Source of the DNA: Peronospora farinosa
Taxonomy: Eukaryota; Oomycota; Peronosporomycetes; Peronosporales; Peronosporaceae
DNA: 64,000 bases
NCBI GenBank assembly: GCA_947646735.1
Contig: CANTFK010000580.1
Coordinates: 62,001 to 126,000 of the forward strand
Reading direction: 5' to 3'
Made by a program: the position numbers and the translations under genes. Each line of letters begins with the position of its first letter. Positions within the stretch are counted from its first letter, which is position 1. Under the pieces are notes generated by a model. It had not been told where the DNA came from and did no database searches. It was given only the letters and a program-made list of their open reading frames with translations. Shown here piece by piece: positions 1 to 64,000 of this stretch.

Positions 1-1010
1 CGCGAGAAGGCTAGTCGGAGAAGGAAGTAAGCCCATAGAAAATTCTTCCAGATGCGAACGAAGTAAATCTTGATCCTGGATGGCCAGATCGCGCTCCGCC
101 TCTCGATCTGCAACTTCGGTACGAAGTCTACCCAAAGCTGCGTCGTTCGGAATACTCGCACTCAGGAGGCGATCATGATCAAACTCGAGCGCGCTCAGCG
201 TCTCTTGCAGCTGTTTCACGGATTGCTGGGTCTGAGAGCGAGCTTTCTTGTACTTGGACGCCTTGCTTTTCATGCGTCGAAGGTCATGGGCCAAATCACT
301 GTCTGCCGTATTACGCTGTGCGAGGATGGAGTCCAGTTGCTGTTGGAGGGACGTGATCTGCTGCCGGAATTTTCCTTCCAGAGTTCGCTGAAGATTGGCC
401 GCCTCACGGCGGAATTTATCCTGCAGGCGATGTTTCTCTGCATTGCTCGAAACAAGGCATTCTTCAGATCGGCGATTTCCTGAGACTGATCCGTTAGCTG
501 GTTCAGTTCTTCGTCGAGACCTTCGGCCATGTGGAGAGCGGCATCAAGTTGTTGACGCAACTATTCATCTCGACGCAATACGAATGTGCACAGTCGAGGC
601 ACCAACTCGTGATACGAATTGAGTTCCGTCTCCAGCTGATTTCCACGAAATTCCTGCTCCTGCAAGGCATTTTCCATGGAGTGATAGCTTTCCACGATGG
701 TATCTTGTACTTCCAGGCGGTCATACAATGAAGAAACCAACGAGATCGCGTTTTGACGATCCGTAACGGGAGGAAGGATTATCCGGGTAGACGGGAGCAG
801 GATACGCGATCCGGTAGAGGAATTCATCGTTGGATCGCGCGTGACGAGAACACCGGTTTGGGGGTGGCGATCGTTTTCGGGTGTAGGTCTGGCCATAAGG
901 GACGAAGTGACGAGAAGAGTGAAGCGAGACAGTGCACAGTTAGGCAAACACTGTATGTGGGCTATCGGTGCAGGGGACGATTGTGGCGAAGTGAAGGAGT
1001 GAATTCGCAA
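1..1010 (-). pseudogene. Broken coiled-coil ORF, antisense part of an LTR element
   Basis: Reading leftwards from about 1010, three consecutive open segments encode Glu/Gln/Leu/Arg-rich helix with heptad spacing: about 1010-561, 560-430, and then, after a frame change near 430, on to position 1. The one-codon stop near 561 and the frameshift near 430 show decay. The frame is still open at the left edge, so the C-terminal part lies outside the window. No catalytic domain is recognised. The segment lies just before an LTR (from about 1230), the same place and strand as other antisense ORFs in this window, including the coiled-coil start of the one ending near 63956. I infer a retroelement-associated antisense protein rather than a host gene. 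It could also be a decayed host coiled-coil gene. Confidence 0.45.
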
Positions 1011-1219
1011 AGTGTGATCACATATTTTCGGTTAAGTCCGAAATGGCCAATATTGATGCGTCGCGATCTCGCAGAAAGGTTTCGAGATGACGTCAAATGG
1101 GATGGAAAACAGTGAATGGTGTAGTTTGCAGTTCTATGTGGGGTCAAATATGGCCTAGAAACTACGCTATTGCGATCTCCAGTATTTTCGGTGGCGATCC
1201 GCGTGAACGCGATCGCTAA

Positions 1220-1790
1220 GAAGGAGGATGGGTACATCCAAGTATGTGGAAGACGGTCTGGTGTGGATCACGTCACTATGGAGGAATGGAATGGTGGACA
1301 TGACATGTCACAAAGATGGACCATCTCACATGACCTGAGAAACGGTGAAGAGGACAAGTCGTGATCCGGCGGATCGCGATCCGATGCTAATTATTAGTAT
1401 CGCGATCCGATATTAAGTATTAGTACCGAGATCCGATATTAATTATTAGTATCGCGATCCGATACTAATTATTTAGTAACGCGATCCGATACTAATTATT
1501 AGTACCGCGATCTGATACTAATTATTTAGTACCGCGATCCGATACTAATTATTAGTACCGCGATCTGATACTAAAATGGTATTAGATCCGAGCGAGGTAG
1601 CGATCCAGATCGCGGCGATATTGGAGTGGACCACATTACAAGATCTGATTTTTCCGAAAGGGCGATACGTGGCAACAGATCCTGAGCTACAGATAGTCAA
1701 GATCATAGGTTTTGGTATTTGATTGGTTAACATTAACAGAGTTCAATTTGCTTCTAAGTACACGTGTCGACTCTCTTCCGGGCTGGATTC
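1220..1790 (+). repeat. LTR of a B-type Ty3/gypsy element (left copy)
   Basis: The block from about 1590 to 2279 aligns by eye with 43441-44135, the LTR end and leader of element B, sharing long runs such as the segment around the GATTGGACGCAG motif. A purine-rich stretch at about 1220-1233 could be the polypurine tract of an upstream element. The LTR end is inferred at about 1790, just before a putative primer-binding site. The start is uncertain: similarity of 1252-1290 to 42830-42860 suggests that region. The upstream part contains a minisatellite. Confidence 0.55.
1375..1580 (+). repeat. Minisatellite, about 8 units of 26-27 bp, in the LTR U3 region
   Basis: About eight imperfect copies of a 26-27 bp unit (CGCGATCCGATACTAATTAT followed by TAGTA) lie head to tail, differing by C/T changes and by a one-base T insertion. 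Each carries a GATC core. It sits just upstream of the conserved LTR end, where element B carries an unrelated 19-bp array. Confidence 0.85.
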
Positions 1791-1792
1791 TT

Positions 1793-2279
1793 TGGCCACC
1801 CGACGTCTCAAGGAAATCTACATACTACGCAAGTCATATCCCTGGATTGTTTGGCCAGGGATTGCAAGAATTCTCAACAAAACAACTCAAGCTGCGATTG
1901 GACGCAGAGGACTAAGAAGTCCAGATACAAGATCGCGAGACGGCTCAAGTGGTCAGAAGGCAAGCGTATTAAGTATCAACCCATTGGACAAGGCGATCTC
2001 AAGAGAGATCAGGGCGACTCAAATAGAGCACCCCAAGAACAACTGCGATCGTGTGAGGAATTCCACTCGATCGACCCCCACCTATCCCTAACACAATCAA
2101 GTTCAACATCAACTCAAGTCCACCGAGAAGTGTGCAACCCGCCCTACCGACGGGTACACAAGGTGAGGAAGGAATTGCTTTACACGGAAACAGAGTACCC
2201 CCTCCTATAGTCGGTCGTCTGAGCGCCAATGGAGAGCTGGAAACGCATCAGCAATTTTGCGAATCCCACTTCACCACAG
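1793..2279 (+). other. Putative primer-binding site and untranslated leader
   Basis: The position begins with TGGCCACCCGACG, matching the same site in elements B (43637) and C (53768). The following roughly 480 bp aligns with their leaders, including a shared block CCGACGGGTACAC followed by AGGTGAG, and ends where the gag ATG stands in B and C. Here the gag is absent: sequence of another element starts at about 2280. Confidence 0.5.
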
Positions 2280-2556
2280 CTTCATGCTTGATTTCATCAA
2301 GACCTTTCCCGCGCAGTTTTCGAAATCGGCGGAAGTAGTCCCGCATCGTGTCCAGCGAGTCCGGAGCGTGAGCTCCGGACAAGTCGTACAGTGACCAAGG
2401 TATGAGCTGCCGCGCCATGATGCTGGTTGTTGCACTCCCTCTGATGTTTCTTGAAAGTGCTGCTGGATTGGGTGTTGGGTCTCCGGACATTGCTTGTTCG
2501 TTTGTGAGCGACGGGTTTTTGACAGTTGAGCACTCACGGTTGGTGAGTGCTGTCAT
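2248..2556 (-). CDS. Antisense ORF next to a 3' LTR, about 102 aa, function unknown
   Basis: An ATG-initiated ORF starts 14 bp from the LTR at 2570 and runs away from it. The protein is polar at the N terminus and ends in a charged, helical segment rich in Arg, Lys and Asp. I do not recognise a domain. A purine-rich stretch at about 2556-2569 next to the LTR looks like a polypurine tract, which makes 2570-2911 a 3' LTR and this ORF antisense to the element. The 5' part of that element is missing. The ORF may be a gag-like fragment or the start of a longer antisense protein cut by the junction near 2280. Confidence 0.35.
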   Translation of the reverse strand: MTALTNRECSTVKNPSLTNEQAMSGDPTPNPAALSRNIRGSATTSIMARQLIPWSLYDLSGAHAPDSLDTMRDYFRRFRKLRGKGLDEIKHEAVVKWDSQNC

Positions 2557-2569
2557 GAGAAGGGGGTGA

Positions 2570-2911
2570 TGTAATGGGCTACATTACACACATAGTATTA
2601 ACACAAATAAACAATTACATATGTAGGCAGGTGCTGGGCCCGGATAGCGGGCACAGCGTGGTAATTTATTATTGGTTTATTATTGGGCCTAAAAGTCCCC
2701 AATATGGACCAATGATAAATCAACCTGAAATTGTGTGGTTCCCGAAAGGCGGGAACACTGTCGTATTTATTACGACTAAAATCTTCGTAATTAGTACGAA
2801 TTAAAACAAAAATAAAAATCAGAGTTAAATTTACTTAACACCTAATACTTGGGCTTGAGTCTTCCTCGAGCCGCGTGTAAGCTAGTGACGATACGTTCTA
2901 GCCCCGTTACA
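2570..2911 (+). repeat. LTR, 342 bp (TGTAATGGGC...CCGTTACA)
   Basis: It starts TGTAATGGGCTACATTACA, itself an inverted repeat, and ends CCCCGTTACA, so it has TG...CA ends. A nearly identical copy lies at 63237-63579, with only a handful of substitutions. The flanking five bases (GGTGA and AAACT) do not match, so this is not a clean solo LTR. The purine tract at about 2556-2569 suggests the 3' LTR of a truncated element inserted into or joined to a gag fragment. Confidence 0.85.
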
Positions 2912-2920
2912 AAACTCTTT

Positions 2921-3130
2921 TTAATCTGCGATTGCCGATGCGCGAAATTTATGCGTAGTACATACACCATTTGGCGTAGCTTCTGCCGCTGGCACCAACG
3001 ATCGTCTTAAGTCTTCGAATTCCTGGTCATTCTGATTGTTGTTGCTGGATCGATTATGGCGCAATTTAATCAACTCCATTTCCACGTCTGGAATGTGTTT
3101 CTCGTAAGGATTTACTGCATCTTTCACCAA
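2921..3130 (-). pseudogene. gag fragment of a B-type element
   Basis: The 69-residue translation, with its IPDVEMELI, FEDLRRSLV and AAEATPNGV segments, closely follows the gag of element B at 45250-45430 (VPDVEMESV, LEDLRRPLV, AAEAMPSGG). The homology continues to the LTR edge at 2912 through an in-frame stop. It is a short scrap in opposite orientation to the surrounding elements, truncated on both sides. Confidence 0.7.
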
Positions 3131-3146
3131 TAAGCATTTGTCGAGC

Positions 3147-4560
3147 TAAGATCCGTTGTTCTTTATGTCAACCGCTGATCATCCCCAAACTGATGGCCAA
3201 ACAGAACGTGCAAATCGAGTTGTGGCGGATGTGTTGCGTACAGTAGCGACTCCCAAAGAATGGGGCAAGCAATTGCCATTCGTGGAGTTCGCTATTAATA
3301 ACAGTGTTCACGCCAGTACGGGTGAAACACCGTTTTACATTAACGGACTGCGTCATCCTCGAACGCCAGTCTCGTTTGTACGCAGCCCGAGTCTTAGTGT
3401 GGGAGGGCCCCTCACTTCGCTTGGTGCGAATGCCAAAGAGGGCCAAGGTTGCCCTAGCGACACTGCTAATTTAGCCGTGGTCACGGCACCTATAGGTGTC
3501 ACAAAAGAGGCACGGCAAGCAATGCCAGTGCTCCTTGACGATGACACTATCTTGTTATCAACAGCGTCGACCCATGACCGACCTCTTGGGGGGGTGATCT
3601 GGATGCTAAAAGCGTGAGCGAAGCTCAGCGCTTCGTGGATGAGCGATTAGCCATCACACGTAAAGTCCGTGAAGCGATGTAAAGCGCACAGGACAAGCAA
3701 AAATGATATGCAAACCAGCATGGTCGCAAAAACAATGAACACTTAAGTGTTGGGTACAAAGTGCTATTAAGTACTGCTACCCTACCTAAACATGCAATTT
3801 CTGTACTACCTGGTGGTACTACTAAGCTATTGCCCCGGTTCATTGGGCCCTTTACAGTGGTTAAAGAAGTTGGAGACCTAAAGTATAGGCTCACTCTCCC
3901 ACCGTATATGAAGACGCACCCCGTATTTTTACGTGGGTCGTCTAAAACGGTATGTTGATCCAGAAGAGATCACATATTCACATCGGTCTAACGAGACCGA
4001 TGGTGACGTCGACTGTGAGTCGAGTGTCGCGACCGATCAGGCGACGAGGAAGCCGAGAGGCTTTCCGTATATGAACGAGGCGATAGAGGACTCGTTGAAC
4101 GAGGAGGACTCCGCGCTTGACGCGGGTCTCTCATCACCAGTCGCTCTAACAGATCCAACCGAAGCTTCAGGCGGTCATACCCTGACGGTACTTCGCCCTC
4201 ACATCGTGCAGATCCGAAGTCAGTCGCGAGAATTGACTAGAAAGATCATTCACCTGCCTCTTCAGCGCAGCGTTCTCACAGCCTGCGACTGAACAGCAGC
4301 AGGGTAGGCAGCCACGAGTAGGTGGGTGTAATCGCCACTCATATTGGGCGCCACTTGTGTTGGTGGACACGGAAGGGAACACGCGCTCCCTTGTTGGAAG
4401 GCTGTTGACCCACCGGTTTGTGAAGCGAAAGCTCCAAATCTTTGTCCAGTGGAAGGTTTATCCAACGAGATTTGACTCATGGAAGCTTATTGACGCCTTG
4501 TGCGTCGACGTGCCTAGGCTGGTGGCTGCTTATGTAAAGAAGCACCAGCTGACGTTTATT
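3147..4560 (+). pseudogene. Chromovirus integrase end and degenerate chromodomain (element A)
   Basis: The left part carries the end of a Ty3/gypsy integrase core, with ADHPQTDGQTERANRV holding the catalytic Glu, then FAINNSVHASTGETPFY. After stops near 3617 and 3680 the C-terminal integrase module follows (about 3755-3955: LLPRFIGPFTVVKE, YRLTLPPYMKTHPVF). A linker and a chromodomain-like segment lie at about 4395-4545 (VQWKVYPTRFDSWK). In that segment the usual WKGY Gly is Val and the usual WEP Glu is Lys. The zinc finger and the first two catalytic Asp are missing, so this is a 5'-truncated dead copy. It reads towards a polypurine tract and LTR at 5473-6092, confirming the orientation. Confidence 0.85.
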
Positions 4561-5430
4561 GCTAGGTCCGGATGGACTAGCAGAAGAAGCGTAGCGAGAA
4601 TCAATTGGGGGTCGCTTACCAACCAAGATATCATTCGCACGCTTCATGGCGAAGCTGATTCGCTGAGACCGCTGTTTAGTTGCATCTTCATGCAAGTTAA
4701 CACGGCGCCGGAGTTCAGCTTCATATTCGTCGGCTGTTTCGTTAGAACGCAGCACGACTGGAATTGGGAAAGCACGATCAAGTGCTTTGCCCTTCTTTTT
4801 ACACAAAGGGTAGACGCTAAAAAATTATGAGCGTCAATAGTGACACGCTGCAAAAGCGCTGCACTAGACCCATCCGAGTTTATCCACTCGGATGAGGTAG
4901 CATTGGTGATAAGCTACCACTCACGCAGCCGCCATCGCCACGACGGGCTAGTGAGGCTGAACGTGTACTCGGTGGAGCTTTAAGCTCACACTCACCTGAA
5001 TCTGACTCTCCGATATGGATTGTCAAGACATGAGCCTGAGGAGTCACATCAGATTGAGTCGCGACTGCTTCTTTCGAAGTAGCGCGCTCAGTCTTAGTGC
5101 TGCGCTCGTAGACGCAGGCGACAAGGTATTACCTTCACTTGCAGGAAGCATAGAAGCTTCCTCAAGTACGGGTGCCTCACATGATGGAAACATATTTCCC
5201 ATCAACGCGCTTTGCTCATCTCCACTTTGGGGTGATGGCAATGGCGTGCTCTCATTGTAGTCTACAATGAGAGATGGATCTTCATCCACATTATGGTGAG
5301 ATGGAAGTTTCGACTCAGTGCCTGAAGCACTTTGCGACGGCTGCGAATTATCACGGCGCGTGCGCTTAGTGCTGGACTGCATGGGCGCCTTTGCAGGCGA
5401 TCCATCAGCCTTACCACGTTTCGGTGGCAT
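4477..5430 (-). pseudogene. Antisense ORF of chromovirus element A, broken
   Basis: An ATG at 5430, only 57 bp from the 3' LTR, opens a 128-residue basic, Ser/Pro-rich N terminus (5430-5044). It starts MPPKRGKADGSPAKAP and then becomes acidic. After stops the same strand is open again at 4806-4477, with a charged helical segment. The layout (antisense, between integrase and 3' LTR, starting next to the polypurine tract) is the same as at 2248-2556, and is resembled at 61725-63956. No domain is recognised. The basic Ser/Lys start could be nuclear or nucleic-acid binding, but that is inference. The region from 4477 to 4560 overlaps the chromodomain end on the other strand. Confidence 0.45.
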
Positions 5431-5472
5431 ATCCTTGCTTTCGATGTTTTACAAAAAATTTAAAATCATCTT

Positions 5473-5486
5473 AAAGGAAGGGATGG
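5473..5486 (+). other. Polypurine tract of element A
   Basis: A purine-rich AAAGGAAGGGATGG lies directly before the TGTAATGGGC start of the LTR. This is the expected plus-strand primer position and fixes 5487 as the start of the 3' LTR. Confidence 0.7.
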
Positions 5487-6092
5487 TGTAATGGGCTCAA
5501 CGATACACGTATCCGTTAAGTATGCGATACTTAACGGGCAGGTCTCAAAAGGTACGTAAGTACTTAAGACCTTTCGCTCGGGTGAGACACACCATGTGTC
5601 ACACCCTTGCGTATGTGATATACACTAGGTGTATTCACATTGATGGGGATGACGCCCAGCTGGGACTAGGCGCCATCAAATGACGTCAGTCAGTTCCGTC
5701 ATTGAGCGAGCTTGAATATTTTAAGCTCTCACGTTGGGAGCGCATCTATAGAGATGGCACCCATCATTACATATTCACCAATCAGTAGTTAGATTTATAT
5801 TTATTTAAAATCTATTAAATATAAATCAGTCTTGAATTTACTTAAACAAACGCACCACGCACGAGAAGTTGCAAAGCTTCTGCGTGACGTCGGTGCCTTC
5901 TTGTTAATAAGTTCGTTGCACTCTCGCTTAAGCGAGAGGCAACTGGTGGTACGACTGCTTAAGCAGTCGACCAACCTCCCAACCACCCTCGCTTGTGCAT
6001 AAGGTGTGTGCTCGTAGTACGAGGCAACTTCGTAGAAGTGCCCGTCTACACCTTGAATTTCCTAGCTTCTGTCTTAGCGTCTCCACTACACA
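5487..6092 (+). repeat. 3' LTR of chromovirus element A, about 600 bp
   Basis: It begins TGTAATGGGCTC after the polypurine tract. From about 5600 to 6090 it aligns by eye with 41070-41540, sharing for example CAATCAGTAGTTAGATTTAT versus AAATCAGTAGTTAGATTTAT and GAAGTGCCCGTCTACACC. The right boundary near CTCCACTACA is approximate. Confidence 0.75.
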
Positions 6093-6105
6093 ATGTATCG
6101 TTGCT

Positions 6106-6567
6106 TCACTGTACGGTATCAGTGGTGAATATACGCAACATGCGTTGCAAAAATGCAACAAAAAGAATTACAGTGGTATGGAAACTGTCAGTACGCAAAT
6201 AATTGTCTAATTGGGCTGCAGCGCATACGTAAGATAGCTTTTTGAAACGAAGCTCTTTAAAACGAAGCTCTACATCAGGACTAGTAGCTTCAGAAAATAT
6301 CATACTCACGTTATCGCTACAAAGATGCAACATGACGCTTTCACAACCGAGCATATACAAAATGTCGCAGTAGTTCAAATGTGTCGGGGCCAGTATAATT
6401 AACACGAGAATTGCTGAACATCGCATTCCCATCTTTAAAGCTGAACAAGCAGCTTCTTGTGCCGATTGGTATACTGCTGACCAATCGAAAGACTTGAACA
6501 GCACATCGAAGAGAGCTGTTGAAACCTCAGCTTTTGCAACGGTTTGTCTCAGTCGTGAGATCCCCAT
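6106..6567 (-). CDS. Hypothetical ORF, about 153 aa, doubtful
   Basis: An ATG ORF abuts the LTR end and starts 13 bp from the divergent ATG of the PDK-type kinase, leaving no room for two 5' UTRs. The middle is hydrophobic and a later part contains a short tandem duplication (ELRFKELRFKKL). I recognise no family. It may be a relic or chance ORF in the kinase promoter. Confidence 0.2.
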   Translation of the reverse strand: MGISRLRQTVAKAEVSTALFDVLFKSFDWSAVYQSAQEAACSALKMGMRCSAILVLIILAPTHLNYCDILYMLGCESVMLHLCSDNVSMIFSEATSPDVELRFKELRFKKLSYVCAAAQLDNYLRTDSFHTTVILFVAFLQRMLRIFTTDTVQ

Positions 6568-6579
6568 CACATTATTAAA

Positions 6580-8406
6580 ATGTTGCGACGTAGCGGCAGT
6601 TTGACGACACCTTGGGCAATAACTCTAAGTAGATCAGGTCATGTACGTTGTTGCCAGAGCCACAACTTCGACTCCAAGCTGTACGTTTGTCGTTTCCAAG
6701 TCGATCCATTTACACGTCATGCTGGAATTTTGTATACCTTTCGGTGATACTTTATTGTTCTTGCAGCCATGAGAAGCCCATTCCCATGGACCAAGTGCGC
6801 CAGATCGCCGAAACGGAGCCAACTCCTTTGTCGCTTCAGCAGATGCGCTCGTTCTCGGACGGATGTGCCAAGCTGCGGCTCGTGTCGGCCAAATTCCTGC
6901 ACAAGGAGCTGCAATCGCGTTTCGCTCGGTGAGACCCATAAACCAATGATCAAACACGGATTTAGCTGTGTTCTACTCAGTAAAACATAGTAGAACACAT
7001 GTTGTACTGTTTACGAAGAAGAGTGTGATAACTCTTACTGCATTTTGTGGTGATTTCTGGGGAGTGAACAGTGCTATTATCGAGCTGTCGGACTTGCCGC
7101 TAGGATTGAGCGACACGACGTCGATCCGTCAAGCAATCGACGTCTATTGTCGTGAGTTGCAGTGGCTTAACAGCATTAAACCTCCAATTTCCATTGTAAG
7201 GAAGAATACTATGATCACATACGTCATAATGACGATACGCTACTTGCTGACTGTTTGCTGGGATTGATGGGAGTAGGCAGATGACCGACAGTTTACGGAA
7301 ACGTTGCGTCACGCCAAAGCCCAAGGATCCAATCTAGTGCCGCTGATTTGTTACGGGCTGCAGCAGCTGAAAGGTACGGATCTCGGACACAGTGCACTGC
7401 AAATTGAGAGTGCCCAGGAGGACATCAAGGACCGACTGGACAAGTTTTTTCTGGGGCGTATTGGCATCCGCATGCTGATTGGGCAACATGTGGAGTCGCT
7501 CGAGCGCCCAGGAGGCCGTGTGCACCTTGTGAATGTGGAAGAAATCGTACGAGAGGCTTGTGACCGCGCCACAAACTTGTGTATACAGTACTCTGGTGTA
7601 GCACCACCTGTGGAGATCCATGCGACGGCGAGTGCTGGCACGCCGTTGATGTACGTGCGGTCACATCTACACCACATGGTATGCCGTCCATTGCATGCTT
7701 GGAAGTAATTGTGACTACGTCTAACACTGGGTGGTGGTCATTTTCTGGTGTAGGTCTTCGAGCTGGTGAAGAATGCCATGCGTGCGACGGTTGAGCACCA
7801 CAAAAAGCGGAGGCACAGAGCTCCCGGGGCACTCAACCAATTTAAGCAAACGATGAACTTAAACAGTCCGTCGTTGGGTTTTTTCCTGCCACCAGTATGT
7901 GTACCCAGACGAATGTATCTTGCATTGTGCTGCTAGGAACGATCGTTAATTGTTCAATATTACTTGTATGTATGGTTCAGATTGACGACGTATCGGGTGT
8001 CAAGATTTTCCCAGATGTTAGCAAGTACAAGCTCGGAGAGGGGCTCCCACCGGTGGAGATCGTGATCTGCGTGGGCAGTGAAGATCTGACCATCAAGGTG
8101 AGCGATGAAGGTGGAGGTGTTCCACGCAGTCGTTGGAACAAGCTGTGGCGCTACGACTACACTACAAGTCTTCCTTATCCGCCCATTGACTCCAATACCT
8201 ATCACAGTTATAGACAACATTATAGTGGGGGTGGCTACGGACTGCCCATGGCAAGGCTATTCGCGCGCTATTTCGGAGGTGAAGTCGCTTTTACTTCGCT
8301 TGAGGGATCCGGATCGACAGGGTTTATCCAGGCACACCGTTTGGGAACGAATGTGGAAGTCGTTCCTGGGCACGCGTCCTTTAACCTCCCGCCGCTTTAT
8401 TCGTAG
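6580..8406 (+). CDS. PDK: Mitochondrial pyruvate / branched-chain ketoacid dehydrogenase kinase
   Basis: This is a GHKL-fold protein kinase that phosphorylates the E1 subunit of mitochondrial 2-oxoacid dehydrogenase complexes and switches them off. Six exons give about 451 aa: 6580-6680, 6767-6928, 7072-7195, 7277-7678, 7754-7894, 7981-8406, all GT-AG with matching phases and introns of 75-143 bp. The N terminus (MLRRSGSLTTPWAITLSRSG) is Arg/Ser-rich and acid-free, as in mitochondrial presequences. The four-helix domain starts near TPLSLQQMRSF and includes FFLGRIGIRMLIGQH. The ATPase domain has the N-box HLHHMVFELVKNAM, the G1 box VSDEGGGV and the G2 loop SGGGYGLPMARL. Length and motif order fit the family. 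The exon 1/2 junction is the least certain because it was chosen to keep the frame. I cannot tell a PDK from a BCKDK by eye. Confidence 0.92.
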
Positions 8407-9422
8407 TCTTAACATGCTATATACCATTCCGAATTGGGAATAGATTATCCTGATGTGGACATGCATGTGCATTGTGAGTCAAACAGGTTTGTCGGATATA
8501 CGATGTTAAGACAAAAGCAACCGCAAGACTGTGACCATGCACTGGATAGCATCCCGTATCCTGTGGGTGCACGTGCACGCGTTTAAAGTAGTAAAATGTC
8601 ACGAAGCCATGAAATCGTGCTGTTAACATGAACGTTTAGACAACGACCCGACAGAAGTACTAGGTCAAGATCATGCCGAGTTGTAAGTTCGCTTTGTCGG
8701 TATCATTTGAGCTCTTTTCCTTCGTCTTGAGACCTTAAATGCAAGACTCAACCATATTTTGCAGCTTATTCGCCTCATGGTCACCGCGATTGTCGATAGC
8801 GAGCGATGTTCGAGTACGATTCCTCGTAGATAGCTTTGGGCGACAACGAAAACGTCAAAGCCGTCCAGAGTCTCGATACCTGGAGTCGGCGGTGGCACGC
8901 ACGATTTCGCTCGACATCAGCCACTTTTTTGCTGACTTGTTGTCGTTGGACAGCAGCACGCGTGCTGAAGACCAATAATGGCGTGTTCCTTGATGATTAT
9001 TGTAATCACCCTACTAATGAAAAGGCTGGTAGATGCCGAGGAGGTCTGGCTGCAACATGCACCGAAAGGGTATTCGTGGCCAACATTTGATCACGTCAAA
9101 GAATCTCACAAAACTTCACCTACCCAATAACTTTTGTTAATACTTACATGTAGCTGCAATGCAATAGCTACTGCACATATGTTACATCATCTCCATAAAT
9201 ATGTAAAATGCATACCGCATCTAGTTCGTATACACCTTTTTTCTTCCATTGGATGCACAATTGTGTCACCAGATCCCGCACAGCAAGGTCACGCAAGAGA
9301 CATTCTCATAATGTACATGTATGGTGATCGTAGTTCTTTAGCTCACAAGATACTACTCAATATGGAGGATAATCAATTCCATTCCCACGAAATCCAGAGT
9401 GAAGATTCAAGATGACGGTTCT
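8407..9422. other. Intergenic stretch, no gene supported
   Basis: Short overlapping ORFs on both strands have no recognisable domain. A possible mini-exon with a GTAAGT donor near 8683 and a TTTTGCAG acceptor near 8764 leads into a frame that stops within about 70 bases. It may be a relic. The segment 9100-9300 is AT-rich and featureless to me. Confidence 0.4.
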
Positions 9423-9890
9423 TTAAGTAAAGAGCTTAACGCTAGTCGTGCATTGTAAAGTGCACGGAACTCCCCACGACGGTCTTTGTTCAGAAGTCGG
9501 TGGCATCTGCTGAATCGGTTCCCCAGAATGGCAAAGTCCCGGAAACATCTGATCCCACATGCTTGTGCTGTTGAAACCCATAGACGTAATCTGCTGCTTG
9601 GCCATGCTCTTTATGTGTTGTTCCTGTCTGCTGCTCAAGGGGATTGAGTTGGTCCTCAACCGACAGCTCTTCGATACCTTGCAGTCTACCTGGAACAGCG
9701 ACACGTTTAGTTGTAATGTGTTCTTCTGGTACGTCGTAGAAAGCTTCAGGTGACGCCGAGAAGTCGAAAGCGTTGTAGCCCAAGTGCATCTCGGTACCTG
9801 CTGATCTCGACTAGATGCCATCATGATCTTGGTTGCAATACTGTATCCGTTGCTGTTGCCAATTTGCCGATATTTTGCGCGAGCGTCCAT
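9423..9890 (-). CDS. Hypothetical protein, about 155 aa, low support
   Basis: The frame is open for 660 bp (to 10082), but the first ATG is at 9890. The C-terminal half is rich in Gln, Met, Ser and Pro, with segments such as EQHIKSMAKQQITSMGF, as in activation or linker regions. A neighbouring frame is also open over 9490-9789. An intron around 9790 is possible because GTACC follows an open exon. I recognise no domain, and coding status is uncertain. Confidence 0.25.
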   Translation of the reverse strand: MDARAKYRQIGNSNGYSIATKIMMASSRDQQVPRCTWATTLSTSRRHLKLSTTYQKNTLQLNVSLFQVDCKVSKSCRLRTNSIPLSSRQEQHIKSMAKQQITSMGFNSTSMWDQMFPGLCHSGEPIQQMPPTSEQRPSWGVPCTLQCTTSVKLFT

Positions 9891-10364
9891 TGTCGATGTC
9901 GAGCTTCTCTCTTCATACGTGACGTTGCAACCGCTTGCCCGCGACACCGGCGGCGTTGACGAGCTCGAAATCGCTCGATTTCGGAGCTTTTTGAGCCAAC
10001 CTTCGGACCACTTGACGGCAGCATGGACGTCATCTATTGGAACAAGTGAGTATTGAAATGAGACGACGCAGTACAATGGCAATTGACTTATAGGCGTCGG
10101 ATACTAAATGACGATGGGATGATCAAGCTGTGACAAGGTATTTCTTGGCCAATCATACCCGTGTCCATTGAAACGTCACTCTACTTCCCCCTCTCGCCTG
10201 TCCTTTCAATGCAGACGACGTAGCGGCAGGTTTCAACCCAATGCATGCACAGTATGACGTCACCTTCGGTCAAAGTTTCGTGCTTGATTAGAAAACTATC
10301 GTTTTTTGTATACTTGAGAGCCGGTAAAAGAATGATACGTTTTGATATGACAACTGTCTTTAGC

Positions 10365-10465
10365 AGTCTTCGCCTAGCTGCTCTAGACGGTCAGGGCCAC
10401 ATACTAGCCAGTCAATTCTAGTCTAGTATGTGGCTTTGACCGTCTAGAGCAGCTAGACGAAGACT
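10365..10465. repeat. Long near-perfect hairpin, 43-bp arms
   Basis: Arms 10365-10407 and 10423-10465 are reverse complements over 43 bp with three differences, two of which are G-T type, separated by a 15-nt loop. It stands alone between the PDK region and the 3' end of the TANGO6 homologue. It could be a small foldback element or a transcribed hairpin. Confidence 0.9.
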
Positions 10466-10612
10466 AGTATGTTAGAGTCCTTAACGTTTTGGTCACGCCT
10501 CCGGTGATTGGCGAAAAAAGGTGTGATTATGTCTCAAGATGATTAGTACAACACTTAAGTGTAGGTTGAAGTTGTCGAGAAAGTTAAAAAGGTCCGTCTC
10601 TTTAACATCAAA

Positions 10613-13600
10613 TCACAGAATGCGCAGACTCGAGATACCAAAGGCTGTGTCTTGCTGTTCCACTTGAGAAAAGAGTTCGGCTCGCATGACATTGTCCAGC
10701 GCACTCAGCGCTCGTTTAGCATGAAAAACCACCACTTCATCCCAGTCCACACGCGCCACGTGCTTGAGTGTATGGTACAATGGCGACAACTGATCCGGCA
10801 TGATTTCCAACATCTTCCAGCCAAGCAATTCGACAAGATACCGCAGCACAAATACAGCTCCACGCCGCACCGTGACCACGCGCTGCTGCCGCTCATCCTC
10901 CAGGTGTCTCCGCAACTTCTGATCATCGTCCTCAATGACATCGCCGCCAGCAGACATTGGTCGACGCTTCGCGTTAAGCTCGAGTTCCAACTGCATGACG
11001 CCAAACACACACGTGAGCACGTCCATCAGGTATGGTTGCAGTCCCCACTGCAATAGTGCGCATACTTCGGCCAGATTCGACAGACAGCTTGCCCGCAGAG
11101 TAGCGGCAGCAAGAAGCTCCTGTTCACTCTGATATTCGCTATCGGGGTACTCGGCTTCCTCTCTTTCTGCTACTTTTCTTTCATCAATATCAACCTCTTG
11201 AACAAGCTGGACACGCTTGCTAACTTCTTTCTGAATGCATTCCACACGCTTTTTCATGGATGAAGAAGGGCGGATGCAATCCAAGTATGCATATACAAAC
11301 AGCTTGCCATACTTGGAAAGCGTTTCGCCACATCGTTTTGCTGAGAACAGCAATGCTTCACTTAGCTTAATGCGAGATTCCAATGAGTTATTCAAGTCTC
11401 CCAGTGCTTTCACCAAGGCAGGAATTGCCACATTGGGATGCGTGTCGGCTAGTGCTGCCAAACCCTGTACAGCAGCAAGAAACACATAACTTTCTGAATC
11501 TTGCAGATGAAGCAAGAAGACGCGAGCTAGAGTATGCACGCGGGGTATCCACTCTGCATCGCATGCATGCGAATGACTCTGACGCACAAGTCTTGTCAGC
11601 GTTACTACGCCACGTGCCCGCAGCGGTACCAGCTCACTCGAAAGATCTCGTTCAGCCTTCTGCAGTACTTCTTCAAAACTTTGTTTGCCAGCTTCGGTTG
11701 TGTTTGTGTCACTATTTTTCGCCGCACTACGACTCAAAATCTGCGCACGTGCATTGCTGGCAAGCTCTGCAGCTTCAGGTCGCGGGTGGCGAGACAGCTT
11801 TTCTAGCACCGGCAGCATTGCACAAAGCTGTTGCTCCTCTGAGTCGCTGCGAAGCGACGACCCCACCTCCAAAATGGTCATCACTACTCCTAGGCATATC
11901 GTCAGGATCTCATCTCCTTCTTCCTCACTTTCAGTATGCCCTGTCTGTATAATGCTCTCACTTTGCTGCTTTTTGTCCACGATATGCGGTACAGGAGTGT
12001 TGTATACCTTTAATACAGTTGCAATACACTGCAGCACTGTAGAAGCGCTGCGTAACACGGATGGTCCCAAGCACTCGATGAGCGCCAGTAACAGCATCAG
12101 GACTATCTCGACACCTTCGGCGCTTGTAGGGTTTTTCTTAAATTCATACAATGCCAATGCTGATGGTGCACTGCCATTCGGAGCGCCAAAATCGATGGAG
12201 TCTACCTCGCCAGCCTTCCGGACGTGCATATACGTCAATAAGAGCGATGAAAACAGATCACCCACCACTTCCGAGTCTTGAAGTTCCTTGTCACCCAAAA
12301 GTTCCACCAGAGGCATTATCAACGCCTTCAGCGACTCAGGTGCACCTTTTGTTTCGCCAATTGACGAAGTAGAGGCCTGAATGAGCCGTAGCGATATACC
12401 GCCACCTCCTCCGGCACAAAATTGCCGCAGGGGTCTCCAAGCGTCTTCAGTATAATTTCGTTCATAGCCGCAAGTTGCTAGAGTTGGCTGGAGAGGTAGT
12501 GTTACGGGAAGTACAGCTACTTGAAGAAGAATTGCCGCACTTGAGCACGAACGAATCCACGTAGTGAGCGTCGTGCGAAGAGGTGTGGCTAGACAGCTTT
12601 TGCTGCTTGCAGCAAACGCGTACATATGTAGAAGTGGGCGAACAATTGGGGCGAGTGCTTGCAAGAATCGTTGAGAAGGAGGTGGACCACAAATGAGCAG
12701 TCGGGCGATACCAACGCAGCAAGTCAAAGCTTCCTCACTCGCCTCTCTGGCTGGGACACTTGCATCGCAACGGCTATCCTCATAGATCAGCAACGGGCGG
12801 AACAGTACAGACAAAATTTGTGTGTCGAATAGCCTGGGATGCCGTATTGCCACTTGATCGGCAAGCAATGCTGCCATTTCACCCAGCAATTTGCTGGTGG
12901 TATTTCCCTTTTCAGGAGTCACGGCTGCAAGCAGTAGCTCGCATACTTGTTTGCATAAAGCGGTTGCATACCTTTCCGCGTCTTCACCGCTCGGACATTG
13001 GCCGATCAGAGCGGCAACCTGCATTCTAGCTTGTGTGTTTCCCTCTTCCACTGCTCCTAGCAATATTTCTATCGTAGCCACAATTCCTCCGTTTTCCATC
13101 AGCAACCGAGACAACAAGTTGCCGCACCGTGCCTTGAACCGCTGACCCACCGCCTGTTCACTTGCTGCAGGTGTGACCTGGCCGAGTGCAGCCCGCAGAC
13201 TACTCATGCTCATACGCATCGGAAGCACGCGCATCATCATCTCCCTCAGCCGGATACATTCCGTTTGAACTGGTGTTGCTGTCTTTGTATCCATCGCAAC
13301 TTCTCCATAAATGAGCAGGGCTAGCAACTCCACCACGTACTTGGACAGTAGAATTGGCTGAAACTGTGGCAGTGATAGTAACTGCAGCAATACCTGAGTG
13401 ATCTCTAGTAGCTCGCTTGTCGTCTCCTCTCTCTGAACCTCATCATCCATAACAACTCGAGTATATTCACGATCTCCCCACATCAGCACGTCCGTGGAAA
13501 CTGCAGCACCAACACAATGTCAGTAAAAGAGACAGAAACTCTCTCAAAAAGTCTTTGAAACCCTCTCACTCTTTAGAGTGCGCGTTGGCATCCTCTTTTC

Positions 13601-14023
13601 AATAGGCATTAGCACTCCTGCAGCCACACGAGGGTACGCACCCCAACAAAACAGCAGTTCAACTGCCGCCTGTAAGACCGAATAGTCTCGCAAACTCAAT
13701 AGATCCGCAGGCGCCTTGGGCTTTTCCGCTTTTCTAAGCGTCTGTGGTCCCATTTGCTTCCTTTCCTGTGCCTCTAGCTGGTTCAACCGCGTCATACAGA
13801 GACAAAGACGTTGGAAAATGGGCACTAACCCGCGTTTCCACGCAATATCGTGCCATTGGACGCTCTTATGCGTCTCAAAAGACGCACACAAGACGCGTAC
13901 AGCCTCCAAGACATTGTGGTGGATGAGATTAGCATCTGAGGTATCTGTAATGTCCCGTAGAGTGTCCACAAACACGCGCAACGAGCACAGTAGCGTCTGC
14001 TGCTGCTTGAGCTCAAATTCCAT
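10613..14023 (-). CDS. TANGO6: TANGO6/RTP1 family HEAT-repeat protein
   Basis: Family members are large alpha-solenoid proteins. Yeast Rtp1 helps nuclear import and assembly of RNA polymerase II, and animal TANGO6 affects secretion and Golgi organisation. Two exons (14023-13570 and 13500-10613, complement) joined by a 69-bp GT-AG intron give about 1113 aa. The start is the ATG of MEFELKQQQ; the open frame upstream has only a TTG. Helical repeats run throughout. The diagnostic C-terminal region includes LLHLQDSESYVFLAAVQGLA followed by LADTHPNVAIPALV (RTP1 C1-like), and a final segment around RRGAVFVLRYLVELLGW with YHTLKHVARVDWDEVVVFHA (RTP1 C2-like). The N-terminal exon has LLSLRDYSVLQAAVELLF, also typical. 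Its start lies only 90 bp from the stop of the SNARE gene on the same strand. Confidence 0.88.
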
Positions 14024-14113
14024 AATTGACAAGCAAAATATGACAAAAACAATTCGGAACGACAATATTTGCGTTTGAAATTCATATTAGACGGTGCGAC
14101 TTGATGGTGTGGT

Positions 14114-15237
14114 CTACGAGTGTTTGAGCACTAGCAGCACTGTCATGATAAAGATCATAACAAGGAGTAAGCTAATACATTTCAAAGGCCGACTATTCTT
14201 CTGCGTTTCTTCAGCCTTCTCTAGCTCTTCAATGCCCTTCTCAGTCTGCTCCACTACTTGCTCCATGTTATAGTCAATGCGGTCGAGAATCGTGCCCTGG
14301 TCAATAACGAGCACGGCTAATTCCTTAAATATCGTAGCCAGCTCCGTGATGGACGTAGCAATACGTTGAATCTCTTGGTCGCGTTCGTTAATAACGTCCT
14401 CGGCAATTTCTACCTCTGTGACCTGTGCCTGTGTGAATCCCTGCAGCAGTACGTTAGACCCCAGTGTTCTGAAGTTTGCCAAAAGCATATTATAGAACAA
14501 ACTGCAGATCGAAAAACACGTACCGTATCAGCTCTACCATGTCGTTTGTGCTTGGCGTCATTTTCTGTAAGAAAATCAAACTCTACTGGACCTTCTTTCT
14601 GGTTTTTTACGCGTGCAAGATACATCTTCTGCGACTTCCGAAAGTCACTCGATAGTGTTTGTAGTTGCGTTGCTAAAGCTCTATTCCGTACGACAAGAAT
14701 CACAAGATAATCAGCATCTCACCATCCATTTCACTCTTTTCCTCCCACACGAACCTCTGCACATTTTGTCTAGTTTTAGCGTCAGTAGCCGAAAACTCCT
14801 CGTTCCGGTCACTCTGGGCCATCCTTCGCAACCCCTTTTCAGCGCTGCGAAACTCGTCCGTGATTTCTAGCGTCACGTGGTCAATCTCCTGCTCGTACTT
14901 GGACTCGGAGCCATCAAAACGCACCATCAGACGACTTGTATGCAGCTGATTTAGCTTTTCCACTACAAAAAAACAAACGAAATTAGCAACAGATTCAGCT
15001 TTTCTGCTGTGTCGGTTACGTACTCATTCTCTTGATGCGTGCCACATGCTGATTTGTGCCGTTTACAACATTTACCCATTTAGGTGCAATGGTAACGTTC
15101 GTAGAATCCTGCTCTGTGCTCTTACAAAGCTCCTTCTCTTCCTCCCGATGGCTCACAATGTTCTTACGTCGCAATACCTTGGCTTTGGCATCCGCACGTC
15201 GCTGCATAAACTGACGCGTCAAGTCCCGCGTCGCCAT
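14114..15237 (-). CDS. STX16: Syntaxin-16/Tlg2-type Qa-SNARE
   Basis: This is a membrane fusion SNARE of the trans-Golgi network and early endosome. Four exons (complement of 15024-15237, 14723-14962, 14524-14678, 14114-14440) give about 311 aa; introns are 44-83 bp and phases agree. The N-terminal Habc-like region ends in FRKSQKMYLARVKNQ, close to the LKRMKNRE region of the family. The SNARE helix contains INERDQEIQRIATSI, then LAVLVIDQGTILDRIDYN with the zero-layer Gln, and is followed by a C-terminal membrane anchor (about 20 hydrophobic residues) and a short KHS tail. The 44-bp intron between exons 2 and 3 is unusually short but is needed to restore the conserved region. Syntaxin-16 fits better than plasma-membrane syntaxins because of the LAVLVIDQGTILDRIDYN signature. 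Confidence 0.93.
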
Positions 15238-16288
15238 ACTCTTGTAGTATCTAGTTGATTAGGTAATAGGATCGGTGTGTCTCTCGCGTCCTGATCTCGA
15301 TCCCGAACGCCCTCGACTCGTTCCTTCCGTCTTCAGAATCAGATTTTACGCTAAAAACAAGACCTTTTTTCAAAAAACACATAATGTGTTTTATCCAGTA
15401 AACAGTCTCTTTCAGATATTCCGCAATAAAACGTTTTTTTTCACTTACAAAAAAGTGTTTTTTATACTGTATACAGTATACTATAACTGAGGTACGTATA
15501 CATGTTATACAGTAGTACAATATTAGCAAATACTGTTCCGGTAGAATGCTTCTATTATGATCTACGTCAGGAACGGCTTCTACTGTAATCGTGACATTGT
15601 GGTTGCCGACTTTACTAAGCTTTGGTGGATCTTATCCACCCCACTATCGTTGCAATTGACTCAGTCAGTCTGTTTGTTGACACATCGCGATTGTATTCCA
15701 CTAATGCTTACGTCAAACGATGGTGTCCCTCGAACGGGGTCGCTTTTGGGTAAACTTCTTGTCACAAATCAGTAATGTGAACCAAAATTGGATGGGGACA
15801 TGGTCTACAAGCTCCTTCGAACCAAGTGTAAAGTCAATCGATCGTCAGGCCGTGTTAATAGCAGCACTGGTACGTGATGATGGTGTATAATTAGTCGGAT
15901 GTGCGGGAAAGCTAACGCATCGTTGTGTTATTCATAAGAGCTGGTCAATCGAGAAGCTGAACGTCGACACCTTGTTCGATCACAACTGCGACAGCAGATC
16001 CTGCTTTTTGCAAACACGCTGTGTCGCGAAGACCTGCGACACTGGTTCTGAGTCGGCGTCTACATGTGTGGACACGCATCTCTTTTTCGCGTCGTTCAAG
16101 CACCCCCACCTGGGCTGACGTGACGTGAGCGTGCACTCGGTTGTAAGCACCGAGGCAGATAACGCCATCGCTTTTTCGACTCCCTTTGAATTGGCTGCAG
16201 AAGAATTATTTACGACAAGTCAATCATAGACGCAATGATGCAGTAGCTCGTAGATTCTAAACTTGTAAAGCTATTGATCCCGACCAAG
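15238..16288. other. Intergenic region between divergent genes
   Basis: It holds the 5' flanks of the SNARE gene (leftwards) and the PX gene (rightwards). There are AT-rich stretches near 15350-15540 and an alternating run around ATACTGTATACAGTATAC. No gene or RNA is recognised. Confidence 0.5.
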
Positions 16289-16297
16289 TATATAAAG
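16289..16297 (+). promoter_or_regulatory. TATA-like box of the PX-protein gene
   Basis: TATATAAAG stands about 80 bp before the ATG at 16371. A start of transcription about 30 bp downstream would lie near 16320, which supports the ATG at 16371 and argues against the in-frame GTG at 16323. No experiment supports this; it is position and motif only. Confidence 0.4.
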
Positions 16298-16370
16298 AAT
16301 ACACCATTGACTTGTCCATAGTGTGGAACAGTTGTTTACAGTGTATTGTGCCCAGTTTTTCACTAGCGTT

Positions 16371-17798
16371 ATGGCTGACATGTCGTCCGTCGAACGTCGC
16401 GAGCAGCTCCGTCACTTGAATAACTCGTTAATCAATGGCTCCTTGACCCGTCAAGAGTATAATGAGCTGCTCTTGTTTATCGCGTCCCCAACATTTCATG
16501 AAAATACCACCGACTTAAGCGACCGAGCAGCAGCTTCGATGACAAGTGACCCTCACTCCCGTTCACGCACTGTCCACTTTATCAATGATGTGAACCCTCC
16601 ACAGCCGATTGCGGACCCGCGTCATTATCAGATTCTAGCGCCCGTTATGACCACTTCCATCTCTTCTGGACTGCAGTTGCGTTGTCCAGGGTGTAGTACC
16701 AGCAACGACACGACACGTGGTCCTCGTTGCTACGTGTGCAACTCGCGTCTCACGATCGCTGATGAACTATCGGCTGCAGCAAGTACGAGGAGCTTAAGAG
16801 CTAGAGAGAGACCCGAGCAAAGATGGCCCAATGGGACGGCCAATATGCCACCCATTTGCACGCTCACAATGTCCGAGGACGGACAACTTGTGATCCATGA
16901 CGGCGTCTTCTCGTGTGTCATACAGGACACGCAGGTGATTGCAACGGTGGAAGGTAGTTTCTGCCAGGTCTTTGTCATGTGCTGTACATGGCAACCTCGA
17001 CAAGCTACCGAGGATGTGAACCAACAAACTCAAGCGACGTGGTACGTTTCACAACGCTTTAGCCATTTTGAAAAGCTACACAAGACGCTCAAGAAGAAGT
17101 TGGCACGCACTACAACGGCGTCATTTCCTCCGTTTCCAGCCAAATATCATCTGATCGATCGATTGAAGAAGAGAAAACAGGGCTTGGCGATCTACATGCC
17201 ACGGCTGCTTGAGATGTGCGCAGATCTATTCAACGCACAGCCATTGCCGGAGCTGGACGAGTTCTTAAATGTCTCGCACCAGATTCGGTTCTTCCTCTCA
17301 CAACGCCGCAGTCTTGCTGCAGCTCCTATTGGGTCTGCTGGTCTACCGGTTGACAGCAGTTCTCAACGATCAACATCCTCCTTCCCAGCGTATCCAGGCC
17401 TTGCAATGCTGCCTGCGCAGTCGATTGCTCCGCCTATGGATGAGACAGAGCTCGCCCAAGCCGAGGGTGCTGTAAGGCTTTTTGCTGAGGCGGTACGTAA
17501 TGCACGAGGCGACGTGCGTAGCGATGGCACTGTCCAGCATCATTTAGATATGTGCGTGCAGTTGGCACCGTGCTTGCAGCGTTCTGCTGACTTGGACAAT
17601 CCATTCGCCAAAGCTGAACTCATTCCTCGTGCCATGCAGTGCGAAGAAGACTTGCAACAGGCCATCACGATGTACAATGACTCTTTACTGGCTGTTTCGG
17701 ATGTGGCACCGGTCCAGCATCAAGTACAGCAACCAGACCCGCATATTCAAGCGCAGCAAGTATCAGTTCGCAATGTCGTGCCTGCAAGCGCTGCCTAA
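16371..17798 (+). CDS. Zinc-ribbon/PX protein, headless paralogue of the adjacent myosin tail
   Basis: This single-exon gene of about 475 aa probably binds phosphoinositides on endosomal membranes through its PX domain. Order of parts: a short helical segment (RREQLRHLNNSLINGSLT), a CxxC...CxxC zinc ribbon (RCPGCSTSND ... CYVCNSRL), a PX domain (from HDGVFSCVIQDTQVIA through YVSQRFSHFEKLHKTLKKKL to LPELDEFLNVSHQIRFFL), and a conserved helical C terminus (VQHHLDMCVQLAP, LIPRAMQCEEDLQ, MYNDSLLAVSD). Every part matches in the same order the last 450 or so residues of the myosin at 18146-22567, which points to it tail to tail. There is no motor, IQ or coiled-coil part. The ATG at 16371 is used because the longer frame begins with GTG. 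A full-length, intact frame argues for a functional duplicate. It could act as a competitor or partner of the myosin (inference). Confidence 0.88.
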   Translation: MADMSSVERREQLRHLNNSLINGSLTRQEYNELLLFIASPTFHENTTDLSDRAAASMTSDPHSRSRTVHFINDVNPPQPIADPRHYQILAPVMTTSISSGLQLRCPGCSTSNDTTRGPRCYVCNSRLTIADELSAAASTRSLRARERPEQRWPNGTANMPPICTLTMSEDGQLVIHDGVFSCVIQDTQVIATVEGSFCQVFVMCCTWQPRQATEDVNQQTQATWYVSQRFSHFEKLHKTLKKKLARTTTASFPPFPAKYHLIDRLKKRKQGLAIYMPRLLEMCADLFNAQPLPELDEFLNVSHQIRFFLSQRRSLAAAPIGSAGLPVDSSSQRSTSSFPAYPGLAMLPAQSIAPPMDETELAQAEGAVRLFAEAVRNARGDVRSDGTVQHHLDMCVQLAPCLQRSADLDNPFAKAELIPRAMQCEEDLQQAITMYNDSLLAVSDVAPVQHQVQQPDPHIQAQQVSVRNVVPASAA

Positions 17799-18145
17799 AG
17801 TGTATTCTCACGCTACAAGTTGAGCAATCTACGTCATTGTGCCAAAACTTTTTTATGAGCATCTCACCTTCCTGTAACTAGTGACTCTACTTCTTTTCAA
17901 CCTAAGCTGCTTTGTTTCAATGAAATGTACTTGAATTGGGAAAAACATGCAGCAATATGCAAACATTTACAGTAGTACCCCATCCAGCTACCCTATTGAC
18001 TGTCCGATACAACTTCCATTTCCGAGCATGCTACCAACAACTGCTTGTTTCCCTCCTTCCATGCGCGTCGACAATCGTTCCAAGTCCAGAGCAGCGACCG
18101 CATCTAAGCTGTACATTGTAATCATCAAGTTGTCACCGAAGATGA
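17799..18145. other. Shared 3' intergenic region of convergent genes
   Basis: A 347-bp spacer separates the stop codons of the PX gene (+) and the myosin gene (-). It contains no gene or obvious repeat. Both 3' UTRs must end here and may overlap as antisense. Confidence 0.5.
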
Positions 18146-21100
18146 CTAAACGCCGTAGCTGGGCTGGTACGAGTTTTGCTGACCTGGAACGTACGGAGGT
18201 GGTGCCTGCAAACTGCCGCCCTCCTGGGCCGAGAGCGCATACGTCTCTGTGACAGCAAGCAACGAGTCGTTGTACAGACCCATGGTCGTCTCTAGATCCT
18301 CTTGGCACTGCATCGCTCGCGGTATCAGATCCACATTTGCGAACGGGTTGTCCAGATTTGCCGAGATTTGCAGTCGCGGCAGGAGCTGCACGCACACCTT
18401 CAAGTGGTGCTGCACTTGAAGGTCGCGGCGCAAATCGCCACGTGAGCTACGAATGGACGCATTCAACAGCGCCACAGCCTGCTCCGTGTGAGACAGTTCC
18501 TCCTCATCCAGTGGTGTAGGCAGTTCAGTAGGCAAACGAGCCTGCTCGCGGGCTGCCATTCCTTCAGCGCCACCAGCATTCAAGCTCAGCGCACGACCAA
18601 ATCCGCCAGGTGCGGCACTAGATTCGTCAGCCCCACCAGACATAAGCTGACGACGGTATTGCTCCACCTGCCGCGACACGTTCAAGAAGCGGTCCAGCTC
18701 CGGCACGTTTAGATTCTCCGGAAGACGCGCGCACAATTCCAGCACCTGCGCCACGTACCGCTCCAGACCCCGCTTGCGCTCCTCCACAATCGCGCTTGAG
18801 TTGCCCGTCTTTCCCTTGAACACCCCACCAAGAACGTGCTTGCGGGGAAATAGAGGAATCATAGCCACTGCGGTCGGCACCTTACGCTTCAAATCCTTGT
18901 GCAGCTTCTCAAATACACTAAACCGATGGGACACCAGCCATGTCGTCGACTCACTCGAGTCTTTTGGCTGCCACTGGCAACGCAACACGTACACCGTGTA
19001 CTCCGTGTAGTTATCGTCCTGAAGCACTTGCGTGCGGTGCATCTGTGCCTCGAAATATCCATCATGGATCATAATGCGACCATTATCCGTAGTAAACGTG
19101 CCAAGCGGCGCCGTCAGCGTAGACATGCTTCTCTCCTGGCGAGTCTGACCCCCATAGTAGCCAGGGTCACCAGCGGCAGCAGCTGATTCGTCACTTGTGG
19201 TAAGCAAAGAACCACACTCGTCACAGTGGTTTCCGTTAGCAGTGTTGTTCGTAGCACCGCAAGCCGGGCAACGAATCTGGATGCCATAGACACCCGTAGT
19301 ATACAAGCGGCTCAATGACTCCTCCTGCTCGGCGGTAAGAGCAGCACCAGACGGGGCTTCCTCCGGCTTCTCCAGTAGGAAAGGTACCAGTTCGTCATAC
19401 TCCGACTGAGCGATAGCACCGCTTAAAAGCAGGTCGTTCAACTGTTGCAGTTGCTCGCGATTCTCCTGTGAAACATTGTCCGGAATCTCCACCACGTGCA
19501 CCTGACCAGAAGGTGTCTGCACACTATTTACCTGCGCAAGCCCGCTCAACAGACTGGCACTGACGTTGGCAGCCTCTAGCAGAGCCTGTTCCTTGCGGCG
19601 CTCAGCCTCTTCACGCTCGCGCTTCATACGCTCTTCAAGCTCTTTCGCCTCTGCAATAGCACGCAGCTCAGCTTGACGCTCGTGTTCCACGGCAGCAGTA
19701 GCCTCCGCGGCAGCAGACTCGGCTTCTGCCACCGCCGCCGCCGCCTCCTTGGCCAGTCTGATAGCCTCTTCCTCAGCAGCGCGAGCCTCTTCCTCCATGC
19801 GCAAGCGGTCGTCGTGGGCCGCAGCGCGAGCAATGCTCTCGCGACGAGCAATTTCAGCTGTCATACGTGCCTCCTCTTCCCGACGTTTAGCCTCCTCTGC
19901 CTGGCGCTTAGCCTCCGCAGCACGTGCAGCTGCCAAAGCAAGCATTTCCTGCTTCTTAGACTTGAACAGGCGACGTGCTGTCATACCACGGAATAGAGCC
20001 TGCACTACCACCGCAGCCGAGCGCTTCTTCTTAAAGTCACGACGCAGCGACAGTGCACGCCACCAGCGCTGGATGCGCGCCACTGAGTTGCGGCGGAACT
20101 GGATACGACGCAACAGTTTTGCAAAGCTGTTTTGGGCAACGACCTTCGCTAGACCCACACGCCAACGGCGACGAGCCAGCCACAGCTTCATGCGTGACAC
20201 AATGTGTGGACCTTCCGTCACCCAGTTTATTTTCAAAATCGAGTCTAGCACAGCAATTTTTCCAGCCTTGAAAAACAACTTTGTGATACCCAGCTTGTAC
20301 GCATCCATCGGCACCTGGAATGCCCACAAGATGGCTGTAATGAGTGTCGGGTCACTCTGGTTTGCAAACAGCCGTTGCGCATCAGGCGGCATGAACTTCT
20401 TGTATGCTCCCACTAACTCGCTGTAGCTCACACGAGTAGGTAGACCAACCTTAAGCACCTGAGCGGTCTGCATAATGCCCTGGCAACGAAGCTGGCCCAC
20501 GACATATCGGGGATCAAACATACCCACACGCATAAGTGCGTTTGGTTTAATGCAGCGGATGAAGTTACACCGCGTTGCGTCCAAAGTGTCCACCAGCTCC
20601 TGCATCTGATTCGAAAACTTGGCTGCCACACTCTTGGTCAGCTTCCTCTTACCCGGGCGACTAGTATTGGGTTCCTGCTGAAAGAATGCAGGAACTAATT
20701 TGTTGGAGGAGCAAGAAAAGAGGTTTGACATATCAGCGGGAATAGAGTCGTTATTCTTGTCGATGAACGATCCGATCGTGTAGCTCACAGCACCAGCAAA
20801 GTGCCTCACGATAAACATGTGCTCCATGTCTTTCGGGTGCGTTCGCGGGAAGTACGGGTGCTTTGAGTGCTTCAAGTGCAGTGTACGCAAAAACTTCGCG
20901 TCACTAGGTTGCGGGTTCATAGCCTCGGCATCGAGCAGCGCCAAGATACCGTTGGGCTTCGAAGCAATCAAGTCCACACACTCTCGGTTGTCAGGCCACT
21001 TAATCCTTCCCACCGTAATACCTTCACGCTTGTATAGCTCCATTTCGGCAATGAACACTTGGTTGTTAAATGTCGCTTGCAGCACCTCATTCGTGTAGTT

Positions 21101-22567
21101 GATAAGCAACTGCTCAAAATCGTTGCGTTGAAATGATTCGAAACCAAAAATATCCAGGACACCAATATACGGCAGCGGGTTGGGATCATGACCCAACGAC
21201 GAGTTTACCTGCTTAATAACCCAGTCGAACATGCGACTGTAGAGCGCTTTCGCAATGGCATCGCGTGCGTACCCCGCCGCCTGTTCGTTGCGACGAACAG
21301 TGTACGTCTCCTCGCGCGTCACGATGTCGCGCGTCATGATCACCTTCCACAAATCTTTCTCCTTGACGCCCAAAAGTTTCGAAGCCACCGTGAGAGCACG
21401 TTTAGCTGACTCCTTCTCAATGACGGCAGCTTCGCCCTCAGGCGTATCTTCCTGGTCAAACTCAATGTTGCCGAGATGTAGCAGACCGGCTGCCACCGAA
21501 AAGATGACGTGTTGGACCTGCTCGTCAATACCAACACAGCTCAAACCGCGTACCACGGCCTCAAAGCAAGCACGGTCGTCCGTTTCCTCGGCAAGGTAGC
21601 ATCCGCTCTGGTTTAGGTAGCAGAAGTCTTCAGCTTGCGTAAGTTCAAACTCCTGGCGTGCAGTAGTCGAAACACCGGCCAACAACTGGTAGAAAATATG
21701 GAAATTGCGCTCCCCGTCCACCTGGTACACAAGACGCGATTTTTCTAGCAAGTACGTCTCCACCAGAGCACCGGCCAGCTTAAACTCGCCATCTGACGTG
21801 AACTGTAGCTTCATAAATTTGCCAAAACGCGACGAGTTGTAATTCCGCAGAGTCTTGGCATTACCAAAAGCTTCCAAAATTGGATTTTGTTCAATCAGAC
21901 GGTGGTCTAGTGATGTGCCATGTTGCTGACGGGTCTTAGACATCGTTTCAATTTCATCTCCACGTGCTTTTTTGCCGTACAGACCACGTGTGGTCAGATG
22001 ACGCAGTACGATCTTGGATGACTCAGTTTTACCAGCACCACTTTCACCACTGATGACAACCGACTGGTTTGTCGGTTGGTCTGTGCCTGAATTGTACACC
22101 ATCTGCTGGTAAGCCATTTCAGCAATAGAGTAAGGATGGGGTGCACTGCCAGCAGTATTAACTACCTCACTGATACGAGGATTTGGTAGCTGCCGTAATG
22201 GATTGACGGCGATTAACACGTTAGCCATAAACGTGTAAGGCTTTTGACCAGTGCCATCACCACCGTCGAGCTTGCAACGTTCCTCCAAATTGTGCAGTAC
22301 ACCAGGTTCATGAATGTAGTACAGGGATGTCATGTCATCGGCCTCGCGCGGGTTCTGCGGTAGTGCAAGTCCTCGGTCCACCTGTTGGATCTTTCCGGCC
22401 TGAGTCCGCACCGTCACCTTGAGTCCACCAATGGCCATAACGGATCCCTTGTCCCATACACGGTCAGTACCGGGTATCCAGATGGTTTGACCTACTTCAA
22501 CGGGCAGTAGCTCGGCTTCAGCATCAGATTTGGAGGCTTGACCGGCGATTGGTGGGGGCGTCGCCAT
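18146..22567 (-). CDS. Unconventional myosin with zinc ribbon and PX tail
   Basis: This is an actin-based motor of 1473 aa in one intronless exon. Order of parts: SH3-like N terminus (about 20-75), motor head (about 75-770) with P-loop GESGAGKT at 174-181, switch I NYNSSRFGKFMKLQF, switch II/relay LDIFGFESFQRNDFEQL, and the LRCQGIMQTAQVLKVG converter region. Next come IQ-like motifs (VQALFRGMTARRLF and neighbours) and a long charged helix rich in Ala, Glu and Arg (about 910-1045). A CxxC...CxxC zinc ribbon (RCPACGATNN ... CDECGSLL), a PX domain (YTVYVLRCQWQPK, WLVSHRFSVFEKLHKDLKRK, RFLNVSRQVEQYRRQ) and a helical C terminus (IPRAMQCQEDLETTM) finish it. PX-tailed myosins are known from oomycetes, so the motor probably moves or tethers phosphoinositide-bearing membranes. 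The start ATG is followed by MATPPPIAG and has no competing upstream start. The headless paralogue at 16371-17798 lies opposite. Confidence 0.95.
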   Translation of the reverse strand: MATPPPIAGQASKSDAEAELLPVEVGQTIWIPGTDRVWDKGSVMAIGGLKVTVRTQAGKIQQVDRGLALPQNPREADDMTSLYYIHEPGVLHNLEERCKLDGGDGTGQKPYTFMANVLIAVNPLRQLPNPRISEVVNTAGSAPHPYSIAEMAYQQMVYNSGTDQPTNQSVVISGESGAGKTESSKIVLRHLTTRGLYGKKARGDEIETMSKTRQQHGTSLDHRLIEQNPILEAFGNAKTLRNYNSSRFGKFMKLQFTSDGEFKLAGALVETYLLEKSRLVYQVDGERNFHIFYQLLAGVSTTARQEFELTQAEDFCYLNQSGCYLAEETDDRACFEAVVRGLSCVGIDEQVQHVIFSVAAGLLHLGNIEFDQEDTPEGEAAVIEKESAKRALTVASKLLGVKEKDLWKVIMTRDIVTREETYTVRRNEQAAGYARDAIAKALYSRMFDWVIKQVNSSLGHDPNPLPYIGVLDIFGFESFQRNDFEQLLINYTNEVLQATFNNQVFIAEMELYKREGITVGRIKWPDNRECVDLIASKPNGILALLDAEAMNPQPSDAKFLRTLHLKHSKHPYFPRTHPKDMEHMFIVRHFAGAVSYTIGSFIDKNNDSIPADMSNLFSCSSNKLVPAFFQQEPNTSRPGKRKLTKSVAAKFSNQMQELVDTLDATRCNFIRCIKPNALMRVGMFDPRYVVGQLRCQGIMQTAQVLKVGLPTRVSYSELVGAYKKFMPPDAQRLFANQSDPTLITAILWAFQVPMDAYKLGITKLFFKAGKIAVLDSILKINWVTEGPHIVSRMKLWLARRRWRVGLAKVVAQNSFAKLLRRIQFRRNSVARIQRWWRALSLRRDFKKKRSAAVVVQALFRGMTARRLFKSKKQEMLALAAARAAEAKRQAEEAKRREEEARMTAEIARRESIARAAAHDDRLRMEEEARAAEEEAIRLAKEAAAAVAEAESAAAEATAAVEHERQAELRAIAEAKELEERMKREREEAERRKEQALLEAANVSASLLSGLAQVNSVQTPSGQVHVVEIPDNVSQENREQLQQLNDLLLSGAIAQSEYDELVPFLLEKPEEAPSGAALTAEQEESLSRLYTTGVYGIQIRCPACGATNNTANGNHCDECGSLLTTSDESAAAAGDPGYYGGQTRQERSMSTLTAPLGTFTTDNGRIMIHDGYFEAQMHRTQVLQDDNYTEYTVYVLRCQWQPKDSSESTTWLVSHRFSVFEKLHKDLKRKVPTAVAMIPLFPRKHVLGGVFKGKTGNSSAIVEERKRGLERYVAQVLELCARLPENLNVPELDRFLNVSRQVEQYRRQLMSGGADESSAAPGGFGRALSLNAGGAEGMAAREQARLPTELPTPLDEEELSHTEQAVALLNASIRSSRGDLRRDLQVQHHLKVCVQLLPRLQISANLDNPFANVDLIPRAMQCQEDLETTMGLYNDSLLAVTETYALSAQEGGSLQAPPPYVPGQQNSYQPSYGV

Positions 22568-23102
22568 AGTGTGAAAAGACGAGAAAATGAGACGGTAATG
22601 GACACTAAGAGGCAGTACGTTCGAAAGGTAAGTCGATGGAGAATAGAATGAGATACGAGGGGCTGCCTAGATCGAAAGAGAAGACCCAGGAAGGCGCGTC
22701 AGACCAAAGCAAAGTTCTCTGTGGGCTACGAAGCTTGACTTGAAGTGACAGAATCTCCCCCCCCCCCCTTTGTCTTCTACTGCCTCTTCTAGAAAGAATA
22801 TGATTGGCTAATAGTTATGATTATAAGCCTATCAAAAAGCAGTATGTGGTGTCGCCACGTAATATCGTACCACCGCCACGCTAGACATGCACACTGGCCT
22901 GTCTCTGTCACTTTTACGTATCATCATCGTGTGTTGCATGTAGTACTAAGAGGATTTTATAGACTGCGTTACTGACTGGACTTTACCAGTCTAAAGACTT
23001 GAGCTTTCGAGTATGAAGTCAGGTGAAAAAATCTCTCAAAAGGTGGCGCGATGGGACTAAGACTTGACAAGTTTGTCGAATCGAGGAAGAGCAGGGACTG
23101 CA
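22568..23102. other. Myosin upstream region with a C12 run
   Basis: The 5' flank of the myosin gene and the 3' flank of the SAP gene. A run of 12 C at 22757-22768 lies about 190 bp before the myosin ATG. No other element is recognised. Confidence 0.5.
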
Positions 23103-24250
23103 TCATTTCGAAGGAGCTGCAAAACGCTCCAGACGCTTTTGTCGTTTCTCCTGGAACTGCACATAGCAACAACACATATGCTGTCAGTGAGGTGCTTTGT
23201 TGTAATTGCAAACGACTTAGCGATAACTGCAACACAAAACGCACCACTTCACTAGTTTCGAGGTTGAAGCGTTTGGCGCGCTCCAGACGCCGCTTCTCCT
23301 CCGCGTTGAGACCAAAGCGCTCAGCACGTGCCTCCTTTTTCTTATCAAGCTGGCGCAAAACCACCAGCGGAAAAAAAAATGACCAAACGTGTTATTCTTA
23401 GTAATGAGCCGCTGTCAACCTGTCGACTACGTACCGTATCTTTCGTCTCGAGGTGGAACCGCTCTGCCCGCTTTAGCCGCTTCACATTCTCGTCCACTGC
23501 CACTGTACAATCAACCAACCAGTCCGTCAGTCCGTCAGTCAGTCGGCCAATCGACTTGTCGAACATCCACCAGAATTGCCGCACCTGCGCTGGGAAGCTG
23601 GAAACGCTTTGCGCGCTGAGCCTGAAGCAAGAAGCAACATTGCAACACCCACACCCACTTGTTAGCCTTTCACTAATATCAAATATCCTCCATTTACAAG
23701 TCCCTTCCCCCACCTTTTTGTCCTCTAAACTCAAGGGAATGCCAAACTTGGCAGCGCGTACCGCTCGCTTCTCCTCCTCCGTCATGAGCTTAGCAGAAAC
23801 ATCTGTCTCGGGTTTACTGATGTTTGCTGGTCCCTTCTCTTCCTCATCTTCTTTCTCCACCGGCACTGGTTCGGCAGCAACTGGGTTCTCCTCTTTAACG
23901 TTCTCTTTCGTCTCGACCAAGACTAAAGTGGTGGGATCTGCAGTGGGCAACGCCGTATTCTTCAAAAAAGAAGGGACCGTTGTCTTCTCTTTCTTTAAAA
24001 TTTTGGACTCGACGTCAGCTGCAGTAGCGGGTATTTCCTTCTTCTTTGGTTCGACCTTCTTGGTCTTCTTGGGACTTTGTACCTGAAGCTCTTCCATCTC
24101 CTGCGCCTCGCTACCAAACTCCTCTTCGTCCAGCGCTAGCTCCAGACGCTGAATAAGTTCCGTCTTGAGACCATTTGAGCTCAGGTTACGTGACTCCAAC
24201 GCCGCGCGTAGCTCGCTCACCTTCATCTTCTTGGGGTTCACGCTCGTCAT
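23103..24250 (-). CDS. SARNP: SAP-domain protein, SARNP/Tho1 homologue
   Basis: Probable mRNP-biogenesis and mRNA-export factor of the nucleus, working with TREX. Five exons (complement of 23714-24250, 23585-23621, 23435-23502, 23245-23349, 23103-23156) give about 266 aa, with all phases consistent. The SAP domain is N-terminal (MKVSELRAALESRNLSSNGL, then KTELIQRLELAL), followed by a Lys/Glu/Pro-rich linker. The C-terminal half repeats the family motif R-A-x-R/K-F: EEEKRAVRAAKFGIPLS, AQRAKRFQLPS, RLKRAERFHLET, RAERFGL and RAKRFNLET, ending RLERFAAPSK. Exon 2 is only 37 bp and carries one of these repeats, so exon borders follow the repeats. The exon 4 donor (GTG then GTGCGT) has a nearby alternative that would drop one Val. 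A single long frame reads through introns 1 and 2 and misleads simple ORF calling. Confidence 0.9.
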
Positions 24251-25494
24251 TTTGGATAGCGTAACTATGGATTGGTAGTAGTGGTAATATTTTAAGCTAG
24301 TAGTACTACTACAAAGAAGTAATACTGCTTGCTAAATACTAATACCGCCGCTGAACTAATATGAGTTAGTACAAAGACAAATACCGCGCACTGCTTCATT
24401 TAGTATTACTTGCCCAAAAAAGGTTATAGCCTGTAACAATACGCGTTCCTGAACCGCAGTCGATGAACTACAGCTTGACAAATAAATCTATTCGCAGTGG
24501 TGCAATCGTCTAGCTCCTTTTACCGTATTCAGCAACCACCGACATACATCCATATGCTAGCAGAACTGTTTCACGTCCTATACGCTCGCTCTCCGCACGC
24601 TCTACTTCCTCAACAGTTTGCACTCTACTTCATCGCCCATTCCATTTGATGCTACCGCCATTTCTCCACTAATTCATCTCGTTCATCACCAAGATTGTTT
24701 TCTGACAGCTGTAAGACAGCATCCTCATATAGTAGTTTTGGATCATTATTGGATGCAGATAGACTCTACGCGTAAGAATTGCCAGAGGCACAAGCCTCAA
24801 TGACAAAATTAAAACCAGTGTTGGGTGCGAATTTTCAGTATAGTTTTCGCTTGCTCGTGAGTGAGCCAGAATTTACACAAAGGTTTACACTTGGACAAAT
24901 CTTGCATTCGAATAGCGGTGCTTTGTCAACTACCTTATACTATGCCGCTCTGAATCGCTTATAAAAGCTCGTTACTGCATCATGATGGTACCCTACAAAA
25001 GCAGATGCAGACATGGTAAAATCACTTTCATATCTTGAGAGCACTAATTATTCCCCTGGCGCATTCGTGATATCCCATGAGTTAATATTGGTAATGGCTA
25101 AATAAATAAATAAATTATGGGGCTGTGCTGTCCGAATCACACATTGCCTACATTGTACGTCAGATCCTAAGACATTGGTTTTTTGTATGCTGTAGTAATA
25201 CTACTAATGAACTAGTAATGTACCTAGTCATACCATTGTACAAATTACAAAAAAAACACGTCTTCAATTTTCGTCACTTCCAGATCATGGGTGTTTGATG
25301 TATTGTTGCTGCACATATCGTTTACGGTAATTTACCGGTTTCGGACGAGTGGGCGATGTTTTTTGACGCTACTATTCTATGGAGTCTCTAATATTCTACG
25401 AAATTAGTATTAATACAATAGGTAAAACAGATTATCCGTTTGAGACTTTACTATTTCTCGCCTTGACGATTAATCTTCACTACAAGCCGATCAA
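24251..25494. other. Intergenic, 1.2 kb, no gene recognised
   Basis: Divergent promoters of the SAP gene and the kinase gene. It is AT-rich with short TAGTAGTAC-type runs near 24300 and 25195, and one TATAAAAG near 24960 with no ORF after it. No RNA gene was recognised. Confidence 0.5.
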
Positions 25495-27251
25495 ATGACG
25501 TCCGTGCTCTCTGTCCTAACGGCGCCAGTCGCCAATATAAATACTACGCAGTACTCACGACAGAAACTACCGCGTATGCTAGTGCAGTACGAGGTATTAC
25601 AAACGCTTGGCTCTGGTCTTCAGGGAAAAGTCAAGCTCGGCGTGGACACCGTCACACATCAGCGTGTGGCACTCAAGATCATTGACGTGGCCAAACTCCA
25701 CCGCAAGGCCATGATCAACGTCTACCGTGAGGTCGAGGCTATGTCACGCGTGTCGCATTTTAATGTATTGCGTCTTCTTTCAGTGCACGATGACGTGCCG
25801 TATCCCAAGAGAGACGGCAGCAGTAGCAAGCAAGTGATCGTGATCGTACTCGAGTTGGCTACTGGTGGAGAGCTCTTTGACTTTATGATGTACACCGGCT
25901 GCTTCTCGGAGAAAATTGCGCGTGCCTACTTTCAGCAGCTCGTGGCCGGTTTGGAGGCCTGTCACGGTCAAGGTGTGTATCACCGAGACATTAAGCCGGA
26001 GAACCTGCTGCTGGACGAGAATTTTGCGTTGAAAATTGCGGATTTTGGACTTTCAGGTTTAAGAGAACGAGCAAATGGAATTGTGGTGGAGCTCTACACG
26101 CAATGCGGCACTGGGGGATACATGAGTCCGGAAGTGCTGTCGTGTCTGCCGTACGAGGGTGAGCCAGCCGACGTATGGTCAGCTGGGGTGGTGTTATTTA
26201 TCATGCTAGCGGGATTCCCGCCCTTTCAGATTGCTACCAGCCAGGACTGGTGGTTTAGGGCATGCGCGGCGAAGCAGCATGAAACTTTTTGGGCTGCACA
26301 TGCCCGATCTGCCACATTTTCGTCTGGCGCCATGTCGCTCATGACGCGCATCTTCAACGTCAAGCCACAGGAACGCATCACTTTAGCCCAGATCAAGACA
26401 CATCCTTGGTTTGGAGAGGATGTAGTTGCGTCAGATGATCTACGTTCAGAGCTCTTATGCCGCAAGCTACAGGTTGAGGAGGAGAAGCGCAAGGAGCGCG
26501 AAGAGAAGATGCGCGCAGCTGCGAAGCAACGGCTGCAACATCCAAATGAAGAATTTGACCCTTTCAACATGAACGTCGAGCGATCGCTGGAGATTCCTAC
26601 CGCGACTGCAGAAGTAAGTTCGAAGAAGGCGCCATCATACCCGACCACCAGTGTGGCGCTTTACACAAGTTTCCAGTCGAATCGGACGGCAACCGAGTTG
26701 CAGACGCGGGTGGAAAAGGCGTTCACAGAGCAATTGGCGCGCTTTGTGGCGCACAAGGACCGCTTTAAAACGAAGGCTATGATGGAGGACGTAGGGATCG
26801 CTGTGCGCATCTACTCACTAGATAATGTAAGGAGCCCTTGCGCGGACGACTGGCGGCAGCTGGAGCACTTTGTTTTTGCGAGCGAGCAGAAGAGAGTCCG
26901 TGACAGCAATGAGCAAAACCAAATTGCTGTTGTCGCTGTACCTCTGGTGCTTGCTTGCTACGTGTTTGTGTGCTTTTGACTGCTGACTCTTTGTTTTCAA
27001 TGATGCTGGAATGATCGACGTGGATGTATGCTGACATGATGTGGTTGGTGATACTTGTTGCTATTTAGACCCCGGGACGATGTGTGGTGGAATTTCGGCG
27101 GACGAGCGGCGAGTGCCTCAAGTTCCACGAAGCGTTCAAGAAGCTGAGTACCTCGCTGTCTGACCTCGTCTGGGACAACGATGACGAAGTGCAGACAACT
27201 GATGACTCGCTCGCAGAGGAACTTATTTCCGATGAGGCCATGATGATTTAG
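25495..27251 (+). CDS. CAMK-like Ser/Thr kinase with C-terminal KA1-like domain
   Basis: Two exons, 25495-26826 and 27069-27251, give about 504 aa. The kinase domain (about 32-305) has the glycine loop LGSGLQGKVKLG, Lys61 in VALKIID, HRDIKPENLL at 163-172, DFG at 183-185 and a GTGGYMSPEVL activation-segment end. It resembles the CHK1/SNF1/CIPK branch of CAMK kinases. A basic coiled-coil-like stretch (EEEKRKEREEKMRAAAK) follows. The last 90 or so residues, split by the intron (TRVEKAFTEQLARF ... VVEFRRTSGECLKFHEAFKKL), look like a KA1/CHK1-type C-terminal domain. The 242-bp intron is long for this locus and is in frame for 51 codons, so unspliced RNA would encode a different, hydrophobic end. 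The exact subfamily and substrate are not clear from sequence. Confidence 0.88.
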
Positions 27252-27587
27252 GCTCTTCTGTCATGAGTGAAGTAAAACAAATTGGGTGCTGATCTTGTGG
27301 TTAGCGAGCCATGCGTCAATAAGGGAGTGTCGTAAGTATAAGCTAAATGCTGGTTGTAAATTTGTGATGCGACGTTATGTTCTACTATAATCTCGGCATC
27401 TGTCTTCACAATGTTCATGTGATTTATTTTCACTATTGAATGTTGCGTATGAAAGGCGTCACAGTCTTCCTGAACCAGGGCAAATATTAACTTTCAAGGT
27501 ATTTCTCAATGCAAATAACTTGAATAATGTATTCCCACAACCTATTGCCTCACCACCCGCTAAAGTTCGACACCTTAAAGTCGAAAA

Positions 27588-29616
27588 ATGTCAAGTATTA
27601 CGGTACCGTCAGTGGACGTCGTGACATCGGTAGATGAACAACAGATCGAGACGTCGGTACTTCGTACTGCCGAGATGTTTGCACTGACAAAGCGTACTGC
27701 TCCATCTGCATACGACTTTGCTCCAAGGTAACGAATGACCAACTTGTGAAACTTTATTCGCGTTTTTGAAACTTTATTTTTTCTAATTTTTATGTGGTTT
27801 TGCTCTAATAATTAGCAAAAAAGTACGTGTACGTACTAAATTAAATGACATTTATCTTTTGGATTTTCCTGAAGCACTACTGGGATCCAAGCCAATAGTC
27901 GACCGTGTTGACACGAGTCCTACTTCTCTTGAGACAGCTACTCTTGAGGTCTTGGATCGTACTCCACCTCTGACAGATGTAGTCGTAGATGCACATTCAA
28001 TACCATCAGGCCCAGGAATTTCTATCACAGGTAAAGAAACATTATTATTTAAAGCTGCAGAGAAGAACGCGACGTTTGTAGACCAAGTGGCAAAAGAGAC
28101 GGAACAGGAGCTGGATCTCAAGAAGAAACAATTGTATGTGTTGAGGACATTTATTTTTATGCCCTGTGTTATGTCGTGTTGATTGCCTTACCGTTTCTAT
28201 AGGTGCATTGCTAGTGAGGCAGCTACTATTAACGGAGATACCTCCTCAGCGGTTGTAGAATTTAAGAAACAGACAGAAACAGCGGCTCGATTTGGCACAA
28301 GTGCAATTATCCGTCGTCGTGCGGCAGAGGTGCCCAAGCCCAAGTGGCATGCACCGTGGAAACTCAAACGCGTGATTGCTGGACACCTCGGATGGGTGCG
28401 CTCGATTTCCGTGGATCCTACCAACGATTGGTTCGTCACGGGCTCCGCTGATCGGACCATTAAGGTTTGGGACTTGGCCTCAGGACAGCTGAAGCTCACC
28501 ATGACCGGGCATATTAATGCGATTCGCGGTCTGGAAGTGAGTCCGCGCCACCCGTACCTTTTTTCGGCAGGAGAAGACAAGAAGGTGCTGTGCTGGGACC
28601 TCGAGTACAACAAGATTATTCGAAGCTATCACGGCCACTTGTCAGGTGTCTTCTCGCTAAAGGTGCATCCAACACTGGATGTCCTTATCACCGGAGGTCG
28701 TGACGCCGTCGCCCGAGTAAGTTTTTCGACGTCTCTGGATAAACTTTGTGTGCAAATGAGTAATAGATGCTCTTGGCTTGTATTTGATAGGTGTGGGATA
28801 TTCGAACGAAGAATCAAATCCACGTGCTTTCTGGTCACCAGGGTACTGTATGGGGTCTAGAGACACAAGCAACGGATCCACAGATTATCACGGGCTCCAG
28901 CGATAGCACGGTCAAGGTATGTCCACGTGCTTGATACCTCAGATGTCTTTTCGTTTCTACTCACTTATTTTGCTGTTGCGTATGTTTTGCCACAGCTGTG
29001 GGATCTTGCCGCCGGCAAAGTAATGACAACGCTAACTAATCACAAGAAGGCTGTCCGCGCTGTGACAAAGTCTCCGACGGTAAACTAATGTTGTGTTGGG
29101 CTTTTAAGTTTCCTGTAATTTGTAACTGACACATCTTTCGCTTGATTGTAGGACCACACGTTCGTGTCGGGTGCGGCGGACAATATGAAGAAGTGGGAAG
29201 CGAAGCAAGGCAGCTTTCTACGCAACTTCTCGACGCACAATGCCATCATTAACTCCATTTCGATCAACCAGGACGGCGTGATGATCTCGTGTGGAGACAA
29301 CGGATCTATGCGTTTCTGGGACTATCAGACGGGCTATTGTTTCCAGAGCGACTCGACGAAGGCACAGCCGGGCTCCCTGGATAGCGAGACGGGCATTTTC
29401 GCGTCGACCTTCGACAAGACAGGCCTGTACGTGGTGTCGTGCTCTTGCTTGGCTATCGGCGACTGACGAGTTTTGGTGTTGTGTAGGCGATTTATCACGT
29501 GCGAGGCCGACAAGACCATCAAAGTGTGGCAAGAGGACAGCTCGGCGTCGGAGGAGTCACACCCTATCGATATGGCCCAGTGGACGAAGGACTTTACGGC
29601 CCCGAAGAGATACTAG
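27588..29616 (+). CDS. PLRG1: PLRG1/Prp46 splicing factor, WD40 protein
   Basis: Core component of the Prp19-associated (NineTeen) complex of the spliceosome. Seven exons (27588-27727, 27816-28133, 28203-28716, 28791-28916, 28996-29079, 29152-29426, 29487-29616) give about 528 aa, near the 514 of human PLRG1, with introns of 60-88 bp and matching phases. The N terminus is low-complexity. Just before the propeller stands [20 protein letters not shown], a family signature. WD repeats follow: [71 protein letters not shown] and [14 protein letters not shown]. The end is [20 protein letters not shown], then [14 protein letters not shown] and KRY, also diagnostic. It starts 336 bp after the kinase stop on the same strand. 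No defect is seen. Confidence 0.94.
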
Positions 29617-29828
29617 AAGGCGTATCTTATACAACCTCATGGTGCGGTCTAAGGCTCACAGATAGAGGCTTCGATCGAACTTCAAATACATTTTACCCTC
29701 AAACTTACGTAACAACCGATCACTAATGATACTTTTTGCAAGCATCAACAAGGCAAACATGAAGTTAAGTTGTAGCTCACAGCCGAAGTATTACAGTTCA
29801 TGGCATAAATAATAAATGATGCTTCGCC

Positions 29829-31056
29829 CTATTGCAGACTTAGCAGATAAAATAGGTAGTGGTGGCTCGGCCTTCTGGCCTGATTGATCCTCTTAGCTAT
29901 AGCAGTCTTTAAGATCGTCGAAATGCATATGGTCTTCGCCACTTGGCTGCTACATCCATCGCGTCGCCAAAACATAGTCGTTGGAGTCATCTGGGACGAG
30001 AAATTAACGTAGTTCAACACGATGCGCGGCTCAAAGGACCCCGTTCGTAGTTTTCCATGTACGGCCATGAAGGCCGATTCTCTTGATATTTCTCCTCAAT
30101 CACGACCTTGTAGATTTGCTACATGTAGTTTTCCTAGCACCGCATCTGGTCCAGGTTGCCAACCTCGTCGTTTCCGAACCAACCTTTTGCAGTTAAAAAG
30201 ACATGAGAGCGACAGATCGTGACCGCTCTGCCGCTTCATCAAGTCCAGGTAGCCCGGAGGGTAGGCCGTGAAGCAGCCGCAGTTACAGTTGCCATGAGCA
30301 ATCATTGCTGGACAGAAACGACCTTGTCAGGGTCATGGGTATCATCCACAACCTGTCCTTCTCAGCCCAGCGTAAGTTGGTTGCAATTGCGTTGAGATTG
30401 CAGTCCGTCATAGACTTATCTGCGCAGTGGTTTATCATGAACGTATTGTACGATTCCTTAATGATCTCGGCCTCCACAGCAGTGAAATGCGGCAGACGGT
30501 CATCAACGACTCGCGCACGATGGGGCCCGGTAATCGTCGGAGATCATGGACTGCAGGACCAGCCATAACTGCAGTGCACGTTCAGCAGCAACAATATCGT
30601 ATGTAAAACACGAGGACAATTCCGATGCCAGCAGTGAGGTGCACAACCCCAGCCACGGAGCTTTCCGCGCCGCCAAACTGAAGGTGTTGCGCTCAGATCC
30701 GGAGAAGACGAGGGCAGACACGCCTGTACCGTATCGCTTGTTAGATGATGTCCAATAATCGAGTTTCTTGCCGGATTATGAGCGTGGCGAAGAAGTCGAC
30801 GTAGATGAAGTTATATCCCTGGACTGTCAGAGTTCTAGGAGTGGAAGATATCCGAGCTGAGCCAGCATCCTTCGTGGAGCAGCACACTTCGGCGGCGGAT
30901 GGAGACAGAAGTACGGCATCGGCCTTCAACTGATGCAGTAGGGTTCATGACGGCCTGCGCATGGCCCAAGGATTGGGTGAGTGCGCAAGATTTGGCCGGC
31001 TCAGGCGTCGTCGGCCAGTAATTTACACCGTTGAATTCATCATGAATATGTAACAA
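29829..31056 (-). pseudogene. Decayed GH1 beta-glucosidase-like gene
   Basis: Scattered minus-strand frames recall, in family order, a glycoside hydrolase family 1 protein: a degenerate acid/base region (GVNYWPTTPEPAKS at about 31020, where GH1 proteins have W-T-x-N-E-P), a helix AAERALQLWLVLQ (about 30600), RLPHFTAVEAEIIKESYNTF with INH (about 30450, compare LP-x-F-T ... G-S-x-D-F-x-x-x-N-H/Y), and a C-terminal RIVLNYVNFSSQMTPTTMF (about 30000, compare FG-x-V-Y-V-D-F ... R-T-P-K). Frames change repeatedly and stops separate the pieces, so no product of full length is possible. GH1 enzymes cleave beta-glucosides. The identification is from motif memory only and could be wrong in detail. Confidence 0.55.
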
Positions 31057-31329
31057 GATGCTTCGTAAGGTGCTACGATTAAAACACGTTGTTCACTTTT
31101 GACCGGCTTGATGAGATCAAGGAAGGAGCGGAGACAGCGTGTCAACCTGAATGACGTTTTGCTCGATGCATTTTCTTTCGTCACTACAGCAACATCGTTT
31201 GCTTTCCATTAGTGGATCTACTTATACCCATTCCTACGTCTTCTGCACTGCTGAGCCGCTGACACTGATTACATTACTCTCAAAGTATGAAGTACAGATC
31301 CACGAAAGCAGCTAAATGGACCACGGTTT

Positions 31330-33607
31330 TTATGTAGCCGTCATACGCTGTAGCACGACTTGATGCGTGCGTGGAGAGAGCTCATCTTCGCCACGCATTG
31401 TATAGGAACTAGGGACCGTAAACATGTGCAAATCTGGAGTTTCTAGCTCCATGCGGTCAAAGCGGAATGTTGCCGATACCGACGGCACCAGGGGAAAGCA
31501 AAATTGTACAGGAAACCCATCAGTATGTGCCTGAAAAATGACAATCAATGACATTGCAATCGCTAGTTGGTATTCAAGACTGCATTTGATTGACACCATT
31601 TCCATACCGCAGAGAAAAATTTCTGGATGCTTTCAAAGACACTCGTAGTTTTTGAAAGCACCTCAATCACAGGGAGAAACTCAGATACCTATGTCACGCA
31701 ACGTCACAAGGCGTTAGTGCAATGCAAGAGATCGCTGAGAACGCCAAACTCACGCTTAGAGGAAACTGATCGCTCAAGTAGACTGTAGCAGGAAACGATT
31801 TTGTGATTTTGTGGCACGAAGGCTGAGTGTACACCATGACGCGGCGACTAGGTCGAAGACTACGTAGCGACGCCGGCAAGCTCTCAATAGATGTCCCGAA
31901 CCAGTTCTTGAACGACATTTCCTCCTCTTTTACCCTTGTTTTAGCGTCCGAGTCCTCATTTCCGGTACGTTTATTGTCCGTCCCTTTTGCTAGACCGATA
32001 GAAAAGTGCAGTCGTTTTGATCTGCATTTGTTCTCAACTGTAAAGTCTGCATCGTAAGATAACTAATAGAGATGAAGGATCTTACCGAACGACGGAGTAT
32101 GAGTTGTCCCAAGTAAAGACAACTGTGCCTGAACACGAAGCATGAAACGAACCAGTCTGCTCCTTCACTTGCGCTTCGGTGCGGTGTAGTGGAATAATTT
32201 CGTCCCAGCCCTCGCCGTTGTTTTCTTCGAGAAAGCGAACACCAAAGTTGATATCGCGCTTTTCCGTCGAGAATTTCCACGTCAGCTCTTCGTCTTTTGC
32301 CAGCTCCATAGAAACAATGTGGTACGACTTCGGGTTCACCAATACCTCAGTGTACTGATTGATAACTGACTCTGCTTTAGTCAGCATTGCAATTGCATCA
32401 CACGCTGTTGTCTATAAAATTCCAAAGCATCGACGGCCAGTTAGGAAAATTAACAATAAGCATTATCCAACGATAAACAGACGTACTTGTTCGTTTGCAG
32501 TTTTGGGAGGCGAGTGCGCTGGGTTGTAAGGCTTACGATAGCGAAGCGAAGCCTCAACACCGGTCATGTCAACGACGTGGGTGTCTCTCCAGCAACCAAT
32601 ATCTTGCAGCATTGGAGTAGATGAAAACCACGAGTACTTCTTCTTAAATGCAACCTTGGACGCGTCAAAGTCAGTCGTGACAATCGACGTGATCATCAAA
32701 AAATGCACCATCTGATCCACATCCGTCTCAGTAAGTTCCGTGTGAAGCTCGAGCAGATTGGTACACGTCTTAGCCTTGTTGTCCAAACAAAGAAACTTCC
32801 CTTCAGAGCCCAAAAGCAGGAATGATAAGTCTCCTCGGTCCCACTTGCCATTATCAAAGCCCACCAAAGTAATGTCAAAGCGGATGTTCTGAGCTGCCTT
32901 CCAAATCTTCACCGTATCCGATGGCAGCCAACGAGAGACACCTGGGATCCAGGTAGAGACATCGACGAGCATTTCACAGTAAAAGTCTGGGACGTCAGCA
33001 AGACGGGGGGAAATGCCGTTAATTTTCTTTTGCAATAGCGCTGGTGCTTGCTCTTTCTCTTCAACGACACAAATCAAAGTTGTAAGCTCGCAAGTCTCAT
33101 CAACGGGAAAAGAAAAAGTATCAAGCCTACCTCGACGAACAAGAAGTTGTAATATCTCTTCATTTTCTGTTACCACAGCATGGTGAATGGCCTTCCAACC
33201 CTCCACATCACGAGAGCGCACACGTGCGCCAGCATCCTAACAAGCGAGCCATGAGGTACAATTTTGATCATTACTCGCACCATAACGACGTAAAAGCCTC
33301 GGCATACTCATACCAATAAAGTCTTCACGATTGTTGTGACGTTACGATGGGCCAACTTCAACGCCAAATGCAGAGCCCGATTACCACGAGCATCTCGCGT
33401 CTCAAGCGCCTCCTGGCCGCCATCTTTCAGGCACTCTTGAATTTGCTGCAGGTTCCCATTCTAAGAGCAGACATTTCAAGTTACAGTTAACCCTTCATTT
33501 ATTTTTACATGTGAAGTAAGGTGATGTGAAAGCAGAATTGACAACGGTCCAACCCAGAGAGCAATCTGCAGCGGGGTGGGCATTGAGCTGGCATTATTCT
33601 CCATCAT
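31330..33607 (-). CDS. Ankyrin/GPCR-chaperone (ANKRD13-like) protein with inserted GOLD domain
   Basis: Seven exons (complement of 33554-33607, 33314-33460, 33236-32487, 32411-32086, 32021-31754, 31688-31608, 31530-31330) give about 608 aa with consistent phases. Ankyrin repeats come first (TPLQIALWNGNLQQIQECL, GNRALHLALKLAHRNVTTIV, GWKAIHHAVVTENEEILQLL). The GPCR-chaperone domain starts at about DFYCEMLVDVSTWIPGVSRW and SDTVKIWKAAQNIRFD. It is then interrupted by a GOLD-like beta-sandwich (LTWKFSTEKRDINFGVRFLE ... TVVFTWDNSYS, RSKRLHFSIG), and resumes with ATVYLSDQFPLS and GFPVQFCFPLVPSVSATF. ANKRD13 proteins act in endocytic sorting and GOLD domains bind cargo or lipids, so a membrane-trafficking role is likely. 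The start is the first of two tandem ATGs. The fusion is not an annotation artefact of neighbouring genes, because the two chaperone halves flank the GOLD part. Confidence 0.87.
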
Positions 33608-33876
33608 GTTTGCCGGTTGAGAAGAAAATTTAATATGACTGAGTTTTGTCTGGGACGAGAGAAGAATACCGTAAAACCATCATAGATGCGAAACATGTCG
33701 AAAGTCTGATGAGCTACGTATCTGTGTCTGAAGTTTGAAGCTCTTCTGCAGCGTGTCTCTCTAGTTTTTATTGCCTCAAAGGTTCTTATTATCGCAAAAT
33801 CTAGTTCACTGGTATGCACTTGTCGGCAAGGGGCTAACGTGCTTGCCATGCTTACCCTACTGACAAGAATTTACAC

Positions 33877-34113
33877 CTAAGTACTCGCTTTCTCTGAGCT
33901 CGTGACTTCCTCGAGCAGCATACTACAGAAGTTAAATATCGCCCGATAATCCAGAAGATACATAGAAACATTTGAAGTAGCAGGCGACGGTACGACAACT
34001 TTTTTGGTTGTGCAACGTAGCGATGCAAAGTAGACCAAGACTGTTTGCTCGAGAAAAAAACGAACAGGTTTAGAGTGAGAAAGGTCCAGGAATCTGACAT
34101 CCAGTGTGGACAT
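33877..34113 (-). CDS. Small ORF or orphan exon, 78 aa
   Basis: ATG-initiated frame with protein-like composition (RFFLEQTVLVYFASLRC, then YLLDYRAIFNFCSMLLEEV). It lies just upstream of and on the same strand as the ankyrin/GOLD gene. No family is recognised and no partner exon was found. It may be the last exon of a decayed gene or a short protein. A second frame is open over much of the same DNA, which lowers confidence. Confidence 0.3.
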   Translation of the reverse strand: MSTLDVRFLDLSHSKPVRFFLEQTVLVYFASLRCTTKKVVVPSPATSNVSMYLLDYRAIFNFCSMLLEEVTSSEKAST

Positions 34114-34377
34114 CAGCGCAAAAACACTAAGAATCGTTTGGTTGTATTATTCTACCCGTGCTGATTTTACAAGCATTAGTATGTCGAGAAATGCACCGCT
34201 TGTAAATCTAGGTAGCACCGAGTAGTAACAACAGATGACGCTAATGATCGAATTTTTTATTGCTACCATAATCCGATGGTAGCAGTTCATCTAGCTATTT
34301 TATCACGGTTGCAGTAGTTGTTCTGCTGGCAGCGGATCGATGTCGAATGTCCGGATCGTACCGACTCAGACTAGAGT

Positions 34378-34408
34378 CTTATTGGGCCTTTTCTACAGGC
34401 CCAATAAG
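34378..34408. repeat. Perfect 11-bp hairpin
   Basis: CTTATTGGGCC, nine bases, then GGCCCAATAAG. It is a compact stem-loop in the intergenic region; it could be a terminator-like structure or a foldback remnant. Confidence 0.7.
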
Positions 34409-34828
34409 TTAATATCGCATATTTCAGCAGGTACTGGAGCCTCAGGTGATTGTGGGAACATTTTTCTGGGAGCTTATCGGGAGGAGGGCGAATTACTCTG
34501 GTAGTGCAGTGGTTGCAGTCAGGTTTGAGACTCATACGTGTGAATCGATCAGTCTTTTAATAGAAATGTCAAAAACCAATGCCACCAGCGCTTATAATTT
34601 CATGCCGATCGTGGCATCACATGTTGTAAGTATAAAGGTACTGAGCTCCGTACATCTTTTTCTCGCGCTCCTTGCGCTTTTCCTCCTTTACCTGCAGCGT
34701 GCGGCTCAAGAGCTTGCAGATCAATCACTAATGTAGTAGCTGGACACATATGACGAATTTAGATTACGGGCTTTGTTGTGATGTCACCGACATCCTTGTA
34801 CACTCGTCGCTTACCATCTCAAATTATC

Positions 34829-35660
34829 TTGTAAGAAAAGAAAGGGATTGCCTGCATCTTCTTTTTCGAGCTTCGTATATTATAGAGAGACGTTCGCCTT
34901 TTGAAGACAGGCGATGTCTTTCATTTGGCGAACGTCTCTCAATAATATACGATATTCGAGCATTCTGTCTGGTATTCGAGGTTCACCCGCAGCTTCATCG
35001 GTTTCCTTGGTCTGTATCGGATACAACGTTGAATCATAGTACGAAAGAATTAGGCAAGCAAGCATTTCGTTTCCACAAAAAAGTTATCGGTCCTCAACTT
35101 TCGATTCTCGTTGATCGCCTTTTCCGATAGGCAACGACGGATGCATGACAGTGCGCAGCGCTCCGGCAAACGCCGACGCAAGTGTGGGATCAAAGACAAA
35201 CAGCAATCCTCTCGTGTAAAGCGAAAGGGTCAGATTGTCGATTCACATGGTGTAAGATCTCTGGAAAGTCCTGAGCCAGGATGTCAACGCCGCCAGGCCC
35301 GGCGGTTTATCGTGGCCGGTTACCGTAGAACTTGGTGGCTCTCTAAGGTCGCTTCTCTAATTCTCGATGCAAGCATAAAGTAAGGCACCATGAGTAACAG
35401 ACGCAATTTTTTAATGTTGTCTCTTTGCGGTTGCTCAAAGCTGACAAAAAAGGCACAAAGCCCAAACAAACCTTGTCTCCTCTGACCATTGCAAAGCCAT
35501 TGATGAACTCGTGGGAAAAGAAGGGGATTGTCTTTGTCTTACTAGAACATAGTATAGTAATTTGAGACACGGGAGGATTGCTGCCAGTATCAAACGGATA
35601 TTTATATCTGAACTTGTGAGAAAGAAGGGGATTGTCTGCATCTTTGAAAAGATGGTATAG
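34829..35660 (+). repeat. Three diverged copies of a roughly 60-70 bp sequence, one with a hairpin
   Basis: Copies near 34829, 35503 and 35602 share a core like AGAAGGGGATTGTCTGCATC, preceded by ACTTGTGAGA-type sequence and followed by TATAGAGA-type sequence. The first copy runs into an inverted repeat of 26 bp (arms 34873-34898 and 34927-34952, one mismatch, 28-nt loop). They lie upstream of the RXLR gene. They may be ends of a small mobile element. Confidence 0.55.
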
Positions 35661-35774
35661 AGAAGAAGACATGCTGTTTATTGGAGCCAGTACCAAGCAG
35701 TGCGTCTCAAATGTCTTACACGCTCCCTCACTTTGCATTTTGCTTCTAAATCTCCAAGTAGCTTAATTTCGAAG

Positions 35775-37043
35775 ATGCCGATCAAGTCCAACAAAGCCCC
35801 GCCTGCAAAGGCGCTGTTTGTTATCATGCTCGTCGCTCGTTCGACCATGGGAGTGGCAACGGCAGATTTGCCACCAGAGAATGCCTTACGCATCTTGCAG
35901 GCATTGGATGCATTGTATGTGAATCTGGCACCTCCTGCCTCCAAACAAAAGAGGTACTTGAGGTCGGCCGCGGACATGGCGATAGGTGAAGCAGGAAGGT
36001 TAATTCCCGATATCTCGAAATCTAAGGAAATCGAAAGCCTTTTGGGAAAAGTGAAGGTAGACCCCCTTACCACACTGCGTCAAAGTTCCTCAACGATCTC
36101 CTTCGATACTATGACAAAATTTCAAAAGCAATATTGGCCAGACTTCGACACAAAAACTCCCGAGGAGGCCTTTAAGTCTCTGTCGCTTGGCAAGATGGGA
36201 GAGAACCCATTTAAAAGCCCAATGTTTCCTATGTGGGAACACCTTGTCAAGAAAACCACGTCCGAGACAGATGTGACCAAAGCGATGTTTGAAGCTATGG
36301 ATAATGCATTGGGAGATAAAACTAGTCTGGCCAAGTTCCTAGGTCAAGCAAAGACTTCAACTGAATTCAAGGGCACCGTCGAGAGTCTTTACAAGTATCA
36401 GATCGATCTTTGGGTTCGAGATGATTACACGCCACAAACAGTTTATGATCTTTTGAAACTCAACACGGTAGAGGATCTAAATAAATTACCCGACTCCCCA
36501 GAATTCAGCATGTGGGCTGCGTTTAATACCGAAAAGAATTCGGTGTATGAGGCTCTTTTAGTCCTTAAGGGACCAGAACGCAGGTTTCTTGATCCTGATC
36601 TGATGAGGGCTCTTGCCAAAATCGACGAAACCCGTGACAGCTTTAATTTCGCTCAAGGCCTGCTATACGCTCAGCTCCAGTTTTTGAAAAGACATCCTAT
36701 TGAGATAGAATCATCCTTCAGGCGTTTCAAGCTTAAAGCATTGGATTCAACCAATCCGAAGTCTACACCAACTGATGTGACTATGGATCCACTTGGAAGG
36801 CTTTGGGTCGACTACGTGTACATGAGAAAACAGGACGAAAATGGCCTTACCGACTTCGGTGAAGTCTATATGCTACTCAAGAATAGGATTGGACATACCG
36901 CGGCCATAAAGACGATGAAAAAGGTGAATACGGACGGCTATTTTCTAAAACATCTGAATAAGAAGAGCTCTGAGGAGAAGGAGAATTTTGGTTTGTTTTT
37001 GAAGACATTTGAGCCGGAGAAACCCATGGAAACATCTGGATGA
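35775..37043 (+). CDS. Secreted RXLR effector candidate with WY-type repeats
   Basis: Single exon, 422 aa from the ATG at 35775. A signal peptide (hydrophobic ALFVIMLVARSTMGVATA, cleavage likely before DLPPENAL at about 30) is followed at about residue 60-65 by RYLR, the RXLR host-targeting motif, in KQKRYLRSAADM. No dEER motif follows. The C-terminal part has repeated helical modules of the WY/LWY kind: YWPDFDTKTPEEAFKSL ... SPMFPMWEHL, LWVRDDYTPQTVYDLLKL ... SPEFSMWAAF, and LWVDYVYMRKQDENGL. Such proteins enter plant cells and disturb immunity in this family; the host target of this one is unknown. It sits between repeats and a zinc transporter gene. Codon use and the open frame look intact. 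Confidence 0.8.
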   Translation: MPIKSNKAPPAKALFVIMLVARSTMGVATADLPPENALRILQALDALYVNLAPPASKQKRYLRSAADMAIGEAGRLIPDISKSKEIESLLGKVKVDPLTTLRQSSSTISFDTMTKFQKQYWPDFDTKTPEEAFKSLSLGKMGENPFKSPMFPMWEHLVKKTTSETDVTKAMFEAMDNALGDKTSLAKFLGQAKTSTEFKGTVESLYKYQIDLWVRDDYTPQTVYDLLKLNTVEDLNKLPDSPEFSMWAAFNTEKNSVYEALLVLKGPERRFLDPDLMRALAKIDETRDSFNFAQGLLYAQLQFLKRHPIEIESSFRRFKLKALDSTNPKSTPTDVTMDPLGRLWVDYVYMRKQDENGLTDFGEVYMLLKNRIGHTAAIKTMKKVNTDGYFLKHLNKKSSEEKENFGLFLKTFEPEKPMETSG

Positions 37044-37345
37044 TGGAGGAGAGCTGGTGAAGGGAAGTTTACCTTACTTCATGGGTAAGTATTGGAGGTC
37101 CTTGTATTATTTCTACTATGACGTTGTTGGACAGATAGTGGAAGTAAGTGCTGGTTTTTGTGGTAAAAAGAAATTACATGTTTCATATACTTTCCTATTT
37201 GTTTTGTGTGAAGTAGCCTTACCTAGCTGACGCAGTGCCTTGCGCACTACGGTTGTGTGTACCACATCAAACCCACCCTATCGACGACGCTAGCGTCATT
37301 CATTCGAAAGTCGGATAACAATTCCCCACCAGATATTCTGTCGTC

Positions 37346-38976
37346 ATGCTAAGGTCTCTTCATGTAGCACGGTCGTCACTGCGACATTCCCAAAGCTTGC
37401 GTCAATTGTCATTCATGTCTCAGTGTCATCGGTCGTCATTCCCGAGACATAGATCGCTCTTTTTACCACCGCCTCAGCCTTTGCTTCGATGGTTCGCGAT
37501 GGTTGTTCCAAATGATACAGAAGCTAACAAGAAGAATGATTTACGTAAAAGGAAGGACAAGGACAAGAAACCATTTTTAATCAAGGTTGTTGAACCCATA
37601 TATCCTTTGCCTAAGCCACGGACGGATGTTAATAAGGCCTATTTCCCGGGAAAAGTGTCCCGCTCGACGTCACAGGATGTGGTATTCCGAGCCATGGCGG
37701 GGAACACAGCCATTACAGTCCTTAAGGTACTAGCGTGGCTAAAGACTGGCTCCAATGCTATGCTTTCAGAGGCTATTCACTCGCTCGTGGACACCGGCAA
37801 TCAGGCTATCCTTATCTTGGGTCTGAAGCAAGCGTCAGGTGTACCGGACAAGAAACATCAGTACGGATACGGACGCGCTGCTTACTTTTGGTCGCTCATC
37901 TCTGCATTGGGCATTTTCTGGTTAGGCTCCGGTGTGACTGTTGTTCACGGGATCCAGTCGATCCTAGAGCCTCCAAAAGAGCTCACACTGTCATGGGAGA
38001 TCTGGTGCGTGCTTGCGGCTTCTTTCAGCATCGACGGATGGGTGCTTAAGCGGTCAGTACAGGAACTACTGGCCACCAAACCCAAGAACATGTCGTTTTA
38101 TCAGCATGTGAAGCGGACGAAAGACCCGTTTATGATGGCTGTTCTGCTCGAGGATCTCTCGGCCTGTGTGGGTGTTATTATTGCTGGATGCGGCATCGGG
38201 GCCAGCCATATTACCGGCAACACGCTGTGGGATAGCCTTGCAAGTGTTTCTATTGGTGTGCTTCTTGGTGGTGTTGCAGTATCACTAATCCGTCTGAACC
38301 AAAAGTATCTATTGGGTCAGTCAGTGGAGCCAGAAATTGAGAATGGTATCCGTGAGTTGTTGCTGGCACGTCCGTCCATTGACAACGTGTATGCTGTCCA
38401 GTCACAGTGGGTTGGACCATCGACATTTAGCTTCAAGGTAAGACGGCAGCGCAGAGCAACCTCTGCATGTACTCTCTTGTCTTGTGGCTCTGACCTGTGT
38501 GGATATACGACATTTGTAGGCTGAAGTGGACTTTGATGGAACGTACTTGGCAGCAAGACTATTACGAATGTACGCGTGCTGGTCTGGTCATTCTATTGAT
38601 ACATGGTACTTACGATGCTGTCTTATTGTTTATTTTTGGTAGGTACAAGCCGGTATTTTTGGAAACAAAGGATTTGGAAAATGATCTATCACTCATTCTA
38701 TCCTGGTACGCAGAGGATGTGACCCGTCTTGTAGAGAAGGAGGTGCAAGAGGTCGAAGAGGTGATTCGTAGCATTTACCCTGAGGCCGCCTTCATCGAGC
38801 TGGAACCTGATAGTAAAGAGTCAGAGATGCAAGCCGTGCTAAGTATGCAGACGAAGTCCTCCCGTACTAGTGAGCGAGAAGCTATGACACGAGCACTAGC
38901 CCTCCTTGCACGGACATTAGAGCGCAAGACAACAGACGGTGATCGTCCTGCTACTACTACCAGCGCACAAAGTTAA
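37346..38976 (+). CDS. SLC30A9: Mitochondrial zinc transporter, SLC30A9 (ZnT9) type CDF protein
   Basis: Three exons, 37346-38437, 38520-38569 and 38643-38976, give about 491 aa. The N terminus is rich in Arg and Ser without acids (MLRSLHVARSSLRHSQSLRQ), as in mitochondrial targeting sequences. The cation-diffusion-facilitator core has AMAGNTAITVLKVLAWLKTG, SEAIHSLVDTGNQAIL with the metal-binding His/Asp, HQYGYGRAAYFWSLISALGI, and later LLEDLSACVGVIIAGCGIG and TLWDSLASVSIGVLLGG. The C-terminal domain contains FKAEVDFDGTYLAARLL and a helix DVTRLVEKEVQEVEEVIRSI, as in ZnT9. The 50-bp middle exon carries the AEVDFDG motif. Human SLC30A9 exports zinc from mitochondria; the same role is inferred here. 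Confidence 0.92.
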
Positions 38977-39510
38977 CTTTCTATTATGTATTTAGCACAC
39001 ATGGCCTAATCCTTTCGACATGGTCTTGTCACGACCAACTCCGGCTTGTGTCAATATGAGAGTCTGCTTGCTAAACGAGCGAACTAAGCAGCGTAGCGCT
39101 ACAAGAGAAATGGCTGAACCGATATGCCAATCGATGAGAGTCAACTACCCCACTTGTCGTCCTCAATTGAACTGTGGACCAGGTTCCAACAAACCGCTTT
39201 ATAAAAGTCTTACATTTGAGGCAAGCTCTGCAGTCGATGATGCGAATCTGCTCCCAACTACTCGATCATGGAGGCAAGTTGACCATTACTAAGTAGCACT
39301 TCAAACTTATACATGCATCTTCTTGCAGCGCATCAGTTCCACAGCGCAGCTTGGAAAACAATCCTTTACGAGCACAGGAGGAAATTACGCCTTAGCGTTG
39401 TAATAGCTACAATTCGAATTCTCGCGAGTCATACATGATATCGACTCACATCCGTTCCCCTTCGCTTTGCACTTGTCAATTGCAGACAAGCTGTTCCACA
39501 ACAATTCTGC
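38977..39510. other. 3' intergenic region of convergent genes
   Basis: Lies between the zinc-transporter stop and the bZIP region. A short + ORF (39020-39292) has no recognisable domain. No repeat or RNA is recognised. Confidence 0.5.
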
Positions 39511-39663
39511 CTATTGCTGTGCATGCCGACGTCCAGACTTTGGTAAGACCACAAAACCCGCTGAATGCGACTGCCACAGCTGATACAGCGCCACGATGAC
39601 AACGAAGGACAGCACGTTTAGCAACACACCGAACACCAACTCGGAAGACGACACCAACTGTCC
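39511..39663 (-). other. In-frame 50-codon extension after the bZIP stop, with a transmembrane segment
   Basis: Directly after the TAA of the bZIP gene the same frame stays open for 50 codons to TAG at 39511-39513. The translation holds a textbook membrane span (LVFGVLLNVLSFVVIVALYQ) flanked by polar, then basic residues. The tail is therefore either reached by stop read-through or cut off by a recent nonsense mutation. Confidence 0.6.
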
Positions 39664-40932
39664 TTAAGATCCCATCATCGTCGCCACGAACCTCAACGGT
39701 GACATCGAAGCTTCAAAAAAGCACTCTTCTATACCACACAACGTCGGAACCTCATGCAGCACGCGTCCAACGCCACGAATGTTGCCCGCATCGACGGCAG
39801 TGCCATCGCAGTCGACGAAAACAGTGATTCCAAACACGGACGCACACACCGCCACACTTGCCATTGATAACGTGGACGCCATAGTACGCCGTTTGTCTGG
39901 TTGCGGCGTCATGACAGCCAAATCCGCAGCCTGTGCGTCATCATCCACATCCATGTTCTGGACACTCTCCAGCATGTTGAGCGCCACGCAGCTCTGATCT
40001 GGCAGTGACACGAAAGCAGCCAGCTGGTGGTTGCTGTGAGACGATGCATGCTCCTGCTTGCAGCTCGTTACCAACGAGCGCAGAAACATGTTCTGGTCCA
40101 GCAATGACTTGTTCTCAGCTCGCAGACCTGCAATGATGATCAGCATCTCCTTCTCCTTCGTTTCAAACTCGGCGACTCTCGCCGTCAGATTCGTTAGCTG
40201 TGCTTTGCGACGTAGACGGCTCTTGTTAGCACTCTCCCGATTCTTCATCTGGCGAATCTCGCGTTTGGATTTTATCGCGTACGAATCGTTGGTTGCAGCA
40301 GCAGCAGTAATAGCAGAAGACAATGCAGAATTACACGTGCTGAGTGACGTCGCGCCCGGAAGGACGGGAGTAACTGGCCGCTTCTGGTTGACGTTGAATG
40401 ACGGTGCGAAGTATGCCACAGGCAAGGCATAGGAAAGAGCATCAGAGAACAGCTTCGATACTGGCATTGGCTGGGTCTTGCCGATTGATTGCATCGAACT
40501 GGCTGCATCGATGGGCGTTGACGTCACTGAGCTGTTGTTATTGTTGCTGCTACTTTTGTCAATAACCTCGTGCGTCCGAGGCAACAGCAGCTTCTGTCCG
40601 CTGGAAAGCGGCGAGTGCGTCGACATGGACGAGCCCAAGAGCAACACTTTCGCTGCAAGAGACGACATCATGTCCACCTCCTTCGGCAAAGAGCACAGCA
40701 ACTGCTACTGAAAAGCAGGAGGCGGCGTCAACACTTCAGCGTCTATGGTGTCGTCATCGGTGCTCACTGGACTGGTCGGGCAATGGCTGACAGTGACTGG
40801 GAACTGCGTCTGCTGTAGATGCGTGTGGCTCCTATCCAGCTCAGGAGATTTCAGCAGTATATCGTCTGAATCGAACCAGTCCAGCAGAGGCAAAGCAAAG
40901 GCATCAGTCTCGTCGAAAAGAAAGTCGTCCAT
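39664..40932 (-). CDS. bZIP transcription factor with hydrophobic C-terminal region
   Basis: Two exons: 40932-40768 and 40701-39664 (complement), about 400 aa. Exon 1 encodes an acidic activation-like start (MDDFLFDETDAFALPLLDWF). The 66-bp intron (GTGAGC ... TAGCAG, with a pyrimidine-rich end) is a multiple of three and holds an in-frame TAG, so unspliced RNA gives a 75-residue peptide. The basic region REIRQMKNRESANKSRLRRK has the standard N-x7-R spacing with Asn, not the Cys variant known in some oomycete bZIPs. A leucine zipper follows (AQLTNLTARVAEFETKEKEM). Near the C terminus is a hydrophobic stretch (TLSMASVAVCASVFGITVFV). A second span lies in frame beyond the stop. An LTR begins about 110 bp upstream of the ATG. 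The exact acceptor may differ by 3 or 6 bases. Confidence 0.85.
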
Positions 40933-41042
40933 GTGCAACTCGGCTTTTGCGTCGCAATATGGGAAGTGGCAACTCCAAGACAATGAGAGAGGTGACCCTT
41001 TCCAATGGTATTTACGTGGTACCTTAGACATGCCACTTGGAT

Positions 41043-41640
41043 GAGGCCCATCAAATGTGACCCACTCTCGTGAATGTGATATCCATGGGATGGATTCACA
41101 TTCAACGGGAATGACGCCCAATTGGGAATAGGCGTCATGGTGACGCTTCAGACGGACGTCATCAGCAAGCTTAAATACATTTTAAGCTCGCACGTAGGGA
41201 CACGCTTCTAAAGAGACGCGTATCCGATCTTTACATTTAACAAATCAGTAGTTAGATTTATATTTAATCATTTTTATCAGATATACGTCATTCTTAAATC
41301 ACTGCACACGAGAAGACTGGAAACAGTTTCCGAGATGTAGTTAGGTGCTTGTTCTTAAGTTCGTTGCGCTTTTCGCTTCAATGCTACCGGCAAGGGTTGG
41401 CACTGCGCTCTAAGCGCCGACCAACACCACCACCGCACGAGGAGATAAGACGGTATAACCGCTTCCTCACGCTGCTCGAAGGTGTGTGCCCGCGTAGTAC
41501 GTGGCAACTTCTTTGAAGTGCCCGTCTACACCTGGTAGCTCTAGTAGTCCTTCCCGCGATCCGTCTCTCTGAGCGTGGGTGTGGCTACGGATGTCCCTCA
41601 GCGTGAATTGGAAAAATTTTCCTCACCTCTCCCGACACCA
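41043..41640 (+). repeat. LTR of chromovirus element D (related to the LTR at 5487)
   Basis: It aligns by eye with 5600-6090, from GAATGTGATATCC through the AATCAGTAGTTAGATTTATA block to GAAGTGCCCGTCTACACC. The first 100 or so bases of the other copy are not visible here, so its left end is truncated or diverged. Boundaries are approximate. A chromovirus gag follows, so it acts as the 5' LTR of element D. Confidence 0.7.
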
Positions 41641-41719
41641 TAGGGAGTTAACTGAGCACTTGGTCTAGGGACTTGGTGAACAATCCCTGGCCAATCTCTT
41701 GCATTGTCCTCCTGAGCAA

Positions 41720-42770
41720 CATGTTAATTAGTTGGAGCAATTCGCAGCGTTTGTGCTCGGATTGCGTAGAAATGCGTCCGAGGCAAGCAGCCATGCAGCA
41801 GCTGAGTCCATCAGAAAGACTCAGGATGAGCTTTTGCGTGAGCAAGCTCGGAACGAGGCGCTCAACAGAACTGTTGAGACGCTCTCTGAACGTCCTAATC
41901 AACCGAGGCTCATTCGGATGGACCCTCCGAGGCTCGATGGGACTACCCCTCACACGATTGTTCACTGGCTATTAGCAGTTGAGCAATGTAGAGTGGCGCA
42001 GCTCATCGAAGACGACACCAAAGTGGTTCCGTATGCCATGTCCAACTTGCGTGGTAAAGCGTCAGAGTGGGCATACTCTGCGCTGATGGCAAATGCTGAT
42101 GCATTTCCATCATGAGCGATCTTCAAAACAAAGATTCGCGCCATGTATCAGCCGCCTAACAACGAAGTGTTGCTTATGGCGCGCTTCTTTGGATCATGAC
42201 AGGCGAAACGCTCTCTGCAAGATTATGTGCAGGAGATGCGTTCGCTGTCTTTGTCCATTAATGGGGAGCCGATACCGGAACACATGAAGGTGCCAACGTT
42301 TATGAATGGACTACGGCACGGCTCATCGCGTCAGGGCCTTTTAAAAAGGTTCCAAAGACGATGGAGAATGCAACAGAAATTGGCATGGTTGAGGAGCGAT
42401 CCTACAACAGTGCCTCGGCGACCGATTTTTATAAGCCGTCGGCCGAGAAGTTGGATGCCACTCCAATGGAGTTAGGCAATGCAAACGTGGTCTACTACAA
42501 GTGCGGCAAGCGCGGCCATTTGATGGCTCGCTACTATGCCAAACATTCTGCTGGTTCTAAGACGCCCAGCAAGAAGGCTCCCTACCCGAAGGAAGGTAAG
42601 AAGAACCAGCGTGCACGACGCAAGGGTTTAGCACCTGCCCAACATGGGTCGGTAAATGTGGGAGCGCAGTAGGAGTCGGATGCCTTACCGTCGCGGACTC
42701 TGAGGCTACCCCTAATTTTAGAGTGATCGAACAAATGGGTAGCATAGTCCTTATGGTACCGATAGGTCGG
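41720..42770 (+). pseudogene. gag of chromovirus element D, decayed and truncated
   Basis: A capsid-like region (RLDGTTPHTIVHWLLAVEQC, SNLRGKASEWAYSALM) is followed, after in-frame stops near 42113 and 42200, by VQEMRSLSLSINGEPIPEHM and FMNGLRHGSSRQGLL. A degenerate zinc knuckle comes last (YYKCGKRGHLMARYYA, where the usual first and last Cys are Tyr). The element stops at about 42800, where the LTR of element B begins, so D was probably cut by insertion of B or by deletion. Protease and the rest of pol are absent. Confidence 0.75.
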
Positions 42771-42831
42771 ACCTCAATGTGGTGAAGTCGATCGAAGGAT
42801 TTTTGATCAACGGTGGGAAAATAATTGGAGT

Positions 42832-43634
42832 GTGGACCACATACATGGAATGGATCGATATTATGGGATTATACTTGGTTATATTATGGGCGCGATCAGT
42901 TTATTTGATCGATCAATTGATCGCATATGATCGTTACAGCCCAAGTAAAGATTACGACTACATGTCGACCTTTTATGCTCGATCATGATTGATCGGGACC
43001 GCGATTGAAGCAATAGGCAGGGATATAATTTCGATCAGATCAGCATGGATATATTTGCGATCACGATCGACAAGGGCGATCACGATTGACGAATGCGATC
43101 ACGATCGACAAATGCGATCACGATTGACGAATGCGATCACGATCGACAAATGCTATTACGATCGACAAATGCGATCACGATCGACGAATGCGATCACGAT
43201 CGACGAATGCGATCACGATCGACGAATGCGATCACGATCGACAAGGGCGATCACGATCGACAAGGGCGATCACGATCGACAAATGCGATCACGATCTACG
43301 AATGCGATCACGATCGATAAGGGCGATCACGATCGACAAGGGCGATCACGATCGATAAGGGCGATCACGATCGACAAGGGCGATCACGATTGACGAATGC
43401 GATCACGATTGAAGAATGCGAATATGATCGACATCGTAAACAAGAGTGATATCGCAGCTATATTGGAGTGGGCCACATACCTAGATCTGATGTTTTCGGA
43501 AAGGACGACGCGGCACAGAAGAACCTGGTATACAGATAGACAGTATAGTAGGTTTAGGTTTTGATTGGTTAACTTTAAACAGACTTTCTTTTATTTATAA
43601 TTACGCACGCAGACTTCTCTTCCGGGTGGTATAT
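42832..43634 (+). repeat. 5' LTR of element B, approximate limits
   Basis: The region from 43441 matches the left copy at 1590-1790 closely. The start is placed near TGTGGACCACATAC, which resembles TGTGGATCACGTCAC at about 1261. The end is placed before the putative primer-binding site at 43637. Both limits are estimates. Confidence 0.45.
43057..43436 (+). repeat. Minisatellite, about 20 units of 19 bp, in the LTR of element B
   Basis: Units of GCGATCACGATCGACAAAT with variants (GACGAAT, GACAAGG, GATAAGG) run head to tail. Each unit has two GATC sites. As 19 is not a multiple of three and the unit lacks stops, all three forward frames are open; the resulting His/Asp/Arg/Ser-rich ORFs are not proteins. 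Confidence 0.95.
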
Positions 43635-43636
43635 TT

Positions 43637-44135
43637 TGGCTCCCCGACGATAAATCGTATCTGCCACCAGTACCTACAAGTATTATCCCTGGATTGTTTG
43701 GCCAGGGATTACAAGACCTCTCACGAACAAACTTCGCCTGCGATTGGACGCAGTGACACGTAAAGGAAAAGGCACAAGATCGCGAGACGGCTTAAGTGGT
43801 CAGAAGGCCAAGTGAACCAAGTGGATCAAGTATCTACATTTTTGAACAAGGCGATCTCAAGAGAGATCAGGGTGACTCATATAGAGTGCCCCAAGTAACC
43901 CTCGATCGCGTGAAGATTTCCGCGCGATCGAACCTCTAACCAATCCCAACCACGGTCAAGTTTAGCATCAAATCAAGTCCACCGAGAAGAGTGCTACCCG
44001 CCCTACCGACGGGTACACGAGGTGAGGAAATAATTGCTTTACACCTAGATGAAGTACCCCTCCGATAATCGGTTATCCGGGCGCCAGTGGAGAGCCGGGA
44101 TCACATAAAAAAATCGTGAACCCCGCTCCAACACA
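43637..44135 (+). other. Primer-binding site (tRNA-Asp-like) and leader of element B
   Basis: TGGCTCCCCGACG at 43637-43649 begins a conserved leader. The first ten bases would pair with a tRNA-Asp 3' end (CGGGGAGCCA, from general knowledge). The leader aligns with 1793-2279 and partly with 53768-54168, and ends at the gag ATG (44136). Confidence 0.45.
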
Positions 44136-46468
44136 ATGGTGCGCGTGCCCGGATCTTCTAGTGACTCGGGATTTCACCGTGAGTCCCTAAGAGAAGATGT
44201 AACAGTTAAGACTGAACCTAAGATTGAAGCGTCAGAGGCAAAGTGATCGCCGCAGACGCATGAAAGAAAAGGATCTCCTGATCATAAGCGTTTTGGGAGG
44301 GGCGCAGACGAGAAGAAGAACAAAGAGGAAAACCACGAAATAGGTCTGGAAGAAAAACCTCTACTCACTCCCCAGGTCCCTTCGGGGACTCCTGCTGATC
44401 ACGTTGCAAAACGTAGATTCGTGAGATGAAATCTTTCAGTTAAAACTGAGAGAATTTTATCCAAAACCATTCCTGCAATACCAAATAGGAAAGAGTAGAA
44501 GAATCCACAGGTGCGGATGAAGGCACCACGATCACAACTCGACGTTCGGGCATAGAAATCGGAAGATTGTGGTGTCCAAGGAATAGAGTCGGCCTATCAC
44601 GGATCGAAAACTAAAAGATCGACGAACATGAGAGAATTGGAACGGTGTTTTCACCAGAAAAAGACAAAGACTTTTCTATCGAGCGATCCAATTTTCAAAA
44701 TTATGAAGCCAAAGCTAATCGGATCACTGCAAGGACCAGTATCAGCTCCAATAGAAACACCAAATCAGTTGGAAGCGATTCGTCGTTTATTGAAGCTGCT
44801 CAAGGAGGCAGAATTCCCTGCTAGAGCGTTTGAAGCGGCCACATTGTTGGAATGTGATCACGATCAAGTGATCAAGGCAGGACGATTGTTGTTCGAGGCG
44901 TTAAACCTCTCACTGGAAAGTACCAAGCGATCGTGCAGGCCACTAAGATGCATCAAACGGGATTATCACAGTATGCATCGGCAGAATCGGAGGCGGATTC
45001 GAAAGAAACGATTCCTTTCAACGGATGTCGTTGGGACCGTCGGGTGTGGCGTTTATACGTGAAAAAACGACGCCGATCTAAACGAAGTGATATCGACCGA
45101 TGTACTCATGGTTTGAGGAATGAATCCACTTGGATCAACTAGCTGGATTCTTATTTTAAAGCAGCCATGAAGAAGTGCGAAGACGATCAACGGATTTTAG
45201 CTCAAGAAAATGCTGATCGATCAAGGATCGACACTACTCCTCAAGGGATGAATGTTCCAGATGTGGAGATGGAGTCAGTTGGATCGCGTCATAGTCGATC
45301 CAATATTGGAGACCCGCTGTATCTAGGACTCGAGGATCTAAGACGACCGTTGGTGGTAGCTGCAGAAGCTATGCCAAGTGGTGGGTTTACTACACAACGA
45401 ATCCGAGTATCGGTGATCGCAGATTTAAAAGAGTTCATTGGGCGAGACAGAGATGAAGATCGAGCCAGAAGCTGGATCAGTAAAGTCAAATCTGCTTTTT
45501 ACGGGATCAAGCCCCTGACAACGAAAAGTGTCTCGTATTTGGAGATCTGTTGACGGGACCAGCACGGAACTGGTATAGACAGCTGAGCCGATCGACTTGT
45601 CACCACTGGAAATCTCTATTGGAAAGTTTCATGATACAATATGTAGGGTACGGCATATCTGTTGGAAGACAATATTACCATGCAAGGAAACAATCGAATG
45701 AAACTCCATCGGAGTATCTATATCGGCTAAATGTGGCAGCGATCAGAGCAAAAATTTCAATTCGAGAAGGAACACCAGCTACCAAACGTGAACATGTGGA
45801 ACATTTTATTGAGACAATTGATGATCTCGATCTGGCGAAAAACTGACTTTATTACGTTTGGACGATGCTGATGACATGGAAGAAACTCTACATGCGTATC
45901 AACGTATGGAGATTCGTCAAGGCAAGGCATCGATGGGATCCACTAAATTTTGTCAACGAGACTTCCCCTGTACCCGATCAAGCGTCATCGAAACCGGCTC
46001 GCGCAGCGAGAGCGATCCATGTCGAAAACGGGAACCTTGGATCAGAGTAGGAATCGAGTGGATCCGAAGTAGAAGTGGATCGACGCCGCGTGGTTTCCGC
46101 GATGACGCATGCCCCAGATGAAAAAACGGAGAGATTATCTTGATCGACAGAATGAGATTGACAACCGTGATCGACAGAATGTGATCGATCAAGGCCTAAG
46201 GAATAGTCACACTGACCTTAAAGAACCTGCACTCATTGCGGATCGAAGAAACATGATCGTGGGTGTTGGAAACGGTTGACGTGTCAGAAATGTGGGCGCA
46301 AAGGACATTCTTAAGACAAGTGTTTTTGTTCGTGTGTACTGCCTGTGGAGAGATGCACGAAGGAGGAAATGCCCGATGGAAGATTTTTGTAACTTGATTC
46401 TCCAATGGTACGTGCCGACCAACCACGCTGGGATGCTCCCGCCGAAGGCAAAAGAGATTTTAAACTAG
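44136..46468 (+). pseudogene. gag of element B, heavily decayed
   Basis: The start MVRVPGSSSDSGFHRES matches element C (MVRVPGSSEDAGFHRES). Later blocks align with C: the capsid region (LKEFIGRDRDEDRARSWI, GPARNWYRQLSRS, RQYYHARKQSNETPSEYLY), then Cys/His knuckle remnants near 46240-46360. The gag frame ends in KCPMEDF, QWYVPT and finally ILN before TAG at 46466-46468. Many stops and frame changes interrupt it. GATC is conspicuously frequent compared with C. Confidence 0.8.
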
Positions 46469-47409
46469 GACGCTCGCCAGGGTGGAATCTGGTACGAGCC
46501 GAACGTTCTAGGCTTTGCATTTATGCATGTGTTGAAAAGGGATCATCGGATCTAGAAGTTAACAAGCGGATCTATTCGATCAATGCATGTGAGGATTCAA
46601 AAATTCTGCGTTAAATATCAAGTGCCGTAAGAGTTGACGAATATGCCCGATCGCCTGCTAAGATGGAGCTCGACTTAGCACGAAGTAAATCAAGGGGGTA
46701 TTGGAAATATCACACCCCAGGAAAATGGTTCAAGCAAGCTAAGGCAGTAGGCCGAATCAACAATGAGAAGGCTACTATGCTATTTGATTCTGGAGCCGAA
46801 GTTTCAATCGTCGACGCCACCTTTGCTCGTAAGGTTGGATGTGTCATTGACGAAAGCCAGAGGCAATAATGTGTGGGAAAATCGGTGAGAATACCTATAT
46901 GACGGAAGGACGAACAAAGATAAAAATCACATTGAATGGATCACTGGTGTATCATTTTTATGTCTGGGTAGGCGATTGAGTTGGTCAAGAAGCGATCTTG
47001 GGTATGGATTTTATGGTCCTAGCTGGGATTCGCTTGAATCTTGCAGATGGAACACTTTGTCTGCCGGATGAGGTTAAAATTCAATTGGCTGGATGACAAA
47101 CTCCATACCAAACGAACAGACAGCCGATCACGATCAACGATCAGTACGTGGTGATCCCAGTAGGCGGATCGACGGAAATACGAATCAGTACTGGTGCACC
47201 GAAATCTAAGCTTTGGGTGAGACGAGACCCAAAATGGATACCAACGGTCACAACAGGAAAGGGGAAGACCAATTTTTTGCAGTCAACTAATCTTAGTGAT
47301 CGAGAAGCGATTGTGAATCATGGAAATTCGATAGGTTGGTGGATGGCTGCGGATATGATACCTCGATCACCTGGATATGTTTCGGTGGCGCGTCGATATA
47401 ATGAGTGAC
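46443..47409 (+). pseudogene. Aspartic protease region of element B pol
   Basis: After the frameshift site, pol encodes PGKWFKQAKAVGRINN and the protease active site LFDSGAEVSIVDATFARK (DSG in place of DTG, as in element C). A stop at 46867-46869 follows, then frames resembling the C protease tail (WVRRDPKWIPT, YVSVARRYNE). Several stops make it inactive. Confidence 0.75.
46459..46500 (+). promoter_or_regulatory. -1 ribosomal frameshift site, gag/pol of element B
   Basis: Heptamer T TTA AAC (46459-46465), in the gag frame as TTA AAC, is followed at once by the TAG stop of gag. Slipping back one base gives FKLGRSPGWNLVRAE, the start of pol. A stem-loop beginning with ACGCTCG follows after a short spacer, with one mismatch (CGAACGT on the far side). 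Element C has the same arrangement. Confidence 0.7.
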
Positions 47410-48100
47410 AGACTCTGGCCTATGAAGCAACTACAGATCGGAAGGAAGAGTTCACTGATGAGCCAACAGGACCACTAGTTGATCACCCATCGTATCCACT
47501 GCCAGCTAAAATTTTGATGCGTCCAAGGAAGGGAGAGAACGAGAAGATCGCAAAAGCGGAGAAAACTGCGTCGCAATCGGATAAAGGCACGATCAACGTG
47601 GGAGTAAATTAGGATGGTACAGAAGATAAATGTTATCGTGACAGTGAAGATCATCAGTCAAGACGATCAAAATTTGCGATCAATATGCTGAAAGAAATCG
47701 ACAAGGTGGATCGTGTACAAGATCAATCAGGTGAAACAATCGGTGAAATGACGAGGACAAAAATCGATATTAGCGATCAAGACATGACGGACCAAGATCA
47801 AGAACAGTACACATGTGTGATAGATGCCACCAGAGAATTGGGAGAAGTCGATCGGATACCAGATCGATCAGATGAAGCAATTGAAGATCTGAAAAAGATC
47901 GGAGTCGTCGATAAAGGTCAAGGACAGTCCAATCCAGTAAAAAGTAAGTCCACTGCGATTGCAGCCGAAGATGTTCCAGCAGAAGAAACATCATTTAAAG
48001 AAGAAGTGTATTCTCACAAGAGTGTTGACCTGTTTGCCGAAGATGCCGATCAGCATATGGCGGTGTTGCCAGAAATTGTGATGTCTATGGTGGAAGTATC
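47410..48100 (+). pseudogene. Protease-RT linker of element B
   Basis: The acidic linker is open over 47685-48287 with repeated Asp-Gln-rich text and many GATC sites. It corresponds to the variable 57664-58042 of element C. No domain is seen. Confidence 0.5.
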
Positions 48101-49460
48101 AATCGACGATATTCAATTTGGCGACCCTGGAATACCATTAACAGAAGATCAAGAAAAGCTACGACAATTAATTTGGAAGAATCGCCACTTAATTATAGGG
48201 ATAGGTAATGCCCTACCTTCCGCAGTACGTGGAGCAGTTTGTGACATTGATGTTGGAGGAGCTAACCCGATCGCGCAGAGAGTGTGAGCTGTGGCACCCA
48301 AATTACGGGAGAAATTAGCTGATTTGGTCAAGGGATTATTATCTGCCAAGATCATTCGGCCATTTACGTCGCCGTGGGCCTCACCAATTGTAGTGATTAT
48401 TAAGAAGAATGACGAGGACAATCGATTATGTATCGATTATTGTAGGGTGAACCAGTTGACCCGATTAATGGTATATCCTATACCGCTAATCAGTGAATTA
48501 CTACAAGATATGGATAAGGCGATGTGGTATTGTTCCCTAGATATGGCGAGTGAATTTTGGGTGGTTGAGATGACGGAACGAGCAAGGGAGATCTCTGCAT
48601 TTATCACCGTCTGGATTATATGAATGGTTGTGTATGCCTTTTGGCTTCAAGAATACTCCTCAGATTTACCACCGATTGATTGACAATGCCCTGTATGGAT
48701 TTCTGAAAATTGGTACCAGCTCTGATCCCATAACTATTGAATCATCAAAGATGATTGGCTTGTTCACCGACGGTGAACCGAATATGAATCCCAGACCGTC
48801 AGTGTTAGGTCGGCGCTCATATATCGATGATATAGTGATACCCGCCACATCGTGGACCTCCTTGTACGAGAAGGTGGAACGATTGTTGGAAGCGTCTGAT
48901 AAGTGGAATTTGTCGATTAGTGTGGCCAAACGTTTCCGGGGACGTAGGAAAGTGGACTATCTGGGCCATTAGGTTTCGTTTGCGGGATTGGAAGCTCACC
49001 CCAACGATTTGGGATCACTTGTGAATATACCGTTCCCTCAAATGCTGCGATCGATGCAATCGTTTTTGGGGAGTCTGAATTATCACAGTTGGTTCATTAT
49101 AGACTTTGCAATATATGCATCTGTGCTCTACGAGTTACGAGAGGCTGATTTCAATGAAATTTTCCGCGCTAGTGACATTCAGACGTCTATAGCCGATGCC
49201 GGACCAGAGTGCGATCGCAATTCCTCCAGAGATGGCTACAAAATTGATCCCTCCGGAGATGAATACAAAATCGATCAGGAACACATTACTGGGGACGGTC
49301 AGGATACTGAAGAAAGGAATCGTTGGGGAAAAGCTACAATTGCATTTACTCTGTTGAAAGCTAAAATAGCTGCAACACCATTTGGATTCGGACCGATCAC
49401 CCGTAATTGTGGTGTATGCCAGCAAGTGGGCGATATCGGCCGCGTTACTGCAAGAGCATG
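48101..49460 (+). pseudogene. Reverse transcriptase of element B
   Basis: Gypsy-type RT motifs in order: KLREKLADLVKGLLSAKIIR, SPWASPIVVIIKKND, RLCIDYCRVNQL, MWYCSLDMASEFWVVEM, CMPFGFKNTPQIYHRLIDNA, SYIDDIVIP (catalytic YIDD), and MQSFLGSLNYHSWF. Stops at 48285 and 48622 and frame changes disable it. Between the RT motifs YIDD and LGSLNY lies an insertion-like acidic segment also present in C. Confidence 0.85.
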
Positions 49461-50346
49461 ATGGAGTGTTTTGGCCGGTCACCTTCACTAGTCGGACGTT
49501 GAAGCCTAATGAGGTTAATTACGGGATGGTGGAAAAAGAGGTATTAGCCCTCCTCCGAATTCTGGAAATTTGTTATACTATGTTGGTCTCACGTGCGATC
49601 GTAGTACTTACGAGATATTCCACTCTGGCTTGTCTGCTGCAGTCTTCGGGTATCAATGGGAGACTAGGCAGATGGGCTACATTACTTTCGAATCGGACAT
49701 TGGAGATCCGCCGATGTGAGAAGGGCGAGGACGAGATATTGGGTACACTGGCCGCGAGTATAACTCCCCGTGAGGAAGTGGATGAAGTGCTGATCGCGAT
49801 CGCTCCAAGGAAACAGCCCAGGCAAACAATGAGTATGCCGCCACCCACAGTGGAAATAGGAGAAAGCCTCCTGGTGGCCAGTTTCGATGGATCGGCTAGG
49901 GTAAAGAGGAAGGGCGGATCATACAGTGCGATCATATAAAAATACCAGAATGGACGATCGTAGCTGCCGCCTCTGAATTTACGACTAATTTGAAGGTGAA
50001 CGAAGCAGAATATCGAGGACTACTCCTCAGTTTCGATTTGCTCGCTGATCAGACCAGGGGGCGTGTAATTATCTGCGGTGATTCAAATTTGGTGATCTGG
50101 CAAATGCGTGGCGAGATTGACTGCAAAGCACCCGGTCTACAATTGCTGCGTCGTCAAGCTATGGAAAAACTTCGATCGTGGCCAAATCACGATTTCCTTC
50201 ATATGAAGCGAGAATGGAATCAGAGTGCTGATCGGTTAGCAAGCGAAGCTCTACAGCAAGAGAAAAGTACATCCGTTGTTTCCGACAGAGATCGCCAAGA
50301 TCTGATCACACTAAATCGATTGGATGAGTTGTTGCTTCCGAGTTAA
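49382..50346 (+). pseudogene. RT-linked RNase H plus second RNase H of element B
   Basis: The first domain keeps TFTSRTLKPNEVNYGMVEKEV and ALLRILEICY but has VYASKWAISAALLQ where the catalytic Asp is expected in gypsy RNase H, so the active site is lost. A second RNase H domain follows: VASFDGSARVKRKGG, NEAEYRGLLLSFDLL, CGDSNLVIWQMRGE and REWNQSADRLASEAL carry the D-E-D-D set. A frameshift near 49935 separates its first strand. Confidence 0.8.
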
Positions 50347-50689
50347 GTTGATCAAGTAGTCAGAGTAACTGCGATCACTCGATCGGCCGTAAGAAGACGC
50401 TGTCAACCAGAAGTTTTACAAAAGGAGATCGTGCAGCAAGTGCGGATCGATCGAATAAGGCAAGCACAGGATAAAGAGAATTAGATATTCAACTTGAAGA
50501 CATATCTGATCGGGATGTCGCCAGGTTGACAGCAGAAGAAGCGAAGGCCTGCACGCTGATCGCATCCGATTACGAAGTGGATCAAAGTGTTATATATTTT
50601 TTTGCCCTGGATTGGTTGCGAGATCCGAAAGTCGTGCAGAGTTGGCTCGTTTGGTGATACCAGAGCTATTGCAGCTAGACTTCTAACAT

Positions 50690-52132
50690 CATTACCATAC
50701 GAGTCTGGAGAGTGGTAATCAAGAAATCGGTCGGACTTACCAACGAATCAGGATGAATTTTCATTGGCGTGGATTGTACCGGAGTGTGCAACGCTATATA
50801 GGAGAATGTGTGGATTGTGAAACGGGCAAATGGAGACCCTCTGATCAAGGAAGATCACCAGGAAATTTGAAGGCAACCTATCCTTTTCAAATTTTGGCTA
50901 TGGATCCTATCCCGTCGTTGCCGCGCTCGTTCAAAAAAACACCAAACTGTTATTGTGGATCAATTTGTTCTCTGGTTATGTGATCGCGAAGGCTAGTTCG
51001 TACAAACCATTGCAGAGTATTACGAAGAATGCGTGTTCAGACGATTTGGTGCAAGTGAAGCAATCCGCCATGATCGAGAGCCAGGATTTATGTCTTATTT
51101 CTTCCGAGCTTTTAATAAGATCGCAGGACCGAAACAGCGGGCTACTATGGCATACAGGCCGCAAGCAAATGGCACAATTAAGCGAATGGTTCAAACTCTG
51201 ACCAGAGCAGCCAAGATGTATGTGACGGATGAGAATCAAAAGGACTGGGACGAATATGCAGAGCGATTGACTTTTGCGATTAATACCGCGCAAGATCGTG
51301 TCCGTGGGAATACACCTTTCTATCTGATTCACGGTTGAGACCCACGATCAACTATGGAGGCCACCCTGCCATTAGGAAGCACAAAGCCACGGGATCGAGA
51401 TCCACGACGATGGTGATGTGACATACAACGCCAGTATCAAAGAGCACGATCGGTGGTGAATGATCGACTAAAATTTGCGATCCAAGATCGAGCCGATCGC
51501 CATAATGCAGATCACGATCGATTCGAAATAAGCTGCGGATCGCAGGTATGGCTCTATCTAGATCGGGTCAAGGACGGATACGCTCGGAAGCTGGTTCACA
51601 TGTGGCATGGATCGTTTCGTGTAGCATAAACATGCGGTGATCACGCCGTGCGATTGGAAATCGCAGGTACACCGTATAGGCTGTTTCCATTAGGCCATGT
51701 GTATAAATTGAAACTAATCAAAGTTTTCCGGAACGGCCTAAGAATTTGCAAAATGTAGAGGTTTTGCAAATCGAATTGTTTTTGATAAAGCATTGTTGCC
51801 AGAAGATAGCTGGGAAGGTAATCTAAAGGAAGGTGAAATCGAAGTGGAAAGAATTGCAGATGTACATCTGGCCGTAAGACACGTTATGGTCGGGTGCACC
51901 GTCAATTGTGGTGTATTGGAAAGGCTATGACGATCCGTCTTGGATAGATGAGGCCGATTTAAATTGTAATGCTTTTCTGGAGGAGTTTGATCGCAATCGA
52001 GAAATTGTGAATCGTTTCGAGGTGATGAATCATACGAGGAGGAACGTCGTGACTAATAGCGGTGGGCTGTTAGGGATTGTGAAGGTGTGTGAGGAGGTCA
52101 CGCGTGAAGGTGGAATGGGATATATGGAGTGA
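50690..52132 (+). pseudogene. Integrase and chromodomain-like end of element B
   Basis: Zinc-binding start is decayed, then RSVQRYIGECVDCETGK (C-x2-C), core LAMDPIPSLPRSF (first Asp present), FRRFGASEAIRHDREPGF (second Asp) and AYRPQANGTIKRMVQTL, where the catalytic Glu is Lys. GPY-type and C-terminal module text follows near 51540-51720, then YWKGYDDPSWIDEADLNCNA (about 51910-51970), a chromodomain-like segment. Stops interrupt the whole. Confidence 0.8.
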
Positions 52133-52139
52133 GTAAAAG

Positions 52140-52600
52140 ATCGAGAATCGCTGATCAGATTTAATCGATCAAAGTTTCACGGTCAAAGGAAGAAAAGAAA
52201 ATTTGGATGCGATCCAATTGAAATACAAAGATTATAATTATACGATAGGATCGCATTTAACAAGCTACATCAGAGATCCTTACTCACGCGCTACAAACTT
52301 GTCGGCCAGGCGGGCAATGGAATATCCGGGATGATCGTCAATCGAAGAGCGAAATTGGTTTCGCCAGGGTTCCGTCGAGTTGCTCATGGAATACGCGGTG
52401 ACCAAATTGGGAATGTTGATTTGCTTTGTGGCCAATCCTGGATACTACAATTTTACCTCGTTCGGACGAGGAAAGTGAAGGAATATGGGGTCCAACAGGA
52501 TGTCGAGGTCGCAGGGGCCGTCGGTTATACCTTGATTATACCTTGAAGAATCTTTAGCAACACTTTTTTCCATCTGGAGCCAGCTCTTGATCGCCGTTGG
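52140..52600 (-). pseudogene. Remnant of the antisense region downstream of element B pol
   Basis: A stretch near 52490-52525 (AGGATGTCGAGGTCGCAG) matches the antisense region of C near 62105-62125 (AGAATGTCGAGGTCACAG) at the same place downstream of integrase. Most of the antisense ORF is too decayed to translate. Beyond about 52600 the sequence belongs to another fragment. Confidence 0.4.
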
Positions 52601-52849
52601 CTTCGCTCCTTAGCAAAAGTGGCTAGCGAGGATCAAATCGACGCATCTTGATGAAAATCGGAAGAAAATGGGTCGCTTCCCACAGGGCTTGACGGTGACG
52701 GAGTTCAAAGGCATGATACATAGAAATTGATTATGAGTACCAACCGGTTGGCCGGCACGAAATTGGATCGACCATGGAATCGTATATGTGGTGAAGTGCC
52801 AGGGAAAGTTGGAATATAAGGGAAATGGAACAGAGAGCAAGAGAATTTC

Positions 52850-53240
52850 TGTTCACTTCCCCGAGGGAGTGACCACGACCCGGCCTCGCGGATTTACAAC
52901 CACACACCAGGCACCGCCTTATTAAGAATATAAGGACCCAGACGTGCGGAGCCAGCAAAGGCCCCAGGCCCCGGAAACAGGTTCCAGGGTACCGGGGTGG
53001 AAACGCATTCCCCCCCGACCAACGATCGCGCATATCAGCGGTACTATCATGTTTAGCCCAAAAAAAATTAATGAAGGGAGGCCGACCAACATCGCCAGGC
53101 AGTAGACCAGCGACCCGGCCCATCATCAGCGACCCCAAACACGAGATGTGCATATTGCGGGTCCAAGAATCTGAATTGCTGGAAAAGATTGACCTGTGAC
53201 CGCTGTGGAAGGAAGGGTCATCCATCAGATCGCTGCCTGT
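52850..53240 (+). pseudogene. gag zinc-knuckle fragment of a C-type element
   Basis: At about 53137-53240 the + strand encodes CAYCGSKNLNCWKRLTCDRC and GRKGHPSDRCL, clearly like CTHCGSRK ... DCWKRLVCECCGKKVHQADHC of element C at 56405-56510. Before it is Pro/Arg/Asp-rich gag linker text. It is cut off at about 53240 by AT-rich mitochondrial-like DNA. Confidence 0.75.
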
Positions 53241-53492
53241 TAATAAAATTTATTTTTAAAATAAGATTAATATTATTTAAATTAATTTGATAATATATTA
53301 TTTTATAAAAATGTATTCTTTAAGATATTTTAAATAAATAATAAAAAAATTAATTGATAATATGTTATTACAAGCTTCTAAATTTTTAGGTGCAGGATTA
53401 GCGACTTTAGGATTAATTGGTGCTGGTATTGGTATCGGTAACGTTTTTGGTTCTTTAAACAAATCACCTTTAACTATTTTTATTTTTTTTTG
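53241..53492 (+). other. atp9: Mitochondrial DNA insertion (NUMT) with a 5' atp9 fragment
   Basis: An abrupt block of very AT-rich DNA holds, from the ATG at 53362, MLLQASKFLGAGLATLGLIG followed by AGIGIGNVFGSL, the start of ATP synthase subunit c (atp9), which oomycetes encode in mitochondria. After GSL the reading departs from the family and stops at 53491-53493, so the gene is truncated after about 32 residues. The 120 bp before the ATG is typical mitochondrial spacer. Flanks are GC-rich retroelement sequence. It is either a nuclear insertion of mitochondrial DNA or an assembly chimera. Confidence 0.88.
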
Positions 53493-53496
53493 ATTT

Positions 53497-53765
53497 GGGG
53501 CCCAGGGGTATTAGGGCCCAATGTCCGAGGGTGCAGAATCGGTACACAGAATATCGAAAAGTACAGAAAGTACGGGTACCAAGGAGCCAATTCTTCTTCC
53601 AAGAGTCGACACGGGGCACTACCCAGATCAAAGGGTTAAGGTTAGGCAAGAAAAGCATACAGAGAATAAGATAAATAAACACACTCGAATTTGCATTACA
53701 CGTGGCAGCTTTAAGCGCCCTTTTTAAGCTTCTCCGTCGCTTCACCTCTTCCGGGCGGGATACCC
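53497..53765 (+). repeat. 5' LTR of element C, approximate limits
   Basis: Its right end CTTCCGGGCGGGATACCCTT matches the corresponding region of B and the left copy, and precedes a primer-binding-like TGGCCCCCCGACG at 53768. The left end near the NUMT is unclear. No 3' copy appears before the window ends, so element C continues beyond 64 kb. Confidence 0.45.
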
Positions 53766-53767
53766 TT

Positions 53768-54168
53768 TGGCCCCCCGACGTCCAGCAGGTGTTAAACGGC
53801 TCAAGCAACGCAAGTTGAGCCTCAGGATAGTTGGCCTGAGGTGCCAAGTAAGTGTCAAGACTCTACGACCCGCTACAGGAAGCGGTTACCCTACGGGGGA
53901 GAACACAAAGGGGTCCAAGGACCAAGAAACCCGGTCCCAAGTGAAGTATATCCACTCGGGGATCACCAAGTCCAAGTCTTATACAAAGACCAAGTCTTTA
54001 AGTCTTTTGCGTCAACCGAGGAGCAAGACCAGCCAAGCCGACGGGTACACAAGGTGAGACCCAAGACCAACACGACACGGTATCGGGGTACCCCCTCCGT
54101 AAGTCGGCAGTCCGGCGCTGTGTGTGTTTGTGGATCTCCTACGTTGTTTGAGAATCCACTCCACCACA
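53768..54168 (+). other. Primer-binding-like site and leader of element C
   Basis: The leader begins TGGCCCCCCGACG and keeps the shared block CCGACGGGTACACAAGGTGAG near 54039 (20 of its bases also occur at 2145 and, with one change, 44007), ending at the gag ATG at 54169. Confidence 0.5.
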
Positions 54169-56650
54169 ATGGTGCGCGTGCCCGGATCTTCGGAAGACGC
54201 GGGATTTCACCGTGAGTCCCACGAAGAAGAAAAGACTACGGTCAAGATAGACCAAGGGACAACCAAGACACTGGAACCCGGATCGCCAGTGATCAAGAAG
54301 GAAGAAGGATCGGAGGACCTGCAGAGCCCGGGGAGGAGCTTTACTATTGAGGTCAAGGTGGAATATGAAGAAAAACCACAAAATCCTCCCCCTTATGTCT
54401 TCGTTGAAGAAGACAACATGGGCCATAATAAATATTATGGTCCAGGGGTCTTAAGTTTGACAGCGAAAGCTATAAAACAAGGGACCCCGAAACAAGTCTC
54501 CCAACTTACCACTCAAGAGCCAAAGATGCCCAAGAACAAGCAAAAGAAGCATACCAAGATGAAGGCACCAACAGGCGGAGACACGACGGACGAGTCGGGA
54601 GAGAGCCAAGGCGTGGCTGGTAAGGACTGGACAGAAGAAGATTTAGAAGAAGTCTACCATTGGAATAAATTGAAGAAGTTTCTCCGAAAGGACCCGGTGA
54701 TGAAGGCAATAAAGGTCAAGCTTCTGGACCAGGTCCACGGTCCGATAACGGCTCTTCCCACCACGACCACAGACCTGGAGGTCCTTAAGGCCGTAATGAA
54801 TCTACTACATGAAGCTGGGATGCCTGCTGGGAACTTTACCGCTGAGACCCTCTTCAACTTCGGGTTCGAGACTTTGAAGAAGACCTTAGTGACCCTGCAT
54901 GGTCACCTCAAGACGTTAGTGGGAGAGTTCCCACCAAAGGAAGTACCCCGTCAAGATGGAGGAGTAGTGGATCCTGGTGTGTGCTCTCCTGCTGGGTCAC
55001 TCGGTGAATCGTCACCAAGGTCTCAATACGAATCAGCCACCTCATCTATTATGTCGGACCTGATGGATACGGTGGACCGAATGCAACTGAGTCCAGCTGG
55101 TGCAGCGTTATTAGAAGTACGAATTCGCGGAGCTGGCCATATGGACACAGCAACCTCATGGGTCCAGCGCCAAGCACAGGGGGTGAAGGAAGCCCGGTGA
55201 AAAGTGGAGCCAAGGTCGCTGGGCACAAAATTGGATCAGGAAACAAGTACAGAGTCAGTTTCTCCTAGCGCGCTTCAGTCGTACTTTGATAAGGCAATGA
55301 CCAAGTTCCTTGAAGAGCAAGGCTCCACAAAAGTTGCAGTGGACAGGGGACACACCACGAAGGGTCAAGGACCAGTTTACCCCAGGTCCTCCCAGCGAAT
55401 TGAGCGCGTAGGACCACTAGGCGATATCCCTGATGTGAACATGGAGTCTGTGGGGTCAACCATGATGAATACGACCCAGATGATTTGACGTTCCCGATGA
55501 CTTCAGCGCGAGCGACTGTGGCCGCGGCGACGGCAGGAGGACCCCCCCCCCACTGTTGTTCCACACATTAGAGTATCGGCCTCGTCGGATCTAAAGGAAT
55601 TTAGCGGAAGGAACCACGATGAAGATCGTGCCAGAAGCTGGAGCACTAAGGTAAAGACGGCTTTCCTCCGAGACCAGGCACCAGAAAGCGAGAAGTGTCT
55701 CATTTTTGGGTCCCTGCTCACAGGTCCAGCTCAGAATTGGTATCGACAGCTAGGTCGAACGGTACGCTTTGATTGGAAATTGCTTCTGCGAGAGTTCCAA
55801 GCACAATTTTGCGGCTTGGGGGTGTCGGTGGCCCGACAATATTATCACGCCAGAAAGAGAACCGATGAGTCACCCTTGGAATATCTGTACCGTTCGAATG
55901 TGGCGGGGCTCAGGGCCAAGCTAGATATAAAGGGTGGACCCCCCAGTGTAAAGCATGAACACGTGGACCATTACGTGGAAACCTTGGATGATCGAGAATT
56001 AGCGGACCAGCTTACATTGCTAATACTTTCTGATGCAGACGACCTGGAGGAAGCCCTGCTGGCTCGTCAGGGAGCGAAGACGCGTCAAGGAAGGGTCTTG
56101 TTCGGTTCCAGCAAGTTTCGCCAGAAGGCCCCAACCACTCCAGACCACACCAAGAGCCAGGTGAGAAGACCCGTCCAGGTCATCCGAGCCACTTCTGAAA
56201 GTGAAAATGACCAAGGGTCCAGATCCAGTGGGTCTGAGGGAGAAGGTGACCTCAGAAGAATTTATGCGGCGGCGAGTAAACCTTACACTGGCAGGGCGAG
56301 GAACGCAGATGACCCCCGGGATCATCAGGACCCAGACCCAGACCGAGGTAGACGCATGGCAGAGGGACCTGGACAAAAGGTAGTCCCAGGGTCACCCGTG
56401 GCAAAGTGTACCCATTGTGGGTCTAGGAAGCATGTGGATCTGGACTGTTGGAAGCGACTCGTTTGCGAGTGCTGTGGAAAGAAGGTTCACCAAGCCGACC
56501 ACTGCCTGTTTGTGTGTCGCGGTTGTGGCAAGGTTCAGTGACGTCGGCAAGTGCCCGATGGAAGAGTTCTACAACCTAATTCGCCAGTGGTACATCCCTA
56601 CCAAGCACGCAGGGAAGCTGCCCGAGGCGGCGGAGAAGATGTTAAACTAA
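54169..56650 (+). pseudogene. gag of element C, one stop and a few frameshifts
   Basis: Starts MVRVPGSSEDAGFHRES. The N-terminal 344 residues are open to a single TGA at 55198-55200, and the same frame continues to 55488. A frame change near 55470 and a C10 run at 55542-55551 shift the frame again. Capsid follows (DLKEFSGRNHDEDRARSW, GPAQNWYRQLGRT, RQYYHARKRTDESPLEYLYR). Zinc knuckles come next: CTHCGSRKHVDLDC, CECCGKKVHQADHC and CRGCGK. A last shift near 56535 separates KCPMEEFYNLIRQWYIPTKH and the end KLPEAAEKMLN, TAA at 56648-56650. Gag packages element RNA. Decay is recent compared with B, because long blocks remain open. Confidence 0.85.
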
Positions 56651-57663
56651 AACGCTCGCCAGGATGGAATCTGGTACGAGCCGAGCGTTGTAATTGCTGC
56701 ATTTATGCATTTGTGGAGAAAAACCCCGTGGAGAAGGTCAATAAGTTGGATGAATTGATTGGAAATACATCGGGCTTTTGCATTAATTCTGTTGCTGCTG
56801 TGGCCAATGCGTGTATACCTCATGTTAATTCCCGAGGAGAGACTATGACAACATTGGATTTATTACCGGGAGAGTCAAGAGGATACTGGAAACACCATGC
56901 CCCAGGAAAGTGGTTTAAGCAAGCCAAGGCCTCTGGGAAAGTTAACAATATTCGTGCGAATCTGCTGTTTGATTCTGGTGCCGAGATATCTGTTTTGGAT
57001 ATCGCCTTTGCTCGTAAGGCAGGCTGCCAGATTAACACAAGCGAAAAACAAGAGTGCGTGGGCATTGGAGAAGCAGTTTACACCACGGAAGGGCGAACGA
57101 AGATCAAGATAACGCTGAATGGTGTATTAGTATACTTCTTCAATGTGTGGGTCGGGTCCATGGCCGGCCAGGATGTACTACTAGGGATGGACTATATGGT
57201 GCCAGCTGGAATTCGTTTGGACATGGCGGATGGAACTATCTGCTTGCCAGACGAAGTTCGAATCCAGCTGATAGGTCGCAAGACCTTGTATAGTGGCCAT
57301 ATTTCTGAGGTAAAATTGGGCCAGTACGTGAATTTACCGGCGACAAAATATGTCGAGGTTCCGCTGAAGAGGATTAAGTCGGACCAGTGGAAATTATGGA
57401 TGACCCGTGGAGACAGATGGGTAACTACGATGATCCAAGGACATGGACATCGCCAATTCTTGAGGGTCACCAATGTGAGTGACAAGGACCTGATCCTACA
57501 CGAGGATGCCAAGCTGGGCATTTGGCTGGCTAAGGACCGGGTTCCTCGGGCCCAAAGATTCGTGTCAGTGGTTCTAGGAGGTACGCTGAATGGAAAGTAT
57601 CTAGCTTACCAAGCAACAAACGACGAGGAGGATGCAGAAACCACTCAAGAAGAAGTGTACTAA
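56551..57663 (+). pseudogene. Aspartic protease region of element C pol
   Basis: The pol frame is open for 370 codons and overlaps the gag end by about 100 bp in the -1 frame. Only the part after the frameshift site is likely translated. It has PGKWFKQAKASGKVNN, the active-site LLFDSGAEISVLDIAFARKA (D-S-G), and a flap-like region through AGQDVLLGMDYMVPAGIRLD, which ends with the hydrophobic-hydrophobic-Gly motif of retropepsins. It ends at TAA 57661-57663. A linker with disrupted frames (57664-58042) separates it from RT. The domain itself looks intact. Confidence 0.85.
56641..56688 (+). promoter_or_regulatory. -1 ribosomal frameshift site with stem-loop, gag/pol of element C
   Basis: Slippery heptamer G TTA AAC (56641-56647) lies in the gag frame and is followed directly by the gag stop TAA. 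After a 4-nt spacer comes a hairpin: ACGCTCG (56652-56658) pairs with CGAGCGT (56682-56688), with an inner CCAG/CTGG pair (56659-56662 and 56671-56674). A -1 shift enters pol as VKLKRSPGWNLVRAE. Element B shares heptamer, stop and stem position. Confidence 0.75.
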
Positions 57664-58042
57664 GGTCCGATGGTCGAGAAACCTCAGTACACGACTCCAT
57701 AGAAGATGTTGCTACGGACGGGGACCCAAGTGCCAGTGGTTAACGCGGTGCTCGAGTCTGTTATGAGGGACCCTGAGTCATTACCATCAGATCAGGAGTC
57801 TGGAGGGGAGGCCCTCGATGGAGGTCAACCAGCTGGACCTAGCGTGGGCACGGAAGTCTCTTCTAAGGATAGGACCGATATGGAGAGGGTCCACCTAGAG
57901 GGGGGGTTCACCGGTCATCAAAGCTGAAGTAGATACTCCCGATGACCAAGTCTGTGTTCACGAAAATGGAGATTGATGTGCCGAAGATATCGACACAAAT
58001 TGATCTGTTATCCCTGAGGTCACCCCATCTACAAACGAAGTT

Positions 58043-59690
58043 ATGTTGGAAGACATCCAGATCCCAGACCCCGGTGATACCCCAAAAGAGGAGGTAGACC
58101 GCCTCCGTCAGATTATATGGAGAAAACGACATTTGCTGATGGGAAAAGGTAACGCATTACCCCCGGTGGCTCGAGGAGCGGTGTGCGACATTGATGTTGG
58201 GAACGCACGGCCAATCGCCCAACGGGTACGGAAGGTGGCCCCTCAATTTAGGGAGAAGCTGGCAGACCTGATAAAAGGCCTCTTGTCCTCCAAGATAATC
58301 CAGCATTCCACCTCCCCATGGGCGAGTCCAATTGTAATCATTGTCAAGAAGAGTGGGGTGGATATAAGGCTGTGCATTGACTACCGGATGGTGAATGACT
58401 TAAACACGGCTTATGGTGTATCCTATGCCTCTCGTGAATGAGTTGTTGGAAGACCTAGATAAGGCCCTGTGGTACTGCTCACTGGATATGGCTAGCGGTT
58501 TTTGGGTGGTCAGCATGACTGAACGAGCTCGTTTAATCTCGGCGTTTGTAACTCCGCTCGGATTGTTTGAGTGGAGACGAATGCCGTTTGGACTGGAGAA
58601 TGCACCACAGATCTATCAGAGATTGTTGGATAATGCTCTGTATGGATTCCTAACGATTTCCTCGAAGCCCAACACTGAGAAACAGGTAGACCTGTTCGAA
58701 ATAGGTCAACCTGAAACGGACCACGAGGAGTCCCTATTAGGACGCCTGTCTTATATCGATGATATATTGGTAACCTCTGGATCATGGGACCTATGCTTAA
58801 AAGTGGAAAGACTATTGGAGGTTTGTGATAAGTGGAATTTATCGATCAGCGCGATCAAAATTCATGGGGATGTAAAAAAGTTGATTATCTTGGGCATCGA
58901 GTATCCGTGGAGGGGTTTGGAGGCCCATCCTAAGAATCTTCAGTCATTGGTGGACTTACCGCTGCCCACCACCCTAAAAGCCATGCAGTCGTTTCTTGGA
59001 AGTCTCAATTACTATAGTCGGTTCCTAAAATACTACGCGATTTATGCGTCCATATTGTACGAGCTAAGAGAAGTGGATTATCACGTGTTACGACGCCGGA
59101 TGAGTGGGACTGAGGAAACCCAGAGGTGTGACCAGAAGGAAGACCGATGGACTCGGGTGCAGGTGGCCTTTGCGATATTGAAGAATAAGATCGCCACCGC
59201 CCCAATCCTCCGTCATTTTGATCCTAGCCGAGAACCGATCGTCAACGTTTATGCCAGTGAGTGGGCCATCTCGGCATCCCTGGTGCAGGAATATGAAGGG
59301 GTGTACATGCCGGTAACTTTCACGAGTCGAACTTTGAAGCCAAACGAGATCAACTATGGGCTGGTGGACAAGGAAGTGTTGGCTCTATTGCGAATACTAG
59401 ACCTTTGCTACACGTCAGTGGTCACCCGACCTATCAAGGTCTTGACCCGACACTCAACACTGGCGTGGTTAGTCCGGTCACCGGATCTACAAGGTCGCCT
59501 TGGAAACTGGGCTGCACTCCTGTCTCAATGGACGTTAGAAGTGGTTAAGTGCAAGCGGGGCGAGGATGAAATACTGGGGACATTGGCAGCCAGCATAACT
59601 TCTCGCGAAATCGTGGACTCCATCTTGTCTTCAATTACTCGTAGGAAACACCCCCGCCAAACTTTTCACGGTGGTCCCCCCTACGGTTGA
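58043..59690 (+). pseudogene. Reverse transcriptase and degenerate RNase H of element C
   Basis: RT motifs: FREKLADLIKGLLSSKII, SPWASPIVIIVKKSG, RLCIDYRMVNDL, a frameshift at about 58405, LWYCSLDMASGFWVVSM, RMPFGLENAPQIYQRLLDNA, SYIDDILVTSG (catalytic YIDD), and MQSFLGSLNYYSRFL. The connected RNase H has NVYASEWAISASLVQEYEG where the catalytic Asp is expected, then TFTSRTLKPNEINYGLVDKE and HSTLAWLV, so this RNase H is probably inactive and replaced by the following domain. It ends near SITRRKHPRQTF. Confidence 0.87.
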
Positions 59691-60120
59691 GCCCGAGGAA
59701 AGCCTCTATGTGGTCAGTTTTGATGGATCTTCACGAGTTAAGCGTGTAGGAGTGGCCTGCAGTGCTATTGTGTGGCAAATCCCGGAATGGACGGTGGTCG
59801 CCGCTGCTTCCCGATATTTGACTGAAGCGACAGTAAATGAGGCAGAGTATGAAGGCCTATTGTTGGACTTCCTTCTACTGGAGAACCTGGAGCGTAGACG
59901 TCTGGTGGTATGTGGAGATTCTAACCGGGTCGTGCGACAGATGCGAGGAGAAATCGAGTGTAAGGCGCAGGGTCTGACAGCACGACGGGCGAAGGCCCTG
60001 GAAAAAACTCAGGTCCTGGCCCGTTCACGAGTTTCTACAAATGAAGCGCGAATGGAACCAAAGTGCAGACCGACTTGCTAACGTGGCTTTGCACCAGCAA
60101 CAGGGTGTCGATATAGTACC
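59680..60120 (+). pseudogene. Second (additional) RNase H of element C
   Basis: A separate RNase H fold follows RT: VVSFDGSSRVKRVGVACSAI (first Asp), ATVNEAEYEGLLLDFLLL (Glu), VVCGDSNRVVRQMRGEIECK (Asp) and, after a frameshift near 60035, KREWNQSADRLANVALHQQ (last Asp). Oomycete Ty3/gypsy elements with such an extra, archaeal-like RNase H have been described. It would degrade the RNA of the RNA-DNA hybrid in place of the degenerate RT-linked domain. Confidence 0.8.
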
Positions 60121-60225
60121 GGAAGAAGAGTTCAAGGACCTTGAAGCAATTAACCGTCTACCTATCCAAAGACCAGAACCATGCATTGCGAGTTACAGCT
60201 GTTACGAGATCCCGGGCCCTATCCA

Positions 60226-60263
60226 GAATGCTCCTGCAAGACTTTCGTCTTGCAGGAGCATTC
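60226..60263. repeat. Perfect 17-bp hairpin with 4-nt loop inside pol of element C
   Basis: GAATGCTCCTGCAAGAC at 60226-60242 and its exact reverse complement at 60247-60263 flank TTTC. It lies in the linker between the second RNase H and integrase and is not seen at the matching place in B. Confidence 0.95.
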
Positions 60264-60429
60264 AGGAGGAAGTAGTGCAACGGATAAGGATCGAACGAAC
60301 TGCAGTAGCCAAAGATGAAGAGATGTGGATACGTGATTTAAAAGTATACATACGGGGTAACTGGAGTAGTTTATCGGCAGAGGTGGCATTTACGTGTGGA
60401 AAGATTGAGATGAACTACGCTTTAAATGA

Positions 60430-61478
60430 TGACGATCCTCTTCTGTAATGCCCTTACCAGGAAACAGTAGACGGACCGTGATGGGTTGATTCGGCTGGTT
60501 ATACCGGAAAGTCTACAACAAGACTTTCTACGCCACTACCATACGAGTCTAGAAGGGGGACACCAGGGAATTGGCCGTACATACCAACGGATACGGAAAC
60601 ATTTCTATTGGAAAGGCTTATTCCGGAGTGTTCAGCGCTATGTCGGCACTTGCGTAGACTGCGAGACTGGCAAAGGTGGCCCCACCTTACGAGGGAGAAG
60701 TCCAGGGAACATTCAAGCTACCCGCCCGTTCCAAGTTATCGCGATGAACCACATCCCATCTTTGCCCAAATCGTTCAAGGGTAATACCGAGCTGTTGATT
60801 TGGGTGGACCTGTTTACGGGATATGTGATTGCCAAGGCTAGCTCGTCGAGGTCGGCCCAAACCGTGGCAGAAGGTTACGAAGAGTGCGTATTCCGTAGGT
60901 TTGGGGACAGTGAGGCGATCCGTCACGACATAGAACCCAGTTTCATGTCAGCTTTCTTTCGTGCTTTAAACCGCATAATTGGGCAGAAACAGCGGGCGAC
61001 TATGGCGTATCGACCACAGGCCAATGGCACAGCAGAGAGAATGGTACAGACCATTACACGGTCCATCAAAATGTATGTGTCAGAGGTAGATCAGAAGGAC
61101 TGGGATGCCTATGCAGAAAGGCTCACTTTCGCGTTGAATACGGCCCAGGACCGGATCCGAAAGGAAACGCCATTTTTCTTGGTACATGGATGGGACACCC
61201 GAAGTACTCTAGAAGCCACCATACCGTTAGGCAGCACGAAGCGGCGTGAATGTGAGCCCCGTCGATGGCGATATAGCGTACAACGTCAGTATCGCAGAGC
61301 GAGAGAACAAGACAACGAATTATTACGATCTGCGATGGAAAGTCGGACCCAGGCCCACAATGAGGAAGTGGTTGATGGTCATATTGAGGTGGATTCCCAG
61401 TCTGGTTATACTTGGACCGGGTCAAGGAGGGGTATGCTCGAAAGCTGGCACATCTATGGCATGGGCCGTTCCGAGTGA
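60430..61478 (+). pseudogene. Integrase of element C
   Basis: Zinc finger HYHTSLEGGHQGIGRTYQRI with C-x2-C in GTCVDCETGK (HHCC type), then core AMNHIPSLPKSF, FRRFGDSEAIRHDIEPSFMS and AYRPQANGTAERMVQTI. The first catalytic Asp of the D,D-E triad is Asn here (element B keeps Asp at that place), while the second Asp and the Glu are present. The frame is open for 330 codons but changes near 61240 in the C-terminal part. As read, the enzyme should be inactive unless the Asn is a sequencing error. Confidence 0.87.
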
Positions 61479-61642
61479 GAGAACTGGTGGGTGACTATGC
61501 CGTTCGTTTAGATATCAGTGGATATCCAGACCCGTCATGGGTGGATGAGGTGGACCTCAACTATGGGGGATTGCTTAGGGACTATGAGAGCAGGCAGGCT
61601 ACTCGGAACCGATTCGAGGCAATGCAGAGTCATGAAGAGTAG
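61412..61642 (+). pseudogene. Integrase C-terminal module fused to a chromodomain stump, element C
   Basis: The open frame has RKLAHLWHGPFRVRELVGDY (GPF/Y module) followed directly by YPDPSWVDEVDLNYGGLL, which corresponds to the later half of the chromodomain-like segment of B (YDDPSWIDEADLNCNAFL). About 200 bp present in B between these two parts are missing, in frame. Confidence 0.7.
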
Positions 61643-62714
61643 TGGGGAGAGTTCATCTTGGGAAGGCCAAGATGATGCAAGAAGGAGGCGGTATGTGTCA
61701 TACATTTACAAAGGGGTCAAGTTATTATATTCGAGAATGCGACAGCACAAAAGAGATTAAGAAGTATTGTGAAAGGCCCAGAGTTTCAGGGCACCGGGGT
61801 ACCGGGGCCCCGGGGTATAGGCCCAAAGAAAAGGAACGTGAAGTTACGGGAAAAGCGTTGGAGCAGAAAGCTAGCTGACTAGACATTTTATGCATCGTTG
61901 GCCGGGATAAATTTGCCGGAGAGACGAGGGACCTGGAAGGCGGGGTGTTCATGAATGTTCTTGCTATATAACACGCGCCAGGGGCAGTGTCGTCTGCGGT
62001 CTGCAAAGCCCTCAACAAGTCCAACTGATGATCCTCCGTGGTGACGATTGGGTACCAGACGGTCAGCTGACGGTTCAGGATCATGGGCTGGAAGTAGGGG
62101 TCAAGAAGAATGTCGAGGTCACAGTGACCGGCCTTCATCCCTTCCAGGACCTTCTCAAGTACGTCCATCCAAGCCCTCACGGCCTTGGCCCGCCGTTTCT
62201 TCCTCGCATTGAAAAGCCGAGAGGCGTATTGGCTCTTTATACGGAGTTCGGAGAAAAGAAGAAGTCGGTGTCGGTCTTCCCATAGACTCTGGCGTGACGC
62301 ATCGATGTACGTATCATGGAGCTTCACGAGGTCACTGAACCAGCCGGACACTGGAAAGAAATAGGGGTTACGGTCACGACCCCCTGGGCCCAAGGACGTG
62401 AGTCCATCAGAAGCTGAAGTTGAGAGTCCTTCATGAGGCCTTCGCTCCAGATTGGGGGCTTCGGGGCTTCTGGTCATCAGAAGCACCCACCCAAGACAGT
62501 GGAAGCGATACCTTGGACAAAAGATCCTCTGGCGTCAGCTGAGTAATAACGAGGGCTCCTACCTGGGAAATCGACCAGGGGGCAACGTCTTCCGCGGCGA
62601 ACGTGCTGGGTTTCGCATAACCAGGAAGGGAAGAGCCGTGGATGTTACGGTCGGGGGAATCATCACTGGCGGGAACCTGGCTGGCAGGACCCTCAGGTGT
62701 TGGTGCCGGATCCT

Positions 62715-62995
62715 CGCTGCTAGGACTCTTGCCACCGGGACCCTCAGATGTGGGTGCGGGAACCTTGCGGCTGGAACCCTTGGAGGGTGGTGCTGGACCC
62801 TTGCCGCTGGAACCCTTGGATGGTGGTGCGAGACTATTGCGGCTGGAACCCTTGGAGGGTGGTGCTGGACCCTTGCCGCTGGAACCCTTGGAGGGTGGTG
62901 CGGGACCCTTGCCACTGGAACCCTTGGAGGGTGGTACTGGACCCTTGCCGCTGGAACCCTTGGGTGGTGGTGCTGGACCCTTGTCGGCGGGGCCC
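62715..62995. repeat. 36-bp tandem repeat array, about 7 units
   Basis: A GC-rich 36-bp unit (core GGTGGTGCTGGACCCTTGCC) repeats with few changes; period seen from the spacing of 62779, 62815 and 62851. On the minus strand it encodes a 12-residue Lys/Gly/Ser/Pro repeat. ORFs on the + strand here are shadows. Confidence 0.9.
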
Positions 62996-63236
62996 TTGCG
63001 GCGAAAACTTTAGGCTGGTGGCTTCCTCTTAGCGTGGCTAGACTCGTCATATTTAGTCTCAGAGTCTGGTTCAAACATTTCCAATAACTCGTCGGAGTAC
63101 GCCGTTCGAGCCTTCTTTTTCCTTGACGCCCGAGAAGCTGCGTGGAGGTGCGAGGGGATGGGGACTTTGTAGATTGAGCGGAATTCTTGGACTTGGCCTC
63201 ATTCGATAGGTCTATGACCTCGGTGCCGACCTCTGA

Positions 63237-63579
63237 TGTAATGGGCTACATTACACATATAGCATTAACACAAATAAACAATTACATATGTAGGCAGGTG
63301 CTGGGCCCGAATAGCGGGCACAGCGTGGTAATTTATTATTGGTTTATTATTGGGCCTAAAAGTCCCCAATATGGACCAATGATAAATCAACCTGAAATTG
63401 TGTGGTTCCCGAAAGGCGGGAACACTGTCGTATTTATTACGACTAAAATCTTCGTAATTAGTACGAATTAAAACCAAAATAAAAATCAGAGTTAAATTTA
63501 CTTAATACCTAATACTCGGGCTTGAGTCTTCCTCAAGCGCACGTGTAAGCTAGTGACGGTACGTTCTAGCCCCGTTACA
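63237..63579 (+). repeat. Solo LTR, 343 bp, with 5-bp target duplication
   Basis: TGTAATGGGC...CCCGTTACA is flanked by TCTGA on both sides (63232-63236 and 63580-63584). It is nearly identical to 2570-2911. No internal element sequence lies beside it, so it arose by LTR-LTR recombination or is a solo insertion. It splits the antisense ORF of element C. Confidence 0.93.
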
Positions 63580-64000
63580 TCTGAAGTAGAAAGTACAGGG
63601 CCGGAGCGACGACAGAAAGCCCGCGACCTGGCCATTGCGGCGAATATCGAGTCGTCACTACTGCTATCCTCGGCCTCAGATGACCCCGGGGCATGATTGG
63701 CTTTCCGCTTCTTCGGCTTAAGGGGAGACCGAACCTTGGATGAAGGCGAACGTGACATTTTCGTCGTTCTGGGACTTCGGGCCTTGGTCGTGGCTGGAGT
63801 CGATTTTGCCGCCGTGCCTCGAGCAACCGTTAGCTGCTTCTGCAGCTGGTCACGTCCCCGGAGGAGGGTCTTCTCGCGGCTCTTGTAGTTGGAAATCTCC
63901 TTCTGGAGTACCAACACTTGTTTGGACAGTTCTTGATGACTGCGAAGTGCGTCCAACTTGGACTCCAGCGACCTAATCTCAGCCGAAGAACTTTTGACAG

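Follow-up and report, generated by a model that had tools for sequence, protein, structure and literature searches.

Introduction

Several LTR retrotransposons in a 64,000-nt stretch of the Peronospora farinosa genome (contig CANTFK010000580.1, positions 62,001–126,000; this whole stretch is referred to as the window) contain long open frames that run against the direction of the element in its 3' part. This arrangement raises the question of whether the antisense frames are genes and, if so, how they would be expressed and what their proteins would do. Antisense genes are known from other LTR elements and still lack an explanation. The accessible text of two studies describes antisense open reading frames (aORFs) in the plant elements Grande (gene23), RIRE2 and Retand, with a nuclear gene23 protein and Retand antisense proteins that are believed to bind DNA (PMC7264820; PMC11963269). 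Antisense frames are presented as general in plant Retand elements, where TRP28 occurs in 97% of clusters (PMC11963269). In retroviruses, HBZ of HTLV-1 and APH-2 of HTLV-2 are described as antisense and spliced, with a start in the 3' LTR, and HBZ as a leucine-zipper regulator of its own LTR (PMC3185765).

Results

Antisense coding remains at five places in the window

Three elements, D, A and A2, have their 3' ends in the left 6 kb of the window. Element B and element C, which is inserted into the B antisense gene, occupy the window from position ∼43.5 kb to its end. Family A is represented by the LTR at 2570, and family A2 corresponds to the element that the first-pass annotation called "element A" (4477–5430). 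The genome in which relatives were sought comprises 274 contigs (46.85 Mb). The features are as follows.

1–896, minus strand: N-terminal part of the element D antisense gene (tblastn with D copy L040; ATG at 894–896, LTR start at 982 by motif position)
2269–2556, minus strand: N-terminal piece of the family A antisense gene (86% identity to A copy L038 over 105 aa; ATG at 2556)
4036–5430, minus strand: family A2 antisense gene, frameshifted (tblastn with A2 copy L039, residues 20–485 in pieces; ATG at 5430)
52283–52775, minus strand: C-terminal remnant of the element B antisense gene (tblastn, 50–63% identity to D pieces)
52787–54168, plus strand: 5' LTR of element C with ∼480 bp extra in mid-LTR (52999–53496; two-block 99% match to the LTR in L009)
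58413–61639, plus strand: element C pol with RT, RNase H, integrase and chromodomain, split into several frames (tblastn with the pol of C copy L022)
61888–64000, minus strand: window copy of the element C antisense gene, broken by frameshifts and a solo LTR (tblastn with C copy L013)
62687–63034, minus strand: 36-bp tandem repeats in the C antisense gene, encoding 12-residue Gly/Ser/Lys/Pro units (7 register copies)
63237–63579, no strand assigned: family A solo LTR of 343 bp within the C antisense gene (98% identical to 2567–2866 over 300 nt)

Antisense frames had been noted as recurring in the 3' part of several LTR families. tblastn with relatives from the same genome locates coding remains at all five places, including the trace suspected in B near 52500, which confirms the observation in a stronger form than first reported. 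The boundaries required revision. The D frame before the left LTR is antisense coding sequence, with similarity over 1–896 instead of 1–1010. The starts beside the LTRs at 2570 and 5487 are correctly positioned, with gaps of 13 and 56 bp rather than 14 and 57 bp, and the coding remains of A2 cover 4036–5430. For C, the proposal of an antisense frame at 61725–63956 holds as to coding remains and fails as to a single open frame, since 11 stops are encountered when it is read as one frame. The conserved C protein ends near 61890, and 61725–61890 is an out-of-frame tail.

The copies in the window are fragments of families with high copy number. The B remnant is truncated by the C 5' LTR at 52787. 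The L013 protein matches the window C gene in pieces (63998–63576, 63245–63144, 63162–62455, 62461–62354, 62369–61941 and 61983–61891), and the N-terminal part (residues 7–173), the intron and the 3' LTR lie past the window end, in L009. The solo LTR within the gene is flanked by a 5-bp target duplication, TCTGA (63232–63236 and 63580–63584); therefore, the final residues of the frame ending at 63498 are LTR-derived. The Pfam domains RVT_1, RT_RNaseH and Integrase_H2C2 were found in two frames of the window C pol.

Two further repeats were observed. One D fragment is present in two copies of 100% identity, separated by ∼9.4 kb on a single contig (window 1–543 and C160 52572–53114), as either a recent duplication or an assembly duplicate. 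A 19-bp tandem repeat array with 17 register copies occupies window positions 43000–43490, near the left end of element B.

Long antisense frames occupy a fixed position between integrase and the 3' LTR

The genome search with the C fragment yielded at least 150 scored matches among 646 candidates. Among the matches listed, at least 21 (window included) span at least residues 3–127 at 83% identity or higher, and a second set lies at roughly 43–52% identity. Many short matches to the tail of the C query are the invading family A LTR rather than the antisense gene. Fragments of D, A and A2 gave at least 155 (copies often counted twice), 150 and 150 matches, respectively.

Eighteen C copies (L011–L028) were retrieved at 10 kb, together with one copy each of D (L040), A (L038) and A2 (L039) at ∼9.5 kb. 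Long antisense frames lie between integrase and the 3' LTR in D, A, A2 and all 18 C copies, which were picked by a search with the antisense gene and so do not represent a share of all C elements. The longest stop-to-stop antisense frames of the C copies measure 334–798 aa, and nine, among L013, L016, L017, L018 and L021–L026, reach at least 700 aa; the corresponding frames of D, A and A2 measure 948, 502 and 487 aa. From the spliced start described below, six of the 18 C copies are open throughout (681–784 aa), and one further open copy has ATA at this position. In L014, L022 and L024, most of pol is contained in a single frame of 1784–1840 aa. When the integrase-to-LTR regions of five intact relatives were compared with 200 first-order Markov resamplings per region, the longest frame (487–900 aa) exceeded the resampled maxima (289–316 aa) in all five.

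The distance in the DNA between antisense start and 3' LTR ranges from 13 to 138 bp. Pol stops short of the antisense gene in L022 (C) and L040 (D), and the antisense frames of A and A2 overlap the end of pol. Chromodomain DNA lies opposite antisense residues 322–385 in A (L038 6875–7063) and 318–367 in A2 (L039, oriented, 6959–7105).

The antisense frames evolve under purifying selection

Purifying selection on the antisense frame (dN/dS below 1), the test named beforehand, was observed. Between the two C subfamilies, dN/dS was 0.22–0.27 over 637–720 codons in 12 of 12 pairs, with dS near saturation at 1.7–2.0. The remaining five frames of the same alignments gave 0.39–1.84. Divided by part in three pairs, the C protein yielded 0.17–0.20 for the C-terminal domain, 0.28–0.35 for the coiled coil and 0.49–0.57 for the N-terminus before the second methionine, where constraint is weakest among the aligned parts that gave a usable ratio; the repeat-rich middle yields none owing to saturation. 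Within subfamilies, pooled pN/pS was 0.55 for type 1 (four copies) and 0.24 for type 2 (three copies). These C figures rest on seven of the 18 copies, one of which (L018) has ATA instead of ATG.

For A, A2 and D, dN/dS was 0.39–0.60 wherever 134 or more codons were compared. The truncated window copy of A, compared twice over 111 codons, yielded 0.80 and 0.87; neither identical pairs nor those with at most 80 codons provided a usable ratio. The frames thus behave as conserved protein-coding sequence at a fixed place between integrase and the 3' LTR, and they are almost certainly genes. That they are chance frames or another transposon nested in reverse is a negligible prospect, which the many nested elements of the window and the tandem repeat in part of the frame might have suggested and which is rejected because the frames recur at one position in one orientation in all 18 C copies as well as in D and B, exceed all resamplings in length and are under selection.

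An intron would create the start codon of the C antisense gene

In the five C copies inspected, the DNA between the LTR edge and the antisense frame contains no ATG. All 18 C copies contain a putative splice donor 74–75 nt from the LTR edge (GTAAGT in type 1, GTAGGT in type 2) followed by an intron of 62–63 nt. Removal of this intron would join an A to TG, giving ATG in 16 of the 18 copies and ATA in L018 and L020; in L017, the acceptor AG is lost. Genome-wide searches with exact patterns for the two types found 15 and 34 introns, preceded by A and followed by TG in 14 and 31 cases (45 of 49 in total), and reversed patterns found no introns in the whole genome. The 45 of 49 are not a full census because exact patterns omit introns with altered signals. 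These observations strongly indicate that the C start codon does not exist in one piece in the DNA and is assembled by splicing of the 63-nt intron, as judged from genomic sequence.

The introns of L013 and L022 are identical at 33 of 63 positions, yet TTCACCAACTCAC, which we take to be a plausible branch region, is unchanged. Exon 1 is identical at 62 of 75 positions between the same copies. The 75 nt from the LTR edge to the donor (L022 8604–8690, oriented) are 83% identical across the C subfamilies, and both neighbouring segments are far more diverged. Within these 75 nt, L022 contains an inverted repeat (GGTCTT...AAGACC), and the segment may serve as a cis signal for one strand or the other. 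In D, the ATG is unbroken and lies 85 bp from the LTR, near where C exon 1 ends; intron gain in C and intron loss in D are both possible.

Four of the 49 introns belong to a deletion derivative whose gene is broken, in an array on contig C253. The array was considered as a domesticated gene, a reading rejected on L041 (C253 149000–158500), which covers three of the four introns and is a tandem array of a deletion derivative that retains the LTR, the beginning of gag and fragments of the antisense gene.

A run of C residues ∼40 codons past the spliced start varies in length: half of the 18 copies (nine) have six C, and the rest have five, seven, eight or nine. By the end of this run, the frame is shifted in seven of the 18 copies, including L021 and L024, though their integrase and antisense gene are otherwise 98–100% identical to those of L022. 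Assembly error, slippage during reverse transcription, use of the second methionine or an on/off switch are possible causes.

The last-mentioned start bears on the reading of the intron. If translation began at the second methionine (METLA, residue 63 of the spliced frame in L013), the gene would be real and the intron would only trim the leader. Such a start would tolerate the seven upstream frameshifts (the downstream frames of L021 and L024 span 759 and 724 aa), it agrees with the lower dN/dS downstream, and the methionine is kept in both C subfamilies. Against it, the residues upstream are still constrained and alignable between subfamilies, the A|TG joint is retained in the great majority of the introns found by exact patterns, and relatives carry coding sequence upstream of this point. 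We consider a second-methionine start unlikely and retain the spliced ATG as the probable start.

Antisense proteins form at least three groups without detectable relation

The C, B and D proteins have a C-terminal domain in common, in which 24 columns, including GHCDxDxxLD, are invariant in 11 of 11 sequences; the alignment takes in proteins of Peronospora matthiolae, Phytophthora rubi and Phytophthora megakarya. The N-terminal half of the C-type protein shows coiled-coil similarity. The A protein is rich in RS repeats and contains four conserved cysteines (three invariant, one nearly so) in 14 sequences, and its structural model predicts a long C-terminal helix. A matches proteins of Phytophthora capsici, P. 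rubi, P. idaei, P. infestans and P. cactorum and of Peronospora matthiolae and P. destructor, and A2 matches proteins of Peronospora effusa and P. farinosa. A P. effusa protein shares 90% identity with one of the antisense proteins. A 586-aa predicted protein (P0007) contains RT and RNase H fused to the antisense C-terminal domain on one strand, and its locus is likely inverted or chimaeric.

Profile comparison with hhalign found no kinship among A, A2 and C/D (probabilities of 3.3% for A–A2, 7.2% for C/D–A2 and 0.6% for C/D–A), and a common ancestry of these proteins is thereby left without support. By these profiles, one genome contains at least three groups of antisense proteins without detectable relation. 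Searches with the C/D, A and A2 proteins gave no sign of plant relatives.

In the Pfam search, none of the five antisense proteins reached a curated cut-off, and no known fold was matched. All five contain basic clusters and none contains a membrane segment, with no 19-residue hydropathy window above 1.6. With the coiled coil, the basic clusters and the lack of a membrane segment, the proteins look nuclear from their sequences.

C and D have a dual RNase H pol, and the 3' part of C is a mosaic

By Pfam, C (L022) and D (L040) have two RNase H domains, RT_RNaseH and RVT_3. In the native domain, DAS reads YAS in both families, and TDH reads TRH in C and was not found by pattern in D. The added domain retains FDGS, EAEY, GDSNL and WNxxAD. 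By the roles of these residues, the native domain is degraded and the added one intact. A chromodomain follows integrase in L022 (33.0 bits against a cut-off of 25.1) and, below the cut-off, in L040 (21.3). In family A, a single RNase H that keeps DAS and TDH was found with a chromodomain; the A2 pieces, which cover part of pol, contain one RNase H and a chromodomain.

The C subfamilies are mosaics. The RT–RNase H region is common to both (88–100% identity to both references in 18 of 18 copies), as is the right part of the LTR in 16 of 18 copies (unmatched in L020 and L025). Integrase is 78–80% identical across the types, the antisense gene differs too, and the left part of the LTR has no cross-type match in any of the 18 copies. 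L014 and L022 are nearly identical from gag to RNase H and again in the right LTR part, and diverged from integrase to the left LTR part; the switch points (oriented) lie near 4350, after RNase H, and in the LTR, where high identity returns near 8910–9000. One template switch accounts for the mosaic if the LTR break is the U3/R boundary. The 3' module of C moved as one piece, from which a mutual need of its parts does not follow. Functional coupling of integrase, antisense gene and left LTR part, as read from their joint inheritance in 18 of 18 copies, was rejected because one template switch between RNase H and integrase yields joint inheritance mechanically.

Discussion

The antisense frames are best explained as accessory genes of Ty3/gypsy elements that are driven from the 3' LTR and probably regulate the element in trans, an explanation we regard as likely overall. 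The antisense RNA would start in the 3' LTR because only 13 bp separate LTR and ATG in family A. In C, this RNA would lose the 63-nt intron, and the start codon would arise from the joined A and TG. The intron would persist across transposition, since the sense RNA that is copied contains it in reverse orientation and unspliced. The protein, made from transcribed and spliced RNA only, would then work in trans within the nucleus and influence the element's transcription or integration, in the manner of HBZ in HTLV-1. A nuclear regulator is a possibility to which we give somewhat less than even confidence; this role has no backing from a known fold or domain, and the function is an unproven best guess.

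A structural role, as a second particle protein or an envelope-like protein, is slightly less probable than a second-methionine start. The C-terminal helical domain, the coiled coil and the basic tails would also suit a particle protein, as would the cysteine cluster of family A. However, the five proteins have no membrane segment and no gag or envelope match in Pfam, and a sense gag is already present (a Pfam match in L038; D6 and an open frame in the window). An envelope-like sense aORF was also rejected, as the frames are antisense and contain no 19-residue window above 1.6.

It is quite improbable that the antisense RNA itself is what matters, through pairing with the sense RNA and control by small RNAs. 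The accessible parts of the literature raise this possibility for plant elements (PMC7264820) and describe Phytophthora infestans small RNAs that map to both Gypsy strands (PMC3522703). Such a role predicts neither protein-level constraint in the antisense frame nor protein similarity across genera; RNA and protein could act jointly.

The parallel with plant gypsy antisense ORFs drawn in the first-pass annotation is correct and was already published, as far as the accessible text goes (PMC7264820). Its suggestion that the oomycete elements share the plant layout agrees with the present data: the antisense frame lies between pol and the 3' LTR and its protein is conserved (dN/dS < 1), as in the aORF-3R type. 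The proteins differ from Retand TRP28, in that PF04195 is not among the Pfam matches of the five oomycete proteins up to E 0.1. In C an intron would make the start codon, and the word 'intron' does not occur in the accessible text on the plant aORFs (PMC11963269). HBZ would resemble the C gene at the level of layout and differs in that its whole ATG lies in exon 1 within the LTR, whereas the ATG of C would be split by the intron and exon 1 would extend out of the LTR. In place of the HBZ bZIP, only a general coiled coil is found; the Pfam matches of the oomycete proteins up to E 0.1 include no bZIP family.

The plant Tat-lineage elements with antisense genes have a dual RNase H pol. Boty elements of Botrytis reportedly carry an additional antisense gene, brtn (attributed to Zhao, 2011); by description, the likeness consists of an extra antisense gene in an LTR element of a filamentous plant parasite. 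Chronos elements of oomycetes (Peronosporales) are described as having a dual RNase H with a degraded native copy, integrase and a chromodomain (PMC5348765), the same pol layout as in C and D. The pol of C and D thus has the structural features of Chronos, an assignment by domain layout in which the D chromodomain is below cut-off. In the main text of the Chronos paper, as far as accessible, the word antisense is absent, and no such gene is labelled in the structure legend (PMC5348765). The listed titles and abstract openings contained no prior report of antisense genes in oomycete elements.

As far as this literature search reached, antisense LTR-element genes are therefore a known kind that is new in this lineage. 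The probable intron-made start codon and the presence in one genome of at least three antisense groups without detectable relation are also new; these two features and the dual RNase H context go beyond the first-pass annotation. Convergence on a dual RNase H has been described for Tat, Chronos, Archon and retroviruses (PMC10508981), and it is from placing the antisense genes beside this list that we infer a further pattern. Tentatively, antisense regulator genes may recur in LTR elements with a second RNase H (HTLV-type retroviruses, plant Tat and oomycete Chronos-type elements), with the C regulator under splicing control. This would be a tendency and not a rule because antisense genes also occur in A, A2 and Boty, for which a second RNase H is not in evidence.

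Because the C start codon would exist only after removal of the antisense intron, host-transcribed and spliced RNA alone, and never packaged sense RNA or cDNA, would make the protein. The spliced A+TG junction would be diagnostic of C antisense expression, as it can be obtained from neither sense RNA nor genomic DNA. The occurrence of at least three unrelated-looking groups at the same place suggests that the position answers a shared need, and with these elements oomycetes join the comparison of retroviruses and plant elements.
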